A DNA stretch of 64,000 nt, taken from the NCBI RefSeq assembly GCF_009649845.1, contig NZ_WJIE01000001.1:1101054-1165053 (forward strand). The letters are read 5' to 3'. The stretch's first letter is position 1. Each line of letters opens with the position of its first letter. Source of the stretch: Polyangium spumosum (lineage in GTDB: Bacteria; Myxococcota_A; Polyangia; Polyangiales; Polyangiaceae). Made by a program: the position numbers and the translations under genes. Positions 1 to 64,000 of this stretch are shown piece by piece. The notes under the pieces were generated by a model. It was given only the letters and a program-made list of their open reading frames with translations, was not told where the DNA came from and ran no database searches.

Positions 1-160
1 CCCGGCGGCAAGCGTGCCGATCCGGGGGTCCGTCCCGCTGCTCTCCGCCGTCACACGTAGGCCCGTCCCTGCGCGGCTCCGTGCCGCCACTGCGTATCGG
101 GCCACCATTCACCCTTCGAGGTCAACGGCATAGTGGCCGGGACCTCCGGAGGACGACCGG

Positions 161-332
161 AACCCCAACGTGTTGACCTCCAGGTCGTGGGGGGGAGGAC
201 CAGAACCTCAACGTGTTGACCTTCCGGTCGTGGGGGGGACCTCCGGAACCTCAACGTGTTGACCTCCAGGTCGTGGGGGGGACCTCCGGAACCTCGACGC
301 GGTGGACCTGCGCAAGTGGGAGGGACTTCCGG
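161..332. repeat. 43-bp tandem repeat, four copies
   Basis: Four imperfect copies start at 161, 204, 247 and 290 with an exact 43-bp period. The shared core reads AACCTCAACGTGTTGACC followed by a G-run; the fourth copy is the most diverged. Part of a further copy is visible at about 140-160. Because 43 is not a multiple of three, reading frames through the array do not encode a repeated peptide, so it is non-coding. It fills most of the 392 bases before the first gene. Confidence 0.85.
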
Positions 333-392
333 TATGCTCCTCGGTCGTCGGTGGGATGGGAACGCCCCCGCCGCGACGTTGTCAGGAGCCGT

Positions 393-704
393 ATGGGAGA
401 CACGCACAAGAACCTGGTCTTCTCGATCCCCCTGCCCGGAGGCCGTGTCGCGCGGGTGCCGATCGACGTGCTCGAGCAATACGTCGACCCGAGCGCGCGC
501 CTCGCGCACGGCGCCGCCGAGGCCGAGGAGGACGTGACCGCTCATTCGATGTCGGTCGACCCCACGACCGGCGCCAGCATCTGGCACACCGACTGGGAGC
601 TCGGGCAATGCGACTACACGGACGAGAACGGCTTTCCGCAGTCCGCCTACGCCTGGCACCGCCACCCGCTCGGCAACGAGTACACCGAAATCTACCAGAA
701 GTGA
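393..704 (+). CDS. Small hypothetical protein, first gene of the kinase cluster
   Basis: A 103-residue protein beginning MGDTHKNLVF, with no signal peptide or membrane segment; I do not recognise a family. It is acidic in the middle and ends in an aromatic and histidine-rich stretch (WHTDWELG, YAWHRHPLG), which could be a small binding fold, but that is a guess. The ATG at 393 was chosen because CAGGAG lies just upstream and because longer frames would run through the tandem repeat. Its TGA stop overlaps the GTG of the next gene (GTGA), suggesting translational coupling. Confidence 0.7.
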   Translation: MGDTHKNLVFSIPLPGGRVARVPIDVLEQYVDPSARLAHGAAEAEEDVTAHSMSVDPTTGASIWHTDWELGQCDYTDENGFPQSAYAWHRHPLGNEYTEIYQK

Positions 705-1918
705 GCCCGCGCCTTCGCCTCCCCGTCCTCGTCGCGCTCGCCTTCACCGCCTGCATCGAGCCGGGGTATCCGCTCGCGCCGAACGGGCAGGTCGACATCC
801 GCGTCCACGTCGCGGGCTCCCTCTTCGCCGCCGACATGCTCGACGCCGAAGGCAAACCCGTCCTGCCGCGCCAGAAACCCTCCGAGACCGGCGTCACCTT
901 GTTCCTCGCCGAGGGCGGCGCGCCCGCGTACGGCGGGTTCGTCACGGTCCGCGTCGACCCGCCCGAGGCCCTCGTCCTCCGGCCCTACCCCGAGGAGAAC
1001 ACGAGCCCCACGTGCCGCGAGATCGAAGGCGCGTTCCGGTGCACCGCGTCGAGCGAGGGCTACGCGCGTTTTGTCGTCGCCTCCGAGAGCGACTGGTCCG
1101 GCGAGGCCTCGATCCTCGTGAGCTGGGCCGAGCAAACGAAGGAAGAGGCCGTCGAGATCCTGCCCGCGGGCCTGCCCGCGTCCGCGACGAACTTCACGAT
1201 GCTCGTCGCCGGCCTCGACGAGTCCCTCGACGGCGCGCGGGTCCTGCCGACCTTCCTCGCGCTCACGTGCACCGTCGGCCCGCTGCCCGATGATCTCGGC
1301 TCCAAGTGGCGGCCCGGCGCCATCCGCTCCCGCGAGGCCTACGTCCGCGCCACGCCGCCCTCGAACGCGCCCGGCGTCGTCGAGGACGCGCCCGTCATCG
1401 TCGAGTCGCTCTTCAGCGAGGCCGCCCTCTCCACCACGGAAGACTGCGCCGAGCGCCGCACGCGCCTGCGTGTCCTGCTCGGCCCGACCGGCGAGAGCGA
1501 GCGCTTCCACCTCTGCTTCAGCGACATCGGCGGCGAGGCCAACTTCGCGGTCACCTCGGGCCAGAAGCAGATCGATCCGGGCCCGAGGGTCGTCGTCGAT
1601 CCGGAGCCGCGCCTGCTCCGCGTGCGCGCGCTCCAGAGCACCGCCACCATCGGCTTCGAGGCCGACCTCTTCGAGGTCAGCGCCTTCGACGTGAACCGCG
1701 TCCGCATGAAGATGCCGGTCGATCTACGCGTCGAAGGCAGCGAGCACCTCGCCATCGAGCAGGCCAGCGTGACGCTGCAGGAAGAGCCGGATCCCGCCAC
1801 GGTCATCCCCGCCTTGCCCAAGTCCGAAGGCGCGGCCCGCCTCCACGTCACGCCCCGCCTCCTCTCGGCCCCCGACTGCGTCTCCGACCCGATCAACGTC
1901 GTCGCCGAAGTGCCCTGA
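701..1918 (+). CDS. Predicted lipoprotein of unknown function
   Basis: A 405-residue protein starting at a GTG that overlaps the previous stop. The N-terminus (VSPRLRLPVLVALAFTAC) is a short lipoprotein signal with the lipidated Cys at residue 18, so the mature protein should sit on the inner or outer membrane. The remainder is rich in beta-prone segments and resembles repeated immunoglobulin-like or calx-beta-like surface domains, but no catalytic motif is visible. It is 31 bases upstream of another exported protein in the same cluster. Function unknown. Confidence 0.75.
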   Translation: MSPRLRLPVLVALAFTACIEPGYPLAPNGQVDIRVHVAGSLFAADMLDAEGKPVLPRQKPSETGVTLFLAEGGAPAYGGFVTVRVDPPEALVLRPYPEENTSPTCREIEGAFRCTASSEGYARFVVASESDWSGEASILVSWAEQTKEEAVEILPAGLPASATNFTMLVAGLDESLDGARVLPTFLALTCTVGPLPDDLGSKWRPGAIRSREAYVRATPPSNAPGVVEDAPVIVESLFSEAALSTTEDCAERRTRLRVLLGPTGESERFHLCFSDIGGEANFAVTSGQKQIDPGPRVVVDPEPRLLRVRALQSTATIGFEADLFEVSAFDVNRVRMKMPVDLRVEGSEHLAIEQASVTLQEEPDPATVIPALPKSEGAARLHVTPRLLSAPDCVSDPINVVAEVP

Positions 1919-1949
1919 CGGCGCGCGGATCCACCCGAGCGAAACCCCC

Positions 1950-4133
1950 ATGCGACAAGCCCCCCGCCCCGCCCGTGCCCCGTGGTCGCGCGCCCTCGCG
2001 CTCTTCGGAATCGCCGCCTCGCTCTCGTTCGTGGGCCCCGTGATCGCGCAGGAGGACGACGACGGCGGCGGCGACGAGCCCGGGACGACGACGACGACCG
2101 TGAACACCCCCTCGGGCTCGGCGCCGATGCCCGCGGATTTCAGCGGCAGCCTCCAGATCGTCCGGGGCCCCGCGACCGCAAACGGCGGCGCCACGCCCGG
2201 CACCGCGCCCGAGATCTTCCCCGAGGCGAGCCGCGTGTTCATGAGCGTGCGCGACACCGACCCCGTGCCGATCGAGACGGCGCGCCGCGGCGGCCCGTGG
2301 CTCTGCTCGACGGGGCAATGCACGACGACGCTCGGCGACGCCGGCCAGAGCCGCATCGGCGACGACATGCTCCGCTCGATCAAGCTGCAGACGCCCACGC
2401 TCCCGTTGCCGCTCACCATCTGGGGTCGGCTCGACGAGCAGGGCCGCCGCACGCTCGACTTCGACCCGGTCCTGCTCAGCCGCCGCGACTACCGCCACGT
2501 CTGCGCCTACCCGCCCGTCGCCCCGGACGACAAGAGCGGCGGGCGCAAGGTCGAAAAGGCCCCGCTCTGCCGCGACAGCGTGCCCGTCCCGCCTCAACCC
2601 GACTCGGGCGAGGTGCTGCTCGGCTTGCAGTGGCCGAAGCAGTCCGAGATGGCCGACTTCCGCTACCTCGCCATCGTCGATAGCTGCGGCAACGCCCGCG
2701 TCCAGCCCTTCCAGCGCACCTTCACCGTGCCCGTCTTCGAGGTCGCCTCCGGCGGCTGCGGCAAGGCCGACGGCAAGGTCCTGCGTATCTTCCCGAGCGG
2801 CGGCTGGCTCCGCGTCACCGCGTTCAACCTGGAGAACACCGCCGCCGCGACCGTCGTCAACGCCACCTACCGCGTCTCGGTCCCGCCGCTCGAGAACCTC
2901 GTCGAGTCGAACCCGGCGCGTATGCTCTTCCCCGATCCGCAGCTCGAGGACCTCAAGGTCGACTGCGGCCCCGCGATGCGCAAGCCCGGAGGTCCCCCCT
3001 CGGGTCCGCCCTCGCGCACGCCCCCGCCGGGCTTCACGCCGAAGGCCCCCGCCGCGGCGCCGAAGCCCACCACGCCGAAGCCCGGCGACAAACCGGCGGT
3101 CCAGGCCGCGGCGCAGACGCCCACGCCGGCGAGGCCCGCGCCCGTCGCCCCCAAACCCTCGCCGATGGGCCCGCCGCGGCCCTCGCTCCCGAGGAAGGCC
3201 ACCGCGCCCGCGGGCCCCGGGCCGCAGCCGCTCGCGCACGTGTCGCTCGTCATCGCGCCCGAGCCGCTCCGGCAAGGCGTTTGTCGCGTCCGCATGATGG
3301 GCTCGACCAAGGGGCGCCTCGTCGCCCCGCTCGCGCTCTACGTCTCGCTCACGCGCACCGATCGCACCTCGAACGGCGCGCCGATCGAGCTCTTGAACGA
3401 GCACAAGTGGATCGTCACGCCGAACTCGGCCGAGTTCCAGCTCCCGCCCCTCGCCGAGAACTTCGACGGCGACTCGCGCCTGCGGCTCGCGGTCTACAGC
3501 GATCCGCTGAACACCGACGGAAAGGTCGTGCTCGTCTCGGACGCGACGCGCGTCGCGGCCTCCTTGCGCTCGGGCGGCGAGGCCGTCCCCGAGGCGGCGC
3601 GTAGGCTCATCGGCTCGGCCACCATCCACTCCGTCCCGCTCTGCGGCGAGGCGAACTTCGAGACCCTCGAGGCCGCCGGGAGCTGCCTCCGCGCCTACCT
3701 CACCATCCCGGCCATGCTGGCCACGCTCCAGATCACCCGCGCCCCCTGGCTCGAGCGCCCCCTCGTCACGCGCACCGTGCTCAGCGCCGTCGGCGTCGCC
3801 CTCGCCGTCGACAGCTACGACCCCGTCCGGCGCCGCGCCTTCCCCATCGCAGGCCAGCTCGGCGGCTCCATCCAGCAGCTCGGCGACGGCCGCGTGGGCC
3901 TGCTCGGCTACCTCGGCGTCGCCCCGACCATCCCGGTCCTCGGCGACGGCGGCAACACCACCTCCTTCGGCTTCCTCGCCGGCCTCGGCCTGTCCTACAT
4001 CACGAACGAGAGCGGCCCCGACGAAGGCCTGAAGCCCGCCGCGTTCCTCTCCGTCGTCGTCCAGGTCGGCCAGGCCACCCCCCAGGCCTCCGCCTCGGGC
4101 AGGGCTGTGTTCGGAAGTTACCAGGGCGAGTGA
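1950..4133 (+). CDS. Large exported protein with Pro/Ala-rich linker
   Basis: A 727-residue protein with a clear Sec signal peptide ending near residue 34 (PVIAQ), an acidic DDDGGGD stretch, and an N-terminal globular part with scattered cysteines. A long Pro/Ala/Lys-rich linker (about residues 345-430) precedes a C-terminal part whose last 120 residues have alternating hydrophobic strands (LGYLGVAPTIPV, FGFLAGLGLSYI) that look like an outer-membrane beta-hairpin region. This suggests an envelope-spanning or outer-membrane-anchored protein. It lies 16 bases before a Ser/Thr kinase gene. No family recognised. Confidence 0.75.
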   Translation: MRQAPRPARAPWSRALALFGIAASLSFVGPVIAQEDDDGGGDEPGTTTTTVNTPSGSAPMPADFSGSLQIVRGPATANGGATPGTAPEIFPEASRVFMSVRDTDPVPIETARRGGPWLCSTGQCTTTLGDAGQSRIGDDMLRSIKLQTPTLPLPLTIWGRLDEQGRRTLDFDPVLLSRRDYRHVCAYPPVAPDDKSGGRKVEKAPLCRDSVPVPPQPDSGEVLLGLQWPKQSEMADFRYLAIVDSCGNARVQPFQRTFTVPVFEVASGGCGKADGKVLRIFPSGGWLRVTAFNLENTAAATVVNATYRVSVPPLENLVESNPARMLFPDPQLEDLKVDCGPAMRKPGGPPSGPPSRTPPPGFTPKAPAAAPKPTTPKPGDKPAVQAAAQTPTPARPAPVAPKPSPMGPPRPSLPRKATAPAGPGPQPLAHVSLVIAPEPLRQGVCRVRMMGSTKGRLVAPLALYVSLTRTDRTSNGAPIELLNEHKWIVTPNSAEFQLPPLAENFDGDSRLRLAVYSDPLNTDGKVVLVSDATRVAASLRSGGEAVPEAARRLIGSATIHSVPLCGEANFETLEAAGSCLRAYLTIPAMLATLQITRAPWLERPLVTRTVLSAVGVALAVDSYDPVRRRAFPIAGQLGGSIQQLGDGRVGLLGYLGVAPTIPVLGDGGNTTSFGFLAGLGLSYITNESGPDEGLKPAAFLSVVVQVGQATPQASASGRAVFGSYQGE

Positions 4134-4149
4134 TAAGCTTGCGCACCAC

Positions 4150-5418
4150 GTGAACGAAGGAGACCTCGTCGCCGGACGTTACCGACTCCTCCGCCCCATC
4201 GGACGGGGCGCGATGGGCACGGTCTGGGCGGGCCGGCACGAGCTGCTCGGGCGCGACTTCGCCCTCAAGTTCGCCACCCTGCCCGTCCGCGCCGGCCCCG
4301 AGGCGCGCGAGCGTTTCCTCCACGAAGCGCAGGCCATCGGCCGCCTGCGCCACCCCAACGTGGTCGACGTCGCGGACTTCGGCGAGGTCGCGCCCGGAGG
4401 CGGGCTCTACCTCGCGATGGAGCTGCTCGAGGGCCAGTCGCTCGCCGCGCGTATCGAGGAGCAAGGCGCGCTCCGCCCGTCCGAGGCCGCCGCGATCGCC
4501 GCCGAGATCGCGCGAGGCCTCTCCGCCGCGCACGCCGCCGGCATCGTCCACCGCGACATCAAGCCGGAGAACATCTTCCTGGCCCGAGGCGCACGCGGCG
4601 GCCTGGTGCCGAAGTTGCTCGACTTCGGCATCAGCAAGCAACGCTCCGACGAGGCGTCCCCCTCGACGAACGGCGCGCCCATCGGCACGCCCGCGTACAT
4701 GAGCCCCGAGCAGGCGCTCGGCGAGCTCGACGTCGATCACCGCACCGACGTGTGGTCGCTCGGCGTCGTGTTGCACGAGATGCTCGCGGGGAAACACCCG
4801 TTCGTCGCGCCGAACTACCAGGCGCTCATGACCAAGATCGCCGAGTCGCCGCCCGCGCCGCTCGACGCGTCGGTGCCCGAGGTCGTGCGCGTGATCGTGT
4901 CGCGTTGCCTCCAGAAGAACCCGAGCGAGAGGTACACGGACGCCGACGCCCTCGCCGCCGCGCTCGAGGACGCGCTCGCCAGGATCGGCCCCCCCGCGGA
5001 TGTTTCCATCGAGCGCTCGCGCGCCCTGCCTTCGTTGCGACCGCCCGGGAGCCCCGGCGCCGCGGACGCTCCCCCCTCGAGGCGTGGCCCCGCGCTCGCC
5101 GCGGCCCTGCTCGTCGCGATCGGCTTGCTCGCGGGCCTCGCCGTGATCGGCCTGCGCTCCGGCCGCGAAGCAGATCCCGCCCCGCCGCCGCCCGCTCCCA
5201 GCGCGATCACGACGACCGAAGGGATCCCCACGCCGCCTCGAACCCCACCCGCCGAGGCTCCGCCCAGCGCTTCGCCCCCGCCGACGAGCACCCAGGCTCC
5301 CCTCACGCCGCGCACCGCCAACGCCGTGACACGACCCCCCGCGGGATCGGCCTCGGGCAAGCCCTCGGTTCCGCTGGGGAAACGCCCCACGACGAACGTC
5401 AACGACCCGGGTTTCTGA
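4150..5418 (+). CDS. Transmembrane serine/threonine protein kinase (Pkn type)
   Basis: A 422-residue bacterial Hanks-type kinase. Visible landmarks are the glycine-rich loop (IGRGAMGTVW, about 17-26), the ATP-binding Lys in FALKF (Lys40), the catalytic loop HRDIKPEN (134-141), DFG (158-160) and the activation/P+1 segment GTPAYMSPE (179-187), so it should be active. A single membrane helix at about 315-335 is followed by a Pro/Ser/Thr-rich tail of some 85 residues that would be periplasmic. The tail has no PASTA repeats. The GTG start keeps the kinase domain complete. Neighbouring exported proteins are plausible co-regulated partners or sensors, which is inference from clustering. Confidence 0.93.
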   Translation: MNEGDLVAGRYRLLRPIGRGAMGTVWAGRHELLGRDFALKFATLPVRAGPEARERFLHEAQAIGRLRHPNVVDVADFGEVAPGGGLYLAMELLEGQSLAARIEEQGALRPSEAAAIAAEIARGLSAAHAAGIVHRDIKPENIFLARGARGGLVPKLLDFGISKQRSDEASPSTNGAPIGTPAYMSPEQALGELDVDHRTDVWSLGVVLHEMLAGKHPFVAPNYQALMTKIAESPPAPLDASVPEVVRVIVSRCLQKNPSERYTDADALAAALEDALARIGPPADVSIERSRALPSLRPPGSPGAADAPPSRRGPALAAALLVAIGLLAGLAVIGLRSGREADPAPPPPAPSAITTTEGIPTPPRTPPAEAPPSASPPPTSTQAPLTPRTANAVTRPPAGSASGKPSVPLGKRPTTNVNDPGF

Positions 5419-5448
5419 GGCCCACCCGACCCCGGCAGGCGGCAAACC

Positions 5449-6423
5449 GTGTTACCATCACGACGAGGGTTCGGTTTGCGTCGGGTTTCCTTTCAGGCAG
5501 CGTGCGTGGGGATCGCCGTGCTCGCTGGTACGGTGGGGCCGGCGCACGCCCTGGCAAGCGGACCTCCCACGGCCGCGGAGCTCAAGGAAGCACGCGAGCA
5601 GTTCACGCGAGGCAGGCAGCTCGAAGACGAGGGCAAGTTCGCCGAAGCGCTCGCGCTGTTCCAGCGCGTGGGTCAGGTGAAGATGACCCCGCAGGTGCGC
5701 TTCCACATCGCGCTTTGCCTGGAGCACACCGGCAAGCTGGCCGACGCGCTGGAGACGTTCCGCCTCGCCGCCCGGGAGGCCAAACCCACGGCGCCCACCG
5801 TCGTGACCGAGGCGAACGAGCACATCGAAGCGCTCGAGAAGCGGGTGCCGACGCTGACGGTCGTGGTCACGGACGGCAGCCCAGGAGACGTGATCACGCT
5901 GGAGGGTCGGCCGGTGACGGCCGGGTCGGCGAACCGCGTGGACCCAGGGGCGTACACCCTCGTGTTGCGGCGCGACGGCGAGGTCACGCGCGAGCAACAC
6001 GTCACCGTCGAGGAGGGCCAGACCTTGCGGGTCGAGCTCGCGACGACGGCCGACGTGGGCAAGCCCAGGCCCGGGCCCTCCTCGACGCAGCGCACGCTCG
6101 GCTTCGCGGCGCTTGGCCTCTCGGCGGCGTCGCTCGTGACGATGGGCGTGTTCATCGGGCTCCGCGCGGACAGGCTCTCGGACGTCGAGGCCGCCTGCCC
6201 CACGCTCACCGGCTGCGATCGCTCGGTCGCGCCGCTCGCGGAGGAGGGGGCCACGTACGCGACGCTCGTGAACGTGTTCGCCGGGCTCTCGGGCGCGGCG
6301 GCGGCCGCGGGCGTCGCGCTCTTGCTGACCGCGCCCGCCACGAGCACCCCGAGCGCGGGCTTGCGTCTGCAACCCGTGCTCGCTCCGGGCGTCGGGTTCG
6401 TGTCGATCGAAGGGAGGTTTTGA
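5449..6423 (+). CDS. Exported TPR/PEGA-like membrane protein
   Basis: A 324-residue protein with a signal peptide (cleavage near AHALA, about residue 36). One or two tetratricopeptide-like helix pairs follow (REQFTRGRQLEDEGKFAEAL, then FHIALCLEHTGKLADALETF). A PEGA-like beta domain covers about 133-200 (PGAYTLVLRRDGEV). Two hydrophobic segments near 222-240 and 275-295 come after it. This TPR + PEGA + two-helix architecture is common in myxobacterial envelope proteins of unknown role; the gene at 41308 has a related layout without PEGA. The GTG start is 30 bases after the kinase gene, so the two are probably co-transcribed. Confidence 0.78.
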   Translation: MLPSRRGFGLRRVSFQAACVGIAVLAGTVGPAHALASGPPTAAELKEAREQFTRGRQLEDEGKFAEALALFQRVGQVKMTPQVRFHIALCLEHTGKLADALETFRLAAREAKPTAPTVVTEANEHIEALEKRVPTLTVVVTDGSPGDVITLEGRPVTAGSANRVDPGAYTLVLRRDGEVTREQHVTVEEGQTLRVELATTADVGKPRPGPSSTQRTLGFAALGLSAASLVTMGVFIGLRADRLSDVEAACPTLTGCDRSVAPLAEEGATYATLVNVFAGLSGAAAAAGVALLLTAPATSTPSAGLRLQPVLAPGVGFVSIEGRF

Positions 6424-6809
6424 TGCGGAAAACGAGGCGCGAGCGCTCACCTGTGTTCTGTCTCGGCTTGTGGCTCCTCGGGCTCGGTCCGGGTCTCGTC
6501 GCGTGCACGTTCCCGACGATCGATTACGTCGAGCAGGAGGTGGCCGCCGAGGCCCCGTGCGTGACGACGCCCAAATGCGCGAGCGACATCGACACCTGCG
6601 CGAAGCAGGCCGAGGGGCAACGCACGATGTGCATGTCGCAGTGCCAGAAGGGGCCGGTCGATATGGGCTTGAGCGCGGATTGCTCGACGTGCGAATCCAC
6701 GCACGACACGGCCCTGAACATCTGCGTCGCGCAATGCGAGACCTGCAGCGCGGCCGATGGCTGCACGAACGCGACCGAGAGCTGCAGATCGCTGCTCGGC
6801 CTTCCGTGA
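6423..6809 (+). CDS. Small Cys-rich lipoprotein
   Basis: A 128-residue protein whose signal (LGLGPGLVAC) ends in a lipobox with the lipidated Cys near residue 28. The mature part contains about a dozen cysteines, spaced as in CVTTPKC, CSTCEST and CETCSAADGC, which implies disulfide-bonded folding outside the cytoplasm. The ATG overlaps the previous gene's TGA by one base (TGATG), so it is the last, translationally coupled gene of the kinase cluster. No named family recognised. Confidence 0.78.
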   Translation: MRKTRRERSPVFCLGLWLLGLGPGLVACTFPTIDYVEQEVAAEAPCVTTPKCASDIDTCAKQAEGQRTMCMSQCQKGPVDMGLSADCSTCESTHDTALNICVAQCETCSAADGCTNATESCRSLLGLP

Positions 6810-7084
6810 CGCGCGCGTCAACCACGCGTGACGGCTGTGTGTCAATCCTTTTCCGCCCGCGAAGGCGCGCGTGTTCGTCCTGCCAGCCCTCCTCGCGGGT
6901 CATCGCTGGTCACGGGAAAGACCAGCGTGCCCGGAAATATCCTTCAATGATTGATGAGGCCGGCGGTGGTCTCCGCAATGACCATCTCTCGACGGTGGAA
7001 ATGGGCTGACGTGGACGGAAAAACGCGAAAGCCCCGACGTGCACGGGCACGCCGGGGCTCTTCGATCCGCCGGAAGACGACGTT
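6810..7084. other. Intergenic region between convergent operons
   Basis: No gene seen. It holds a perfect hairpin, CGCTGGTC / GACCAGCG (6904-6927, 8-base loop), downstream of the lipoprotein gene. That hairpin could end the plus-strand transcript, although no T-run follows. The terminator of the exb operon is at the other end. Confidence 0.4.
7020..7060 (-). terminator. Rho-independent terminator of the tonB-exb operon
   Basis: Read on the minus strand, a G+C-rich stem (AGCCCCG ... CGGGGCT, 7031-7060) is followed by TTCGCGTTTTT. It lies 24 bases beyond the stop of the last exbD gene, exactly where the operon should end. Confidence 0.75.
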
Positions 7085-7540
7085 TTACTCTTTCTTTTCT
7101 TCTTCTTCGTCGGGAGGCGTGGTCATCATGCCGAGGACCTTCGCGCCGGCCTGCTTGGCCCCGTCCAGCGCGGTGATCAGCCGCGCGTAGTTCGCCTTGT
7201 CGTCGGCGATGAAGAAGACGATCTTGTCGTCCTCTTTGCGCCGCTCGAGCTTCGTCTTCAGCTTGTCGACGTACTCTTCGTTCGTGACCTTGTCGAAGTT
7301 GATCCGGAAATCACCCTCGGTCCCGATACGAACGACGAGCTGATCGGGCGGCACTTCCGTGACCGTCTCGACCTTCTCCGTGTCGGGCACGCGCACGTCG
7401 AGGTTCTTCTCGAGCAACGGCGTGACGACCATGAAGATGATCAACAACACGAGCACGACGTCGACGAGCGGCGTGACGTTGATGTCGGAGTTCGGAGGAT
7501 TGGCCGGCTTGATGGCCACCCTTCTCGTCTTTCTGCTCAT
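7085..7540 (-). CDS. exbD: ExbD/TolR family biopolymer transport protein (second copy)
   Basis: A 151-residue protein with the ExbD signature: a short cytoplasmic N-terminus, one membrane helix containing the conserved Asp (NVTPLVDVVLVLL, Asp27) that carries protons, and a periplasmic domain of about 100 residues ending in an acidic tail (PPDEEEEKKE). In this family ExbD works with ExbB as a proton-driven motor that energises TonB. It is 21 bases downstream of another exbD and distinct from it in sequence after the helix, so the motor probably uses a heteromeric ExbD pair. It is the last gene before a terminator. Confidence 0.93.
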   Translation of the reverse strand: MSRKTRRVAIKPANPPNSDINVTPLVDVVLVLLIIFMVVTPLLEKNLDVRVPDTEKVETVTEVPPDQLVVRIGTEGDFRINFDKVTNEEYVDKLKTKLERRKEDDKIVFFIADDKANYARLITALDGAKQAGAKVLGMMTTPPDEEEEKKE

Positions 7541-7561
7541 CTCGCTTCCGCTCCGCTCGCT

Positions 7562-7975
7562 CTACTTCTGCTCTTCGACGCCGAGGGCCACGCTCTTCGC
7601 GCCCGCCTTCCGCGCCAGCTCCATGACCTCACGCACATCGCCGACGGTCAGCGCATCGTCGCCCTTCAGCAGGAGCTTTCGGCCCGGCTTCTCATCGAGC
7701 ACGGCCTTCAAGGCGGGCGAGAAGCCCTCCTTGTCGTACTCGTCGCTCTCGATGTAGATGTGCCGGTCTTTCGTGACCGAGAGGATGATCGGATCAGCGT
7801 CCTTGTTCTCCTCGTCGATCGATTTGGACTGGGGCAACTTCACGTCCTTGCCACGCTGGAGCATGGGCGTGATGACCATGAAGATGATCAGCAGAACGAG
7901 CACCACGTCGACGAGCGGCGTGACGTTGATGTCGTTCTTTACGCTGCCCTTCTTGCCGCCTACTGCCATTCCCAT
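7562..7975 (-). CDS. exbD: ExbD/TolR family biopolymer transport protein (first copy)
   Basis: A 137-residue ExbD homologue with the canonical NVTPLVDVVLVLLIIFM helix and proton-relay residue Asp23, then a periplasmic domain with many charged residues. It is 87 bases downstream of exbB and 21 bases upstream of the second exbD. Tandem exbD genes behind one exbB are frequent in delta-proteobacterial lineages, and energy transduction to TonB is the expected role. Confidence 0.93.
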   Translation of the reverse strand: MGMAVGGKKGSVKNDINVTPLVDVVLVLLIIFMVITPMLQRGKDVKLPQSKSIDEENKDADPIILSVTKDRHIYIESDEYDKEGFSPALKAVLDEKPGRKLLLKGDDALTVGDVREVMELARKAGAKSVALGVEEQK

Positions 7976-8062
7976 GAGAACACCTACTCCCTCTCAAGGG
8001 TCGCCCCCGCTGCCACCGGGTGCGCCACGATCGCGGCGCACCCTCGAGCGAGGGCCGGCTTT

Positions 8063-8779
8063 TTAGGCCGCGGCCTCGCTCTCCTCGCCCTCTTCCTCCT
8101 CCTCGCTCGGCCCATCGGCGAGGCGACGCGCGACCAGATCGAGGAACTCGTTCGAGGCCTCCGAGATGTCGACCGCACGCGCGTCGACCCACCCCGCGAG
8201 GTAGTTGAACGCCATGACGGCCGGGATCGCCGTGAGGAGACCAAAGGCCGTCGTCAGGAGGGCCTCGGCGATACCGGCGGAGACCGTGCCGAGACCGCCG
8301 GAGCCGCTCGCCGCCATCTTCTCGAAGGCGGTGATGATGCCCATGGTCGTACCGAGCAGACCAACGAAGGGAGCCGTCGAGCCGACCGTCGCCAGCCAGC
8401 CGTGGCCACGCTTCAGGACCGCGAGCTCACGCGCCTGCTGACGCTCGAGCGCGCGCGCGACGGACTCGAAGCAGAGGTCCTTGTCACCGTGGACCGATCC
8501 CTTGTACGCGACGAGGCCCGCGCGGAGCGTGCGACCGAGGTACCCGATGTCCTTGCCGAACTTCGTGTCGGCCGCGGCATCGAGCCGGCCCGGACCGTCC
8601 GCGAGGAGCGAGGCGAGCTTCGAGGCGAACACCTTCGAGTCGGACATGCCCTTGAACGACACGAGAAGCCTCTCGCCGACGACTAGGAGGGACGTGACGC
8701 TCATGATGCCCATCACGATCACGACCAACCGGGCGAAAAGGCCCATTTCATGCCAGAGTCCACTCAGTGAAAAATCCAT
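8063..8779 (-). CDS. exbB: MotA/TolQ/ExbB proton channel family protein
   Basis: A 238-residue protein with three hydrophobic helices typical of ExbB/TolQ: an N-terminal one (about 15-35) and two C-terminal ones flanking the conserved loop (APFVGLLGTTMGIITAF and the Ala/Gly-rich ALLTTAFGLLTAIPAVMAFN). In the family this forms the pentameric channel around ExbD helices. The acidic C-terminus (EEEEEGEESE) is cytoplasmic. Its position between tonB and the exbD pair supports ExbB rather than TolQ; no tolA, tolB or pal is nearby. Confidence 0.92.
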   Translation of the reverse strand: MDFSLSGLWHEMGLFARLVVIVMGIMSVTSLLVVGERLLVSFKGMSDSKVFASKLASLLADGPGRLDAAADTKFGKDIGYLGRTLRAGLVAYKGSVHGDKDLCFESVARALERQQARELAVLKRGHGWLATVGSTAPFVGLLGTTMGIITAFEKMAASGSGGLGTVSAGIAEALLTTAFGLLTAIPAVMAFNYLAGWVDARAVDISEASNEFLDLVARRLADGPSEEEEEGEESEAAA

Positions 8780-8896
8780 GGTCTCGGTCGCGCCTCCCTC
8801 GCGCGCTCAATGCCAGCGATAACCGTTTGAACAGACGATTACACGCCGAACGAACTTTCCTGGGCCAGATGTCCCAACAAGCGGGTCGCGTGGACC

Positions 8897-9652
8897 CTAC
8901 TGCATCTTGAAGCGGAAGTTGTACGTGTAGCTCACCCGCGCGGGCTTGCCGTTGAACATGACCGGGGTCACGCGATGCCGCGCCAGACCGGCCAGCACCG
9001 ACTCATTCAGGTGCGGCAGACCCTTGATGACGCTGCAACCCTCGAGCGCGCCGCTCTCGGTGATCGTGCAGCGCACGATCATCAGCCCCTCGACGCGAGC
9101 GGCGCGGGCCGCCTGCGTGTAGAAGGAGTTCACATTCGGCTGCGAGGGTCGGGTCATGCCCGCGCCGAAGGGGATCGTCACGTTCTGCGGCGGCGGCGGC
9201 GGCGGCGCAGGGTTGCCGAGCACCCCACCGACCACACCACCGACCACGCCACCGGGCACGCCGCCCGGCACGCCGCCAGGAACGCCGCCCTCTTCGCCTT
9301 CGCCCTCGTCGGGCTCTTCGGCGGGCGCGGGCTCCTCCGCCGGTTTCTCTTCCGGCTTGGGCTCCTCTTTCGTCTCGACGATCGTGTCCGGTTTTTTCAC
9401 CGGCTTCGGTTTCTCGATCGGCTTGACTTTTTTCCCACCCGCGGGGGGTGGGGGAGGAGGAGGAGGCGGCGGCGGTGGCGGGGCTGCCGCCATGAACGTC
9501 ACCTCCGGAAGATCCGTCTTCTTCTCCACCGGTCTCGTCGTGATGTACAGGACGAGGGCGAAGATGAGGGCGTGGACTACCACCGACAGCACGGCGCCCG
9601 TGCCGAGGCGGCTCTTGGGGATGTTGTCGCGGCCTAGAACCGAGTCGAACAT
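8897..9652 (-). CDS. tonB: TonB-family energy transducer
   Basis: A 251-residue protein: cytoplasmic N-terminus, one membrane helix (AVLSVVVHALIFALVLY, about 18-34), a run of prolines, alternating Lys-Pro and Glu-Pro stretches that span the periplasm, a Gly-Val-Pro repeat (GGVPGGVPGGV...), and a C-terminal TonB domain (QAARAARVEGLMIVRCTI to YTYNFRFK). The start MFDSVLGRDN at 9652 was preferred over a frame 300 bases longer, because the extension is low-complexity Arg/Pro and would precede the membrane anchor. GAGG lies just upstream. It transfers motor force from ExbBD to outer-membrane receptors, most obviously the divergent Oar-like gene. Confidence 0.92.
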   Translation of the reverse strand: MFDSVLGRDNIPKSRLGTGAVLSVVVHALIFALVLYITTRPVEKKTDLPEVTFMAAAPPPPPPPPPPPPPAGGKKVKPIEKPKPVKKPDTIVETKEEPKPEEKPAEEPAPAEEPDEGEGEEGGVPGGVPGGVPGGVVGGVVGGVLGNPAPPPPPPQNVTIPFGAGMTRPSQPNVNSFYTQAARAARVEGLMIVRCTITESGALEGCSVIKGLPHLNESVLAGLARHRVTPVMFNGKPARVSYTYNFRFKMQ

Positions 9653-9741
9653 GAGCCTCGAAGCCTGATAGTCGAAATCGTCTGCCGGCGCGAGCCAAAG
9701 ACGACGCGGGCCCGCAGATATTGCGGTTGGGGGGCCAACGA

Positions 9742-9771
9742 ATTCTAGAGAGATCACCCGGCCCGCGTCCA
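9742..9771 (-). promoter_or_regulatory. Candidate sigma-70-type promoter for tonB
   Basis: On the minus strand TGGACG (-35, 9766-9771) and TAGAAT (-10, 9742-9747) are separated by 18 bases, about 90 bases upstream of the tonB start. Confidence 0.4.
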
Positions 9772-10082
9772 GGGTTGGGTTGGTTCGGGGCCTTCCCGGA
9801 TCCGAACACCCCCCGCGCGGGGGTACCGCACCCGAAGGTCGGGCTGCGGGGGCATCACGCGCGCGAGGGCGCGTGTGCGTGAGTGAGATTGAGTCACGAC
9901 GAGGACGCAGGTCTGTCGGGGCGCGCCTCACGGGTTTGGCCACGTCGACCACCTCGGCGCGCGTGACGAGCGGCGCCTCCGCGCGCTCCGGGGGTACGTC
10001 GGGGAACGCCGACAGGACGAGTTACCGGGAGGGTGTGTCCGGGCGTCCCTCAGAAAGAGTTACGGGAAGGCCGCAGAAAGTG

Positions 10083-10112
10083 TTGTTGACGGTCACGGAA
10101 CATGAGTATAGT
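10083..10112 (+). promoter_or_regulatory. Candidate promoter for the Oar-like receptor
   Basis: A TATAGT -10 box at 10107-10112 (five of six consensus bases) is preceded by TTGTTG (18-base spacer) or TTGACG (15-base spacer). An A+T-rich -10 is conspicuous in this G+C-rich DNA, and it sits about 50 bases before the GTG start. Confidence 0.5.
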
Positions 10113-10160
10113 CGGCCGCCTTTTCGACACTTGGCCCACTTCTGGAGGGATGGAGGGCTC

Positions 10161-13100
10161 GTGATATTCAGAGACAGACTAGGCCTGTTGGCCACGATTG
10201 TGCCGTCAGTCGTCATGGTCGCCGGGTCGGCGTATGCAGCCGACGGCGTGATCACCGGCCAGGTGCGTAACGCGGCCACGAAGCAACCCGTTGCGGACGT
10301 CGTCATCACGGTGACGTCCCCCGCGCTGCAGGGTGAGCAGATCGTCGTGACGGATGGCGGAGGTAACTTCCGCATTCCGCAGTTGCCCCCTGGTGAGGGT
10401 TTTACCGTCCGCGCAGACAAGGAGCAGTACAAGCCCTTCTCGCGCGGCGGTATCAAGCTCACCAGCGGCTCGACGGTCCGCGTCAACCTGGAGCTTTTGC
10501 CCGAAAACATTCAGGCGGGTGAAGAGATCGTCGTCGTCGGCAAGCCGCCGGTGATCGACGTCGGCTCTTCGCGCGTCTCCGTGACGCTCGACAGCGAGTT
10601 CACGCGCCGCGTGGCCGTGAACCCCCCTGCCGCCAAGGGTGGCGCGACGCGCTCGTTCGAGAGCCTCGCTGCCGTCGCCCCTGGCGCGAATGCCGACGCG
10701 TACGGCGTGTCCGTCAACGGCACGTCGTCGCCCGAGAACGGCTTCATCATCGATGGCGTCTCCGCGAACGACCCGGCGTTCGGCATCCTCGCGGTGCCGC
10801 TCTCGGCGGAGTTCGTGAAGGAGGTCAACATCATCACGGCCGGCTACCTGCCGGAGTACGGCCGCAGCATCGGCGGCGTCATGGACGTCGTCACGAAGAG
10901 TGGTTCGAACGAGTTCCATGGCTCGGTCTTCGGCGCGATCACGCCGGGCGCGTTCGAGGGTCAGCGTACGCTGATTCCCCGCGCGGGGAGCACGGTCAAC
11001 ACGAATCCGTCGCTCGGCTCGGTTCGTGACTTCGGCTTCGAGATCGGCGGCCCGATCATGAAGGACAAGCTCTGGTTCTTCGCGGGCTTCAGCGTGGCGC
11101 TGCAGCGCTACAACCTTCAGCGCGTCCTCAGCCGCCTGAACCACACGTACGAGGACTCGGACGGCGACGGCGTGGCGGACACGGCGGTCCCGGTCATCGA
11201 CTCGGCGACGGGCTTCCAGACGGCGACGCCGCTCCGGGGCATCGCGCCGCAGACGTACTACGCCGATCAGCAGACGATGCAGTACATCGGCAAGCTGACC
11301 TGGAACATCAACCAGGACCACAACGTCAGCATCACCGTGTTCGGCGCGCCGTCGACGTCGGGCGGCAACGGCACGTACGGCATGGATGCGCAGGACGGCG
11401 GCATTGCGGTCGGCAACCTGGTCGGCACGTACAACTCGCTCGCGCAGACGGTCGACGCGTTCAACAACAGCATCGTCATCAAGAGCTCGTCGGCGTTCGC
11501 GAACAAGAAGTTCCTCGTCGATGCGACCCTCGGCTGGGTCTACAACAGCATCGCGACGGGCGCCGCGGACGGTTCGAACGTCAACGACATCAACGACCCC
11601 ACGAAGCTCGCGTACCAGCCGGGCATGAACTGGCGTCGCTCGAGCATCCCGGGGATCATGGGCCGCAACCCGCACCCGCTCACCGACTTCGAGACGCTCC
11701 CGGCCGACGCGCTCGCCGACTGCAACACGGGTGGCGCGCAGTTCGCGAACATCAACTGCCCCGTCAACACGTACCGCACCGGCGGTCCGGGCCTGATGAA
11801 CATCGCCACGAGCAACCGTTACCAGGGCCGCGTGATCGCGACGGCGCTGCTCAACGCGCTCGGGCAACACGTCATCAAGGCCGGCGTGGACTTCGAGATC
11901 CTGAACTACACGAACACGAAGGGCTTCGGCGGCGGCGTGTTCTTCCGCGAGAGCACCAACGGCCAGTTCGTGGCGGACTTCCGCCGCTACGCGTTCCTCC
12001 AGGGGCCGGACGACGTCGTCAACCTCGACGTCTTCCAGGCGACCTCGACCTCGACGACGATCGGCGGCTTCCTGCAGGACTCGTGGAGCATCATGGACCG
12101 CGTCACGGTGAACCTCGGCGTTCGTTACGACGCGCAGATCGTGACGGGCAACGACGGCAACATCGGCGTCGCGCTGCCGAACCAGTGGTCGCCGCGTATC
12201 GGCGCGATCTGGGATCCGACCCGCGAGGGCCGGGCCAAGATCTCGGCGAACTTCGCGCGGTTCTACCAGGCGATCACGCTGAACATGGCCGATCGCACGT
12301 TCCCCGGCGAGCTCGGCGTTCAGAAGAACCGCTCGATGGGCATCCCGGGCTCGAGCCCGGCCCTCAACGGTGTCTGCAACCCGCTCGACCCCGTGCAGGC
12401 GCGCGGCCCCGAGTGCAACAGCGTGGACAACCTGACCACGCTGACGGGCGCCCTGCCGTACGAACCGAACATGAAGTACTTCACGACGGGCTCGGATCGC
12501 GTGCCTGTCGACCCCGATCTCAAGCCGCAGTCGTCGGACCAGTTCGTCCTCGCCGGCGAGTACGAGCTCATCACGGACGCACGCATCGGCGGCGCCTACA
12601 CACGCCAGTGGCTGAACTACGCCGTCGAGGACATGAGCCGCGACGAGGCGTCGACGTACTTCATCGGAAACCCGGGGTACGGCATCGCGAAGGACTTCCC
12701 GAAGGCCACGCGCGACTACGACTCCTTCATGGTGTACTTCCAGAAGGCCTTCTCGAACCAGTGGCTCGCGCAGGTCAACTACACCGTGTCGTGGAACCGC
12801 GGTAACCTCGCGGGTCTGTTCCGGCCGGAGACGGGCCAGCTCGATCCGAACATCAACTCGGACTTCGACCTGATCTCGCTCCTGCCGAACCGGACGGGTG
12901 ACCTGCCCGGCGATCGTCGCCACGTGATCAAGGTGTTCGGCGCCAAGGAGTTCCAGCTCCCGGCGAACGTCACGATCAACGTCGGCCTCGGCTACCTCGG
13001 CCGCAGCGGCGCCCCGCTGAACGTCCTCGGCTCCCACCCGCTCTACGGCGGCTCCGAGGTGTTCATCCTGCCCCGTGGCGCCGGCGGCCGTACGCCGTGG

Positions 13101-13433
13101 GTCCACAGCATCGACTCGAACGTCACGTTCGGCTACCGCTTCTCGAAGGACAGCACGCTGAGCGTGGGCGTCGACATCTTCAACCTGTTCAACTTCCAGC
13201 AGGCGACGGGCTTCGACCAGAACTACACCCTGGCCGACGTCCTGCCTGTCGCGGACGGGAGCACGGCGAACCTCTTCGGCAAGAAGGGCGAAGCGCCGAC
13301 GGACACGAGCAAGAAGTTGCTCTACTCCGACGGCACCGAGTTCCAGGCGGGAGACATCAACCCCAACTGGCAAAACCCGACCGCTTATCAGACGCCGCGG
13401 CAGATCCGCATCAACGCGCGTGTGACCTTCTGA
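10161..13433 (+). CDS. Oar-like TonB-dependent outer-membrane receptor
   Basis: A 1090-residue outer-membrane protein. Signal peptide 1-26 (SAYA|ADG); carboxypeptidase-regulatory-like beta sandwich about 29-110 (GVITGQVRNAATKQPV); TonB-box-like EEIVVVG at 121-127; plug domain with FIIDGVSANDPAFG and YGRSIGGVMDVVTKSGSNEFHG; then a long beta-barrel ending in a C-terminal Phe (INARVTF), the usual barrel-assembly signal. This order matches Oar-type receptors. GTG 10161 was chosen because GGAGGGATGGAGG precedes it and it begins the signal peptide. In Myxococcus xanthus, Oar is a TonB-dependent protein needed for development and for PopC protease secretion; whether this paralogue imports or exports is unknown. 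Confidence 0.92.
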   Translation: MIFRDRLGLLATIVPSVVMVAGSAYAADGVITGQVRNAATKQPVADVVITVTSPALQGEQIVVTDGGGNFRIPQLPPGEGFTVRADKEQYKPFSRGGIKLTSGSTVRVNLELLPENIQAGEEIVVVGKPPVIDVGSSRVSVTLDSEFTRRVAVNPPAAKGGATRSFESLAAVAPGANADAYGVSVNGTSSPENGFIIDGVSANDPAFGILAVPLSAEFVKEVNIITAGYLPEYGRSIGGVMDVVTKSGSNEFHGSVFGAITPGAFEGQRTLIPRAGSTVNTNPSLGSVRDFGFEIGGPIMKDKLWFFAGFSVALQRYNLQRVLSRLNHTYEDSDGDGVADTAVPVIDSATGFQTATPLRGIAPQTYYADQQTMQYIGKLTWNINQDHNVSITVFGAPSTSGGNGTYGMDAQDGGIAVGNLVGTYNSLAQTVDAFNNSIVIKSSSAFANKKFLVDATLGWVYNSIATGAADGSNVNDINDPTKLAYQPGMNWRRSSIPGIMGRNPHPLTDFETLPADALADCNTGGAQFANINCPVNTYRTGGPGLMNIATSNRYQGRVIATALLNALGQHVIKAGVDFEILNYTNTKGFGGGVFFRESTNGQFVADFRRYAFLQGPDDVVNLDVFQATSTSTTIGGFLQDSWSIMDRVTVNLGVRYDAQIVTGNDGNIGVALPNQWSPRIGAIWDPTREGRAKISANFARFYQAITLNMADRTFPGELGVQKNRSMGIPGSSPALNGVCNPLDPVQARGPECNSVDNLTTLTGALPYEPNMKYFTTGSDRVPVDPDLKPQSSDQFVLAGEYELITDARIGGAYTRQWLNYAVEDMSRDEASTYFIGNPGYGIAKDFPKATRDYDSFMVYFQKAFSNQWLAQVNYTVSWNRGNLAGLFRPETGQLDPNINSDFDLISLLPNRTGDLPGDRRHVIKVFGAKEFQLPANVTINVGLGYLGRSGAPLNVLGSHPLYGGSEVFILPRGAGGRTPWVHSIDSNVTFGYRFSKDSTLSVGVDIFNLFNFQQATGFDQNYTLADVLPVADGSTANLFGKKGEAPTDTSKKLLYSDGTEFQAGDINPNWQNPTAYQTPRQIRINARVTF

Positions 13434-13459
13434 TGGATGGACGGGAAAGGAAGCTCACC

Positions 13460-14308
13460 ATGAAGCACCGAATCCAAAAAGTCCTGGTCGGCGCGATGGG
13501 GCTCGCCAGCGCGGCGTTCTTCGTGTTCGCCGGGGCCTCTTGCGAACAACCCACCATCCAGTGCGTCGTCGGCCACGGCCCGTTCTTCGCGAAGTACGAG
13601 CTCATCAGCGGCGACGCCAGCTGCTACAACGACGGCGCGCTCGGCGAGGACATCGGCATGTCGACGTTCCTCGCGCCGAACGAGGACCGCAGCCTCGCCG
13701 ACTACGACGATCGCAGCATCGCGATCCAGTCGACCACCCTCGGTCAACTGGCGCGCGACCGCGAAGGCGCCGGCTTCACGTTCGGGGAGGACAAACCGTA
13801 CGGCTTCGGCAAGTACTCGACGCGCCCGGACGCGAACAACATCTGCTACACGGGCGGCGCCAACGGCACGGCCACGGCCCTCTCGATGGCAGACATGAAC
13901 ATCGAGGAGTTCGACACGGGCGAAGTGGATGACATGGGCAACCCCGTCATCCTCCCCGCCATGCACTACCAGCAGGAGTGGCGGAACATCCGCACGTACG
14001 TGACGGCGGGCGTGCCCGGCACGCAGGCCGTCGGCGAAATGGTGTTCCGGAACGTGGATGCCGGCTGCGAAGCCTCGTACAAGTTCGTCGCGCTCTTCCC
14101 GTCCGTGTTCTGCGGCCGGGAAGTCGATACGGACGGCGACGGCGAGCCGGACGACTACGAGCCGGACAACGACGCCTGCTCGCCGGTGGCCGATCCGGCC
14201 AAGGGCCGCGTCTTCGGTTCGGGCATCAACCCGGACTTCGAGACGACCTGCGACCCGCAGCTCCTGCACTGCGTGCTCACGACCGACCCGCTCACGGGCC
14301 GGCCGTAA
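13460..14308 (+). CDS. Lipoprotein downstream of the Oar-like receptor
   Basis: A 282-residue protein with a signal ending in a lipobox (VFAGASC, Cys near residue 26). The mature region is acidic, with several Cys and a DTDGDGEPDDYEPDND calcium-binding-like stretch near 235. It starts 26 bases after the receptor stop behind a GGAAAGGA ribosome site, so it is almost certainly co-transcribed. The pairing suggests a surface or periplasmic partner of the barrel, as with other receptor-lipoprotein pairs. Substrate is unknown and no homologous family is named here. Confidence 0.8.
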   Translation: MKHRIQKVLVGAMGLASAAFFVFAGASCEQPTIQCVVGHGPFFAKYELISGDASCYNDGALGEDIGMSTFLAPNEDRSLADYDDRSIAIQSTTLGQLARDREGAGFTFGEDKPYGFGKYSTRPDANNICYTGGANGTATALSMADMNIEEFDTGEVDDMGNPVILPAMHYQQEWRNIRTYVTAGVPGTQAVGEMVFRNVDAGCEASYKFVALFPSVFCGREVDTDGDGEPDDYEPDNDACSPVADPAKGRVFGSGINPDFETTCDPQLLHCVLTTDPLTGRP

Positions 14309-14344
14309 CCGCTCCCTTCCCTCCCCTCCAGCAACCCATCACGA

Positions 14345-14375
14345 GCCACCCGCTGCGCAAAACGCGGCGGGTGGC
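14345..14375. terminator. Bidirectional hairpin between convergent genes
   Basis: GCCACCCGC / GCGGGTGGC with an inner GCG / CGC pair gives a stem of about 13 bp around a CAAAA loop, 36 bases after the lipoprotein stop and 12 bases beyond the convergent gene's stop. T-runs are weak on both sides. Confidence 0.6.
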
Positions 14376-14387
14376 CTTCGTGTGTTC

Positions 14388-15851
14388 TCAGCGCTTGGGC
14401 GCCGCGCCGAGGGCCTCGGCGAGGCGACGACGCGCGTCCATGAGCGCCGCTTCGTTCCGTTGCCCAGGGCCGAGCGCCTCGTGCCCCGCGACCTCCTCGC
14501 GGAGCGTCGCGATCTGCCCCGGCTTGTCGCCCATCTTGGCCTGCAGACCGGCGCGTTGCTTGAGGTACGCGAGCCGCCGCGGCCCGTACGAGAGCGCGAC
14601 GGCGCGGCCGTTCGCCGCGAGCGCGGCCTCCATGCGCCCCATCCGAGCGAGCACACTCGAGAGGCGCGCCGGTGCGTCGTAGGACTTCGGCATCTCGCGC
14701 TCGCGTTGCTCGAGCATCCGCACGGCCTGCTCGTTGCGACCGAGGGCCATGTACGAGACTGCGCGGCCGTAATCGTAGGTCGCCGCGATCTCGGGCGTCT
14801 TCGCCTCGGCCGCGGCCTTCTCCATGAGCACGAGGCGCTTCTCGTGCGCCGCGCGCGCGCCCTCGGCGTCCCCGAGCTCGCTCTTCACGTCCGCGAGGAT
14901 CGCGAGCGCGTCGGCGCGATCGTCGACCGTGGACTCGGGCGGCGGCGAAGCGACGAGCGCCTCGAGCCTCGCCATCGCCTTGCGACGCGCGAGCTCCTGC
15001 GTGGAGCTCTTCGCGAGCCGGCTCGCGCAGCTCAAGAGCACGGACGCGAAATCCGCCGGGGCCGCGGCGCCGCGGATCTCGTCGACGTGAGCCGCGCCGA
15101 AGCGCGCGCATCCATCCACGTCGCCGCTGCCCGCGAGCGCGGAGAGCTTCCCGGCGAGCGCGTCGTCGCGGCGAGGCCAGCGCGCATCGACCTTCGCGAA
15201 GAGCTCGTCGTAGAGCGCGAGCGCCTTGTGATGATCACCCGCCGCGCGCGCGGCGCTCGCTCGCGAGAGCGTGTAGAGCGGATCCGAGGGAGGCGCGGAG
15301 GCATCCAGCACGCGCACCGCGTCCTCGATGAAGCCGCGCATCTCGCGCACCGAAGCCGCGCCGGGCCAGTAGGCGACGACGTCACCCTTCGCGGGATCGA
15401 TCATGAAAAACGTCGGCCAGAAGCTCATCTTGTAGCGCTCGAGGAACGCGGCGCTCGACGGGCGATCGGTGTCGAGCGCCGCGAAGATCACGCGATCGGC
15501 GAGCGGGCGGAGCGCGGGATCGACGAGCACGTAGTTCTTCATGCTGAGGCACGTGTGGCACCACGGGGCCCACGCATCGACGAAGAGGGCCTTCTTCTCG
15601 GCGCGCGCGCGCGCCATGGCGCCGTCGAGATCATCCTCGATGAAGACGAGCGGCGGAGCCGAGGTGTCCTTCCCGCCGGCGGCGCTCGAAGGCCCCGAGA
15701 GATCACTCGACGTCGCGGCGGCGCTCGTCGCGGCGGCGCCGTTCGTGGGGCCACCTTCGGTCGTGTTTGGCGTGTTGGGGGCGGGCGGAGGGGCTCCGCC
15801 GCATCCGGCGGCGAAGAGGAGCGCGGCGAGCAGGCGTCGAGGGCGGGCCAT
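14388..15851 (-). CDS. Thioredoxin-fold lipoprotein with TPR-like C-terminus
   Basis: A 487-residue lipoprotein (lipobox LLFAAGC, Cys17) with an Ala/Ser/Thr linker. A thioredoxin-like domain at about 68-185 has the active site WCHTC (Cys98, Cys101), followed by SFWPTFFMID in the position of the cis-Pro loop. It resembles the C-terminal domain of DsbD and related thiol reductases. Helical repeats (about 195-480) look like divergent TPRs. It should act outside the cytoplasm in disulfide reduction or isomerisation, which fits the many Cys-rich exported proteins nearby; that link is inference. The start at 15851 is set by the lipoprotein signal; a longer frame would bury it. Confidence 0.85.
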   Translation of the reverse strand: MARPRRLLAALLFAAGCGGAPPPAPNTPNTTEGGPTNGAAATSAAATSSDLSGPSSAAGGKDTSAPPLVFIEDDLDGAMARARAEKKALFVDAWAPWCHTCLSMKNYVLVDPALRPLADRVIFAALDTDRPSSAAFLERYKMSFWPTFFMIDPAKGDVVAYWPGAASVREMRGFIEDAVRVLDASAPPSDPLYTLSRASAARAAGDHHKALALYDELFAKVDARWPRRDDALAGKLSALAGSGDVDGCARFGAAHVDEIRGAAAPADFASVLLSCASRLAKSSTQELARRKAMARLEALVASPPPESTVDDRADALAILADVKSELGDAEGARAAHEKRLVLMEKAAAEAKTPEIAATYDYGRAVSYMALGRNEQAVRMLEQREREMPKSYDAPARLSSVLARMGRMEAALAANGRAVALSYGPRRLAYLKQRAGLQAKMGDKPGQIATLREEVAGHEALGPGQRNEAALMDARRRLAEALGAAPKR

Positions 15852-15990
15852 GGCGCCGAGTGTACCGCCGAGCAGGCGTGTTCGCCCGAACGAGAGCGCG
15901 CTCGCGTCGGCCCGGGGTTTGGGGCGCAGGACGCCGCAGGCGATCCGAAGCCCCAAGCGTCGAACGAGATTTGCGTTAGGGTGGACCGGC

Positions 15991-16644
15991 ATGAGCGACC
16001 TCGAGGGGCGCTGCGGGAGCTGTGCGGCGTTCACGCGTCCGCGCGACGATACGCGGCTCGGGCGCGTGGGCGACTGCGCGCTCGAGGTGTACCCGCCGCC
16101 GGTGCGGCAGACGTCGACGTGCGCGCGGTATCGACCGAAGGGCGCCGCGGCCCCGCCGCCGGCGCCACGCGCGGCGGGTGAGCCACGGAGGGCGCGCTCT
16201 TCGGCGATCGAGCCGCGGCGACGCGAGGCAGACGCCACGCGGCCGACGATTTCGGGCCCGAGCTTGCCCAGGGAGATCGACATCGACATGGACATCGACG
16301 AGTTCAGGCGGGTCTTGCGCGAGGTGCTTTCGGAGGAGCTCGGCCTCGGCCGCTCGGAGATGGGGGCGCGCTGGCAAGGGGGCGAGCTCGTGCTCAAGCC
16401 CGGCAAGCCCGGCACGGCCGAGAAGCGCATCCCGCTCGACACCTTCTTTCACAAGGTCGTGATGGTCCGCGACAAACTGCGGCTGCTCGAGGCGAAGCTC
16501 AACGCGCACGAGGGGCTGCCCGACGCGGACAAGGTGCAGCTCCAGGCCTACATCACGGCTTGTTACGGCTCGCTCACGACGTTCAACGCGCTCTTCGCGG
16601 AACGCGAGGACTGGTTCGTCGGCGCGGGCAAGGACGACGCCTGA
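15991..16644 (+). CDS. Hypothetical protein with N-terminal Cys cluster
   Basis: A 217-residue cytoplasmic protein. The first 50 residues hold CGSC, a single Cys in GDCAL and one in STCARY, a spacing that could bind one zinc ion or iron-sulfur centre. A Pro/Ala/Arg linker follows, then a helical C-terminal domain (about 95-215) beginning REIDIDMDIDEFRRVLREVL and containing FHKVVMVRDKLRLLEAKLN. No signal peptide. It is divergent from the thioredoxin lipoprotein. Family not recognised; function unknown. Confidence 0.72.
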   Translation: MSDLEGRCGSCAAFTRPRDDTRLGRVGDCALEVYPPPVRQTSTCARYRPKGAAAPPPAPRAAGEPRRARSSAIEPRRREADATRPTISGPSLPREIDIDMDIDEFRRVLREVLSEELGLGRSEMGARWQGGELVLKPGKPGTAEKRIPLDTFFHKVVMVRDKLRLLEAKLNAHEGLPDADKVQLQAYITACYGSLTTFNALFAEREDWFVGAGKDDA

Positions 16645-16685
16645 CGCCCGCGGGCCGGCCGGGCCCGCGGATCACGAGGGGACCG

Positions 16686-17081
16686 ATGAAACGCTTTGCT
16701 TGCTCGATCTCGTGTGTCTTGTTCCTCTTCACCGGCGCCTGCGGGGGCGAGGTGGACTCCGTGGACACGGCGCCCACCGGCGGGGGGAGCCCCTCGCCGA
16801 GCGGCCCGCTCGAGGCGCCCGTGCTCGAAGACGTGATCCCGACGTCGAAGGTGCTCCGCGTGCGCTGGAGCCTGGTCACGCCCTGCGAGGCGGTCGAGGG
16901 CGAGCGGCGCACCGACGCGGAGACGTTCGCGCTCGCCTTCACCGCGGAGGGCACGGACACCGATCACGTCGACGAGGGCGCGAACGAGGATCAGGCGTAC
17001 ACGTATCGCGTGCGTTGCCTGCGCGGCGAGGACGCGTCGGATTGGTCGAACACGCTCTCGGCGAACCCGTTCCTCGAGTGA
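16686..17081 (+). CDS. Small lipoprotein with fibronectin-III-like fold
   Basis: A 131-residue protein with a lipoprotein signal (VLFLFTGAC, Cys near residue 19) and a Gly/Ser/Pro linker. A single beta-sandwich-like domain follows (VLRVRWSLVTPC ... YTYRVRCLRGEDASDWSN) with the Tyr/Trp pattern of fibronectin type III. The two Cys may form a disulfide. It starts 41 bases after the preceding gene. Its role is unknown; such domains usually mediate protein or carbohydrate contacts. Confidence 0.72.
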   Translation: MKRFACSISCVLFLFTGACGGEVDSVDTAPTGGGSPSPSGPLEAPVLEDVIPTSKVLRVRWSLVTPCEAVEGERRTDAETFALAFTAEGTDTDHVDEGANEDQAYTYRVRCLRGEDASDWSNTLSANPFLE

Positions 17082-17093
17082 ATCCTTCGCGCT

Positions 17094-18314
17094 CTACGCG
17101 GCTTCGCCGCTCGCCGCGCGCTCCCGGGCGCGCTTGCGGGCGGAGGCGCGTGCCTTCGGGTGCGCCATGTCTCCGAGCGCGCGGCGAAGGGCCGCGGCCC
17201 AGAACGAGGCGAGCTCCTCGTCGTCCGTGAGGAAGACGTCCATCGGCCCGTGGTCGCTGTTGATCTCCACGGCCACGTGATCATCCCGCCGAGGCGTCGA
17301 GACGTCGCGGAGCTCCTCGAGCGCGATGGCCGCGCCGAGGCGACCTTCGGGCAGGAGGTCCACGGCCCCGGTGCGGCTCACCCACGGGGCGATGACGAAC
17401 CGATCGCGGCCGACCCAGAAGAGCGGCGCCGAGGGCGCGTGGTACCGAGCGCCGAAGCGCGCGACGCTGACGAACGCGTACCCGGTCAACGTCACGAGGA
17501 GCGCGGCCGCGCCGAAACCGATCGTGAGGTTGCGATCGCCTGCGCGCAGGGCGCGCGCGGCCTGGATCCACAGGCCGAGCGCGAGGGCAAGCAGGATCGC
17601 GCCGAGGACGGTGTTGCGGCGGGTGGTTTGCCGCGGGCCGAGGCTCTCGTGGTCGCGCAGGACGAGGCGCTCGCCCTCGGGACGTAGCTCGAAGCGCGCG
17701 AGTTTGCCCGCGGGCAGCAGGGGCGCCTCGGGGCTCGGCTCGGGCTCCTGGGGCACGGCGAGCAAGCCCTCGGCGGCCTCGAGCGGCGCGGCGAAGGCGC
17801 GAGCGAGGGGCGCCGCGGCGCGAGCGACGCGGGCGCGGGCGCGGCCTTCGTCGAGATCGGCCGCGGCCGCGACGAGCAGGCGCCTCGGGACCTCGCCCGG
17901 CTCGGCCTGCTCGAGCTCGGCCCAGGCCACGGCGAGCGTGCGTTGGTTCGTGCACGAGGCGGCGTCACAGCAGGGACGTTTTTCCGACGTGACGACCAGC
18001 CGGACCACACGCGTGGTGCTCGGGCGCTGTCCTTCGGGGAGGCGGCAGGGGGCGATGCGGACGTCGGCGCCGCCGAGGGTGCCGCGGATCCAGACGGGCG
18101 CCTTGGGTTCGGGCCCGTGGCCGCTCGACGCGCCGTCGAGGGGCGGCGCTGCGCGGAGGAGGAAGGGGGCCGAGGGTGGGAGTCGCGTGAGGGCGGCGGC
18201 GACCGCGTCGGGGGCCGCGAGGGCGTCGAGGGCGGGCTCCGACGTCGCGGCGCCGAGGGCGGACAGCGCGCGCGACACGTCCGCATCGAGCTCCGTGCGA
18301 GGGCAGAGCGGCAT
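17094..18314 (-). CDS. Membrane protein of unknown function
   Basis: A 406-residue protein without a signal peptide. An N-terminal region of about 215 residues has a CC / C cluster (RPCCDAASCTN). Two membrane helices follow (about 248-270, AILLALALGLWIQAA; and 278-300, GAAALLVTLTGYAFVSV), then a cytoplasmic beta-rich domain of about 100 residues. The layout resembles membrane proteins with a PH-like C-terminal domain, but I cannot assign a family. ATG 18314 (MPLCPRTELD) was selected; the upstream frame extension overlaps the protease gene. Confidence 0.68.
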   Translation of the reverse strand: MPLCPRTELDADVSRALSALGAATSEPALDALAAPDAVAAALTRLPPSAPFLLRAAPPLDGASSGHGPEPKAPVWIRGTLGGADVRIAPCRLPEGQRPSTTRVVRLVVTSEKRPCCDAASCTNQRTLAVAWAELEQAEPGEVPRRLLVAAAADLDEGRARARVARAAAPLARAFAAPLEAAEGLLAVPQEPEPSPEAPLLPAGKLARFELRPEGERLVLRDHESLGPRQTTRRNTVLGAILLALALGLWIQAARALRAGDRNLTIGFGAAALLVTLTGYAFVSVARFGARYHAPSAPLFWVGRDRFVIAPWVSRTGAVDLLPEGRLGAAIALEELRDVSTPRRDDHVAVEINSDHGPMDVFLTDDEELASFWAAALRRALGDMAHPKARASARKRARERAASGEAA

Positions 18315-18384
18315 GGCGGGCGAGCCATGCCAGGGATCCGGAGAGGCGTAAAGTGCTGGAATCGGTGACGTTCGGGGAGCCCGC

Positions 18385-19506
18385 TCAGCGCCGCCGGCGC
18401 CTGCGGCCGAGGGCGGCGAGCGCGAGGCCGAGGGCGATGAAGGCGCCGAGCTTGCCTCGTTTTCCTTCGACGGCGCAGCCGCAGCCGCCGGAGTCCTCGA
18501 TCTGCGGGCCTTCGGGATCCTCCTCGTTCCAGGCGCCGGTCGCGCCTCCGCCGCCCACGCCGGCGCCGGCGCTCCCGGCGCACTCGATGGGGCACGAGTT
18601 CGCGCAGAGGTTGCAGATACAATTGGTGTACGCCTCGTAGGTCTCGACGCCGGCCGGGTACTGGTCCTTGCAGGCCGTGAGGCAGGAGTCGTATTCGGCT
18701 GCGGAGCCGGTGGGGCACTGGGCTTCGCAATTGTAGAGGCCGACGCAGGCGCCATTGCAACCCTGGGCGAGGGCGTTGCATTCGGTCTTGGCGGCGTTCG
18801 TGGTGCACGCGCCGCAGCTCGGGACGCCGGAGCCGGGCGGGTACAGGTTGCAGACGCCGTCGACGTCGTCCTGCTCGATGGTGGCCATTTCATTGCCGCC
18901 GGGGTAGTTCGGCAGCATGGTCGAGCCGGGGGCGTTCGTGTGGCCGAGGCCGAGGAAATGGCCCTGCTCGTGCGCGGCGATGGAGAGGGTATCGACGGGG
19001 CTGCCGCCCGAGCAATTGCCGCCGGGGTTGACGGCGGAGTCGTACCAGCAGAAGCCGACGTTGTTGAACACGATATCGGCGTCGTAGATGATCTGGTTGC
19101 CCTCTCCGTCCTGGGACCATACCGGGAGCGTCACGCCGATGACCGCGTCCACGGGGCCGAGATCGGAGGGCCACGGGTCGGGCTTGTTGACCCACATCAG
19201 GACGTTTTTGTTGTCGTTCGCGTTCCAGGTGCCGTCGGGGAGGTCCCCGAGCAGCTCCGTCGAGAAATCGGTGCATTCGGGGGTCGACCAGACGCCGAAC
19301 CCGTCGACGAGCCGCTGCTTCGCGGTCGAGGCGATCTCGGGCGGGAACGTGGCCTCGTTGACGTAGTATTTGACCGGGAGCAGGCCCCAGACCGGATAAG
19401 GCGGGCCTTCGAGGCCCGTCCAGGCGCGCGCCTCGGTCGGCGCGGAGAGGATCCCAAAGGACGCCGCGAATGCAGCGAGGAGGGCGGTTTTTCGGAGGGT
19501 GACCAT
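18385..19506 (-). CDS. Matrixin-type zinc metalloprotease with MYXO-CTERM-like anchor
   Basis: A 373-residue exported protease. Signal peptide 1-28; metzincin zinc motif HEQGHFLGLGH at 179-189 with a Met-turn (TMLPNY, Met197), placing it in the matrixin/M10-like group. A Cys-rich segment (about 229-315, CGACTTN, CNLCANSC) follows, and the C-terminus has the MYXO-CTERM pattern: GGCGC, a hydrophobic helix, then RRRRRR. In myxobacteria that tail is a sorting signal for surface anchoring. Its ribosome site GGAGG lies inside the last codons of the upstream gene, one base from the start, so the two are translationally coupled. Substrate unknown. Confidence 0.9.
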   Translation of the reverse strand: MVTLRKTALLAAFAASFGILSAPTEARAWTGLEGPPYPVWGLLPVKYYVNEATFPPEIASTAKQRLVDGFGVWSTPECTDFSTELLGDLPDGTWNANDNKNVLMWVNKPDPWPSDLGPVDAVIGVTLPVWSQDGEGNQIIYDADIVFNNVGFCWYDSAVNPGGNCSGGSPVDTLSIAAHEQGHFLGLGHTNAPGSTMLPNYPGGNEMATIEQDDVDGVCNLYPPGSGVPSCGACTTNAAKTECNALAQGCNGACVGLYNCEAQCPTGSAAEYDSCLTACKDQYPAGVETYEAYTNCICNLCANSCPIECAGSAGAGVGGGGATGAWNEEDPEGPQIEDSGGCGCAVEGKRGKLGAFIALGLALAALGRRRRRR

Positions 19507-19507
19507 T

Positions 19508-20056
19508 TCACTTCCCTCCAGCGAGGCGGACGACGTCCGTCATGAGGGACTCGACCGGCTCGGGCCGCTCGACGTGCCCCGAGGGCTCGAGCTTGCCGCC
19601 GTTGTAACGGGCGAGCTCGAGCCCATCGAGCATGCGCCTCGCCATTCCTTTGTCGTCCACGTGGTAGACGGAGAGCGCGAGCGCCGTGAAATACACTTTT
19701 CCTTTCTCGTCGCGACGCAGGAATACCACGGCGTCCTCGCCGGGCTTGAGCGCCGCGTCACCGAGGACCTTCTGCGTCTTGCCGCGGTACGTCCCGCCGC
19801 GCTGCTGGACCACGACGCGGCCGTCGGCTTTGCCCTTGAGGAGCTGCACCACGTCGAGCTCGGTGCGGGTCACGAGGGCCCGTCCGTCCTCGGATTCGGT
19901 CGTGACGGCCTTCCCGACGCGCACGCGGACCACGAGATCCGAGCGTTTTACGAGCTCTTCGCGCGAGAGGAAGAGCATGGTGGTCGCGTCCGCCGCGGCG
20001 CTCACGCCGAGCAGGACGATGGCCGCGAGCACGGCCAATAACTTTCTGAAGCTCAT
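19508..20056 (-). CDS. Small exported protein coupled to the matrixin protease
   Basis: A 182-residue protein with a signal peptide (LAAIVLLGVSAAADA, about 1-23). A compact beta-rich domain follows (SREELVKRSDLVVRVRVGKAV ... LDVVQLLKG ... VFLRRDEKGKVYF). It ends one base before the protease start. Pairs of this kind, with a small secreted beta protein preceding a MYXO-CTERM matrixin, are in my experience typical of myxobacteria; an inhibitor or propeptide-like role for the protease is possible but unproven. The internal ATG at 20056 was chosen because the signal peptide begins there. Confidence 0.75.
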   Translation of the reverse strand: MSFRKLLAVLAAIVLLGVSAAADATTMLFLSREELVKRSDLVVRVRVGKAVTTESEDGRALVTRTELDVVQLLKGKADGRVVVQQRGGTYRGKTQKVLGDAALKPGEDAVVFLRRDEKGKVYFTALALSVYHVDDKGMARRMLDGLELARYNGGKLEPSGHVERPEPVESLMTDVVRLAGGK

Positions 20057-20288
20057 GAGGTGCCTCCTCGATCCGGGCCGCTTCGGCCTTTCGATCCACC
20101 ATGCCAAGCGCCGACCGGCGTGTAAAGCGACCCCTACCCGACCGCATCCACGTCCAGCGACGACCCAATTTTGATTGCCTGCTGGAAGCCAGGCGGCCCA
20201 CGCGCCCCCGGCGCGGAAGAAAATGGTGGCGTTTCGATCCCCGCAGGCTACCCCGGGCGTGTACCTTCGGGCACCTCAGGAGTCATCC

Positions 20289-21035
20289 ATGGAACGAGCT
20301 TCGTTGCGATCGTTCGGCCTCGCCTCGCTCTTCGTCTTGGGCACCGCGATGGCCGCTTGCGGGACGGATACCACGGGACTGTTTGCCTCCGGCGGGCAAG
20401 GGAGCGGCGCCTCGGGCGGAGCAGGGCCGGGCGGCGGCGGTCAAGGCGGCGCGGGCCAAGGCGGCGCAGGCCAAGGCGGCGCGGGCAACAACGGCGGCGC
20501 AGGCCAAGGCGGCGCGGGCAACAACGGCGGCGCAGGCCAAGGCGGCGCGGGGCCGAGCTCTTCGAGCGCGTCGAGCAGCAGCGCGTCGAGCAGCAGCGCG
20601 CAGAGCTCGTCGTCGGGGATGATGCCTCCGCCCGTCATGGTCGCGTGTGGAGCCGTGACCTGTCCGGTGGAGAACGAGGGCGCCTGCTGCTGGCACGACG
20701 CGCAGAGCCAGGGCGAATGCGTGAACGGCCCGGAAAACAACGACGGCTGCAACACGAGCTCCTCCGGTCGCGAGACGCGCATCGAATGCCAGCTCCCCCA
20801 GGACTGCCCCGCCGGCACCGTCTGCTGCGCCGACCTCAATCAGTCCCAAGGCGGCAACTGGTATTCCCTCACCCGCTGCGCGGACACGTGCACGTACGGC
20901 CCCCAGCGCGTCGTCTGCGACCCGCAGGCCCCCGACTCGGACTGCCCCGTGGTCCAGACCCAGAACGGGCCCGTCCAGACGAACTGCGAGCCGAGCACGA
21001 TCCTCCCGGACGGCTACCAGATCTGCCGCCTCTGA
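20289..21035 (+). CDS. Lipoprotein with Gly/Ala/Gln and Ser repeat linker
   Basis: A 248-residue lipoprotein (lipobox TAMAAC, Cys near residue 24). Residues about 33-92 are a GGAGQGGAG / GGAGNN repeat, followed by a Ser-rich run to about 115. These form an extended surface linker. The C-terminal 130 residues are Cys-rich (VTCPVENEGACCW, DCPAGTVCCAD), probably a small disulfide-stabilised domain with six or more disulfides. The same Gly/Ser linker style recurs in the gene at 35928. Function unknown. Confidence 0.78.
   Translation: MERASLRSFGLASLFVLGTAMAACGTDTTGLFASGGQGSGASGGAGPGGGGQGGAGQGGAGQGGAGNNGGAGQGGAGNNGGAGQGGAGPSSSSASSSSASSSSAQSSSSGMMPPPVMVACGAVTCPVENEGACCWHDAQSQGECVNGPENNDGCNTSSSGRETRIECQLPQDCPAGTVCCADLNQSQGGNWYSLTRCADTCTYGPQRVVCDPQAPDSDCPVVQTQNGPVQTNCEPSTILPDGYQICRL
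20460..20551 (+). repeat. 33-bp in-frame coding repeat
   Basis: Two exact 33-base units (20460-20492, 20493-20525) and a partial third, within the lipoprotein linker. Each unit encodes eleven residues (GGAGQGGAGNN), so copy-number change would alter linker length without a frameshift. Confidence 0.85.
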
Positions 21036-21276
21036 ACCGGCCCACGGTACGGGCCGACGCGCTCCGGAGTATGGAAACATCGCACATGCCGGAACGTGCG
21101 CTGTCATGCACGTCAGGCAAGAGGCTCCCGCGTCGGCCCCCCCGCGCGCGTGTTCACGGGACAAACCCGCGACGCTCGCGCCGTGCGACGAACGGGGATA
21201 TCCTAGGACGCGGCGGCGACCGGTGGACCACGGAGCCTCGCGGACGCCGCCATCTCGAGGAGCCCAGGAACGAGCC

Positions 21277-22134
21277 ATGCAGAGTGGAAAGAGCTTGCGC
21301 TTGATGCCCGACCCGGCAGGCATCTCCGGCGATCCCGCTGCGGTGATCCCTCTGCTGGAGGAGATCGAAGCGCTGCCCGAGAGCGCCACCGGCGCGCTCG
21401 TCTTTGGCGCCCCGACGCAGGGCACGGTGCTCGTCGAGAACGGTCGGATCTGCTGGGCCGCGGCCTCCGGCATGGAGCGGCGCCTCGCGGAGCTGCTCCG
21501 AGCCTACGCCGACGAACCCCCGGAGTCGAAGCGGATCGAGGACGTCTACAAGCGCTGCAAGCGCGACTCGATACCTGTCTTCCGGGCCCTCGTGGACAGC
21601 GGTCTCGTGTCGATGGACGGGCTGAAAGAGGTGATCCGGCAGCACACGTCGGAGGCGCTGATCGCCCTCACGCGCGAGCCTCTGCGGGAGGCGCCGAGCT
21701 GGGCGCCGCACAAGCATCAGGGCTACGACGCGAAGTTCACGTTCGACCCGTGCGAGCTCATCGTCAGCGTGGGCGGCGTCTTCCACCCGGACCTCTCCGG
21801 CCGCGCGCGGCTCGACTTCGACGGGCTCCTCCGGTCGGGCGTGTACGCGGTGTCCTACGCGCGCGCCCCGGGCGCGAACACGCCCGTGCCGATCTACCGA
21901 TCCCCCGGCGCCTACTTCACGCTGCGCCAGGTGATGTCGCTCGGGCGATGGGCGTTCTCCGCGCTCGACGTGTGCAACACCTACAGCGCACGCGCGAGGA
22001 TCGCCGCGACGCTCGTCGAGCCGGGCGAGTATCTCGTGGCCTGGCATTCGCGCGGCGTGGTGAGCGTGGCGCAGTGCGAGGACTCGATGAGCTTCGCGTT
22101 CATCGTGGGCAAACGCGCGCGCGCAGGTTCTTGA
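21277..22134 (+). CDS. Hypothetical protein with DUF4388-like N-terminus
   Basis: A 285-residue cytoplasmic protein without a signal peptide. Residues about 25-130 (GALVFGAPTQGTVLVENGRICWA ... LAELLRAY ... FRALVDSGLVS) resemble the DUF4388/PATAN-type domain often linked to response-regulator networks in myxobacteria; this assignment is tentative. The C-terminal half is not recognised. ATG 21277 is preceded by AGGA at suitable spacing; the longer frame upstream is unsupported. Confidence 0.65.
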   Translation: MQSGKSLRLMPDPAGISGDPAAVIPLLEEIEALPESATGALVFGAPTQGTVLVENGRICWAAASGMERRLAELLRAYADEPPESKRIEDVYKRCKRDSIPVFRALVDSGLVSMDGLKEVIRQHTSEALIALTREPLREAPSWAPHKHQGYDAKFTFDPCELIVSVGGVFHPDLSGRARLDFDGLLRSGVYAVSYARAPGANTPVPIYRSPGAYFTLRQVMSLGRWAFSALDVCNTYSARARIAATLVEPGEYLVAWHSRGVVSVAQCEDSMSFAFIVGKRARAGS

Positions 22135-22155
22135 CGCGCAACTTTCCGACGCCCT

Positions 22156-23766
22156 TCACGGCGCAGCGTCGAGCTCGAGCTCGAGCTCGCTCGGGGTGGG
22201 TCGCTGGGGCAGCGGGACCGCGACACGCACGCCGTCGTGCACCGGGACGACGACCGGCAAGGGCGCGCGTTGCGCAGGCGTCTCCCCCTCGGCGAGGGTG
22301 CGCGCAGCGACGACGCGCTGCGGCGACAACGAGCCGTTGAAGAGACAAACCTCGAGCGCGCCTCCCGAAGGCGCGAAGTCACACGCGATGACCGGTCGCG
22401 CGGCGCGCGTGATCCGCGCGAGGACCTTCTCCTCGTCGGGGGTCGACGGGCCGAGCGAGGTGAGGACGTCGAGGGCGCGCGGATCGCGGTGATAAGCGAG
22501 CATCTTGGCCGCGTGGATCCGAACGACGCGCTGGCGCGCGCGCGAGAGCTCGAAGAAGGCGTCCGGAGTCGCAGGCTCGCGTCCCGCCTCGAGGAGGCCG
22601 AGGCGCGGCGGATCGATGCGCATCTCGGTGCCCGGCGCCTTGACGTTCCACTTGATCGCGCGGCCCGGGTAGAGCGGCCTGCCCCAGTAGAGCCCACGCT
22701 CGGTGACGCCGACGCGGCGGTTCTGTCCGTCGCGGCGGGCGAACGTGACGAGGACGCTGACGTCGGGCAGACGCGTCGCGCCGTTGTTCACGACCGAGAG
22801 GTCGAAGTCGTACCCGCGCCGCTCCGAGGGGACCACGCGGCCCGAGCCATCCTCCGGCCGCGACGCGAGCAAGACCTCGAGCACGGGGAGGCCGTCGTTC
22901 CAGAGCGGCGAGGCCGCGCGCGCGCACACGCAACGCGGGAGGCGAGATTCGCCGGGTGAAACGTCCGCGGGCGAAGGAGCGCGGATCGCAGCGCCGAGGC
23001 CCGGGACGAGGAGGGGCACGTGGGGCGCGAGGGCCGAGGGCTCAGGCGGCTTGCCGTAACGCTGGAAGAACGAGATGCCGAGCACGGAGAGGGCGGCCAC
23101 GAGCGCGACGAGCAGCGGCGCGCGCGCCCACGCAGGGAGCGAGGCCTCGGGGACGGGCGGCGGCGGCGGCGGCGGCGCGAAAGGCGCGGTGGCGACGGGG
23201 ACGAAGCCGAGGCGCTGGCAAAGCGCGACTTCGAAGGCGTCGGCGAGGCGATCGGAGCCAGGGCCGCCCCAGGTGGCGAAGCGCAGGATCTCACGAAGGA
23301 GGAGCCAGAGCGAGGCCGCGACGACGAGGCCCACCGCGAGCCGACCGACGAGGCCACTCACGAGCGAAGCCGGCGAAGCGAGCGCCGCGAGGAGGCCAAG
23401 CGGCGCGGGCAGGATCACGACGGAGAGCGCCGCGCGCCTACGCGCCTCGTACGCGCGAGCGAGGGCCTCGCGAGGATCGTAGGTGAAGCGCGCGAGCGTG
23501 AAGCGCGTGTAAGGCGAGGCGATCGAGGGATCGAGCGCGAGGCAGAGGGCGCGGCCGCGTCGAACGAGCCCACGCACGGCCGTGTACGGCACGCGCATCT
23601 CGACGGACTCCGCCACGCTGCCCGGCACGAAGCCGCTACGAAAGCCGGCCGCGCGCACGAGCTCGATCTCGAGGACGTCGGGCAGGAGCGTGAGGCGGAC
23701 GGCGCCCACCGCGTTCGCTCCCTCGGCCGCGAGGGCCAAGGCTCCGACGGTGAAGGTGCCCGCCAC
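22156..23766 (-). CDS. Multi-pass membrane protein coupled to uvrA
   Basis: A 536-residue protein beginning at GTG 23766, five bases after the uvrA stop. Its ribosome site GGAGG lies inside the uvrA 3' end. Hydrophobic segments at about 115-165 (two helices) and 245-262 (LLVALVAALSVLGISFF) separate an N-terminal cytoplasmic domain from a large C-terminal beta-rich domain with a Cys pair (RCVCAR). No known DNA-repair link is visible and no family is recognised. Coupling to uvrA may only reflect shared transcription. Confidence 0.68.
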   Translation of the reverse strand: MAGTFTVGALALAAEGANAVGAVRLTLLPDVLEIELVRAAGFRSGFVPGSVAESVEMRVPYTAVRGLVRRGRALCLALDPSIASPYTRFTLARFTYDPREALARAYEARRRAALSVVILPAPLGLLAALASPASLVSGLVGRLAVGLVVAASLWLLLREILRFATWGGPGSDRLADAFEVALCQRLGFVPVATAPFAPPPPPPPVPEASLPAWARAPLLVALVAALSVLGISFFQRYGKPPEPSALAPHVPLLVPGLGAAIRAPSPADVSPGESRLPRCVCARAASPLWNDGLPVLEVLLASRPEDGSGRVVPSERRGYDFDLSVVNNGATRLPDVSVLVTFARRDGQNRRVGVTERGLYWGRPLYPGRAIKWNVKAPGTEMRIDPPRLGLLEAGREPATPDAFFELSRARQRVVRIHAAKMLAYHRDPRALDVLTSLGPSTPDEEKVLARITRAARPVIACDFAPSGGALEVCLFNGSLSPQRVVAARTLAEGETPAQRAPLPVVVPVHDGVRVAVPLPQRPTPSELELELDAAP

Positions 23767-23770
23767 GTGG

Positions 23771-26700
23771 TCAAACCTCCGCCGCGAGAGGGATGTCGGA
23801 GGTGGGGCGTTCGAAGAGCGCGCGCAGGACGCGGCCCGTCGCGGTCGCGCGACGCGCCACGACCTCGGGAGATCCTTCGGCCACGACACGACCGCCGCCC
23901 TTGCCGCCCTCGGGCCCGAGCTCGATCACGTGATCGGCGGCGGCGATGACCGCAGGGTGGTGCTCGATGATCAGGAGCGAGTGACCACGCTGGACGAGGC
24001 GATCGAGCACGTTCACGAGGCGCGCGACGTCGGAGAGGTGCAGCCCCGTGGTGGGCTCGTCGAGGACGTAGAGCGTGGGCTTGGCGCGCGTGCCGCTGCA
24101 GAGCTCGTCGGCCAGCTTGAGGCGCTGCGCCTCGCCGCCCGAGAGCGTGTGCGAGCCCTGGCCGAGCCGGAGGTACCCGACGCCGAGATCACACATCGTC
24201 GCGAGGGGCTCCCGGATCTTCGGGTGCGCAGCGAAGAGCTCGGCCGCCTCTTCAGCCGTACGGAGCAGGACATCGCCGATCGACATACCGAGGTAACGCA
24301 CGTCGAGCGTGGCAGGCTCGAAGCGCGTCCCGCCACAAGCCTCGCAGGTCGTGACGACGTCGGGCAAGAACGACATCTCGTGCGAGATGACGCCCTGCCC
24401 TTCACAAACCTCGCAGCGACCGCCCTTGGCGGTGTTGAAGGAGAAACGCGCGGGGTCGTAGCCGCGCATCTTCGCGTCGGGGGTCGCCGCGAAGAGCTTG
24501 CGAACCTCGTCCCAGACGCCGAGGAAGGTGGCGGGGATGGACCGAGGCGTGCGGCCGATGGGGGATTGATCCACGGCGACGGCGCGCGCGAGCGCGGGCG
24601 GCACGTGGAGCGCGTCGTGCGGACCGGGATCGGGACCCGCGAGGCCGAGGGCGCGTCGCACGGCGGGGTAGAGGACGTGACGGACGAGCGTGCTCTTGCC
24701 GGAGCCGGAGACGCCAGCGACGACGGTCATACGCCCGAGGGGCACGCGCAGCGCGTCGACGCGGAGGTTGTGGGCGCGCGCGCCCTCGATCACGAGCTGC
24801 TCGTCAGCAGGGCCGAGCCGCGCGCGGGCCGAGGCGAGCGCGCGCTCGCCGGAGAGGGCCTTCGCGGTGGGTGAGCTCGGCTTGCGCAGCACCTCGGAAG
24901 GAGCACCCTGGGCCACGATCCTGCCGCCGTTGCGGCCGCCGGAGGGGCCGAGATCGATGAGGTAGTCGGCCGCGCGGATGGTGTCCGCGTCGTGCTCGAC
25001 CATGAGGACGGTGCTGCCCATGTTCGCGAGCTTGCGGAGGTTGTCGAGGAGCCGGTGGGTGTCGCGCGGATGCAGGCCGATCGTGGGCTCGTCGAGCACG
25101 TAGAGCGCGCCGGTGAGCCCGCTGCCGAGCTGCGCGGCGAGGCGGAGCCTCTGCATCTCGCCGCCGGAGAGGGTGGCCGCGCGGCGATCGAGCGCGAGAT
25201 ACCCGAGTCCGACCTCCTCGACGAACGCGAGGCGCCGCGCGAGCTCCCGATGCGGAGCCTCCGCGACGAGCGCGCGATCTCCGTCGAAGCGGAGCGACTT
25301 CGCCCACCGCACGGCCTCCGACACGGAGCGCGCCGTGGCCTCGTGATACCGATCGCCCGCGAGGCGCACCGAGCGTGGGACCGGCGCGAGGCGAGAGCCG
25401 CCGCACGCCGTGCACGGCTCGCTCGAGGACGCGGAGACGTCGGCCCCCTCGCTCCCGCCGAGCACGCCCGTCCCCTCGCAGTCCTCGCAGCGGCCTTGCT
25501 TCGTGTTGAAGGAGAACCAGCGCGGATCGAGCTCGGGGACGCCGACGCCGCAACGAGGACAGGTGCGCGTGGTGGAGAGGAGCTCCTCCTGGCCACGCGT
25601 GTTCAGGAGCTTGACCGAGCCCTTGCCGAAGGTGAGCGCGCGGTCGAAGGTGGCGCGATCGAGGGCGTCGAGCTTGCCTTCGTACATCACGAGATCGATC
25701 GAGTGCTCGCGCCGCTTGGCGAGGCGCGGCGGATCATCGGTGCTCGCGCGCGCGCCGTCGACGATCGCCTCCGTGATGCCCGCGCGCGCCGCCGCCGTGA
25801 AGACGTCGAGGTACGTGCCCTTGCGCGCGACGACCGCGGGCGCGAGCAAGGTGCGCGCGCCGCGCGTGGCGACGAGCGCGCGATACACCTCGTCGGGCGC
25901 GCGCGCGGTGATGGGGACGTCGCAGGTGGGGCAGTGCGGCTCGCCCACCTTGGCGAAGAGGAGCCGCAGGTAGTGCGCGATCTCGGTGACGGTCGCGACC
26001 GTGGAGTTCGACCCCGATCGCGTCGTGCGCTGCTCGAGCGCGATCGCGGGGGGCACGCCCGTGACGCGGTCGACGTCGGGGCGCGGCATCGAGGGGAGGA
26101 ACTGACGCGCGTACGGGGTGAGCGTCTCCAGGAAGCGCCGCTGTCCCTCGGCGAAGACGACGTCGAACGCGAGCGTGCTCTTGCCCGATCCGCTCGGGCC
26201 CGTGACGACGACGATCTGGCCGTGCGGGATCGAGGTGCAGACCTCCGCGAGGTTGTGCTCACGCGCGTGGACGATCTCGATCGCGGAAGGCGCGGGCGGG
26301 TAGGACGATCGACGCGCCCCATCGCCGTTTGCCTTGCTCTTTTTGCGCGAGGACGAGGGCGGAGACGATGCTCTGGCGAGGTGCGCCGCGAGCGCTCGCC
26401 CCGTGCGCGTGTCCGTCTGCGCGACCGCCTCGGGCGTGCCCTCGGCGACGATCTGCCCGCCCTCGCTGCCCGCCCCCGGGCCGAGATCCACGACCCAGTC
26501 GGAGGCTGCGATCACGTCGAGATCGTGATCCACGACGATGACGCTCCCGCCGCCGCGCACGAGGTCACGCAGGGCCTGGTTGAGCAGGAGCACCTCCTCG
26601 GCGTGCAGGCCCGCGCTCGGCTCGTCGAGCAAGAAGAGCCCACCCGCCGTTCGTTCGCCGAGCGCGCGCGCGAGCTTGAGCCGCTGCGCCTCGCCGCCGG

Positions 26701-29149
26701 AGAGCGTCGAGAGCGGCTGGCCAAGCGCGAGGTACCCGAGGCCGAGGCGCGCGAGCGGGCCGAGCGCGCGCACGATCGCGGGCTCCCGCGCGAAGACCTC
26801 GAGCGCCTCGTCGATGGAGAGCGCGAGGACGTCAGCCACGGAGCGGCCGTCCACCTTCACCTCGAGCACCTCGTCGCGGAAGCGTCGGCCTTGACAAACC
26901 GGGCAGGTGAGCGAGACGTCGGCGAGGAACTGCATCTCGATCGTCTCGGCGCCCTCCCCCGCGCACGACTCGCAGCGACCGAGCGCGACGTTGAACGAGA
27001 AATGCCCCGCCGTGAGCTGTCGCGCGGCCGCCTCGGGCTGCGCGGCGAACTTCTGGCGGATGCGGTTCCACGCGCCCGTGTACGTCGCGGGGTTGCCACG
27101 CGAGGTGCGCCCGAGCGGCGCTTGATCGACGAGCGTGACGACCTTGATCCCGCTCGTACCTTCGATCTTCTTGTGGACCCCCGCGGGCTCGATGTCCTTG
27201 TAGCCGCGGGCCCGCGCGAGGGAGCGGTAGAGCACGTCCTCCACGAGCGTGCTCTTGCCGGAGCCGCTCGCGCCCGTCACGCACACGACCTGCCCGAGCG
27301 GCAGGCGCACGCTGACGCCTCGCAGGTTGTTCGCGCGCGCCCCCACGATGGAGATCGATCCACGCGGCGCGGGTCGCTCGTCCGCCGCGGCGACGCTCGC
27401 CGCGCCTCGCGCGAGGGCGCGCCCCGTCGGCAGATCGGTCCGCCTCGCGAGCTCCGGCGGCGCGCCGTCGAACACCACGCGCCCGCCTTGCTTGCCCGCG
27501 CCGGGCCCGAGCTCGACGACGCGATCCGCGGCGCGGATCACGAGCGGCTCGTGCTCGATGACGACCACCACGTTGCCGCGCGCCGAGAGCTCGCGCATCG
27601 CCTCGATGAGCGGCGGGATGTCGCTCGGGTGCAGCCCCACCGTCGGCTCGTCGAGCACGAAGAGCGCGCCCGTGAGCGACGTCCCGAGCGCGCCCGTCAA
27701 CGTGACGCGTTGCGCTTCGCCGCCCGAGAGCGTACGCGCTTGCCGATCGAGCGTCAGGTACCCGAGGCCCACGCGCTCGAGGTACGAGAGCCGCTGCTCG
27801 AGCTCCTTCCGCGCGATCTCGCCCTGCCCCGTCGTCGCCTCGAGCCGCGAGAGCAGCGCCCGCGCCTCGCGCAGCTCGAGGCCGTGCCAGCTCGCGAGAT
27901 CGAGCCCGCCGACGCGGTAGAGCAGCGACTCGGGCGAGAGGCGCTTGCCGTCGCAGGTGCCGCACGGATCGTAGGACCGGTAGCGCGCGAGCAGCACGCG
28001 CACGTGCATCTTGTACGTGCGCGTCTCCATCCACTTGAACCACGCGCGCACGCCGGGGTACTTGCCGCCGTGGAAGCTCCCCTCGCCGTCGAGCACCTGT
28101 TCGCGCTGCGCCTCAGTGAGCTCCTTCCACGGCACGTCGAGCGGGACGCCCTTCTTCTCGCAGAACTTGCGCAGGACCTTGCGCTCCCACGACGTGCTCG
28201 ACCCGGTCCACGGTCGGATCGCGCCGCCCTCGAGGGTCTTGTCCTCGTCGGGGACGACCTTGCCCCAGTCGATACCGATCGTCCTGCCAAACCCGCGGCA
28301 CGACGGGCACGCGCCGAGGGGCGACTGGTACGAGAACAGGCCTGGCCGCGCGGCGTCGAAGCTCCGCGCGCACGACGGGCACGCGAGCCCTCGCGGCACG
28401 AGCACGCGCCGGCCAGCCCCGTCCGTGCCCGATCCACCGACGTAAAGGGCGACGCCTCCCTCGGCCCGTTGCCACGCCTCCTCGATCGCGGAGCCGAGGC
28501 GCCGCGCGTCGCGCGTGCCGATCTTCACGCGGTCGACGATCACCTCGACGCCGCCGCCCGAGCCCAGCGCGTCACCCGGACCGACCTCGTCGATGTCGCG
28601 CACCTCGCCGCGCACGAGCAGCCGCCGGTAGCCCGCTTCGAGCAGCGTCTCGCGCACGTCGAGCAGCTCCTCCGTGCCGGCCACGGGGACGCGGTACGTG
28701 ACGAGCGCGGTCGCCCCGCCGTGGCTCTCGACGGCCTTCGACGCAGCCGTCACCGCATCGACGCGGGCCGCCGGGATCTGGCACGTGGGGCACACGGGCG
28801 TGGCCTCGCGGGCGAACAGGGCCGACAGATACGGCTCGAGGTCGGCCATCGTGGCCACCGTGGAGCGCGAGCTCTTCACGGGGGCGCGGCGATCGACGGC
28901 CACGCCCGCGGCGACCGGATCGAGCTCGTCGATGGGCGGCCGCTCGAGCCGCTCCAGGAACTGCCGAGCGTAGGGGCTGAAGCTCTCGACGAAGCGACGT
29001 TGCCCCTCGGAGTAGAGCGTATCGAGCGCGAGGGAGGACTTTCCGGCCCCGGAGACGCCCGTGAAGCAGACGAGCTGCCCGGGCACGAGCTCGAGGTCGA
29101 CGCCCTTCAGGTTGTGGGTCCGCGCGCCGCGGATGCGGATCGGTTGCAT
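23771..29149 (-). CDS. uvrA: Tandem-fused double excinuclease ABC subunit A
   Basis: A single 1792-residue frame containing two complete UvrA units, about 1-925 and 956-1792, joined by a Ser/Lys linker. All four ATPase sites look intact. Walker A motifs occur at about 31 (GVSGAGKSS), 626 (GASGSGKST), 984 (GPSGSGKST) and 1477 (GVSGSGKST), each with an LSGGE signature and a DEP Walker B. Zinc-finger Cys pairs are present in both halves (CPSC/CPSC, CESC/CPVC, CPRC/CEDC, CEVC/CEAC). UvrA normally acts as a dimer of about 940 residues that finds bulky lesions and loads UvrB, so this is effectively a covalent dimer. Chlamydial UvrA has a similar double length. The usual UvrB and UvrC genes are not in the window. 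Confidence 0.96.
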
Positions 29150-29362
29150 GTCTTCGCTCTCGGCGGTGAGGGGTGGAGGCGATGAAGCTCGGACAAGGGC
29201 GCGGGCGTACTAGCACGGCGCGCGGGTTTGTCTCGGAACGGATGCTCGTCGGGCTATGGACGCACGACGCGCGGCGCGCTAGCCCTACGCGGGCGCCTGC
29301 CTGGAGAGCGGATCTTCGGGCGGCGCGAGGCCGTAGCGACAGCGACCGAGGGTGTCAACCAC

Positions 29363-29839
29363 GTGAGCGGGAAAGAAGCGAGCGACGAGAAGCTCATCGT
29401 CCGAAACCGGAGGGCCGGGTTCGAGTACGAGCTCGGCGAGCGCTTCGAAGCAGGCCTCGTGCTCATCGGCAGCGAGGTCAAGATGCTGCGTGATGGAAAG
29501 GCCGACCTCTCCGACGCGTGGTGCTCGATCACCAACGGCGAGGCCTTCCTCCACGGCATGCTCGTCCCGGAGATGCCGGGCGCCGCGTTCGGGCACGTCG
29601 CGAAGCGGCCGCGCAAGCTCCTCCTGCACGGCGCGGAGATCGATCAGATCCGCAAGGCCGTGGAGCGCGAGGGCATGACGGTCGCCGCCACGCGGCTCTA
29701 TTTCAAGAAGGGACGCGCGAAGGTCGAGCTCGCCCTGGCGAAGGGCAAGAAGCAGGCGGACAAACGCGAGACGGTCAAGCAACGCGAGGCCGAGCGAGAA
29801 GCCCGCGCCGCGATGGGGCGGGGCCGCAGGGCGGAGTGA
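29363..29839 (+). CDS. smpB: SsrA-binding protein SmpB
   Basis: A 158-residue protein, typical of SmpB. Conserved features are the N-terminal NRRAGFEYELGERFEAGLVL, IGSEVKMLRDGKADLSDAW, and KRPRKLLLHG, followed by a basic C-terminal tail (KGKKQADKRETVKQREAER) that enters the ribosome. SmpB brings tmRNA to stalled ribosomes for trans-translation. GTG 29363 gives the family length. The tmRNA gene itself is not visible here. The next gene overlaps or abuts its stop. Confidence 0.96.
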   Translation: MSGKEASDEKLIVRNRRAGFEYELGERFEAGLVLIGSEVKMLRDGKADLSDAWCSITNGEAFLHGMLVPEMPGAAFGHVAKRPRKLLLHGAEIDQIRKAVEREGMTVAATRLYFKKGRAKVELALAKGKKQADKRETVKQREAEREARAAMGRGRRAE

Positions 29840-29841
29840 GC

Positions 29842-30126
29842 ATGCCCCACATGAGGCTCCAGAAGGGTGGTTCGGCCGATCTCGTGGCCCTCGACGGCGA
29901 TCGGGTGAGCCTTCGATCCACCGAGGCGTTCGCGCCCGGCGCTCCGCTCGCGGGCAACCTCGAGACGAGCTCGCTCGTGCGCGTGAAGGTGCACCGCTGC
30001 CGGCGACAAGGCGACGCGTTCCTGGTCGAAGGCCGCCTCGTCGATGCGACGCGACGCCTTCGCGAGGAGCTCTCCGCGCTGCTCGCCCCCTCGGGGGACG
30101 ACGGCTCGAACGAACCCGCGTCATGA
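29842..30126 (+). CDS. Small hypothetical protein following smpB
   Basis: A 94-residue, probably cytoplasmic protein of alternating beta strands (ADLVALDGDRVSLRSTEAFAPGAPL ... VKVHRCRRQGDAFLVEGRLVDA), reminiscent of a PilZ-like or SH3-like barrel but lacking a convincing RxxxR signature. ATG 29842 is used; a GTG at 29836 overlapping the smpB stop is an equally possible coupled start. Its stop overlaps that of the convergent RadC-like gene by six bases. Confidence 0.6.
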   Translation: MPHMRLQKGGSADLVALDGDRVSLRSTEAFAPGAPLAGNLETSSLVRVKVHRCRRQGDAFLVEGRLVDATRRLREELSALLAPSGDDGSNEPAS

Positions 30127-30912
30127 GCTCCCCGGCAGCACACCTTCCTCCGCGAGCGAGGTGTACCCGGCCGTTGGGCCGACGATCAGGCAGTCGACGA
30201 GCTTGATCCCCGCCGCGAGGGCGGCGCGGTGGACACGCAACACGAAACGTAGATCGTCGGGCGTCGTGACGAGGCTGCCGCTCGGATGGTTGTGCGCGAG
30301 GATGACGTGTTTCACCTGGAGCCGGGAGGCCCCGCGCACGACCGCGGTGGTGTCGATTTCCCCGCGGTGAACGTCGCCTCGCGCCACGCGCCACGCGCCA
30401 CGAAGCACGCCTGCGTCATCGAGGCCGGCCGCCCAGATCTCCTGGACGAACATGCCGCCGATGTGCAGGCGGAACCATCGCGCGAGCGGAGCGACCCCGA
30501 CGATCGGGCCCGCGGGACGCGACTCGAGCACCAGGCTGCGTCGCCCGAGCTCGCAGGCGACGGCGATACGCTCCGCCTCCTCCCGGGAGACGCGAGTGAG
30601 CTCCACGATGTCGTTGACGCCGAAACGCGCGAGCCGGGCCAGAGAGCCTGCGCGCGCCAAGATCCCCGCCGCACGATCCTCGGTGCAACCGAGCACGGCG
30701 GCGAGCAAGGCGGCGTCCGAGAAGGCGCCGGTGTCCACGTGCGGCGCAGCCTCTTTCGGGGCGCTCGGTCCGAGCTCGGGCGCGGGCGGCAGGCGAGCGT
30801 TCTTCCGCCCTGGGGCGCGCGGAGGTCGCCAGCGCATGGGCTCCATGCCCGCGGGGTGTACGCTGAGGTACCGAAGCTTCGCGACCTCTTCCTTGACCGA
30901 ATATGTCGCCAT
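30121..30912 (-). CDS. RadC-family (JAB/MPN domain) protein
   Basis: A 263-residue protein. A helix-hairpin-helix-like region (LARFGVNDIVELTRVSREEAERIA) precedes a RadC JAB domain with the metal motif AHNHPSGS and downstream Asp (TTPDD), plus the upstream acidic residue in FVQEIWAAGLD. RadC proteins are widespread, with a disputed role in recombination or DNA repair. The start at 30912 (MATYSVKEE) is supported by AGGA and by a promoter 31 bases upstream; an in-frame ATG at 30846 is an alternative. It stands alone, not in a mobile element. Confidence 0.85.
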   Translation of the reverse strand: MATYSVKEEVAKLRYLSVHPAGMEPMRWRPPRAPGRKNARLPPAPELGPSAPKEAAPHVDTGAFSDAALLAAVLGCTEDRAAGILARAGSLARLARFGVNDIVELTRVSREEAERIAVACELGRRSLVLESRPAGPIVGVAPLARWFRLHIGGMFVQEIWAAGLDDAGVLRGAWRVARGDVHRGEIDTTAVVRGASRLQVKHVILAHNHPSGSLVTTPDDLRFVLRVHRAALAAGIKLVDCLIVGPTAGYTSLAEEGVLPGSS

Positions 30913-30949
30913 TCTTCCTGGTCCGGAGTGCCGTGCGTCGACCGCGGTA

Positions 30950-30978
30950 GGTATCCCAGACCCATGAACAAATGTAAA
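30950..30978 (-). promoter_or_regulatory. Candidate promoter for the RadC-like gene
   Basis: On the minus strand TTTACA (-35, 30973-30978) lies 17 bases from GATACC (-10, 30950-30955), which is preceded by an extended -10 TGG. A transcript would begin near 30943, just ahead of the chosen start. Confidence 0.45.
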
Positions 30979-31089
30979 GCCCTCTGGCGACCGCAGGCGA
31001 ACCGAGCCGAGCTCTGGAGCGGGATGCGCTGCTGCTGACGCGGCTGGCGGCATTGCCGGATCCGGTGCAGCCTCCTAGGCTGCCAGGAC

Positions 31090-32613
31090 ATGAAGATCGC
31101 GTCGCGCCCCCGGGTGATCATCCGCCGCTGTCCCACCTACGACGTCGAGCAGATCCGACGCATCGTTCGTGAGGGGCTCGAGGAGCTGGATTTGCGGCCG
31201 CATGGCCGCACGCTCGTCAAGCCGAACTGCGTGGCGTCGGGGCCGTCCTTTCCGCATGCGTATACGCGGCCGGAGTTCCTGGAGGGCGTGCTTCGCGCCT
31301 TGCAGGACCGGGACGACGGCCGCGTCCGGGAGCTCGCCTTGGGCGAGCGCTGCGGCATCACGCTCCCCACGCGCACGACGTTCGAGGGCGCCGAGTACTA
31401 CCCGATGCTCAAGCGCACGGGCGTGAAGCACTACCACTTCGAGGAGGAGCCGCAGGTCGAGATCCGGCTGAAACACGAGAAGCGGCTGCGCGACTACGTG
31501 TTCACGCCGGAGCCCGTCGCGAAGGCCGACTTCTTCGTCAACTGCCCCAAGTTCAAGAGCCACCCCTGGACCACCGTGACGTTCTCCATGAAGAACTACA
31601 TCGGCATCCAGGACGATCGGCATCGCCTCATCGATCACGACCACCGGCTCGACGAGAAGATCGCGGACCTGCAGTACATCGTTCAGCCGCAGTTCATCGC
31701 GATCGACGCCATCGTGGCCGGCGAGGGCCGGATGCTCACGCCCATCCCGCGCAAGCTCGGGCTCGTCATCATGGGCAACTCGCAGGCCGCGTTCGACGCC
31801 CTCTGCTGCCACATCATCGGGGTCGATCCGTACACGGTCGATCACCTCCGCCTCGCCTCCGAGCGCGGGTTCGGCTCGCTCGATCTCGGCTCGATGGACA
31901 TCAGCGGCGACGTGACGCTCGAGGAGGCGCAGGCGCTGGCCAGGGGCTTCAAGGTCGGCCTCGTCCGCGTCGAGAAATACTTCGAGGGCTCGCACATCAC
32001 CGCGTACGCCGGCCCGCCGCCGGAGCCCGAGCGGACCGACTACTGCTGGGGCGGTTGCCCGGGCGCGATGGAGGAGGCCATCGAGATCCTGCGGCTCTAC
32101 GACGAGCAGTGCGACGAGAAGATGCCGCGTATGCACATCGTGTTCGGCGCCTACGACGGCCCGATCGACGCGGCGCCGGGTGAACGTGTCGTGTTCATCG
32201 GCGACTGCGCGAAGTGGTCGGGCAAGCTGCACGGCCGCCTCGTGAACGTCGAGAGCCTCTACAAGGACCGCGCGCAGAAGGACCCGTACCACGCCAAGCA
32301 CGACGACATCTTCGCGAAGATGGTCCACGTGATGCGCAAGTTCGCGACCAGCGATCCGAGCGAGCCGCTGCGCCTCGAGGGCTGCCCCGTCAGCGTGGCC
32401 GAGCAGGTGCTCACGCTCGTCGAGCTCGGCAAGACGAAGAACCCCTACCTGTCGCCCTCGGAGGCCGTGCGCTTCAGCAAGGGTTACCTCGGCTGGCAGG
32501 GCAAGGCGCTCATGAAGCGCATCTCGGGCAAGCCGTACCAGATCCACGGCCCCTGCGAGCGCGGAGAGGCCGCGCCCGAGATCACGGCGCCGCCGGCTCC
32601 GGACGCAGAGTAA
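31090..32613 (+). CDS. DUF362-domain protein
   Basis: A 507-residue cytoplasmic protein with DUF362 features: an early LVKPNCVASGPS, VNCPKFKSHPWTTVTFSMKNYIG, and a central LGLVIMGNSQAAFDALCCHIIGVDP. Many DUF362 proteins carry a 4Fe-4S ferredoxin domain at the C-terminus; here there is no CxxCxxCxxxC motif, only dispersed Cys (CWGGCPG). The family is of unknown biochemical function, often annotated as iron-sulfur or sugar-related. The 3' end overlaps the convergent YceI-like gene by 32 bases. Confidence 0.85.
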   Translation: MKIASRPRVIIRRCPTYDVEQIRRIVREGLEELDLRPHGRTLVKPNCVASGPSFPHAYTRPEFLEGVLRALQDRDDGRVRELALGERCGITLPTRTTFEGAEYYPMLKRTGVKHYHFEEEPQVEIRLKHEKRLRDYVFTPEPVAKADFFVNCPKFKSHPWTTVTFSMKNYIGIQDDRHRLIDHDHRLDEKIADLQYIVQPQFIAIDAIVAGEGRMLTPIPRKLGLVIMGNSQAAFDALCCHIIGVDPYTVDHLRLASERGFGSLDLGSMDISGDVTLEEAQALARGFKVGLVRVEKYFEGSHITAYAGPPPEPERTDYCWGGCPGAMEEAIEILRLYDEQCDEKMPRMHIVFGAYDGPIDAAPGERVVFIGDCAKWSGKLHGRLVNVESLYKDRAQKDPYHAKHDDIFAKMVHVMRKFATSDPSEPLRLEGCPVSVAEQVLTLVELGKTKNPYLSPSEAVRFSKGYLGWQGKALMKRISGKPYQIHGPCERGEAAPEITAPPAPDAE

Positions 32614-33151
32614 TCTCGAACAGCACCTCGACCTCGTCGCGAACCCGAAACGCGCCGAGCGGCCCCTTCACCTCACGAAGGCCGAGCCGCTTCATCGAGA
32701 GCTCGACGCGGCCGGAGACACGCGTACGTCCCGCGTCCTCGGTCACGCGCAACGCGACCGGCAAGGTCGAACGACCGCTCGACACCTCGACCGTGACCTC
32801 CGCGCGATCACGCGACACGCTCGCCGCGCGCACGCGAACCTCCCTCGTCCCCGGGAACACCTCCTCGCGGATCTTCCGCTCGATGTCCGACCGATCCGAG
32901 GTCGAGAGCGCGGACGTGTCGACGCGCTCTCCATGCAAGGTCCCCACGACCGAGAGCGCCGAGACCGGCACGACGAGCTCGCCCACGTACCTCTCGCCGT
33001 CGAGCGTGGCGCGACCGGAGAGCTCGGTGGCCACAAGCTCGAGATCGTGCGCCAAGCGCGCCAGCACCCCGCTCGCGCGGGTCCGGACGAAGAGCTTCGA
33101 TGACGAGCGCTCGACGACCAGCGCGGCGCCGGGCATGACCTGTCCACTCAT
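32582..33151 (-). CDS. YceI-like protein
   Basis: A 189-residue beta-rich protein resembling the YceI lipid-binding barrel family: VERSSSKLFVRTRASGVLARLAHDLELVA at the start, a central VVPVSALSVVG, and the hydrophobic C-terminal strand EVEVLFEITL. Classical YceI is periplasmic with a signal peptide, but none is present here, so it may be cytoplasmic. Its 3' end runs 32 bases into the convergent DUF362 gene. Moderate confidence in the family. Confidence 0.7.
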   Translation of the reverse strand: MSGQVMPGAALVVERSSSKLFVRTRASGVLARLAHDLELVATELSGRATLDGERYVGELVVPVSALSVVGTLHGERVDTSALSTSDRSDIERKIREEVFPGTREVRVRAASVSRDRAEVTVEVSSGRSTLPVALRVTEDAGRTRVSGRVELSMKRLGLREVKGPLGAFRVRDEVEVLFEITLRPEPAAP

Positions 33152-33164
33152 GAATGCGCCTCGC

Positions 33165-33899
33165 TCACTCGCGACATCTTAGCGCCGCCGCCACGGGGAG
33201 CAGCGTCGCCATGAGCAGCAGAGCGATGGAGCCATGTGGCTGCGAGAGGCCGAGCGGGCCCTCTCCGCCGAGCAGCCCGCGCCCGTGCGCGCGAGGCAAG
33301 AGCGCAGCGAAGAGGCCCGCGCCGCTGCCGAAGAGGAAGTCGAGGACGAGCGGCACGACGCGCCCGCGACCGCGCTCGAAGAAAGTCGCGCCAAACGAGA
33401 ACCAGCCTGCGTATGCGGCGCCGACGAGGGCGCCGATCCAGCCGCTCGTGAAGGCATCGCGGGCGAACGGCGGCGCCGAGGGCGACTGCGCGGAAGCGAC
33501 GGCGACGAGCGCGAGCAGCGCGCCACTCACGGCCGAAACGAGCACGAGCGCCACGCCGATCCCGAGCGCGACGTCGCGCCGCGCAGCGCCATACCGCGCG
33601 ACGGGCCAGGCGGCGTCGCGCAACGACGAGCGATCGCAGGCGCGGGCGGCGAGGGCAAAACAGAAGAGCGGGACGACGAGGCGGAACGTCGCGGCGAGCG
33701 AACGATCGACCGCGCCCGCGGTGGTCACGCGACGCTCGATGAGCCCACCTGCGAGCGCGAGCGCGAGCGCGAGCAGGGCGGTGAGCACGACGCCTCGACC
33801 CGCGAGCCTGCGCGCGCCCATCGCGGCCCCGAGCGAGAGACCCACGAACGCGCCCGCGCCGCGAGGTGACGCGGCGTGTGATCGATGTTGCGACGTCAT
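33165..33899 (-). CDS. ABC-transporter-type permease (third gene of operon)
   Basis: A 244-residue integral membrane protein with about six hydrophobic segments (such as VVLTALLALALALAGG, LVVPLFCFALAA, GIGVALVLVSAVSGALLALVAVA, ALLLMATLLPVAAAL). No periplasmic binding loop. Its start ATG overlaps the ATPase-like gene stop by four bases, so it is the last gene of a tight operon. Probably one half of a heterodimeric permease related to ABC-2 type exporters. Substrate unknown. Confidence 0.72.
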   Translation of the reverse strand: MTSQHRSHAASPRGAGAFVGLSLGAAMGARRLAGRGVVLTALLALALALAGGLIERRVTTAGAVDRSLAATFRLVVPLFCFALAARACDRSSLRDAAWPVARYGAARRDVALGIGVALVLVSAVSGALLALVAVASAQSPSAPPFARDAFTSGWIGALVGAAYAGWFSFGATFFERGRGRVVPLVLDFLFGSGAGLFAALLPRAHGRGLLGGEGPLGLSQPHGSIALLLMATLLPVAAALRCRE

Positions 33900-35095
33900 G
33901 CTCCTCCCCGTGGCTCGCCCGGCTCCTCGGCGACGTCGGCGGGCGCGGAAGGCGCAGGCGCCGCTGCAGGTTCGCCAGGTACGGCCTCCAGCGTCGGCGG
34001 CGCGACGGGCGCGACGGCTCCCGGCACCCGCGCGCTCCTCGCCGCAGGGAGCGCGACGAGCGGCCTCTGCGCGAGCCCAGCCGCGCGGCGGAACGTCTGC
34101 AGCGCCTCGGCCGCGGCGCGCACCTGCACGAGCCCAGGCGACGCCGGCGCGACGGCTTCGATCACGACGCCTGCCTCCACCGCTGCGTCGACGAGCGCGA
34201 GCGCACACGCGTCGAGATCGTCCCCGGACAAACGCAGCTCCGCGGCCCGGGGGAGCGAGCCCGGGGCCTCGCTCCAAGCGACCGATCGCACCTCCGTTCG
34301 ATCGGCGAGCAAGCGGGCGAGCGCGCGCACCGGCCCGCGCTCGCCCGCGTCGTCCGCGGGCCGAACCCACGCGACGAGCGCGGGCTCGCTCCCGGGGAGC
34401 GGCTCCGCGGCGTCGGCCTCGCCGAGCACGAGCCCCTTGTGCAGGACGAGCACACGATCCCCGAGCGCGCGCGCGTCCGCAGGCGAGGACGTCGTCACGA
34501 CGACGCACGCGCCGCCGAGCGAGAGCTCCCGGATTCGCTCGCGCACGAGGCCGAGCAGGTTGAGCGCGACGTCGGAGAGCGGCTCGTGCAGCGCCACGAG
34601 CAGCGGCGACGGCGTGGAGAGCGCGAGGGCGAGCTCCACCGCGCGCGCCTCGGCGAACGAGAGGGAGCCCGGCTCGCGGCGCGCGAGATGGCCGAGGCCG
34701 AACGGATCGAGCACGTCGCTCGCGCGCGTCGTCGACTCACCACGCGCCCGCCGCGCGAGCGCCACGGACGCCTCGACCGTACGAGCCTCCGGTAACGTGG
34801 GCTCCGCGGCGAGCGCGCCGATCCTCGCGCGCAGCGGAGACACACGTGCAGGCGACTGCCCTCCGATCGAGACGCGGCCCTGCAAGGGCGCGCGCGCCCC
34901 CGTGATCACCTCGGAGAGCGCGAGCGTGCCGTCCTCGGGCGCACCCACGAAGGCGAAGACCCCCGCGCCGAGCGCGAGGCTCACGCCCGAGAGGCTCCCT
35001 CGAGATGCGCCACGCGGCGCCGCGGCGTCACGCGCGTGAACCGCTTCGAGCAAGAGGCGCGGCGGCGCGGCCATGGGCGGACGCGGCGTCGTCAT
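33896..35095 (-). CDS. ABC-transporter ATPase-like protein with degenerate catalytic motifs
   Basis: A 399-residue protein aligned by eye to an ABC nucleotide-binding domain (about 35-230) followed by a 170-residue C-terminal extension ending in a Pro/Ala-rich tail. The fold pattern is clear (SGVSLALGAGVFAFVG ... RARIGALAAEPTL ... VTTSSPADARALGDRVLVLHKG), but the Walker A Lys is missing (GAPEDGTLAL). The signature LSGGQ is replaced by LSFAEA, the Walker B Asp is replaced by His (LVALHEP), and the switch His is absent (TTSSP). It is unlikely to hydrolyse ATP. It overlaps both flanking permease genes by four bases. Confidence 0.8.
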   Translation of the reverse strand: MTTPRPPMAAPPRLLLEAVHARDAAAPRGASRGSLSGVSLALGAGVFAFVGAPEDGTLALSEVITGARAPLQGRVSIGGQSPARVSPLRARIGALAAEPTLPEARTVEASVALARRARGESTTRASDVLDPFGLGHLARREPGSLSFAEARAVELALALSTPSPLLVALHEPLSDVALNLLGLVRERIRELSLGGACVVVTTSSPADARALGDRVLVLHKGLVLGEADAAEPLPGSEPALVAWVRPADDAGERGPVRALARLLADRTEVRSVAWSEAPGSLPRAAELRLSGDDLDACALALVDAAVEAGVVIEAVAPASPGLVQVRAAAEALQTFRRAAGLAQRPLVALPAARSARVPGAVAPVAPPTLEAVPGEPAAAPAPSAPADVAEEPGEPRGGA

Positions 35096-35829
35096 GCGGG
35101 AGCTCCGCCGCGGCCTGCGGCGACGAGGATCGAGAGCAGCGCGGAGAGCGCGCCCGGGATCGAGTACGAGCCGCGGCCTGCGAGCTCCGCGAGCATCCAG
35201 GGAACGACCACGATCGCCACGAGCAAGACCCTGCCTCGACGACCGCCCAGGCGCGCCGAGAACGCGGCGAGCGTCCCGAGGGTGATGCCGGCGACGGCCG
35301 AGAACGCGAGCAAGCCGAGCGCGAACACGACCCTGCGCAGCGCCATCGATCCGGAGCTCGAGAGCGCGACCGTGACGAGCGCGAGCCCGACGAGCGGCAG
35401 CGCGATCGCCCTCCCGATCTGGAGCATCGACGCGACCCACCGCACCACGTGGAGGCTCCGCGCGCGCAAGCCCCTCGTCGCAGCGAGCGCCTCGATCCCG
35501 GCCTCGCGATCCTCCGCCGTCCGATCGCTCGCAGCGGCGAGCGTCGTCGGGGCCGCGGCCAGGAGCGTGATCGACGCGGCCCCGAGGCCGACGAGCCCTT
35601 CGAGCGGCGCGCTCGTTCCTTCCGTCGCGCGGAGCACGATCGCGAGGGTCGCGAACACCGCGCCGAGCAGCGCGCCGCACGCGAGCCCGGCGCGCGAGAG
35701 GGTCGTACGCCCGAGGCGCGCGCGGGACAGGGCCACCGCGGCGAACAAGCGCCTCCTGCGACGCCCACGAGGCGGCCCGGGAGTGCGGCGCGCGGAGGAC
35801 ACACCGGTGAGGCTCGGAGAAGTCGACAT
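35092..35829 (-). CDS. ABC-transporter-type permease (first gene of operon)
   Basis: A 245-residue membrane protein with a basic N-terminus (RGRRRRRLF) and about six hydrophobic segments (LACGALLGAVFATLAIVL, ASITLLAAAPTTLAAA, ALPLVGLALVTVAL, VVFALGLLAFSAVAGITLG, VLLVAIVVVPWMLAEL). ATG 35829 was chosen; a GTG six bases upstream is possible. Its stop overlaps the start of the ATPase-like gene (ATGA). It likely forms a heterodimer with the other permease. Confidence 0.72.
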   Translation of the reverse strand: MSTSPSLTGVSSARRTPGPPRGRRRRRLFAAVALSRARLGRTTLSRAGLACGALLGAVFATLAIVLRATEGTSAPLEGLVGLGAASITLLAAAPTTLAAASDRTAEDREAGIEALAATRGLRARSLHVVRWVASMLQIGRAIALPLVGLALVTVALSSSGSMALRRVVFALGLLAFSAVAGITLGTLAAFSARLGGRRGRVLLVAIVVVPWMLAELAGRGSYSIPGALSALLSILVAAGRGGAPA

Positions 35830-35927
35830 CGTCACGGCGGCTTCAGGGTGGACACGAGGAGCGGCGACGTTCGCGCGCAGGCATCATGCCCGCTGCCCTT
35901 TCGCGCGGGCGGCGGCAAGGATATCCT

Positions 35928-38417
35928 GTGCGCAGTCCAGTGCTTGACCTGAAAATCCGCCGGGGGCGATGGGCTTCTGTTCTCGGGCTCTTGCTAGCGG
36001 GGGGTGCGCTCGGCGTCGCCTGCACGCCGGACTCCGACATCGATCGGATCACGAGCGGGTCCGGTAGCGGCGCGGGCGGCGCGGGCGGCGACGGCGGCGC
36101 CTCTTCCAGCACGGGCACGGCGAGCAGCTCGAGCAGCGCGTCGTCCGCCTCGTCCAGCGGGAGCGGCGGCGCGGGCGGCGACGGCGGCGCGGGGGGCGCA
36201 GGTGGTGCCGGCGGCGAAGGTGGCGCAGGCGGCGCAGGCGGCGGCCCGGTGAGCAACTGCCCACCCGACGCGGATCTCGACGGCATCTCCGACGACGTCG
36301 AGGGCAAAGCCCAGGGCATCGACACGGACGGCGACGGCACGCCCGACTACCTCGACACGGACAGCGACGACGACTCGTTGCCCGACGCCCTCGAAGGACA
36401 GACGGCCTCCGTCGGCTGCGCGAACCCGCAGAACTCCGACGGCACCGGGCCCCCCGATTTCCGCGACACGGACAGCGACGACAACGGCCTGCCCGACGCG
36501 CTCGAGATCTACCCCGACCAGACGCCCTACGATCCGCAGAAGCCCGCGCCGAACCCCGCGGACACCGACGGCGACAACATCCCCGACTACGCAGACCCGG
36601 ACAACGACGACGACTCGTTGCCGGACACCGTCGAGCTCACCATGGGCGTCGCCACCGACACGGACGGCGACGGTCTGCCGGATCTGTCCGACGCCGACAG
36701 CGACGGCGACACGCTCGGCGACGCCTTCGAAGGGCTCGCGGATCCCGACGGAGACAACGTGCCCGCGTTCCGTGACGACGACAGCGACGCGGATGGGCTC
36801 TCCGACCTGTGCGAGGCCGGGCCCATGCACATGGTCTCGCAGCCGCCGCCCGACGCCGACAGCGATGGCAAGTACGACTTCCTCGACCTCGACACCGACG
36901 CAGACGGCATCCTGGACAAGGACGAGGACCAGAACCTCGACTGCGTACTCGACCCGCTCGAGACCGATCGCACGAAGGCCGACACGGACGGCGACGGCAC
37001 CACCGATCTGATCGAGCGCGAGCTCGGCTCGGACCCGCGCGATCCGTTCGTCACGCCCGGCACGCTCGGCAAGTTCTACTTCGTGTTGCCCTACCTCGGC
37101 GCGCCCTCGCCGGCCGAGAACATCGTTCCGCTTCGTACGAACTTGAACCAGGGCGACGTCGCCTTCCTCGTCGACACGACCGCGACGATGGGCGGCGAGA
37201 TCCAGAACCTCAAGAACAACCTCCCCGCGATCATCACCAAGCTGAAGGCGTCGATCCCCGATCTCGCCGTGGGCATCGCCGGCTTCGACGACTTCCCGAC
37301 GGGCACGTACGGCACCGTGGGCGTCGATCAGCCCTTCTACGTCGCAGGCACCACCGGCTACGTGAGCACCACCCTCGCCGACAACCTCGGCGCCGTGTTC
37401 GCCCTCAACGTGCACGACGGCGGCGACAAACCCGAGTCGCACGTCGCCGCCATGTACCGCGCGCTCACCGACGCCTACCTCCTCTGGCCCACCGGTCAGC
37501 TCGCGCCCGCGGGCGCGCCGAGCGGGCGTTATGGAACGCTCCGCTTCCGCGAAGGCGCGCTGCCGATCCTCGTGCCGATCACCGACGCTCCGTTCCACAA
37601 CGGCAGGCGCGCCCTCGACCCGAGCATCCTCCACGATCCCTACGACTTCAACGGACAGGCCCCCTTCCCCACGCCCACGGTCGACACGCTCGTCACCACG
37701 ATGAAGGAGAAGGGCGCAAGGATCATCGGCATCTCCGCGTCGGACGGCGTCCGCACCGGCGGCGATCCTTACGAAGACCTCGCGTACCTCGTCGATCAGA
37801 CCGGCTCGCTCGTCCCGCCCTCCGCGTTCGGCGGGCTTCAATGCGGGACGGCGATCGCGGGCGGCTTCATCACGCCGGACGGCCCCGCCAACGCCGACAA
37901 CCCCGGCGGGACGTGCCGCCTGATCTTCGACATCAGCACCGACGGCACCGGGCTCAACGACGCCACGCTCGACAAGGGGATCACGGCCCTCCTCAAGGCG
38001 ATCCGCTTCGACATCCGCGCCCTCGCCGCGCCGAACCTCGCCGATCCCATCGACGCCGTGGACACGTTCATCGCGCAGATCTCCGTCAACGCGCCGGGCG
38101 GCGACGACGCGGCCGAGCCCGGCGTCCCGTGCTTCTCGCTGAACGCCGTCCAGCAGCTCAAGGACGTCTGGTCGGGCGCGAAGGGCCTCGTGAAGGCGCA
38201 GGACGGCGTCAACGAGACCGCCCTCGGGATCATCCCTGGTCAGAAGATCTGCTTCAAGATCGTGCCCAAGCCGAACACGACGTTCCCGCAGAACGCCTCC
38301 GCGCAGATCTTCAAGGCCACGCTCACGGTCAAGGCGCAGAACGGCATCGCGCCCTCGGAGCTCTTGCTCGGCGCGCCGCGCGAGATCCTCTTCCTCGTCC
38401 CGCCCGCGCCGCAGTGA
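35928..38417 (+). CDS. Lipoprotein with calcium-binding repeats and von Willebrand factor A domain
   Basis: An 829-residue surface lipoprotein (lipobox GALGVAC, Cys near residue 32). A Gly/Ala/Ser linker (about 43-105) is followed by about ten thrombospondin type-3-like repeats (DTDGDGTPDYLDTDSDDD and variants, about 115-375) that should bind many calcium ions. A VWA domain starts near 415 with a MIDAS-like DTTATM. The C-terminal region continues from about 660. These features suggest a calcium-dependent adhesin. GTG 35928 is preceded by AAGGA six bases upstream, whereas ATG 35886 would put extra residues before the signal peptide. It is monocistronic. Confidence 0.85.
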   Translation: MRSPVLDLKIRRGRWASVLGLLLAGGALGVACTPDSDIDRITSGSGSGAGGAGGDGGASSSTGTASSSSSASSASSSGSGGAGGDGGAGGAGGAGGEGGAGGAGGGPVSNCPPDADLDGISDDVEGKAQGIDTDGDGTPDYLDTDSDDDSLPDALEGQTASVGCANPQNSDGTGPPDFRDTDSDDNGLPDALEIYPDQTPYDPQKPAPNPADTDGDNIPDYADPDNDDDSLPDTVELTMGVATDTDGDGLPDLSDADSDGDTLGDAFEGLADPDGDNVPAFRDDDSDADGLSDLCEAGPMHMVSQPPPDADSDGKYDFLDLDTDADGILDKDEDQNLDCVLDPLETDRTKADTDGDGTTDLIERELGSDPRDPFVTPGTLGKFYFVLPYLGAPSPAENIVPLRTNLNQGDVAFLVDTTATMGGEIQNLKNNLPAIITKLKASIPDLAVGIAGFDDFPTGTYGTVGVDQPFYVAGTTGYVSTTLADNLGAVFALNVHDGGDKPESHVAAMYRALTDAYLLWPTGQLAPAGAPSGRYGTLRFREGALPILVPITDAPFHNGRRALDPSILHDPYDFNGQAPFPTPTVDTLVTTMKEKGARIIGISASDGVRTGGDPYEDLAYLVDQTGSLVPPSAFGGLQCGTAIAGGFITPDGPANADNPGGTCRLIFDISTDGTGLNDATLDKGITALLKAIRFDIRALAAPNLADPIDAVDTFIAQISVNAPGGDDAAEPGVPCFSLNAVQQLKDVWSGAKGLVKAQDGVNETALGIIPGQKICFKIVPKPNTTFPQNASAQIFKATLTVKAQNGIAPSELLLGAPREILFLVPPAPQ

Positions 38418-38420
38418 CGG

Positions 38421-39602
38421 TCACCAGGTGGGCTCCTTCTTGCCCTTGCGCTTCTTCTTGCGCTCCTTGTTCCCGATCCCGATCTTCCCCCACTCGTACG
38501 AGACGCGCTTGCGGAACGCGCCGTTGTCGTCGCCTCCGTAGACGAAGAGCTCGCGCGCCGTCTCGGTCTCGCCCACCGTCGGCTGCCAGCGCTCCGTGGG
38601 CACGAAGGCCATCGAGACCGGCGCGTCGAAGCGCATGCGCGCCACGACGACCCCGCACCTCGCGCGACCCGAGGCCTTCGCGCAGCCGCCGCCGAGCACG
38701 AGCTCCTCGTTGCCGAGCGGGTGCCACGTCCAGATTCGTTCGACCTTGAAGGGATGGTCGGCCTTGCGCGTCACCGCCTCGCGGATCTCCTCCGGCACGA
38801 GCGGCTCGAGCGCCTGCGCGAGATCGGCCTTCGCGTCCGCGGGCTGGAACGTGAGCGGCGCGCCTCGGCTCACGTTGAGCACCACCTCGAAGCTGTTGGG
38901 CTCGCCCGCGCAGCAGCGGAAGCCCACGTCGGCGCGGCGCACGTCGACCTTCATGCCGCGGCCATTCGCGCACCTGCCGACGAGCTCACCTTGTGGCGCG
39001 TTCCCGCCGCGGGTCGTCCCGAGGTTCGCCTTGCTCGCATCGCGCTTCCACTGGCTCGACGTCCACTGCCACACGCCTCCGTGCAGATCGTGGACGCCGA
39101 ACGCGCTCTTGCAGCCCGCGTTCACGCCGTTCGGCACGAGCGTACGCATCGAGCCCGTCGTGCACGTCGCGGCCTTGTACGCGTCGCCGTACGGGTACGC
39201 CGTATTCTGCGGCCCCTTGCAGGCGCGCTCCCACTCGAGCTCCGTGCAGAGCCGCTTCTGCTGCGCCGCGCAGAGCCCTTCGGCCTCGGCCTGCGTCACG
39301 TTCGTCGTGGGGATCGCGCCGGGCTCGTTCGGGTACGGGAACAGGTCGATGTAGAAGCCCGTCATCACGACCTGCTCGCCCGCCATCTCCTCGTCGGGGA
39401 CACGCGGCAGCTTCTCGGGCGGCGTGCCCGCGATGAGCGAGCCGGGCGGGATCCAGGCCATCCCCGGGCGGGGATCGGGCTCTCGATCCGCCGTCACCCA
39501 CGGGGGCTCGGCCTCGTCGCCCGCGTCGGTCGGCTCGGGGGCGAGCCTCTTGCCTTGGCATCCGATCGCGAGCGCGGCGACGGCGACGAGGACCTTCTTC
39601 AC
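38421..39602 (-). CDS. Formylglycine-generating-enzyme-like (SUMF1) lipoprotein
   Basis: A 393-residue protein with a lipoprotein signal (VAALAIGC, Cys15). The FGE-sulfatase-like domain (about 46-250) shows [58 protein letters not shown], and ADVGFRCC. True FGE oxidises a sulfatase Cys to formylglycine in the cytoplasm or ER; here the location is extracytoplasmic and the sequence ends in about 140 unrelated residues with a very basic tail ([15 protein letters not shown]). A C-type-lectin-like binding or scaffold role is therefore as likely as enzymatic activity. The GTG start overlaps the upstream regulator's stop (GTGA). Confidence 0.85.
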
Positions 39603-41089
39603 GTCGGCTCGTGCTCGCGCTCCCGGAGCCCCAGCTCCTTCATCTTGAGCTGCAGGCCCTTGCGCGAGATTTTGAGCAGCCGCGCCGCGTGCGTCACGTT
39701 GCCCTGCGTCTGCTTGAGCGCGCGCACGATGAGGTCTCGCTCGAGCCGGCTCATCGCCGCCTTGACCTGCTCCTTCAGGCCGTCGGAGAGCGCTGCCGCG
39801 TCGCCTTGTTGCGGATCGGGCGACGACGGCGACGGCGCGCGCGCTCCCTCCGCGGCGGAGGGCGCGCTCGCCGAGAGGGCGCTCGCTTGCGAGGCGTTCG
39901 AACGCACCTCCTCCGAGAGATCCTCGAGCCGGATGCGGGCGCCGTCCGCGAAGAGCACGGCCCGCTCGATCACGTTCTCGAGCTCGCGGATGTTCCCCGG
40001 CCAGCCGTAGGCCGAGAGACGCTCGAGCGCGTCCGGCTCGACGCCCTCGATGTTCTTGCGCAGGCGCGCGTTGAACTTCGCGATGAAGTACGACACGAGC
40101 GGCGGGATGTCGGTCCTGCGCTCGCGCAGCGCGGGCAGCGCGATCGACACCACGTTGAGCCGGTAGAAGAGATCCTCGCGGAACGATCCTGCGCCGATCT
40201 CGCGCTTGAGGTCGCGGTTCGTCGCGGCGACGAGCCGCACGTCGACGCGGATCGTCTTGATGCCGCCCACGCGCTCGAACTCGCTCTCCTGGAGCACGCG
40301 CAGGAGCTTCACCTGCATCTCGTTCGGGATCTCGCCGATCTCGTCGAGGAAGAGCGTCCCGCCCGACGCGAGCTCGAAGCGGCCCGGCTTCGACGCGACC
40401 GCGCCCGTGAACGCGCCTCGCTCGTAGCCGAAGAGCTCCGACTCCATCAGGTCCTTCGGGATCGCGGCGCAGTTCACCTTGATGAACGGCCTGTCGCGGC
40501 GGCTCGAGTTCTCGTGCAGCGCCCGCGCCACGAGCTCCTTGCCCGTCCCGCTCTCGCCCGTGATGAGCACCGTCGTGGGCGTGTCCGCGACGCGCTCGAT
40601 GATCGAGTAGAGCTCGTGGATCGGCTGGCTCTCGCCGATGATCCCGAAGCGCGCCGTGCCCTCGCGCGGCAAGGCCGACACGGCGACGTCGCGCGACGCG
40701 TCGGCGCTCGCGAGGTCACGCGTGCGCAGCGCCTTGCGGACCACGAGGCGCACCTCGTGCTGGTCGAAGGGCTTCGTGATGTAGTCGAAGGCGCCGGTCT
40801 TCAGGGCCTCGACGGCGTTGTCGACCGTCCCGTGCGCCGTCAACATGACCACGGGGCGCGTCGGATCGTCCCGCATGGCGGCGCGGAGCAGATCCATCCC
40901 ATCCACCTTGGGCATCCGGAGGTCGGTGATCACGAGGTCGATGTGGTGCTCCTTGAGGAAGGCGAGGGCTTCCTCCCCGTCCTCGGCGGTGTGCACCTCG
41001 TAGCCGTCCCGACCGAGCTGCGCGCTGAGCACGCGGCGCAGGTTGGCCTCGTCGTCCACGACCAGGATCTGCTTCTTTTCGGGTAGCAC
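39599..41089 (-). CDS. NtrC-family sigma-54-dependent response regulator
   Basis: A 496-residue activator. Receiver domain 5-120: acidic pocket Asp12-Asp13, phospho-acceptor Asp56 (ITDLRMP) and Lys106 (YITKPFD). AAA+ domain with Walker A GESGTGKE (178-185), sigma-54 contact loop GAFTGA (225-230) and Walker B LFLDE. A Fis-type helix-turn-helix lies at the end ([25 protein letters not shown]). All key residues are intact. No sensor kinase adjoins, so it is an orphan regulator. It is translationally coupled to the FGE-like lipoprotein behind it. Target promoters are not identifiable here. Confidence 0.96.
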
Positions 41090-41307
41090 GCGGCGAGGTT
41101 ACCAGAGCCCGGGCGCGAGGGGAGCCGCGGCTCGGGCCCCGGGAGCCGCCGGCGCTGGAGGGGGCGGGTCGGCGGCGCCGGGGGGGCGGGCGGGAGCCGG
41201 GGGGGCCCGAAGATGCGGGATCGACGGCATCTTGCTCACCGTGTTCGCGCTTTTTTTCGCGGACGGCGGCACATGCCATTATGCTCGGTACGAAGGACGA
41301 ATACCGC

Positions 41308-42222
41308 ATGTGGGGAACGCGCGCGCAGGGGGTATCTCTGGTCGGGCTGGTCGTCGGGGTGACCCTGGCGACGGGCATGGCCATGGCCGATGGCCCGCAG
41401 AATCCGTTCGCCGGCCAGTGCAACCGAACGGCGACCGAAGAGGACATCGAAGGCGCCAAAGGCGCACACAAGGCCGCACGGCAGTTCTACGAGCGTGGTG
41501 AGTACGCTCGAGCGATCCAGTACTGGCGGGATGTCTTCAACCTCGACTGCAACGCAGTCGGCACGCTGCAGAACATCGCCAACGCCTACGAAAAACTCGG
41601 CGATCGTCAGAACGCGATCTTCGCGCTCGAGGCCTACCTCCAGCGCTCGCCGAACGCGTCGGACGCGGCGAAGATCGAGACCCGCATCAAGAACCTGAAG
41701 GACCTTCAGCAGAGCCAGGCGCCGACGGCGAGCGCGACGGCCTCTGCGGCCCCGACGGTCACGTCTACGGTGCGCCCCGAGCTCCCGCCGCCTCCGCCCG
41801 TGAAGCCTTACGGGATCGCCCCGTGGGTGACGGTCGGCGTCGGCGGCGCGGCCCTCATCGCTGGCGCGATCCTCTTGCCGATCGGCCTCGGCAACGTGAG
41901 CGGCGCGAAGGGCGACGGCAAGTGCTACGAGGTCGAGAACAACAAGGCCGGCTCGCTGAACCTCGTGGAAAAAACAGGCTCGGGCCAGTGGTGGTGCGGG
42001 GACAACGCGACGGCGTACAACCAGGCCACGCGCGGGCAGTCGCAGGCGCTCATCGGCAAGATCGCGCTCGGCGTCGGCGGCGCGGCGGTCGCGGGTGGCC
42101 TCGTGTGGGAGCTGCTCTTCAACAAGCCCAAGCCGCAGGACGAGCAGAAGTCGAGCGGCGTTCGCGTCACGCCCACCGTCGGCCCCGGCATGAGCGGCGT
42201 CTTCGTGCACGGTTCGTTCTGA
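41308..42222 (+). CDS. Exported TPR-like protein with two C-terminal hydrophobic segments
   Basis: A 304-residue protein with a signal peptide (LATGMAMADGPQ, about 1-28). TPR-like helices (GAHKAARQFYERGEYARAIQYW, LQNIANAYEKLGDRQNAIFALEAYL) are followed by an Ala/Thr/Pro linker and two hydrophobic helices (about 175-195 and 255-275) separated by a loop with two Cys (CYEVENN, WWCGDN). The layout parallels the 5449 protein. ATG 41308 has GAAGGA at good spacing; an in-frame ATG at 41281 is an alternative. Role unknown, probably envelope-associated. Confidence 0.72.
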   Translation: MWGTRAQGVSLVGLVVGVTLATGMAMADGPQNPFAGQCNRTATEEDIEGAKGAHKAARQFYERGEYARAIQYWRDVFNLDCNAVGTLQNIANAYEKLGDRQNAIFALEAYLQRSPNASDAAKIETRIKNLKDLQQSQAPTASATASAAPTVTSTVRPELPPPPPVKPYGIAPWVTVGVGGAALIAGAILLPIGLGNVSGAKGDGKCYEVENNKAGSLNLVEKTGSGQWWCGDNATAYNQATRGQSQALIGKIALGVGGAAVAGGLVWELLFNKPKPQDEQKSSGVRVTPTVGPGMSGVFVHGSF

Positions 42223-42242
42223 CGAGCTCGTTCTGACGAACG

Positions 42243-42264
42243 ACCCGTTTGTCCTCAAACGGGT
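42243..42264. terminator. Bidirectional terminator-like hairpin
   Basis: ACCCGTTTG / CAAACGGGT, nine perfect pairs with a TCCT loop, sits between the convergent TPR-like gene and the Nudix gene. It includes the Nudix stop codon (42255-42257). Confidence 0.6.
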
Positions 42265-42905
42265 TCTCGATCCCCCCAGGGCATCTCGCGTTGCAGGATC
42301 GGCGGCGGCAGCGTCGCCCCGATCCCGTCCGCGATCTGCGCGACGAGCTCGTGGAAGATCACCGCGCTCGCGCCGTAGAGCACACACGACCCGAGCGCGA
42401 AGTGCGGCATCAGGATCTCCCCTCCCCGCCACGGCACCATCACGCCCCGGATGGGCTCCTCGCCGCGCAGGTACGCGCCGAGCGGCAGCTCGAGGATCCG
42501 CGCGATCTCCGACGAACACGCCACCGGCGCGAGCGCCGCGTCGACGGCCACGACGTACGGGTGGATCAAGTAACGACCGTTGTACGTCGGCGTCGCCGTG
42601 AGCTCACCGAGCCGCGTGATCCCCTCGCCTGCGAGCCCCACCTCCTCGTCCATCTCGCGCAGCGCCGTCGCGTAGAGATCCACGTCGTCCGGCTCTCGTT
42701 TGCCGCCGGGGAACGCCACCTGGCTCGGGTGCTCGCGTAGAACCGCCGACCGCAGGATCGCGATCACCACGGGCTCGGGCTCGAAGCGGATCGGGATCGC
42801 GACCGCCGCGGAGCGCGCTTCCGCCTGCAACATCGAGATCCACGGGCTGTCCTTCGCGGGCAAACCGAGGAGGGCGCGGCGTACGTCATCAGGGGAGATC
42901 GGCAT
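42255..42905 (-). CDS. Nudix hydrolase, CoA-pyrophosphatase type
   Basis: A 216-residue Nudix protein. The box GGKREPDDVDLYATALREMDEEVGL, preceded by SQVAFP, matches the CoA-specific (NudL/Pcd1) subgroup, in which the residues before and after the box read SQV-FPGGK and LREMDEE. Predicted reaction: cleavage of CoA or acyl-CoA to phosphopantetheine and 3',5'-ADP. The first Glu of a textbook Nudix box (GX5E) is Asp here. ATG 42905 (MPISPDD) is preferred over a TTG at 42953 that only adds Arg/Ala. Not in an operon. Confidence 0.85.
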   Translation of the reverse strand: MPISPDDVRRALLGLPAKDSPWISMLQAEARSAAVAIPIRFEPEPVVIAILRSAVLREHPSQVAFPGGKREPDDVDLYATALREMDEEVGLAGEGITRLGELTATPTYNGRYLIHPYVVAVDAALAPVACSSEIARILELPLGAYLRGEEPIRGVMVPWRGGEILMPHFALGSCVLYGASAVIFHELVAQIADGIGATLPPPILQREMPWGDREPV

Positions 42906-42977
42906 GAGCGGCGAGCGCGCGGGCGAACGGGCAGCACGCGCGCGCGATCTCAAGGGAGCAGAACAGGACCACGGCGG

Positions 42978-44111
42978 TCAATCGTTCTGGCCCTCGCGCG
43001 CCTCGCTCTTGCCGAGGCCCGGGAGCGGCGCGCCGCGCGCGCGGGCCACATCCATCACCTGATCGAGGCCCGCCGACAGGAACGACAACAAGCTCCCGTC
43101 CGTCGTGGTCACGTTCACGCGATCGAACGAGGCGCGGAACGCGTTCGCGATCGACGGGAGCGTCTCGGTCAGCATGATCTCTTGCAGCCGCGCCTCACCG
43201 AGCTCCGGCACGCTGCGCTTCTTCGCCTCGATCTCGGCCTCGAGCTCGGCCGCGGCGCGACGCGTCTCGAGCGCGATACGCGCCTCCGCTTGCTCGGCCT
43301 CCGCTCGCTCGCGCGCGCGCAGGAGCTCCTCCTCGTGGGCCCGCCGCACGAGCGCCTGCTTGTGCTCGAGCGCTTGCATCTCCCGCCTCCGCTCGGCCGC
43401 GATACGCGCCTCCTCCTCGGCCATGATCGCGCGCCGCGCGTCCTCCGCCGCGCGCTTGCGCTCGAACGCGAGCCTGTTCTCCTCCACCGCGACCTCCTCC
43501 TTCGCGCGTAGCGCCTCGAGCGCGAGTTTTTCCCGGTACGGAGCCTGCAGCCGCGTGAAGACCTCCTGCGAGAGCACCTTCACGTCCTGGATCTCGATCG
43601 TGTCGATCACCACGCCCCAGCCCGTGCTCGTCCCGTCCTCCTGGCTGCCCTCGCCCGCGAGCACGGGCGCGATCTCGGCCATCAGCGCGGCGGCCACGCG
43701 CTCCTTCCGGTGCGTGAGGCACTCCTCGAGGCCGAGGCCCGCGACGATGCGCCGCGTGGCGCCGACGAACATCTCGCGCAGGATGTCGGTGAGCCCGTCG
43801 CGATCTCGATCGATCATCCGGTACGCGAGCAGCGGCTCGACGATGCGGTAGACCGCGAGGCCCGTCACCTCCACGCCCGCCTTCTCCAGCGTCACCTGAT
43901 CGGCGCGGAACTGGAGCTTCTGGATGGTGGTGGGGATCAACGTGACGCTGTCCGAGGGCCACTTGAAGACGCTCACGCCCTGGCCCGAGCGCTTGACCTT
44001 CCCGTCGCGGATCAGGATCAGAAACTCGTGCGGCTCTGCGGTGACACGGCCGAAGTTCGGGATCGTTCGCATGCCACCCCGTGAGAGCAACCGCCGCGCC
44101 AGCGCCAACAT
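42978..44111 (-). CDS. SPFH/prohibitin-domain protein with coiled coil
   Basis: A 377-residue protein with an SPFH (band 7) domain at about 18-205 (VKRSGQGVSVFKWPSDSVTLIPTT ... TVEKAG-like region ... IRMIDRDRDG-type helix) and a long Glu/Arg/Ala-rich coiled coil (about 205-310). It ends with a short globular tail. Flotillin-like proteins organise membrane microdomains, but here no membrane helix is present at the N-terminus, only LARRLL, so association may be peripheral. Flanking genes give no clue to its partner. Confidence 0.8.
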   Translation of the reverse strand: MLALARRLLSRGGMRTIPNFGRVTAEPHEFLILIRDGKVKRSGQGVSVFKWPSDSVTLIPTTIQKLQFRADQVTLEKAGVEVTGLAVYRIVEPLLAYRMIDRDRDGLTDILREMFVGATRRIVAGLGLEECLTHRKERVAAALMAEIAPVLAGEGSQEDGTSTGWGVVIDTIEIQDVKVLSQEVFTRLQAPYREKLALEALRAKEEVAVEENRLAFERKRAAEDARRAIMAEEEARIAAERRREMQALEHKQALVRRAHEEELLRARERAEAEQAEARIALETRRAAAELEAEIEAKKRSVPELGEARLQEIMLTETLPSIANAFRASFDRVNVTTTDGSLLSFLSAGLDQVMDVARARGAPLPGLGKSEAREGQND

Positions 44112-44190
44112 GCGGCGCTTTTAGCCCTTTGTGACGCGCCCTGTCGCGCGCGCGTGCTCCATTCCGGAGCGCGGCGCTCCGTTTCGGAGC

Positions 44191-45819
44191 TCAGCTCGGA
44201 TCGACGGCCGCGTACACCACGATCGGCGCCGCCTTGCCTCGCACCGACACCGGCGGCATCGGCCGCGCCGTCACGATGTCCTTCACGCGCTCGTAGGCCG
44301 CTTCGCTGAGCAGGATGTCCGTCCCGAGCTCCTTGGTGAGGCCCTGGATCCGCGCCGCCACGTTCACGACGTCGCCGATCACCGTGTACTCCATCCGATC
44401 GGGGCTGCCCACGCTGCCGGCCACCATCTCGCCCGTGTGTACGCCGATCCCGATCCCGAGCGCCTTGCGCCCCTCGGCCACCTCTTGCTCGTTGAACCGG
44501 GCGAGCGCCGCGCGCACCCCGAGCGCCGCGCGGGCCGCGCGTTCGGCGTGGTCCGGCGCTGGCACGGGCGCGCCGAAGACCGCGAGCAGGCTGTCGCCGC
44601 CGAACTTGTTGATGAACCCGCCCTCGGCGCGGATCGGCGGGCTCACCGCGGCGAAGTACCGGTTCAGGAGGCTCACGACCTCCACGGGCGGCATCTGCTC
44701 CGAGAGCGAGGTGAACCCGCGGATGTCGGCGAAGATCACCGTCGCGCGCACGAGGCTCCCGCCCATGGAGACGCCGTGCTTCATCACCTGCTCGGCGAGC
44801 TCGGGCGCCACGTACCTCCCGAACGCGTCGCGCAGCCGCTCGCGCTCAACGAGCCCGTGCGTCATCCGGTTGAAGCCGCGGTACGCCTCGGCGAACTCGT
44901 CCGTCGAGGCCACCACGAGCTCCGCCGACACCTCGCCTCGCTCGACGCGCCGCATGGCCTCGACGAGCCCCTCGGCCGAGGACGCGAGGTCACGCGAGAG
45001 CATGGTCGCGAGGAAAAGCGCCACGCTCGATCCGCCGACCACGAGCAGCAGCACCCAGAGCCCGAGCGGCGTCTCGATCCACGAGGCATCGAGCATCCCG
45101 ATCTGCTCGAGCAGGCGATCGAGCTTCAGCATCACCGTGAACCCGAGCGCGGCGAGCGGCACACACGCGACGAACGCGAACACGAAGAGGAGCTGCGTGC
45201 GAATCTCGAGCGGCCGCACGTGCGGGACCGCGTCGCGTGTCGCCTCGTCCACGTGCGCGCGGATGTGCGAGAGCACGGGCCGCACCGCCGTCTTCACGGC
45301 GAAGTACTCGTAGATCGCGTGGCCCGCGGCGAAGACCACGATCGTCGCGTAGACGAGGGCGAACTGCCAGGGCGCGAGGCCGAGCGCGAGCCAGCGGTTC
45401 GCGAGCAGGCAGAGCACCGTCATGGACACGGCGAGGATCGGCGCGTGCACGAAGAGCACGCGCGCCGCCGTGTAGAGCGGCAGGTTCAAGGCCCGCGCGA
45501 GCGCCGGCGCCGCGAGCTCCTTCACCCGAGGACCACCGAGCGCCACGAAGAACGCGCGGATCGGCGCGACGTGCCGCCCGATGAGCGAGATGTCGGCGAT
45601 GAGCTGCGGCAGCGCGGCGAGCGGCGCGAGCAAGCCGAGGACGAGCTGCTTCTGGTAGGTGCTGAAGTCGAGGCCGAACAGGTAGAAGAGCGCGCCCGTG
45701 CCCGTCGCCGCGAGCGAGGCGTAGAGGTAGATGAGGATCAGGCGGCGATGCAGGAGCCGCCCGAGATCGCTCCCCTCCGCGGCGGTCTTCCCGGGCGTCG
45801 TCGCCAGCGCCTCCGTCAT
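44191..45819 (-). CDS. Membrane adenylate/guanylate cyclase (class III) with HAMP domain
   Basis: A 542-residue protein with about six membrane helices in the first 270 residues, a HAMP linker (about 272-325) and a class III cyclase domain (about 345-535). The metal-binding Asp pair (VIFADIRGFTS, Asp365; FGGDSLLAVFG, Asp409), the Lys of FINKF and the Asn/Arg in GDVVNVAAR are all present, so it should make cAMP. Arrangement resembles membrane receptors of the CyaA/Cya type. Its ATG overlaps the upstream gene's stop by four bases (ATGA). It closes a three-gene operon with a radical SAM protein. Confidence 0.93.
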   Translation of the reverse strand: MTEALATTPGKTAAEGSDLGRLLHRRLILIYLYASLAATGTGALFYLFGLDFSTYQKQLVLGLLAPLAALPQLIADISLIGRHVAPIRAFFVALGGPRVKELAAPALARALNLPLYTAARVLFVHAPILAVSMTVLCLLANRWLALGLAPWQFALVYATIVVFAAGHAIYEYFAVKTAVRPVLSHIRAHVDEATRDAVPHVRPLEIRTQLLFVFAFVACVPLAALGFTVMLKLDRLLEQIGMLDASWIETPLGLWVLLLVVGGSSVALFLATMLSRDLASSAEGLVEAMRRVERGEVSAELVVASTDEFAEAYRGFNRMTHGLVERERLRDAFGRYVAPELAEQVMKHGVSMGGSLVRATVIFADIRGFTSLSEQMPPVEVVSLLNRYFAAVSPPIRAEGGFINKFGGDSLLAVFGAPVPAPDHAERAARAALGVRAALARFNEQEVAEGRKALGIGIGVHTGEMVAGSVGSPDRMEYTVIGDVVNVAARIQGLTKELGTDILLSEAAYERVKDIVTARPMPPVSVRGKAAPIVVYAAVDPS

Positions 45820-46226
45820 CGGTCCTCCCTCTGCTCGTGATCCTTCGGGCGCGCCGCCAGCACCGGCGTCGCGATCGCGGAGAGGGATGTCGCGAGCGAC
45901 GCGATGAGTGGCAAGAGGGTTTGCAGCGCGGGGCCGCCGTCGATGCGCACCACGCGGGGACGCGCGTCTCTCTCGGGCGTGGTCGGCTCGAGCGTCGCGA
46001 GGAGCCGGCCTCGCTCGAGATCAAACGAGAGCGAACGGATCACGACGCCGGGCTCGAAGGCGGCGAGCGCCGCGAAGAGCGGGCCGGCCGCTTCGAGGGC
46101 CTGTTCGGCCCGCTCCCCGCGCAGATCGACCCCGGGCCCCGAGAACGGGCACCCCTCGTGATCCGTCGCGGGCACCACGCGCACGTGGTGGTCCCGGGCG
46201 CGCAGCTTGAACGAGCGAATCTGCAA
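45816..46226 (-). CDS. Small hypothetical protein in the radical SAM-cyclase operon
   Basis: A 136-residue protein beginning at TTG 46226 behind a GGGAGG ribosome site, with LRARDHHVRVVPATDHEGCPFSGPGVDL and a central VIRSLSFDLERGRLLATLEP. No signal peptide; its C-terminal half has a hydrophobic patch. Family not recognised. It starts 17 bases after the radical SAM stop and its stop overlaps the cyclase start, so the three genes are co-translated or at least co-transcribed. Confidence 0.65.
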   Translation of the reverse strand: MQIRSFKLRARDHHVRVVPATDHEGCPFSGPGVDLRGERAEQALEAAGPLFAALAAFEPGVVIRSLSFDLERGRLLATLEPTTPERDARPRVVRIDGGPALQTLLPLIASLATSLSAIATPVLAARPKDHEQREDR

Positions 46227-46242
46227 AGAGCCTCCCGCGAAG

Positions 46243-48192
46243 TCAGCGACGAACCTCGGGCGCCTTCCGTCCCTTTGGCTTGCAGGAGCGCTCGGCCCGC
46301 GCGCGCCGCATCGCGATCGGCATCGAGCCCTTCCCCGTCGCGGGCGGGACCAGGCAAAACGGCTTCGATCCGATGAGATCCGCCCGCCCCGCCTTGATCA
46401 ACGCCTCCCGCGCCTCGTCGTGGTGGGCCGGATCCCAGTAGAGCAGGAGCGCCTTCTGGAGCCGCTTCTCGTGCATGTCCTTGGCCGTGTACACGGGCTT
46501 CTTCGTGAAGGGATCGACGCCCGCGTGGTACATACACGTCGCCATCGACATCGGCGTCGGGATGAAGTCCTGCACCTGCCGCGGCCGCATCCCCTTCTTC
46601 TTCAGCCAGAGCGCGAGGTCCACCATGTCCCGGAGCGACGAGCCCGGGTGCCCCGAGATGAAGTAGGGCACGAGGAACTGGTTCTTCCCCGCCTCCTCGC
46701 TGGCGCACTGGAACTGCTCGGCGAAGCGCTCGTAGCTCTCGATGCCCGGCTTCTTCATCCTGTCGAGCACGTCCTTCTTCGAGTGCTCGGGCGCGACCGA
46801 GAGCTGGCCGCCCGTGTGCCATTGCGCGAGCTCCTCGATGAACTCCGGCGAGCGCTCGGCGAGGTCGTACCGGATCCCCGAGGCGATGAAGACCTTCTTC
46901 ACGCCCTCGCTCTCGCGCACGGCGCGCATCAGATCGAGCAGCGGACCGTGATCCGTCTCGAGGTTCTCGCAGACCCCGGGGTGCACGCACGAGAGCCGCC
47001 GGCATTTGCTCTCGATCGCCGGGTCCTTGCATTTCATCATGTACATGTTGGCCGTGGGGCCGCCGAGGTCGGAGATGGAGCCGCGGAAATCGTCCATCCG
47101 GCGCAGCGCGCGGATCTCCTTCAGGACGCTCTCGGCCGAGCGTGATTGAATGACGCGCCCCTCGTGCTCCGTGATCGAGCAGAACGTGCAGCCCCCGAAG
47201 CAGCCGCGCATCGTCACGATCGAATGCTTCACCGTCTCGAACGCGGGGATCTTCTCCGAATACGTGTAATGGGCCGCGCGCGCGAAGGGCAGGTCGTAGA
47301 GCGCGTCCATGTCCTTCGTCTCGAGCGGGATCGCGGGCGGATTGAAGTAGACCGCCTCCTCGCCGTGGGGCTGCACGATCGGCCGCCCGTTGCCCGGGTT
47401 CGTCTCGTACTGGAAGCGCCGGCTCATCTCGGCGAACGCCTCCTTGTCCCGCAGGACCTCCTCGTAACTCGGCAGGATCACGGCCTTGCCGTCGCCGACG
47501 AACCGGCTCGGCTCGACGTCCTCCCACTCGCCCTTGCGGAGCACGTACGCCGTCCCCCGCACGTCCCGCAGATCGCGGATGCTCTCGCCCTTGCGTAACC
47601 TGTCGGCGACCTCCCAGACCGGCCGCTCGCCCATCCCGAAGATGAGCAGGTCTGCCTTCGCGTCGAGCAGCACGCTCCTGCGCACCTGGTCCGACCAGTA
47701 ATCGTAGTGCGCGATCCGCCGGAGCGAGGCCTCGATCCCGCCGAGCACGAGCGGCACGCCCGGGAAGGCGCGGCGGCAGAGGTTGCCGTAGACGATCGTC
47801 GCCCGGTTCGGCCGGAGCCCCGTGCGCCCGCCCGGCGAGTACTGATCCTCGCTCCGGACCTTCTTCTGCGCCGTGAGCTTGTTCAACATGCTGTCCATGT
47901 TGCCCGCCGTGATGCCCACGAAGAGCCGCGGCGCGCCCATCCGCAGGAGGTCGTCCGTCGTGCGCCAGTCCGGCTGCGAGACGATCCCCACGCGGAAGCC
48001 CCGCGCCTCGAGGAAGCGGCCGATCAGGGCCGCGCCGAACGCGGGGTGGTCGACGTAGGCGTCGCCGTTCACGAGCAGGACGTCGAGCTCGTCCCAGCCG
48101 CGGGCCTCCATCTCGGCGCGGGTCGTGGGCAGGAAACGGCGGAGGTCACGACCCGACGCGTGGGCGCTTTTGCGAATCTGGACGATGGTCAC
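46243..48192 (-). CDS. YgiQ-family radical SAM protein (UPF0313)
   Basis: A 649-residue radical SAM enzyme with the CxxxCxxC motif [11 protein letters not shown] (Cys331, 335, 338), preceded by a large N-terminal region typical of YgiQ ([48 protein letters not shown]). The C-terminus is very basic, containing [21 protein letters not shown]. YgiQ proteins are conserved but biochemically undefined; the family is thought to modify unknown substrates with S-adenosylmethionine and a 4Fe-4S cluster. Downstream genes suggest a link to cyclic nucleotide signalling, which is only positional inference. Confidence 0.92.
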
Positions 48193-48260
48193 GGCCCCGT
48201 GACCCTAGCCTGCCCCGGCCCGCGCGTCAGCGCCGACGGCGACGCATTCGCGTTTTTCCC

Positions 48261-48308
48261 CGCTCCCGCTCCCGCTCCCGCTCCCGCTTCCGCTTCCGCT
48301 TCCGCTTC
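48261..48308. repeat. 6-bp tandem repeat, eight units
   Basis: Four CGCTCC units followed by four CGCTTC units, ending 22 bases before the next ATG. The array is not part of a coding frame I accept and lies in the 138 bases between the radical SAM start and the next gene. Slippage here would alter promoter or leader spacing. Confidence 0.9.
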
Positions 48309-48330
48309 GTCCGGTGTAGCGTCCGCTCGC

Positions 48331-49068
48331 ATGAAATACCTCTCCCTCGCGGCCCTCAAGGTCGCGCTCGCCAACCTCTTCGGCGAACGTCATCCGGTGC
48401 TGGTCCTCTCCAGCGCTGGCAAGATGTACGAGCCCATTCTCCTGGAGAAGAAGCAACAACTCGACGCGCTCCCCGCCGCCCTCACGGGGGGCAAGCCGCT
48501 CGCCGAAACGATTGCGGAGGTCGACGACGATCACGACGGCTTTGGCGCGGCCATCTGGCACCTCACCGAGGCATACGTACGATGCCCGAATGTCTCTGCG
48601 CCCGTGCGCGCCGCGGCCGCGCGTATCCGGGCCGCGTTCATTCCGCAGCTCGACGACCTCCAGGCGACGTACGTGCAAGAGGTCCACGCCGCGATCGATC
48701 ATCGAAAGCAGCTCGATACCCTGAAGTCCGACCTCCAGCTCATCCCCATCGCGGAGGGGCTCACGCTGCTCGATTGGGCGGCGGGGTATGTCGGCGCGGG
48801 CGAGCAGATCGGCTTCCTCCTCGGCCAACGAGCCGACGCGGACACGGGATCACGCAGCCAGGCTGGCAAGCTCCGGACCGGGATCCTGGCAGTCCTGGGC
48901 CGCTTCCGCGCGGCGCTCGGCGACGAGATCACCATGAACAAGGCCCTACCGAGGGACCTCGACGCGCAGGTCTTCGGGCTCTTCGACGAGCTCGCCCAGA
49001 TGCGCGCCGACGCCCTCGCGGCCAAGAAGGCCTCTGCCCCCGCGCCCATCGCGCCGATGACCCCTTGA
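48331..49068 (+). CDS. Hypothetical protein, helical, cytoplasmic
   Basis: A 245-residue mostly alpha-helical protein (LEKKQQLDALPAALTGG, APVRAAAARIRAAFIPQLDDLQATYVQEVHAAIDHRKQLDTLKSDLQLI) that lacks signal peptide and membrane segments. The bundle-like pattern hints at a four-helix or coiled-coil protein, but I recognise no family. ATG 48331 starts directly after the hexanucleotide repeat tract. The gene stands alone. Confidence 0.72.
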   Translation: MKYLSLAALKVALANLFGERHPVLVLSSAGKMYEPILLEKKQQLDALPAALTGGKPLAETIAEVDDDHDGFGAAIWHLTEAYVRCPNVSAPVRAAAARIRAAFIPQLDDLQATYVQEVHAAIDHRKQLDTLKSDLQLIPIAEGLTLLDWAAGYVGAGEQIGFLLGQRADADTGSRSQAGKLRTGILAVLGRFRAALGDEITMNKALPRDLDAQVFGLFDELAQMRADALAAKKASAPAPIAPMTP

Positions 49069-49522
49069 CCCTCACCTCCAGGTCCGACCGATCGGACCTC
49101 GGGGGCATCCCGATCACCCTCACGCCCGAACGATCGCACCTCGGCGTGGTCGCCTTCCCCCCGACGCTCCGGAGATCACGCCTCGGGGGTGGTCTTCGTC
49201 ATGGGCCGGGTCCGTCCGGGCGTGGTCCGGGGAGGACGGCCATGCCTCGGACGAGCGGTCCGCCGTGCGTCGAGGGGGTCGGCGCCCTGGACCATCACCG
49301 ATCGCGCGGGTTTCCAAGGGAAGGCGACGCCTCCGAGGTCCGATCGGCCGGGGACCGGGGAGAAGACCTTCCCCCCCGCGCCCCTGCCGACGGCGTAGCG
49401 GGCACGTTCGGGGCTCACCTGCCTCTTGCGGTCCCCTTGGGTTTCGTCCAAACATCGTTCGGCGGACGGACGCAACAAAAGTTCGCCAGGTCCGAGCGAA
49501 CCGGGATACTTCCAGGATCATC
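49069..49522. other. 454-bp intergenic region with nested inverted repeats
   Basis: No gene supported. Contains a 15-bp perfect inverted repeat (49088-49102 and 49334-49348), three direct copies of a 42-base unit beginning GATC, an inverted copy of the second unit, and a small hairpin at about 49358-49375 (GGGGA / TCCCC). Long frames across it are rich in Arg and Gly and lack start sites. Confidence 0.7.
49088..49348. repeat. Intergenic repeat cluster with 15-bp inverted ends
   Basis: CCGATCGGACCTCGG at 49088-49102 is matched by its exact reverse complement at 49334-49348. Inside, units starting at 49090, 49132 and 49174 repeat every 42 bases. The stretch 49318-49348 is an almost perfect inverted copy of the second unit (its GTCGCCTTCCC at 49149-49159 pairs with GGGAAGGCGAC). 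Confidence 0.7.
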
Positions 49523-49960
49523 ATGAACCAATCGCGTTACATCACCGCCCTCTGCGCTGCCGTGCTTCCGATCGCGCTGGCCCTCGTGGCCAACGGCTGC
49601 GGCAACAAGGAAGAAGAAACCCCGCCCGCGCCCGTCGCGACGCCGGCCCCCACGCCGACGCCGGCCCCCACGCCGGAGAAGCTCGTCGTCGAAGAGGACG
49701 CGGGCTCGGACGCCGCGGACGACGCGGACGCGGACGCGGGCAAGAAGGTCACCGGCGGCAGCTTCGACCCGACGGGCATCCGCGCCTGCTGCTCTGCGCT
49801 CCGGAGCAACGCGAACTCGGCCCCGCTCGACCAGAAGGGCACGTACCTGGCCGCCGCCGGTGTGTGTGACGGCCTGGTCAACTCGCCGCAGGGCCGGCAG
49901 GCGCTCAGCGCGGTCCGCGCCATGCTGAAGGGCGCCGGCGCGCCCGCGCAATGTAAATGA
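49523..49960 (+). CDS. Small lipoprotein with Pro/Thr/Ala linker
   Basis: A 145-residue lipoprotein (lipobox ALVANGC, Cys near residue 26). A TPAPTPTPAPTPE linker and an acidic Ala/Asp stretch precede a compact domain with a CC pair and two more Cys (GIRACCSALRSN, AAGVCDGLV). ATG 49523 has AGGA upstream. Its TGA overlaps the next gene's ATG (ATGA), showing translational coupling. Confidence 0.78.
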   Translation: MNQSRYITALCAAVLPIALALVANGCGNKEEETPPAPVATPAPTPTPAPTPEKLVVEEDAGSDAADDADADAGKKVTGGSFDPTGIRACCSALRSNANSAPLDQKGTYLAAAGVCDGLVNSPQGRQALSAVRAMLKGAGAPAQCK

Positions 49961-50340
49961 GAGGGCGGCGCGCGCGTCGCCTCTCGCTCGCGGCGGGGCT
50001 CGGGCTCGTCGTCTCCTGGCTCGGGGCGCGCGACGCGAGCGCGCTCGAGCCCCCGCCGAACCCGGGCCGCTCCAAGATCACGGGCGGGATCGCCTTGATG
50101 GTGAGCGGCGCGGTCGTCGGTGGCCTCGGCGCGGGCCTCTACGTCGCGAACGAGAACGCCGACCGCGCCGCGTGTGTCCCCTGCGCCAAGTCGTCCTGGG
50201 TCTTTCCGACCGTCCTCATGGGCGTCGGCGGCGCCATGTTCGTCGCGGGCATCCCGGTGTTCATCGTCGGACAGGTCGAACGTAGCCGCGCGGTGGTCTC
50301 CCTCGGCCCGTTTGGCGCGTCGGCCCACTTCACGTTCTAG
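49957..50340 (+). CDS. Small exported membrane protein
   Basis: A 127-residue protein with an Arg-rich signal (MRGRRARRLSLAAGLGL, cleavage near DASA) and two hydrophobic helices (about 45-62 and 86-105) separated by a loop with CVPC. It overlaps the upstream lipoprotein gene by four bases. The end VSLGPFGASAHFTF has a terminal Phe. It has no recognised domain; probably works with the lipoprotein in the envelope. Confidence 0.72.
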   Translation: MRGRRARRLSLAAGLGLVVSWLGARDASALEPPPNPGRSKITGGIALMVSGAVVGGLGAGLYVANENADRAACVPCAKSSWVFPTVLMGVGGAMFVAGIPVFIVGQVERSRAVVSLGPFGASAHFTF

Positions 50341-50349
50341 GGCGCCGCT

Positions 50350-51852
50350 TCATCCGGCGTGGGTCCAGACCAACGTACCCCCTTCGAGGTTGACAGCGCC
50401 GTGCCATTCCGGCGGGACGGGGGGATCGGTCCAGTCGAAGAGCCATTTCGCGTCGGCCGGGGCGAGGTTCACGCAGCCGTGGCTCCGCGGCTTGCCGAAC
50501 TCGTCGTGCCAGTAGGCGCCGTGCAGCGCGTAGCCCTCGTGGAAGTACTGGATGTAGGGCACGTCGCGCAGGTCGAACGAGTCCGAGCCTTCCTCGCCGT
50601 CCATCGTCCCGGAGACGTGCTTCGCGTGTACGTAAAACACGCCCCGCACCGTCGCTGTCGTCTTCTCGGGATCACTCATCCCGCCGCGCCCCGTGGACAC
50701 GAGCGTCGCGAACACCGGCTGCGTCCCCTCGTACGCCACGAGGAGCTGCTTCTTGATCGAGACGTCGATCCACTTCTTGCCCGCGCGCGCGTGCCCGATC
50801 GGATCCTCGCGCGGCGTCGCGATCAACATCGTCGCGGCGGGTAACCAGAACCCCTCGGTCGTCTCCCACAGTCCGCGCTCGCCGCCCTTCGTGTTGCCCG
50901 TGAGGACGACGCCGGATCGCCACGGCACGACGCCCTTCTCGTGCATCCGGCCGTCCGCGTCCGGGACGAGCTTCGCCGCGCCGTGGCTCGTCACGATGGC
51001 GGGCAGGCCGCCGGGGTTGTCCACGACCGCGCCGTGGAGCGAGCTGATCTTCGCGGGCTTCGTGCGATCGAGCGGGATGAGGTCGAGCTCGGTCGTGAGG
51101 CCGAACTTGCGGTCGGTCCACTCGAAGGCCGTGACGAGCCCGAAGGCGGACTCCTGCTTCGCGCGGCCGGCGTGAACGGAGTAGCGGAGCGGCTCGACGG
51201 CGCCGTAGGGCTTCGGCAAGTCGCGGCCCTCGGCGAGGAACGCGGGCACGGCGTCGAGCGGGACCTTGGGCGGGATGGCGAGGCGGACGTGCTCGCGCAC
51301 GGTGGGGCCCTCGACGCGGCGCTGATCCTTCTCGGTGGGCAGGCGGAAGTAGAGATGCGGCGCGCGGGAGCGCGACATCACATAGGCGTAGGGCAACGTG
51401 GCGTCGCGGTCGGGTCCACGCAGGGCGGCCTGGATGACCTGATGGTCGAGCGAGAGCGTCGCGCCTTTGCCGACGCAGACGTAGCCGCGCGGCGCGATGC
51501 GGTACCAGCCGCCCTCGCAGCGCCGGGTGCCGGCGGATGTTTCGGCGCGATCGACGACGGCGCCTGCGCGGAGGTAGCCGAGCTTGGTCGATCGGTCGTC
51601 GGGCGCGACGTAGATCCAGGTCCGCATCGCGATGCTGCCGATCTTGGCGCCGCGGCCCGGCTCGAGGTCTTCCCCAGCGCGTTTGTCCTCTTCGACGATC
51701 GGCGCGGGCGCGCCGGGGAGCTCGAGCGTCGGGGCGGCGGGGGGCCGATCGAGGACGCGCCCCGGCGGATCCTCGACGTTGCCGCAGCCCGGGAGAGCGA
51801 GCAGCAGGGCGAGGAGCGCAGGCCTTCGAGAGGGACGCGCGCAGAGGGACAT
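50350..51852 (-). CDS. L,D-transpeptidase (YkuD) lipoprotein
   Basis: A 500-residue protein with a lipoprotein signal (LLALPGC, Cys23) and an SH3-like segment. The C-terminal YkuD domain carries HGAYWHDEFGKPRSHGCVNL, with catalytic Cys near residue 460. YkuD enzymes form 3-3 peptidoglycan cross-links or attach proteins to peptidoglycan. The start at 51852 was taken because the signal peptide begins there; a TTG 45 bases upstream is an alternative. It lies downstream of the Cys-rich lipoprotein genes, transcribed in the same direction with a 122-base gap. Confidence 0.9.
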   Translation of the reverse strand: MSLCARPSRRPALLALLLALPGCGNVEDPPGRVLDRPPAAPTLELPGAPAPIVEEDKRAGEDLEPGRGAKIGSIAMRTWIYVAPDDRSTKLGYLRAGAVVDRAETSAGTRRCEGGWYRIAPRGYVCVGKGATLSLDHQVIQAALRGPDRDATLPYAYVMSRSRAPHLYFRLPTEKDQRRVEGPTVREHVRLAIPPKVPLDAVPAFLAEGRDLPKPYGAVEPLRYSVHAGRAKQESAFGLVTAFEWTDRKFGLTTELDLIPLDRTKPAKISSLHGAVVDNPGGLPAIVTSHGAAKLVPDADGRMHEKGVVPWRSGVVLTGNTKGGERGLWETTEGFWLPAATMLIATPREDPIGHARAGKKWIDVSIKKQLLVAYEGTQPVFATLVSTGRGGMSDPEKTTATVRGVFYVHAKHVSGTMDGEEGSDSFDLRDVPYIQYFHEGYALHGAYWHDEFGKPRSHGCVNLAPADAKWLFDWTDPPVPPEWHGAVNLEGGTLVWTHAG

Positions 51853-51974
51853 CAGGGAGGTTCGCCGCTGCTTAGGACGAACGCGCGTCTCGGGCAACGT
51901 CTTGACGAGGGGATATGTAGGGGAGGTGGGTCGGGTTACGGGGAGGCGGGCGGGGGGGCTCTAAAGAACCTGGC

Positions 51975-54545
51975 TCACGGCTCGCACACCTCGTCCACGC
52001 ATTTGCCGGACAGGCAATTCTCGTTGACTTTGCACGTGAAGCCCGCGGCGCCGAGGCACGTCCCCGCGCCGTCGCAAATCTTGAAATCCGCTGCGGCGCA
52101 GGTGCCGTCGTTCTCGTTCGCCGGGACCGGCAAACATTGGCCCTCCGTCCCGTCGAGGCCGCAGGAGTAACAATCGACGTCGCAGGCCGTGGCGCAGCAG
52201 AAGCCATCCACGCAGGTGCCGTTGCCGCACGCGGCGTCGTTCGCGCACGCCTCGCCGATATCGGCGATGCACATCCCCGCGCCGTCGCACACGCCCGGCA
52301 TCGTGCACTCCATGTCCGGATCGGCGCCCTTCGCGATCGGCCCGCAGACGCCGTCGTCGCCGCTGCCCTTCTTGTCGGTCGAGCACGCCTCGCACGTGCC
52401 CATGCAAGCGCTGTCGCAGCAGACGCCGTCCACGCAATGGCCGCTCGCGCATACGGCGTCGCTCAGGCAACTCTCGCCGGGGTTGGCGACGCACGTACCC
52501 GCGCCGCTGCACACATTGTTCGCCGGGCACTCCGTGTCCGGGTCCACGCCCGGGGGGATCGGGGCGCAGATGCCGTTGGGGCCGCCCGTCTTCACCGCCG
52601 AGCACGCCTGGCACGTGCCCACGCACGCCGTGTCGCAGCAGACCCCATCGACGCAGAACCCGCCGAGGCAATCGTCAGGGACGAGGCAACCGTCACCGTC
52701 CTTCGATCGGCAAACGCCCGTCGCGTCGCACGACCGCGTCCCCGCGCAGATGTCCGCGGGGCTCGTGTCCTCCACGGAGGTGATCATCGTGCAAATGCCG
52801 ATGGTGCCCGGCAGGTTGCAATGCTCGCACGCGGTATCGCAGGCAATGTCGCAGCAAACGCCGTCCGCGCAGGAGCCGCTCACGCATTCGTCGGCGTTCA
52901 CGCACGCCTCGGCGTCGTCCTTCTTGCACGCGCCATCGCCGTCGCAGGCGTTCGCGCCCGTGCAGAAGGGATCGTCCTCGACGGCGGCGGGCACGTTCAC
53001 GCACGTCCCGACGCTGCCGGGCACGTCACACGCGGTGCACGTGTCGCCGCAGGCCACATTGCAGCAGACGCCGTCCACGCAATGGCCGCTCAGGCACTCC
53101 ACGGCCCCGCCGCACGCCTCGGCGTCGGCCTTCTTGCACGACCCCGAGCCGTCGCAGACCGTGCCCCCGTCCTGGCTGCAGGCGGCCTCGAGAGGCCGGT
53201 CCGGGTTCGACGGGACGCCGGCCGCGCTGCACACGTCGTCGGTGCATTCATTGCCGTCGATGGGGATGTCGCTCGTGTCGACCGACGTAACGATGTTGCC
53301 CTGGGCGTCACACTCGACGACCCTACAATCCATGGCCGTCTGGCCGTCCGGCAGGTCCGTGCCCGCCGCGGTGAGGCTCACGCCGCACTCGTTGTTGATG
53401 CACGTGCGGACCTTGCAGAAATCGTCCGTGCCCTGGCATTGCGAGGCGACGTTGCAGCCGACGCACGTCCCGTCGCCGTCGCAGTAGAGATCCTGCCCGC
53501 AGCCCGTGTTGATGGCCTCGGGCGGGAACGACGGAGCGCCATCCGTGCAGACGTTCTTCGTGCAGGCGTTGTTGTCGTTCGGCAGATCCACGTCGTCGGC
53601 GACCTCTTGCGTGAGGCCCAGGCCGTCGCAGACGACACGTTTGCAATCGCCGGTCGTCTGGGTGGAGAACGGGGTGCCCTCGTCCGCGAACGTCTGCCCG
53701 CAGACGTGGTTCACGCAGGTGCGCTGCTGGCAGACGTCGTCCGGCGGCAGGTGCACGCAATCGGCGGGCTCGTTGCATTGAACGCAACTCGACGCGCCGT
53801 CGCAGACCTCGGGCTCCCCGGGCTCGCAGGGCTCGCCGGCGGTCACGGGCGGGTTCGTCGGGGCGCCCATCGTGCACACGTCGAGCGTGCAGGGATTCAC
53901 GTCGACGGGCACGTCCGTGTCGTCGACGACGGCCGTGTCCTCGCCCGCGACGCAGATGCGCTGCACGCAATCCCCGGGCACGGACTCGTACCCGGGCGTC
54001 GGCAGGCCGTCGAGGTCCGTGAAGAGGCAAGCGCCGATGCCCACATTGCAGACGTCCTCCGTGCACGCATTGCCGTCATCGCAGGGGGTTTGCGCGTCGC
54101 ACGAGACCTGACACGCCCCGCCCTGGCACGTCCCCTGCGCTCCGCCGACGAGGCAGCTCGTCCCGTTCGGCTCCGGAGGGTGGACCGGCGCGCCCATCGA
54201 ACACGCGTCGTTCGTGCAGCTCTCGCCGTCGTCCTCGACGTCGACGTCGTCGTTCATCGTGACGACGGCGCCGGCCACGCAGTCGATCCGCTGACAATCG
54301 CCGGCGGTTTGTCCCGGCAATGGACCGTCTCCGAGCGCCACGTGGGAGCAGACCCCGTCCGCGGCGCAGGCGTCGATGGTGCAAGGGTTCTGGTCCTCGC
54401 AGTTCGCGTCGGCGACACACGCCTCCGTGTCCTCGGGCGGTCGGGACCCGCTGGTGTCGAGCCCACACGAGGCGATCTGGGCGATGGCGGCGGCGGAGAG
54501 GAGCGTGGTGAGGAGGACGGAGAGGACGCGGGGGCGGTGTGGCAT
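51975..54545 (-). CDS. Cys-rich repeat lipoprotein A
   Basis: An 856-residue lipoprotein (lipobox AIAQIASC). The N-terminal half contains about five modules of the type DxxxCTxDxCxxGxPxxP (CTNDACSMGAPVHPP, CTLDVCTMGAPTNPP, CTKNVCTDGAPSFPP). The C-terminal half has five modules of about 70 residues, marked SGHCVDGVCCNVACGDTCTAC ... VCDGAGTC, plus a partial sixth. All of the many Cys would be disulfide-paired outside the cytoplasm. There are no catalytic motifs. It is similar to the next gene throughout, so both arose by duplication. Role unknown; adhesive or structural surface function is plausible. Confidence 0.85.
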   Translation of the reverse strand: MPHRPRVLSVLLTTLLSAAAIAQIASCGLDTSGSRPPEDTEACVADANCEDQNPCTIDACAADGVCSHVALGDGPLPGQTAGDCQRIDCVAGAVVTMNDDVDVEDDGESCTNDACSMGAPVHPPEPNGTSCLVGGAQGTCQGGACQVSCDAQTPCDDGNACTEDVCNVGIGACLFTDLDGLPTPGYESVPGDCVQRICVAGEDTAVVDDTDVPVDVNPCTLDVCTMGAPTNPPVTAGEPCEPGEPEVCDGASSCVQCNEPADCVHLPPDDVCQQRTCVNHVCGQTFADEGTPFSTQTTGDCKRVVCDGLGLTQEVADDVDLPNDNNACTKNVCTDGAPSFPPEAINTGCGQDLYCDGDGTCVGCNVASQCQGTDDFCKVRTCINNECGVSLTAAGTDLPDGQTAMDCRVVECDAQGNIVTSVDTSDIPIDGNECTDDVCSAAGVPSNPDRPLEAACSQDGGTVCDGSGSCKKADAEACGGAVECLSGHCVDGVCCNVACGDTCTACDVPGSVGTCVNVPAAVEDDPFCTGANACDGDGACKKDDAEACVNADECVSGSCADGVCCDIACDTACEHCNLPGTIGICTMITSVEDTSPADICAGTRSCDATGVCRSKDGDGCLVPDDCLGGFCVDGVCCDTACVGTCQACSAVKTGGPNGICAPIPPGVDPDTECPANNVCSGAGTCVANPGESCLSDAVCASGHCVDGVCCDSACMGTCEACSTDKKGSGDDGVCGPIAKGADPDMECTMPGVCDGAGMCIADIGEACANDAACGNGTCVDGFCCATACDVDCYSCGLDGTEGQCLPVPANENDGTCAAADFKICDGAGTCLGAAGFTCKVNENCLSGKCVDEVCEP

Positions 54546-54591
54546 CGGTCGGGTATTCTGTTTCGTTCCGAAATCAAACGTAGGAGAGGAA

Positions 54592-54627
54592 CGAGGCAGC
54601 CATCTCCCCCGAACGACGGCTGCCTCG
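54592..54627 (-). terminator. Terminator-like hairpin between Cys-rich genes A and B
   Basis: CGAGGCAGCC / GGCTGCCTCG, ten perfect pairs around a 16-base loop, follows the stop of gene B by two bases on the minus strand and precedes TTCCTCTCC. Gene A may therefore have its own promoter, or the hairpin attenuates read-through. Confidence 0.6.
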
Positions 54628-54629
54628 GG

Positions 54630-57203
54630 TCATGGTTGGCAGGTCATGCCACCCGGGCACTTGTTGCTCGCGCAGTCGCTGTTCGTGGCGCAGTCCTCAC
54701 CATTGTCGAGCTTGCACGTCCCCGACCCGTCGCAGGTCATGGTGCCCGTGCAGATGTTCGCGGGGAAGGTGTCATCCGACATCTGCGCGATCGCCACGCA
54801 TTGGCCTAGGCTGCTCGAATTGTTGCACTGGTAGCAGGCCGTGTCGCACGCGCTCTCGCAGCAGACGCTGTCGACGCAGTGGTTGCTCTCGCATTGGGAG
54901 TCCGCGGAGCACACGGTGCCGTCGTCCTGCTTGCATGCGCCATTGCCATCGCAGGACTGCGTGGGTCCGGTGCACATCATCGCACCGTTATCGTCGTCCT
55001 GGCCCGCGGGCACGTTGATGCACTTGCCTTCGTCTCCGGACACGTTGCAGGCCATGCAAGTGCCCGTGCATGCATTCTCGCAGCAGACATTGTCGGCGCA
55101 GACCCCGCTCAGGCAATCCGACTCCATCGCCGGGCAGGTCTCGCCGTTCTTGGTCTTGCAAACCCCACCAGCACACGCCTGCGTGCCCGAGCAAGCGCCA
55201 TCCTCCTGCCCCGTCGGGACGTTCACGCACATCCCGAGGTTCGGCGCGATATTACACGCCATACACGTGCCGGCACAACCGTCGGCGCAGCAGACGCCGT
55301 CGACGCAGAACCCGCTCACGCATTCGTTGTTGTTGCCGCACCCCTGGCCGGTGACCTTCCTGCAGTTGCCGCTTCCGTCGCACTGGTTCGCGCCCGTGCA
55401 CGCGTTCGCCGGGACATTATCCGTCTGTCCACCGGGCACATTCACGCATTTCCCGACGTTCTCCGCCACGTTGCACGCCTTGCACGTGCCCGTGCACGCA
55501 TTCTCGCAGCAGACGCCGTCGACGCAGCTCCCGGACAGGCAGTCGTTGTTCGCCGAGCAACTGACGCCCTGCTCCTTCCTGCACTGGCCACTGCCGTTGC
55601 AGGAGTTCGCATCGCCCGTGCATGTCGGCGCATCGTCCTGCCCCGTCGGCACGTTCGTGCACGTCCCGAGGCTGCCGGACACGTTGCAAGCCTGGCACGA
55701 GTTGCCGCACGTGCTGTTGCAGCAGACCGCGTCGGCGCAGATGCTATTCGCGCACTCGCCGTTCGCCGAGCAGTTCTTGCCGCTCGACTTCTTGCACTGG
55801 CCATTGCCGTTGCAGATGTCGCCGCCGTTCACGTTGCAGGTGAAGCCGAAGCTCTCGTTCGGATACGAGTTGTTGCCCTGCGCCGTGCACTGGTTCTTCG
55901 TGCACGGGTTGCCGTCGTCGCCGAAGTCCATCGTATCGGGCCGGATCACGAACTGGCCCGCGCCGTCGCAGACCTCGACCTTGCAATCACCCGACGTCTG
56001 CCCCGGCGTCTCCGTGCCGTCGGCCTTGTAGTTGAACCCGCAGACCCCACCGTTGCAGGTGCGCGTCTTGCAGAAATCGTCGGTGCCAGGGCACTGGCCC
56101 GCGCTGGTGCACCCGACGCATTGCCCCTCCCCGTTGCACACGTTCGAGCCGCCGCAATTCGTGTTCAGGGCGGCAGGATCGGAGTCGGCCTGGCCGTTCG
56201 TGCAGAAATCGATCGTGCAGGGGTTGTTGTCGTTCGGCTTGTCGTTGTCGTCGTTGACCAGCACGGTGCCGCCGTCGACCCCGTTGCAGACGGCCCGCTT
56301 GCAATCCCCCGGCATCTGCGACGCCGGCCCTGCGGTCGTCTCGTTGCCGAGGTACGTCACGACGCACTGGTTGTTCACGCAGGCTCGCTTCGCGCAATCG
56401 GTCTCGACGATGCCGGTGCAATGCTCGGGCAACGTGCACTGGACGCACGATCCGCCGCCGTCGCAGACCTCGGGCATGCCCGGCGCGCAATACGTGCCGG
56501 AGGCCGTGCTCGGGTTCGACGGCACGCCGCTCGTGCAGACGTTGTCCGTGCAGGGGTTCACGTCGACGGGCACGTCCGTGTCGTCCGTGACGTCCGTGTC
56601 CTTGCCGTTCACGCAGAGCTTCTGCTTGCAATCGCCCGGGCTCTGCGTGACGCCCGGGGTGGGCAGGCCGTCGAGGTTCGTGAAGACGCACGTGCTCGTG
56701 CCGAAGTTGCAGAAGTCGTCCGTGCAGGGGTTGTCGTCGTCGCAAGGGGTCTGCGCGTCGCACGCAATCTGACAGACGCCCGCCTCGCACCTGCCGGTCT
56801 GGTTGCCACGCTGGCACGCGTCGCCGTCGGCCACGGGTATATTACTCGCCGCGCCGGACACGCAGGCGTCGACCGTGCAGGGCTCGTTGTCGTCGGGGAT
56901 GTCGTCGGCGTCGTTGACGAGGACCTCCTCGCCGCCCGCGCAATCCAGCCGCTTGCAATCACCCGCGGTCTGGGCCGGGTTCGGCCCGTCCATCGTCGGC
57001 GTGAAGACGCAGATTTTCGCGTCGCCGCAGGTGTCGACGGTGCAGGCGTTGTTGTCGTTGCAATTGGCGGCGGTCTCGCAAGGAACCGTGTCTACCACGG
57101 GCTTCGAGCCGTCGGTCTGGAGCGCGCAGGAGGTGGCCTGCACGAGGGCAGAGGCCACGAAGGCCGCGGCGAGGAGGGTGGAAAAGAGGCGGGGGCGGGG
57201 CAT
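54630..57203 (-). CDS. Cys-rich repeat lipoprotein B
   Basis: An 857-residue lipoprotein (lipobox ALVQATSC), nearly the same length and domain order as protein A. N-terminal CTVDxC-type modules (CTVDTCGDA, CTVDACVSG, CTDDFCNFG, CTDNVCTSG, CTIDFCTNG) precede five C-terminal CVDGVCC-type modules (SGSCVDGVCCENACTGTCKAC) and a partial sixth. Sequence divergence from A is substantial, so the duplication is not recent. An AAGGAAA ribosome site precedes the ATG. Located between C and A in the same orientation. Confidence 0.85.
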   Translation of the reverse strand: MPRPRLFSTLLAAAFVASALVQATSCALQTDGSKPVVDTVPCETAANCNDNNACTVDTCGDAKICVFTPTMDGPNPAQTAGDCKRLDCAGGEEVLVNDADDIPDDNEPCTVDACVSGAASNIPVADGDACQRGNQTGRCEAGVCQIACDAQTPCDDDNPCTDDFCNFGTSTCVFTNLDGLPTPGVTQSPGDCKQKLCVNGKDTDVTDDTDVPVDVNPCTDNVCTSGVPSNPSTASGTYCAPGMPEVCDGGGSCVQCTLPEHCTGIVETDCAKRACVNNQCVVTYLGNETTAGPASQMPGDCKRAVCNGVDGGTVLVNDDNDKPNDNNPCTIDFCTNGQADSDPAALNTNCGGSNVCNGEGQCVGCTSAGQCPGTDDFCKTRTCNGGVCGFNYKADGTETPGQTSGDCKVEVCDGAGQFVIRPDTMDFGDDGNPCTKNQCTAQGNNSYPNESFGFTCNVNGGDICNGNGQCKKSSGKNCSANGECANSICADAVCCNSTCGNSCQACNVSGSLGTCTNVPTGQDDAPTCTGDANSCNGSGQCRKEQGVSCSANNDCLSGSCVDGVCCENACTGTCKACNVAENVGKCVNVPGGQTDNVPANACTGANQCDGSGNCRKVTGQGCGNNNECVSGFCVDGVCCADGCAGTCMACNIAPNLGMCVNVPTGQEDGACSGTQACAGGVCKTKNGETCPAMESDCLSGVCADNVCCENACTGTCMACNVSGDEGKCINVPAGQDDDNGAMMCTGPTQSCDGNGACKQDDGTVCSADSQCESNHCVDSVCCESACDTACYQCNNSSSLGQCVAIAQMSDDTFPANICTGTMTCDGSGTCKLDNGEDCATNSDCASNKCPGGMTCQP

Positions 57204-57229
57204 GGCGAGTTTCCTTCGACCAGATGACG

Positions 57230-58438
57230 TCAGTTACAGGTACCTTCGACGCACGAATTCAGACAATCGCCGCCGCCGTTGCATTTCTTTCCGGGGCCGC
57301 ACTTCGGGCAGCCGCCGCCGCCTCCGCAATCCACGTCGGTCTCCGTGCCGTTCGCCACGCCATCGCTGCAGCTCGGAGCGATGCACTTGTTCCCCGTGCA
57401 GACGCCGCTCGTACAGTCGGCTGGCACGTTGCACGATTGATTCGTCCCACACTTGTCGGCGCAGATTCCACCACAATCGACGTCGCCTTCGCCGCCGTTC
57501 TTCACACCGTCGAAGCAACTCACGCAGACACCGTTGTCACATGCCTCGGCGCAATCCGCCGTGACCTTGCATGCCTTGCCGAGCCCGCACCTGTCGATGC
57601 ACTCGCCGCCGCAATCCACGTCGGTCTCGGTGCCATTCTTCACGCCGTCATCGCAGCGGAAACACACGTTGACGGTCTCGTCGCACGTGTACCACGGGGG
57701 CCCGCTCCCACACTCGGACGTCTGCGTGCACCCGAGGCACTTGCCCTCCGCGTCACACTTGCCCGTGCCCGTCGGGTTGTCCTGCGTGACGCACACCTTC
57801 ACGGCAGGGTCCGGCGTGTACACGGGCGCGCCGTTGACGCAGGTATCCACGGTGCAATCATTGCCGTCGCTCTGCGGATCCTTCGCGTCGAGCACCTCCT
57901 CGATGCCGCCGCTCGAATTACATTGCAGGACCTTGCAATCCCCGTCGGTCTGCCCGGCCGTGAGCTTCGTCCCCGCAGGCGCGTTCGTCGATTTACACAC
58001 CTTGTCGCAGGTGAACGTCCGACACTCGGTGTTCTCACCACAATCGGCGTCGCTGGCGCACGTGCAATTGCCCACGCCGTCGCAGCTCGAGCCCATCCCG
58101 CACGACTCGCCCGCCGGCTTGTTCACATGCGTCGGCGTGGTGCCCTCGCAGCTATCCACGGTGCAATCCTTGCCGTCGTCGGGCATGTCGTCGTCATCGG
58201 CGACCGTCTGGAGCACGCCGTCGACGCACGCCATCTTCACGCAATCGCCGCTGCTCCCGTCCGTCTCGTCGCCCGGCGTGCACGCCGCGCCGCCGTCCGG
58301 CCTCCCCGACGGGCCGCTCCCCTGCGAGTCCAGACACGCGGGAACGGACGCCACCATCGCGAAGCCGAGCGCGAGGATCGACGCCAGGCCGTACGAGCGA
58401 GCTTTGCTCCTGCAAAGAGAAGTGTCGGGCATGATCAT
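57230..58438 (-). CDS. Cys-rich repeat lipoprotein C with DVDCGG modules
   Basis: A 402-residue lipoprotein (lipobox ASVPAC). After CTVDSC/CTVDTC-type modules like those of A and B, it ends with three modules of the form DGVKNGTETDVDCGGxC ... GKACKVTADC, a motif common in myxobacterial surface proteins. ATG 58438 is preferred because GGAG lies six bases upstream; a TTG 12 bases earlier is possible. It starts 26 bases upstream of B and the two are probably co-transcribed. Confidence 0.82.
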   Translation of the reverse strand: MIMPDTSLCRSKARSYGLASILALGFAMVASVPACLDSQGSGPSGRPDGGAACTPGDETDGSSGDCVKMACVDGVLQTVADDDDMPDDGKDCTVDSCEGTTPTHVNKPAGESCGMGSSCDGVGNCTCASDADCGENTECRTFTCDKVCKSTNAPAGTKLTAGQTDGDCKVLQCNSSGGIEEVLDAKDPQSDGNDCTVDTCVNGAPVYTPDPAVKVCVTQDNPTGTGKCDAEGKCLGCTQTSECGSGPPWYTCDETVNVCFRCDDGVKNGTETDVDCGGECIDRCGLGKACKVTADCAEACDNGVCVSCFDGVKNGGEGDVDCGGICADKCGTNQSCNVPADCTSGVCTGNKCIAPSCSDGVANGTETDVDCGGGGGCPKCGPGKKCNGGGDCLNSCVEGTCN

Positions 58439-58526
58439 GGAAAACTCCAAGGTAAGGCGCCGAGACGGGACGCCGCTGCCAGTTTCGCCGATCTCGCTCG
58501 CCTTGGGCGCAAAAAATCGGCGCCCC

Positions 58527-59948
58527 TCAGGGACGTCGCAAGACCGTCACGATACGCGCCGATGACGCCGCCACGACCACGAGTCGACCACTGGAAGCCA
58601 CGGATACCACGTGGGATCCCTCCCCCGTTTGCAGCGTCGAAACGATACGGAGCGGCTCGCCCCCGAGCTCCACCGTCGTCGCCCCCTTGCCACGCGGTCC
58701 ACCCCCGAGCGCCACGAGGATCGTCGCCCCATCCGGTGAGAGCGCCGCCGACGAGGGCACCCCGCCGAGCGCCACGGTCGCCAGGACCTCCCGGCGATCG
58801 AGCGACACGAGCGTCCCCTCCCCCGCCGCCCCGATCACCACGGCCCGATCCCCGGACCACGGGAACGCCGCGATCGGCTGCGGTCCCGCCGGCGCGAGGC
58901 GCGGCTCGTCGCCCACGGAAAAACCCACGACCTGCGCCGTCGCCCGATCGAAGAGCAAGGCGCGCTCGGAAGAAGCAGACCGAGGCGCCACAGAGGCGCG
59001 CGGCTCGAGGAGCGACGACCACGCAGCCCGCGCGCCGCCGAACGGTCGCGCCGCAGGATCGAGCACGATCACGGACCCCGGCTCGGTCGGCACGCGCCCG
59101 TCGAGCAACACGAGGAGCCGATCGCCGCCCGCAGAAGGCAGAGGCGCGAGGCCACGAATCGGGGTCGAGAAGACGAGCTCGCCGTCCGCCACGAGCGAGG
59201 GCCCCGCGAGCCGGACGACGCGGCCCCCCTGCGAGGTCGCGACGACGAGGACCGGTGGATCGCCGCTCGCCGCGACGTCGAGCGCGCCCTTCACGGCGAT
59301 CGTCTTCAGGTACGCCGAAGGCGCCGCGCCCGAGAGCCACGACGCCGTGTCCACGAGCGGCAGCCCCGCGGCAATACCAAGGACCACGAGCCGGCCCGAC
59401 GAGAGCCGCCGGAGCGCCGTGCCCTTGCCCGGAATGCGCGCCCGCGCCTTCTCCACGCCGGAGTCGAGCGCATACGCCCGGAGCGTGCCGTCCTCGCAAA
59501 GCACGAAGAGCCTCGACGCGTCGTCCGCGAGGGCGACATCCACGGGGGGTGCATCGAGACGAACGATCCTGGCCACCTCGAACGCACGAGGCGCCTCGGA
59601 CGACGGCGGCGGCGCGGTGTCCGGGCCAGGCGCCGCAGAGGCCCGAGGAGGGGGCGCGGCGTTCGCCGAGGTCGGCGCGGCGGGCGAGGCCGCGGACGAC
59701 GCAGGCGACGCCGACGCAGGCGCGCGTGAGGCGCCGAGGCGGCCTTGCGAGACGAGGACGGCCGCGCCGCCGGCGAGCATGCCGAAGCCGCCGAGCCCAG
59801 CCGCGAGGAGCACGACGCCGAGCGGTCCGAGCCGCATGCGGCTGCGCGCGAGCTTGGGCGAGCTCACCCAGGCGCGGCAGGAGGGGCACTTCGCCGCGCC
59901 CTGCCGGATCGAGAGGGCGCCGCACCTCGGGCACTTGGTCTTGCTCAC
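58527..59948 (-). CDS. Zinc-ribbon, membrane-anchored beta-propeller-like protein (second)
   Basis: A 473-residue protein starting at GTG 59948, which overlaps the upstream stop. A zinc ribbon CPRC ... CPSC (about 6-25) is cytoplasmic. One membrane helix follows (about 44-66, PLGVVLLAAGLGGFGMLAGGAAV), then a Ser/Ala/Pro linker, then about six repeated beta-sheet blades (LDAPPVDVALADDASRLFVLCEDGTLRAY; SPDGATILVALGG) typical of beta-propellers that bind proteins or ligands. It pairs with the next protein. Function unknown. Confidence 0.75.
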   Translation of the reverse strand: MSKTKCPRCGALSIRQGAAKCPSCRAWVSSPKLARSRMRLGPLGVVLLAAGLGGFGMLAGGAAVLVSQGRLGASRAPASASPASSAASPAAPTSANAAPPPRASAAPGPDTAPPPSSEAPRAFEVARIVRLDAPPVDVALADDASRLFVLCEDGTLRAYALDSGVEKARARIPGKGTALRRLSSGRLVVLGIAAGLPLVDTASWLSGAAPSAYLKTIAVKGALDVAASGDPPVLVVATSQGGRVVRLAGPSLVADGELVFSTPIRGLAPLPSAGGDRLLVLLDGRVPTEPGSVIVLDPAARPFGGARAAWSSLLEPRASVAPRSASSERALLFDRATAQVVGFSVGDEPRLAPAGPQPIAAFPWSGDRAVVIGAAGEGTLVSLDRREVLATVALGGVPSSAALSPDGATILVALGGGPRGKGATTVELGGEPLRIVSTLQTGEGSHVVSVASSGRLVVVAASSARIVTVLRRP

Positions 59949-61762
59949 CGCAGCACCCAGACGCGCCGCGCGCGCGCCGAAAAGGCCGCCGCGCTGCCCG
60001 CGTCCTTGCCGAACCGAACACTCGTGACCTGGTCGGTGACGTCCACACGCACGGGCTCGCCGGTCGCGAGGTCGACGACGTACACCGCAGGCGACGGCGC
60101 GCCGGTGACGACGAGCGCCTGGTCGCCGGAGGGCGAGACCTCGAGCGCGATCACGGGGCTGCCGAGCTCGAGGCGCGTGTCCTGAGCAAGCGTGGCCGGC
60201 GCATGCAGCGAGAGCGCGCGGCCCGCCCTGCAACCCACGACGAGTGTACGAGGCGCGGCCCGGACGAACACGGGATCGGCGCAGGTCTCGCGAGAAACGT
60301 CGGGCGCGGCGAGCAGCCCCTTGCCTTCGAGCGCGACACGCGCGAGCCGCGAGGAGCCAAGCGCGACGAACGCAAACCCCGACCTGACGGCGACGGCCGC
60401 GACAGGATCCACGAGCGAGAGGCGCCGCACGAGCTGCGCGCTCGGCGCGACACGAGGCGCGAAGACCTCGATCGCGTCGGGATAGGCGCGCGGTCGAGGA
60501 TCGGCGACGGCAACGACGGCAAAGGCGCCCTCCGCGTCGAGGGCGACGGCGGAGGGGATGGCGCCCCCGAAGCGGAAACGCGCGATCTCGACGTGATGCT
60601 CGGTGCCGACGACGACGACGCTGCGATCGACGGCCGAAGGAAAAACCGCGAGCCCAGCCGAGGGAGCGGCGGCGCCCGGGAGGAGCGGGGCGCGGGGCTC
60701 GATCCAGCGCAAGACGCGGAGGCTCTCGGGCTCGAGCGCGCCGATACGCGTCTGGCCGAGCGCGTAGAGGGCGCCGCCGACACGCTCGATCACGCGCGCG
60801 CCCTGCGCCTCGCGCGAGCTCGTCACGACCACGCCGCTCTTCGGATCGACGACGTCGAAGGCCGTACGGCGCGCGACCGCGACGTGACCTTGCGGCAGGA
60901 GCATCACGGCCTCGGCGTCGACCGCGACGTCGATCTGCGCCGCGACCTTGCCTTCGAGCCGCCTCTGCGCAGGCGGCGCAGGCTCGTCCGGAGCGCGCTC
61001 GGCGCTCGTGCTGGCAGATGCGCTCGCCGAGGCCGGCGCGGGCGCGGCGTTCGCCGTGGGGATCGCGCCTCCCGCGGAGCGCCCCTCGCCCCGCACGGAG
61101 AGCGCACCTCCGAGCAGCGGCGCGAGCACGAGCGCGAGCCCGCCGAGCACGAGGCCCGAGGCGCGCGACACGCCGAGCCGCGGCTCCGCGATACCCACGA
61201 ACTCGCCGCACATGAGGCAACTCGTGCTGCCGACCATGACGGGCTCGAGGCAATAGGGGCAGGTGAACGTGGAGAGCGGGCGCTTGCGGATCGCGGTCGC
61301 GCCTTCGAGCGCGGCCGGGAACACGGCCGTCCCGCGGATCCAGCCGGGGACGCTGACGAGCGAGACACCCGAGGACATGGGGATCCGGCCCGTCATCAGG
61401 CCACGCGCCACGAACGCGCCCGTCACGGGGCCCATGACGCCGTCGGTGTCCTCGACGAACCAGAGGAGTTTGTCCCGGGCCTGGGGCTCGAGCTTGGCGA
61501 GGTCACGCGGGAGCGCCTCGGCGACCACGCCCTCGGGCGGATCGGGCGGGCTCGGGGAGGAGAAGAGATCCGAGAGCGGATCCCACGCGGCGCCGGGGAG
61601 GAACCGCTTGCACCCCTCCATGCGGAAGAGCGGGTCCTTGAGCGAGCCCGATCCGATCTCGCGGCGGATCGCCTCCAGCCGCAAGGGTCCGCGGATGTTG
61701 CCCTGTTCGGAGACGAAGAATTCGGCGTTCGGGGACACAGGCGCCCAGAAGGGCGCATGCAC
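59945..61762 (-). CDS. GYF-like, zinc-ribbon, beta-propeller-like membrane protein (first)
   Basis: A 605-residue protein. N-terminal GYF_2-like domains (EFFVSEQGNIRGPLRLEAIRREIGSGSL and LLWFVEDTDGVMGPVTGAFV), a zinc ribbon (CPYC ... CLMC, about 170-185), one membrane helix (GLVLGGLALVLAPLLGGAL, about 205-225), an Ala/Ser linker and a C-terminal propeller-like repeat region (about 275-600). Its stop overlaps the start of the second gene (GTGA), so both are co-translated. GTG 61762 is used; an in-frame GTG at 61738 is an alternative. Probably a two-protein membrane sensor pair; this is inference. Confidence 0.72.
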   Translation of the reverse strand: MHAPFWAPVSPNAEFFVSEQGNIRGPLRLEAIRREIGSGSLKDPLFRMEGCKRFLPGAAWDPLSDLFSSPSPPDPPEGVVAEALPRDLAKLEPQARDKLLWFVEDTDGVMGPVTGAFVARGLMTGRIPMSSGVSLVSVPGWIRGTAVFPAALEGATAIRKRPLSTFTCPYCLEPVMVGSTSCLMCGEFVGIAEPRLGVSRASGLVLGGLALVLAPLLGGALSVRGEGRSAGGAIPTANAAPAPASASASASTSAERAPDEPAPPAQRRLEGKVAAQIDVAVDAEAVMLLPQGHVAVARRTAFDVVDPKSGVVVTSSREAQGARVIERVGGALYALGQTRIGALEPESLRVLRWIEPRAPLLPGAAAPSAGLAVFPSAVDRSVVVVGTEHHVEIARFRFGGAIPSAVALDAEGAFAVVAVADPRPRAYPDAIEVFAPRVAPSAQLVRRLSLVDPVAAVAVRSGFAFVALGSSRLARVALEGKGLLAAPDVSRETCADPVFVRAAPRTLVVGCRAGRALSLHAPATLAQDTRLELGSPVIALEVSPSGDQALVVTGAPSPAVYVVDLATGEPVRVDVTDQVTSVRFGKDAGSAAAFSARARRVWVLR

Positions 61763-61792
61763 TGTACTACGAAGCGTCCGTCCGCCGCATCA

Positions 61793-61883
61793 GTCCCAAG
61801 GGGGACGCCTCGCGTCCCCCTCTCGGCCAGGCGGAGCCCGGCCGATTCACCCCCTCGAGGCGAAATCGCTGCGCGATTTCGTT
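61793..61883. repeat. Palindromic interspersed repeat, copy A
   Basis: Contains two perfect hairpins: GGGGGACGC/CTC/GCGTCCCCC (61800-61820) and CGAAATCGC/TGC/GCGATTTCG (61861-61881), joined by the core CCCGGCCGATTCACCCCCT. It lies just downstream of the glgA stop, ahead of the GYF-like gene start. The second hairpin could serve as the glgA terminator, read on the minus strand. Confidence 0.8.
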
Positions 61884-61905
61884 GAGCGCCAAACCCTTCG
61901 ACGCA

Positions 61906-63366
61906 TTACGCGGTCCGCTTCGTGATGGCCGAACGATAGACGTGCACGTAGCGGCGCGCCGGGCGATCCCAGCCGAGGTCGAGGCGCATCACGCGACGAC
62001 GGAGCCCCGGCCAGCGGGGCGAGGTCATGGCCGCGAGGGCGCGCTGCACGGCGCCGAGCAGGCTCGTCGACGTGGGTTTGTCGTACAGGAACCCCGTGCC
62101 GGTCTCGAGGGCCGCGTCGCAGTCGACGATGGTGTCGAGCAGGCCGCCCGTCCGGTAGGCGACGGGCAAGGCGCCGTACCGCTGCGCGTAGAGCTGCACG
62201 AGGCCGCAGGGCTCGTACCGCGAGGGGACGACGACGATGTCGGCGGCGGCGAAGAGGCGGTGCACCAGGGGTTCGGCGGCGTCGCCGAGGAGACGCGCGC
62301 GCTCGGGCGCCTTCGCGACCGCCGCTTCGATCTTCGTGAGGATCGCGCGATCTCCCGCGCCTGCCACGACCACGCAGGCGTCACTCTTCAGGATCTTGGG
62401 CAACGCGGTGGCGAGCAGATCGCCGCCCTTCTGCGGCGAAATGCGGCCAACCGAGACGACGAGCGGGCGCTCGATGTCGATCGGGAGCCCGAGCTCGGCG
62501 AGCAACGCGCTCTTGCAGCGCGCCTTGTTCGTCGTGTCCTCGGCGTCGTACCGCGCGGGCAGCGCCGGATCGGTCATCGGGTTGTACACGGCGTAATCGA
62601 TGCCGTTCACGATGCCGACGATCTCGTGCTCCTTCGCGCGCGTGGCCAGGACGCCGTCGAGCCGCTCGCCGTGCTCGGGCGTGAGGATCTCGCGCGCGTA
62701 CGTCGGCGACACCGTGGTGATGGCGTCGGCGGCGAGCAGGCCCGCCTTGAGGAAGCTCACCTTGCCGTAAAACTCGAGGAGCGAGGGCTGGAAATGCTCG
62801 TCGCCGAGGCCGATGAGCCGCAGCGCCTCGCGCGGGAAGAGGCCCTGGCGCGCGAGATCGTGGATCGTCAACACCGAGGCGGGGCGCGCGTCGCCCTCGC
62901 GGTCGCGCAGGAGGTACGGGACCAGCGCCGAGGGCCAGTCGTGCGCGTGCACGACCTCGAACGGCGTGCCCGCGAGCGCGCGCTGGCGGACGAGCTCGAC
63001 GACGGAGAGCGCGAACACGCCGTACCGACGCGCGGCCGCGAGATCCCCCTCGTCCTCGTCGGCGAGGCGTGACGGGCCTTCGGCGAAGAGCCCCGGGACA
63101 TCGAAGAGCACGAGCTCCACGCCCGATCCGAGCCGCCCGTCGAAGACCGTGACCTCGACGCGCTCGCCGCCGATCGTCAGGACGAGCGGGGTCAGCCTCC
63201 GCGCGATCATGACGCCGGAAGCTTCGATCCCAGGGTAACGCGGCAGCGCGAGGGTGACCTTGTGCCCGAGGAGCCGGAGCGCCTTCGAGAGCGACGCGAC
63301 GACGTCGGCGAGGCCGGTGACCTTCACCATCGGCGCGATCTCGGAAGCGACGAAGAGGATGTCCAT
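61906..63366 (-). CDS. glgA: Glycogen synthase, GT5 family
   Basis: A 486-residue ADP-glucose alpha-1,4-glucosyltransferase. Bacterial GlgA features: N-terminal MDILFVASEIAPMVKVTGLADVV, HAHDW, a central LTIHDLARQG, VNGID and SVGRISPQKG, and a C-terminal SRYEPCGLVQLYAQRYG with the catalytic Glu. The nucleotide-binding motif usually reads KxGGLADV; here it is KVTGLADV. Transfers glucose from ADP-glucose to glycogen; no glgB or glgC is in the window. The ATG at 63366 gives the normal family start. Flanked on both sides by a palindromic repeat. Confidence 0.95.
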   Translation of the reverse strand: MDILFVASEIAPMVKVTGLADVVASLSKALRLLGHKVTLALPRYPGIEASGVMIARRLTPLVLTIGGERVEVTVFDGRLGSGVELVLFDVPGLFAEGPSRLADEDEGDLAAARRYGVFALSVVELVRQRALAGTPFEVVHAHDWPSALVPYLLRDREGDARPASVLTIHDLARQGLFPREALRLIGLGDEHFQPSLLEFYGKVSFLKAGLLAADAITTVSPTYAREILTPEHGERLDGVLATRAKEHEIVGIVNGIDYAVYNPMTDPALPARYDAEDTTNKARCKSALLAELGLPIDIERPLVVSVGRISPQKGGDLLATALPKILKSDACVVVAGAGDRAILTKIEAAVAKAPERARLLGDAAEPLVHRLFAAADIVVVPSRYEPCGLVQLYAQRYGALPVAYRTGGLLDTIVDCDAALETGTGFLYDKPTSTSLLGAVQRALAAMTSPRWPGLRRRVMRLDLGWDRPARRYVHVYRSAITKRTA

Positions 63367-63392
63367 GCGCGGGCGGGTGTAGCACGAGTCTC

Positions 63393-63531
63393 GTCCCGAG
63401 GGGGACGCCTCGCGTCCGTGGTTTCCGCTCGAGGCTTCGCATGGACAAGCCATGCTTCGCCCCGAACCCCGTCGTCCAGGCAAAGCCCGGCCGATTCACC
63501 CCCTAGAGGCGAGCTCGCTGCGCGACCTCGC
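63393..63531. repeat. Palindromic interspersed repeat, copy B
   Basis: Matches copy A in two blocks (GTCCCGAGGGGGACGCCTCG, 63393-63412, and CCAGGCAAAGCCCGGCCGAT onward, 63476-63530) interrupted by an extra 58 bases that form a third hairpin around GCATGG/CCATGC (about 63439-63455). It lies in the divergent gap between glgA and the RluA-type gene. Same orientation as copy A. Confidence 0.8.
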
Positions 63532-63587
63532 GGCCGGCTGCCGCGCGGGCGGTAGCCCCGAGCGGCAGGCAGGCTAGGATGGCGACC

Positions 63588-64000
63588 ATGACGCGCATCA
63601 GCGCGCGCGAGCTCGGCGCCACGGAAGGCCCCTTCGGCCGCGGGATGAAGGTCGTACGCCCGGCCGAGGTGCCCGAAGGGTCCGTCGTCTCCATCCTCCG
63701 CGTGCCCCCGGAGGCCAAGGGCATGCGGCTCGACCGCTTCGTGCAATCCCAGCTCAAGCGGACGAGCCGGACACGCGCCCAGAAGATCATCGCGCACGGC
63801 GCGTACGCCCCCGATGCGCGCCGCCTGCGCGGCAACGACCGCGTGCAGGCCGAGCAGCTCATCCTGCTCTGGCGCCCGCCCTGGGACGAGAAGGCGCCCG
63901 ACGTCACGCTGCGCATCCTGCACGAGGACGACCACCTGCTCGCGGTCGACAAACCCGCGGGGATCCCGGTGCACCCGACGGCGCGTTATCACCAGAGCAC
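63588..64000 (+). CDS. RluA-family 23S rRNA pseudouridine synthase (partial, runs off the window)
   Basis: The first 137 codons of an S4-domain pseudouridine synthase. S4 RNA-binding domain at about 45-105 (MRLDRFVQSQLKRTSRTRAQKIIAHG), then the start of the catalytic domain (LRILHEDDHLLAVDKPAGIPVHPTARYH). Family members isomerise specific uridines in 23S rRNA; the catalytic Asp in the RLD motif lies beyond the window end, so specificity cannot be judged. An ATG nine bases upstream (63579) is in frame and could be the start. Incomplete at 3' end. Confidence 0.9.
   Translation, partial: MTRISARELGATEGPFGRGMKVVRPAEVPEGSVVSILRVPPEAKGMRLDRFVQSQLKRTSRTRAQKIIAHGAYAPDARRLRGNDRVQAEQLILLWRPPWDEKAPDVTLRILHEDDHLLAVDKPAGIPVHPTARYHQS

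Follow-up and report, generated by a model that had tools for sequence, protein, structure and literature searches.

ATP is the defining feature of ABC transporters, and exporters of this kind with one degenerate site include TAP and BmrCD. According to the accessible part of PMC7756269, TM287/288, TmrAB and MRP1 are likewise ABC exporters in which one degenerate site is combined with one working site. The structures of the transporter NosDFY have ATP or AMPPNP bound, as stated in their PDB titles. A review on pseudoenzymes (PMC10211241) contains, in its accessible text, the words ABC, ATPase or Walker in one reference title only, and the accessible text of a survey of Myxococcus ABC proteins (PMC4103005) is without the terms Walker, ABC-2, degenerate and inactive. 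Among the matches listed in literature searches on degenerate, pseudo- or inactive ABC ATPases, where subscription papers were mostly outside reach, the family presented here was not described; this does not prove its absence from the literature.

Here we analysed an operon in a window of 64,000 nucleotides from Polyangium spumosum, the parts of which look like an ABC-2 transporter in their predicted structures. It is best read as an ABC-2 transporter stripped of its ATP drive and retained as an ATP-independent membrane complex. More precisely, we consider it rather probable (roughly 60%) that the operon encodes a NosFY/Gld-type ABC-2 complex whose ATPase lost nucleotide binding in an ancestor of the Polyangiaceae and was retained afterwards in a structural role. 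This reading draws on the gene order shared with intact relatives, the motif loss, purifying selection and newly conserved residues, all read from sequence, and on predicted folds.

Organization and distribution of the operon

The operon spans positions 33165-35829 of the window on the minus strand and encodes, in the order of reading, permease 1 (P0003; 35092..35829, 245 aa), an ABC ATPase-like protein devoid of nucleotide motifs (P0002; 33896..35095, 399 aa) and permease 2 (P0001; 33165..33899, 244 aa). The permease-ATPase-permease order proposed by the sequence-only reading and its coordinates were exact, and so were the 4-base overlaps that it had claimed for both junctions, which as read from the gene coordinates lie at 35092..35095 (stop of permease 1 and start of the ATPase gene) and at 33896..33899 (stop of the ATPase gene and start of permease 2), both on the minus strand. 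With gene starts placed at whichever start codon lies closest to the stop, the -4 spacing recurs between permease 1 and the ATPase gene in 40 of the 63 family loci where it could be measured, and between the ATPase gene and permease 2 in 45 of 71. Neither permease of the window matched an NCBIfam model at E 1, and in Pfam permease 1 was without any match while permease 2 matched one model, far below its cut-off. At E 0.1 the Pfam ABC2_membrane models matched none of the 20 members scanned from either permease family.

Homologues of P0002 were found by a first protein search in 18 of 59 genomes, including its own and all five others of the genus. A profile of 14 homologues had matches in 75 of 108 genomes (own included) of Polyangiaceae, the host family to which Polyangium and Sorangium belong. 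There was one match per genome, with the sole exception of a single gene split across two contigs. As the choice of homologues for an ATPase profile would favour the degenerate state, permease 2 was searched alone as a control and was found in single copy in 86 of the 108 Polyangiaceae genomes. No match to it was obtained in the other 22, some of which are more than 95% complete, and the module thus seems dispensable for some of the family; elsewhere in the order it occurred in 1 of 75 genomes, that one in another family. Of the 86 family genomes marked by permease 2, 83 had a readable ATPase (C-terminal part only in one of them), and it was intact in none. It was degenerate in eight further family genomes reached through permease 2 (L168 and L171-L177, with only the C-terminal part in L175) and also in G461, a genome of another family found in the same way, and most of the listed ATPases that this search added are more degenerate still. 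No ATPase match was obtained in G016 (L169), where both permeases are present, nor in G066 (L170) and G111 (L190), the loci of which lie at contig ends. The genome searches scored the best 12 to 31 candidates per genome (5 in one search) from a loose preliminary screen, and such absences are therefore not absolute. The conserved single-copy pseudo-ABC operon of Polyangiaceae is in our judgement real.

The surroundings of the 76 family loci were clustered. The commonest neighbour cluster, a sigma-54 response regulator, was present in 40 of the 76 loci at variable distance, other neighbours were rarer, and since no partner outside the trio recurs in more than 40 loci, no function is indicated. 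A gene of 189 aa lies 13 bases downstream of permease 2 (32582..33151, minus strand) and has a homologue within the sequence retrieved for 22 of the 76 family loci, which makes it at most a lineage-specific companion. We had taken its product to be YceI-like, an identity that was without support in Pfam, NCBIfam or PDB sequence matching.

Loss of the nucleotide-binding motifs

P0002 is still called an ABC ATPase by Pfam (PF00005, 33.2 bits against a cut-off of 25). In place of the Walker A consensus GxxGxGK[ST] it has G-A-P-E-D-G-T-L-A-L at residues 51-60 (34916..34945, minus strand), with Thr57 at the position of the Lys. The pseudo-signature at residues 145-153 (34637..34663, minus strand) contains L-S-F-A-E and is without the second Gly of an LSGGQ-like signature. 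At the pseudo-Walker B, which reads L-H-E-P, the pair of Asp and Glu is broken by His170 in place of Asp, with the catalytic Glu171 and Pro172 retained (residues 170-172, 34580..34588, minus strand), and at the pseudo-switch (residues 201-205, 34481..34495, minus strand) Ser203 replaces the His. P0002 likewise lacks the A-loop aromatic and D-loop Asp. The loss of the Walker A Lys, the signature, the Walker B Asp and the switch His had all been claimed from the sequence alone, and all four read so, the signature being lost for the most part; the retained catalytic Glu had been left unsaid. The protein, which had been called catalytically dead, does have the appearance of a dead enzyme, with the motifs absent from P0002 and from the family alignment alike. 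As the sole ATPase-like subunit of the operon is without both half-sites, the operon does not encode even the one consensus site of an ABC exporter with a degenerate site.

To see whether the loss is conserved among other Polyangiales, as the sequence-only reading had asked, 80 degenerate family rows (those shorter than about 180 residues omitted; six being near-copies from Polyangium) were aligned with 30 intact rows, of which 28 came from 20 loci outside the family and two from the family genome G128. The Walker A Lys is present in none of the 78 family rows with a residue at that position against 30/30 intact rows, and the switch His in 0/80 against 30/30. The Walker B Asp (8/80) and the second Gly of the signature (10/80) are rare in the family and again universal in the intact set (30/30 each), and the D-loop Asp is found in 14/76 family rows versus 29/30 intact ones. 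The A-loop carries Tyr or Phe in 30/30 intact rows, and no Tyr, Phe or Trp occurs there among 56 listed of 57 family rows. The catalytic Glu is retained in 76/80 family rows, the remaining four having Asp. Counted per row, one of the catalytic residues K, D, E and H is kept in 68 of the 80 rows, two in eight and none in four. The loss is hence conserved across the family and is no chance event. Among 18 loci from named records, the 14 of myxobacterial or deltaproteobacterial origin are without Walker A (in L034 this region of the gene is missing), and the four of other origin encode normal ABC proteins. Lys is scarce in the operon, with one residue in P0002 and none in either permease, and its avoidance at high GC was considered as a cause; the Walker A Lys is, however, retained in the intact relatives and in the paralogues of the same genome, and composition therefore does not explain its loss. 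From sequence, the case against ATP use by P0002 is strong.

New conservation around the former ATP site

Conservation at the old site has taken a new form. Pro172 and Glu171 are the top-conserved positions of the pseudo family. Other positions are conserved in it where the intact set differs, among them P-loop Asp55, Glu149 and Arg151 of the signature helix, and Ser204, which follows the switch. The P-loop has become acidic, with Asp at its position 5 in 67/82 rows and Glu or Asp at position 4 in 36/82; these counts exclude one row removed by a GKS filter, that of a further ABC ATPase of L131, which is MlaF-like and whose Walker A is intact. Such acidity argues against phosphate binding. In ABC dimers generally, each P-loop lies opposite the signature of the partner subunit, and Asp55 and Arg151 could therefore bridge the dimer. 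The persistence of the catalytic Glu in nearly all rows would be odd for a site devoid of chemistry, a point against the reading preferred here.

Intact relatives and origin of the degenerate state

The 20 nearest outside loci fetched (L148-L167) belong to sister families and encode a GldA/DrrA-type ATPase, which is canonical in 20/20 and flanked by two permeases. They share with the pseudo-operon the gene order, the 4-base overlap of the ATPase gene with permease 2 (19/20, start codon nearest to the stop) and the positional homology of the three proteins, and differ in that the ATPase of the Polyangiaceae operon is degenerate. An iterated permease 1 profile matched the upstream permease of the intact loci in 20/20, a count that is partly self-included since the iteration set contained outside loci. 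Profile-profile comparison, for which 18 and 19 permeases from the 20 outside loci were used, matched like with like, at E 1.2e-10 for permease 1 and at E 2.4e-7 for permease 2, the cross pairs giving 0.015 and 0.0018. The two permeases resemble each other in the intact operons (3.3e-12) but not in the pseudo-operon family (0.017), and in the two intact loci scanned, L148 and L152, they are recognised by Pfam ABC2_membrane, unlike those of the pseudo-operon. As the intact relatives have an equal gene order, the transition can be compared directly.

Of the 75 genomes of the order outside the family, 32 have an intact-type ATPase (E 1e-65 or better), compared with 1 of 108 within it. This one genome, G128, carries the pseudo-operon along with an intact operon of two-ATPase type, perhaps owing to transfer or contamination. 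In a tree of 74 sequences, made by a quick method from 31 hand-picked sequences of the 72 pseudo sequences and 43 others, the degenerate proteins formed one group (SH-aLRT 99), which held at SH-aLRT 99 with 39 motif columns removed. A single origin is thus sufficient, and no intact group was resolved as sister of the pseudo group.

Predicted structures and proposed complex

The AlphaFold model of P0002, built on 18 sequences, has an ABC domain core (block pLDDT mostly 86-96, one 81), a C-terminal domain (residues 240-339, 34079..34378, minus strand) and a disordered tail. A fold search with this model listed ordinary ABC domains, the best PDB match being CbiO (Foldseek E 4e-15; Z 24.2, rmsd 2.5, 221 residues), so that the Pfam match and the predicted fold both place P0002 among ABC domains. 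The comparison with NosF (Z 22.5, 276 residues, rmsd 8.1) extends into the C-terminal domain, up to residue 321. ABC-2 permeases came at the top of the fold search with the permease 2 model (pLDDT 94), which aligned with NosY at Z 17.8 (rmsd 3.1 over 218 residues), though with a Foldseek E no better than 0.012, and with ABCG membrane domains at Z up to 16.9; mostly helical models often attain Z 14 through their common arrangement, and these values exceed it. An ABC-2 membrane fold is assigned to permease 2 on this basis.

If two copies of P0002 and a complex with the permeases are assumed, the two permeases would together make up a single membrane domain, with a pair of pseudo-ATPase subunits as its cap. 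The motif loss probably occurred once, in an ancestor of the Polyangiaceae, and protein contacts may now hold the old ATP interface, with Asp55, Glu149, Arg151, Glu171 and Ser204 as candidates and perhaps a bridge between Asp55 of one subunit and Arg151 of the other. The cap would then act as a fixed or regulated lid or scaffold, and the complex as a conduit, whether passive or gated, or else as a platform for assembly, rather than an ATP-driven pump. The chances seem about even that a single loss of ATP in a Polyangiaceae ancestor gave an ATP-independent machine with these five residues as a protein lock at the interface and with permeases changed beyond Pfam recognition.

Alternative explanations

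Catalytic motif loss would be expected as the first stage of decay, and an in-frame stop is crossed by 9 of the 76 matches of the 14-homologue profile, which could point to a dying gene or an annotation artefact. Against this, the other 67 matches are without an in-frame stop, permease 1, ATPase and permease 2 keep their order on one strand in 69 of the 76 loci (the other seven being truncated by contig ends), and the degenerate proteins form the one tree group described above. By the Nei-Gojobori method, run with our own script on stretches delimited by the profiles, dN/dS across six Polyangium genomes was 0.19 for the ATPase and 0.23 and 0.24 for the permeases, and 0.22 to 0.29 for four neighbouring genes (one in five genomes only; DUF362 neighbour 0.22). 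Decay is accordingly rejected at the sequence level and we find it hardly credible. The sequence-only reading had itself named homologues with intact motifs as the sign of a merely decaying gene; no Walker A Lys was found in the readable family ATPases (83/86 genomes), and the value of 0.19 speaks for retention of this intact operon of overlapping genes by selection. Another explanation is a non-hydrolytic sensor, in which the site would bind a nucleotide or other phosphate ligand anew through Glu171 and the new conserved residues and thereby gate the membrane part. The extreme conservation of Pro172 and Glu171 and the fixation of Asp55, Glu149, Arg151 and Ser204 at the old site fit this idea, but an acidic P-loop that has lost its Lys, together with the lost A-loop aromatic, makes a poor pocket for phosphate or adenine, and we regard a sensor as unlikely.

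The energy might also come from an intact ABC ATPase encoded elsewhere that pairs with the pseudo-ATPase, since half-degenerate ABC pairs are well known (PMC7756269, accessible part). We looked at the 13 ATPases of the same genome most like the intact relatives (E 2.3e-34 or better). By a crude hydropathy test, 11 of them have a membrane-like ORF within 1.5 kb, and the remaining two, L193 and L204, are intact orphans with no ORF of at least three TM windows within about 4 kb on either side. L193 is present in 97 of 108 family genomes, in 78 of the 86 with permease 2 and in 19 of the 22 without it, and is thus not tracking the operon; nor does a second ATPase regularly adjoin the operon in the clustered neighbourhoods. 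The known pairs, moreover, retain one working site, as far as the accessible text of PMC7756269 goes, whereas P0002 has lost its Walker A/B and signature halves alike, so that a mixed dimer would still be missing half of each site. Among the scaffold, non-ATP channel and heteromer options that had been left side by side by the sequence-only reading, the heteromer has gained no specific support; an ATPase partner encoded outside the operon is conceivable although unsupported, and we rate this explanation as quite unlikely. An ABC-2 complex that has lost its ATP drive and keeps the former ATPase as a structural part remains our preferred reading.

Comparison with known systems

The predicted folds link the operon to NosF and NosY of NosDFY, whose fold appears common to P0002, including part of its C-terminal domain, and to permease 2; the nucleotide-bound state of NosDFY has no counterpart in the motifs of P0002. 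The Gld system is reached through the intact relatives, as in L148 the ATPase has a match to GldA (E 4.3e-52) and permease 2 one to GldF (E 6.1e-6), with scores that stay under the curated cut-offs, whereas the permeases of the window match no NCBIfam model at E 1.

If the preferred reading is true, the operon would encode a pseudo-ABC transporter in which neither site is fuelled. A single-copy operon maintained by selection throughout a bacterial family, whose sole encoded ATPase is without both half-sites, would offer a natural test of a fuel-free ABC scaffold and of how a motor turns into a structural part. The ABC exporters with one degenerate site resemble P0002 in having lost ATP motifs with the fold kept; they differ from it in that they keep one working site (PMC7756269, accessible part), whereas the one ATPase-like subunit of this operon retains neither half-site.

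Neighbourhood of the pseudo-operon

The pseudo-operon (window 33165-35829, minus strand), in which an ABC ATPase-like protein without nucleotide motifs lies between two permeases, encodes no lysine in either permease and a single one in the 399-aa ATPase-like protein. A gene for a 189-aa protein (32582-33151, minus strand) starts 13 bases past permease 2; a search for a family match to this protein returned none, and a homologue lay within the fetched stretch at 22 of the 76 Polyangiaceae loci compared. On the other side, a divergent gene (35886-38417, plus strand) encodes a protein of 843 aa that carries Asp-rich repeats and matches von Willebrand A below threshold; homologues of this protein occur close to the operon in some other genomes of the family. 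An FGE-sulfatase-domain (SUMF1-type) gene (38421-41089, minus strand) is directly downstream of a sigma-54 response regulator, and neighbourhood clustering placed the cluster containing this regulator at 40/76 family loci.

Intact and degenerate ATPases beyond the window

An intact ABC-2-type ATPase at locus L222 (4201-5304, minus strand), found in 97/108 family genomes, had no recognisable permease within about 4 kb and adjoins a gene that, judged by eye, reads as a sigma-54 response regulator. One family genome, G128, carries both the pseudo-operon and an intact two-ATPase ABC-2 operon (locus L189), and the latter may stem from transfer, retention or contamination. Outside the family, a permease 2 match with a very degenerate ATPase was found in only one of the 75 genomes of the order, G461 (locus L188), which belongs to another family.

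Elsewhere in the window, a 1792-aa open frame (23771-29149, minus strand), named from its sequence by eye, reads like a head-to-tail fusion of two UvrA proteins.
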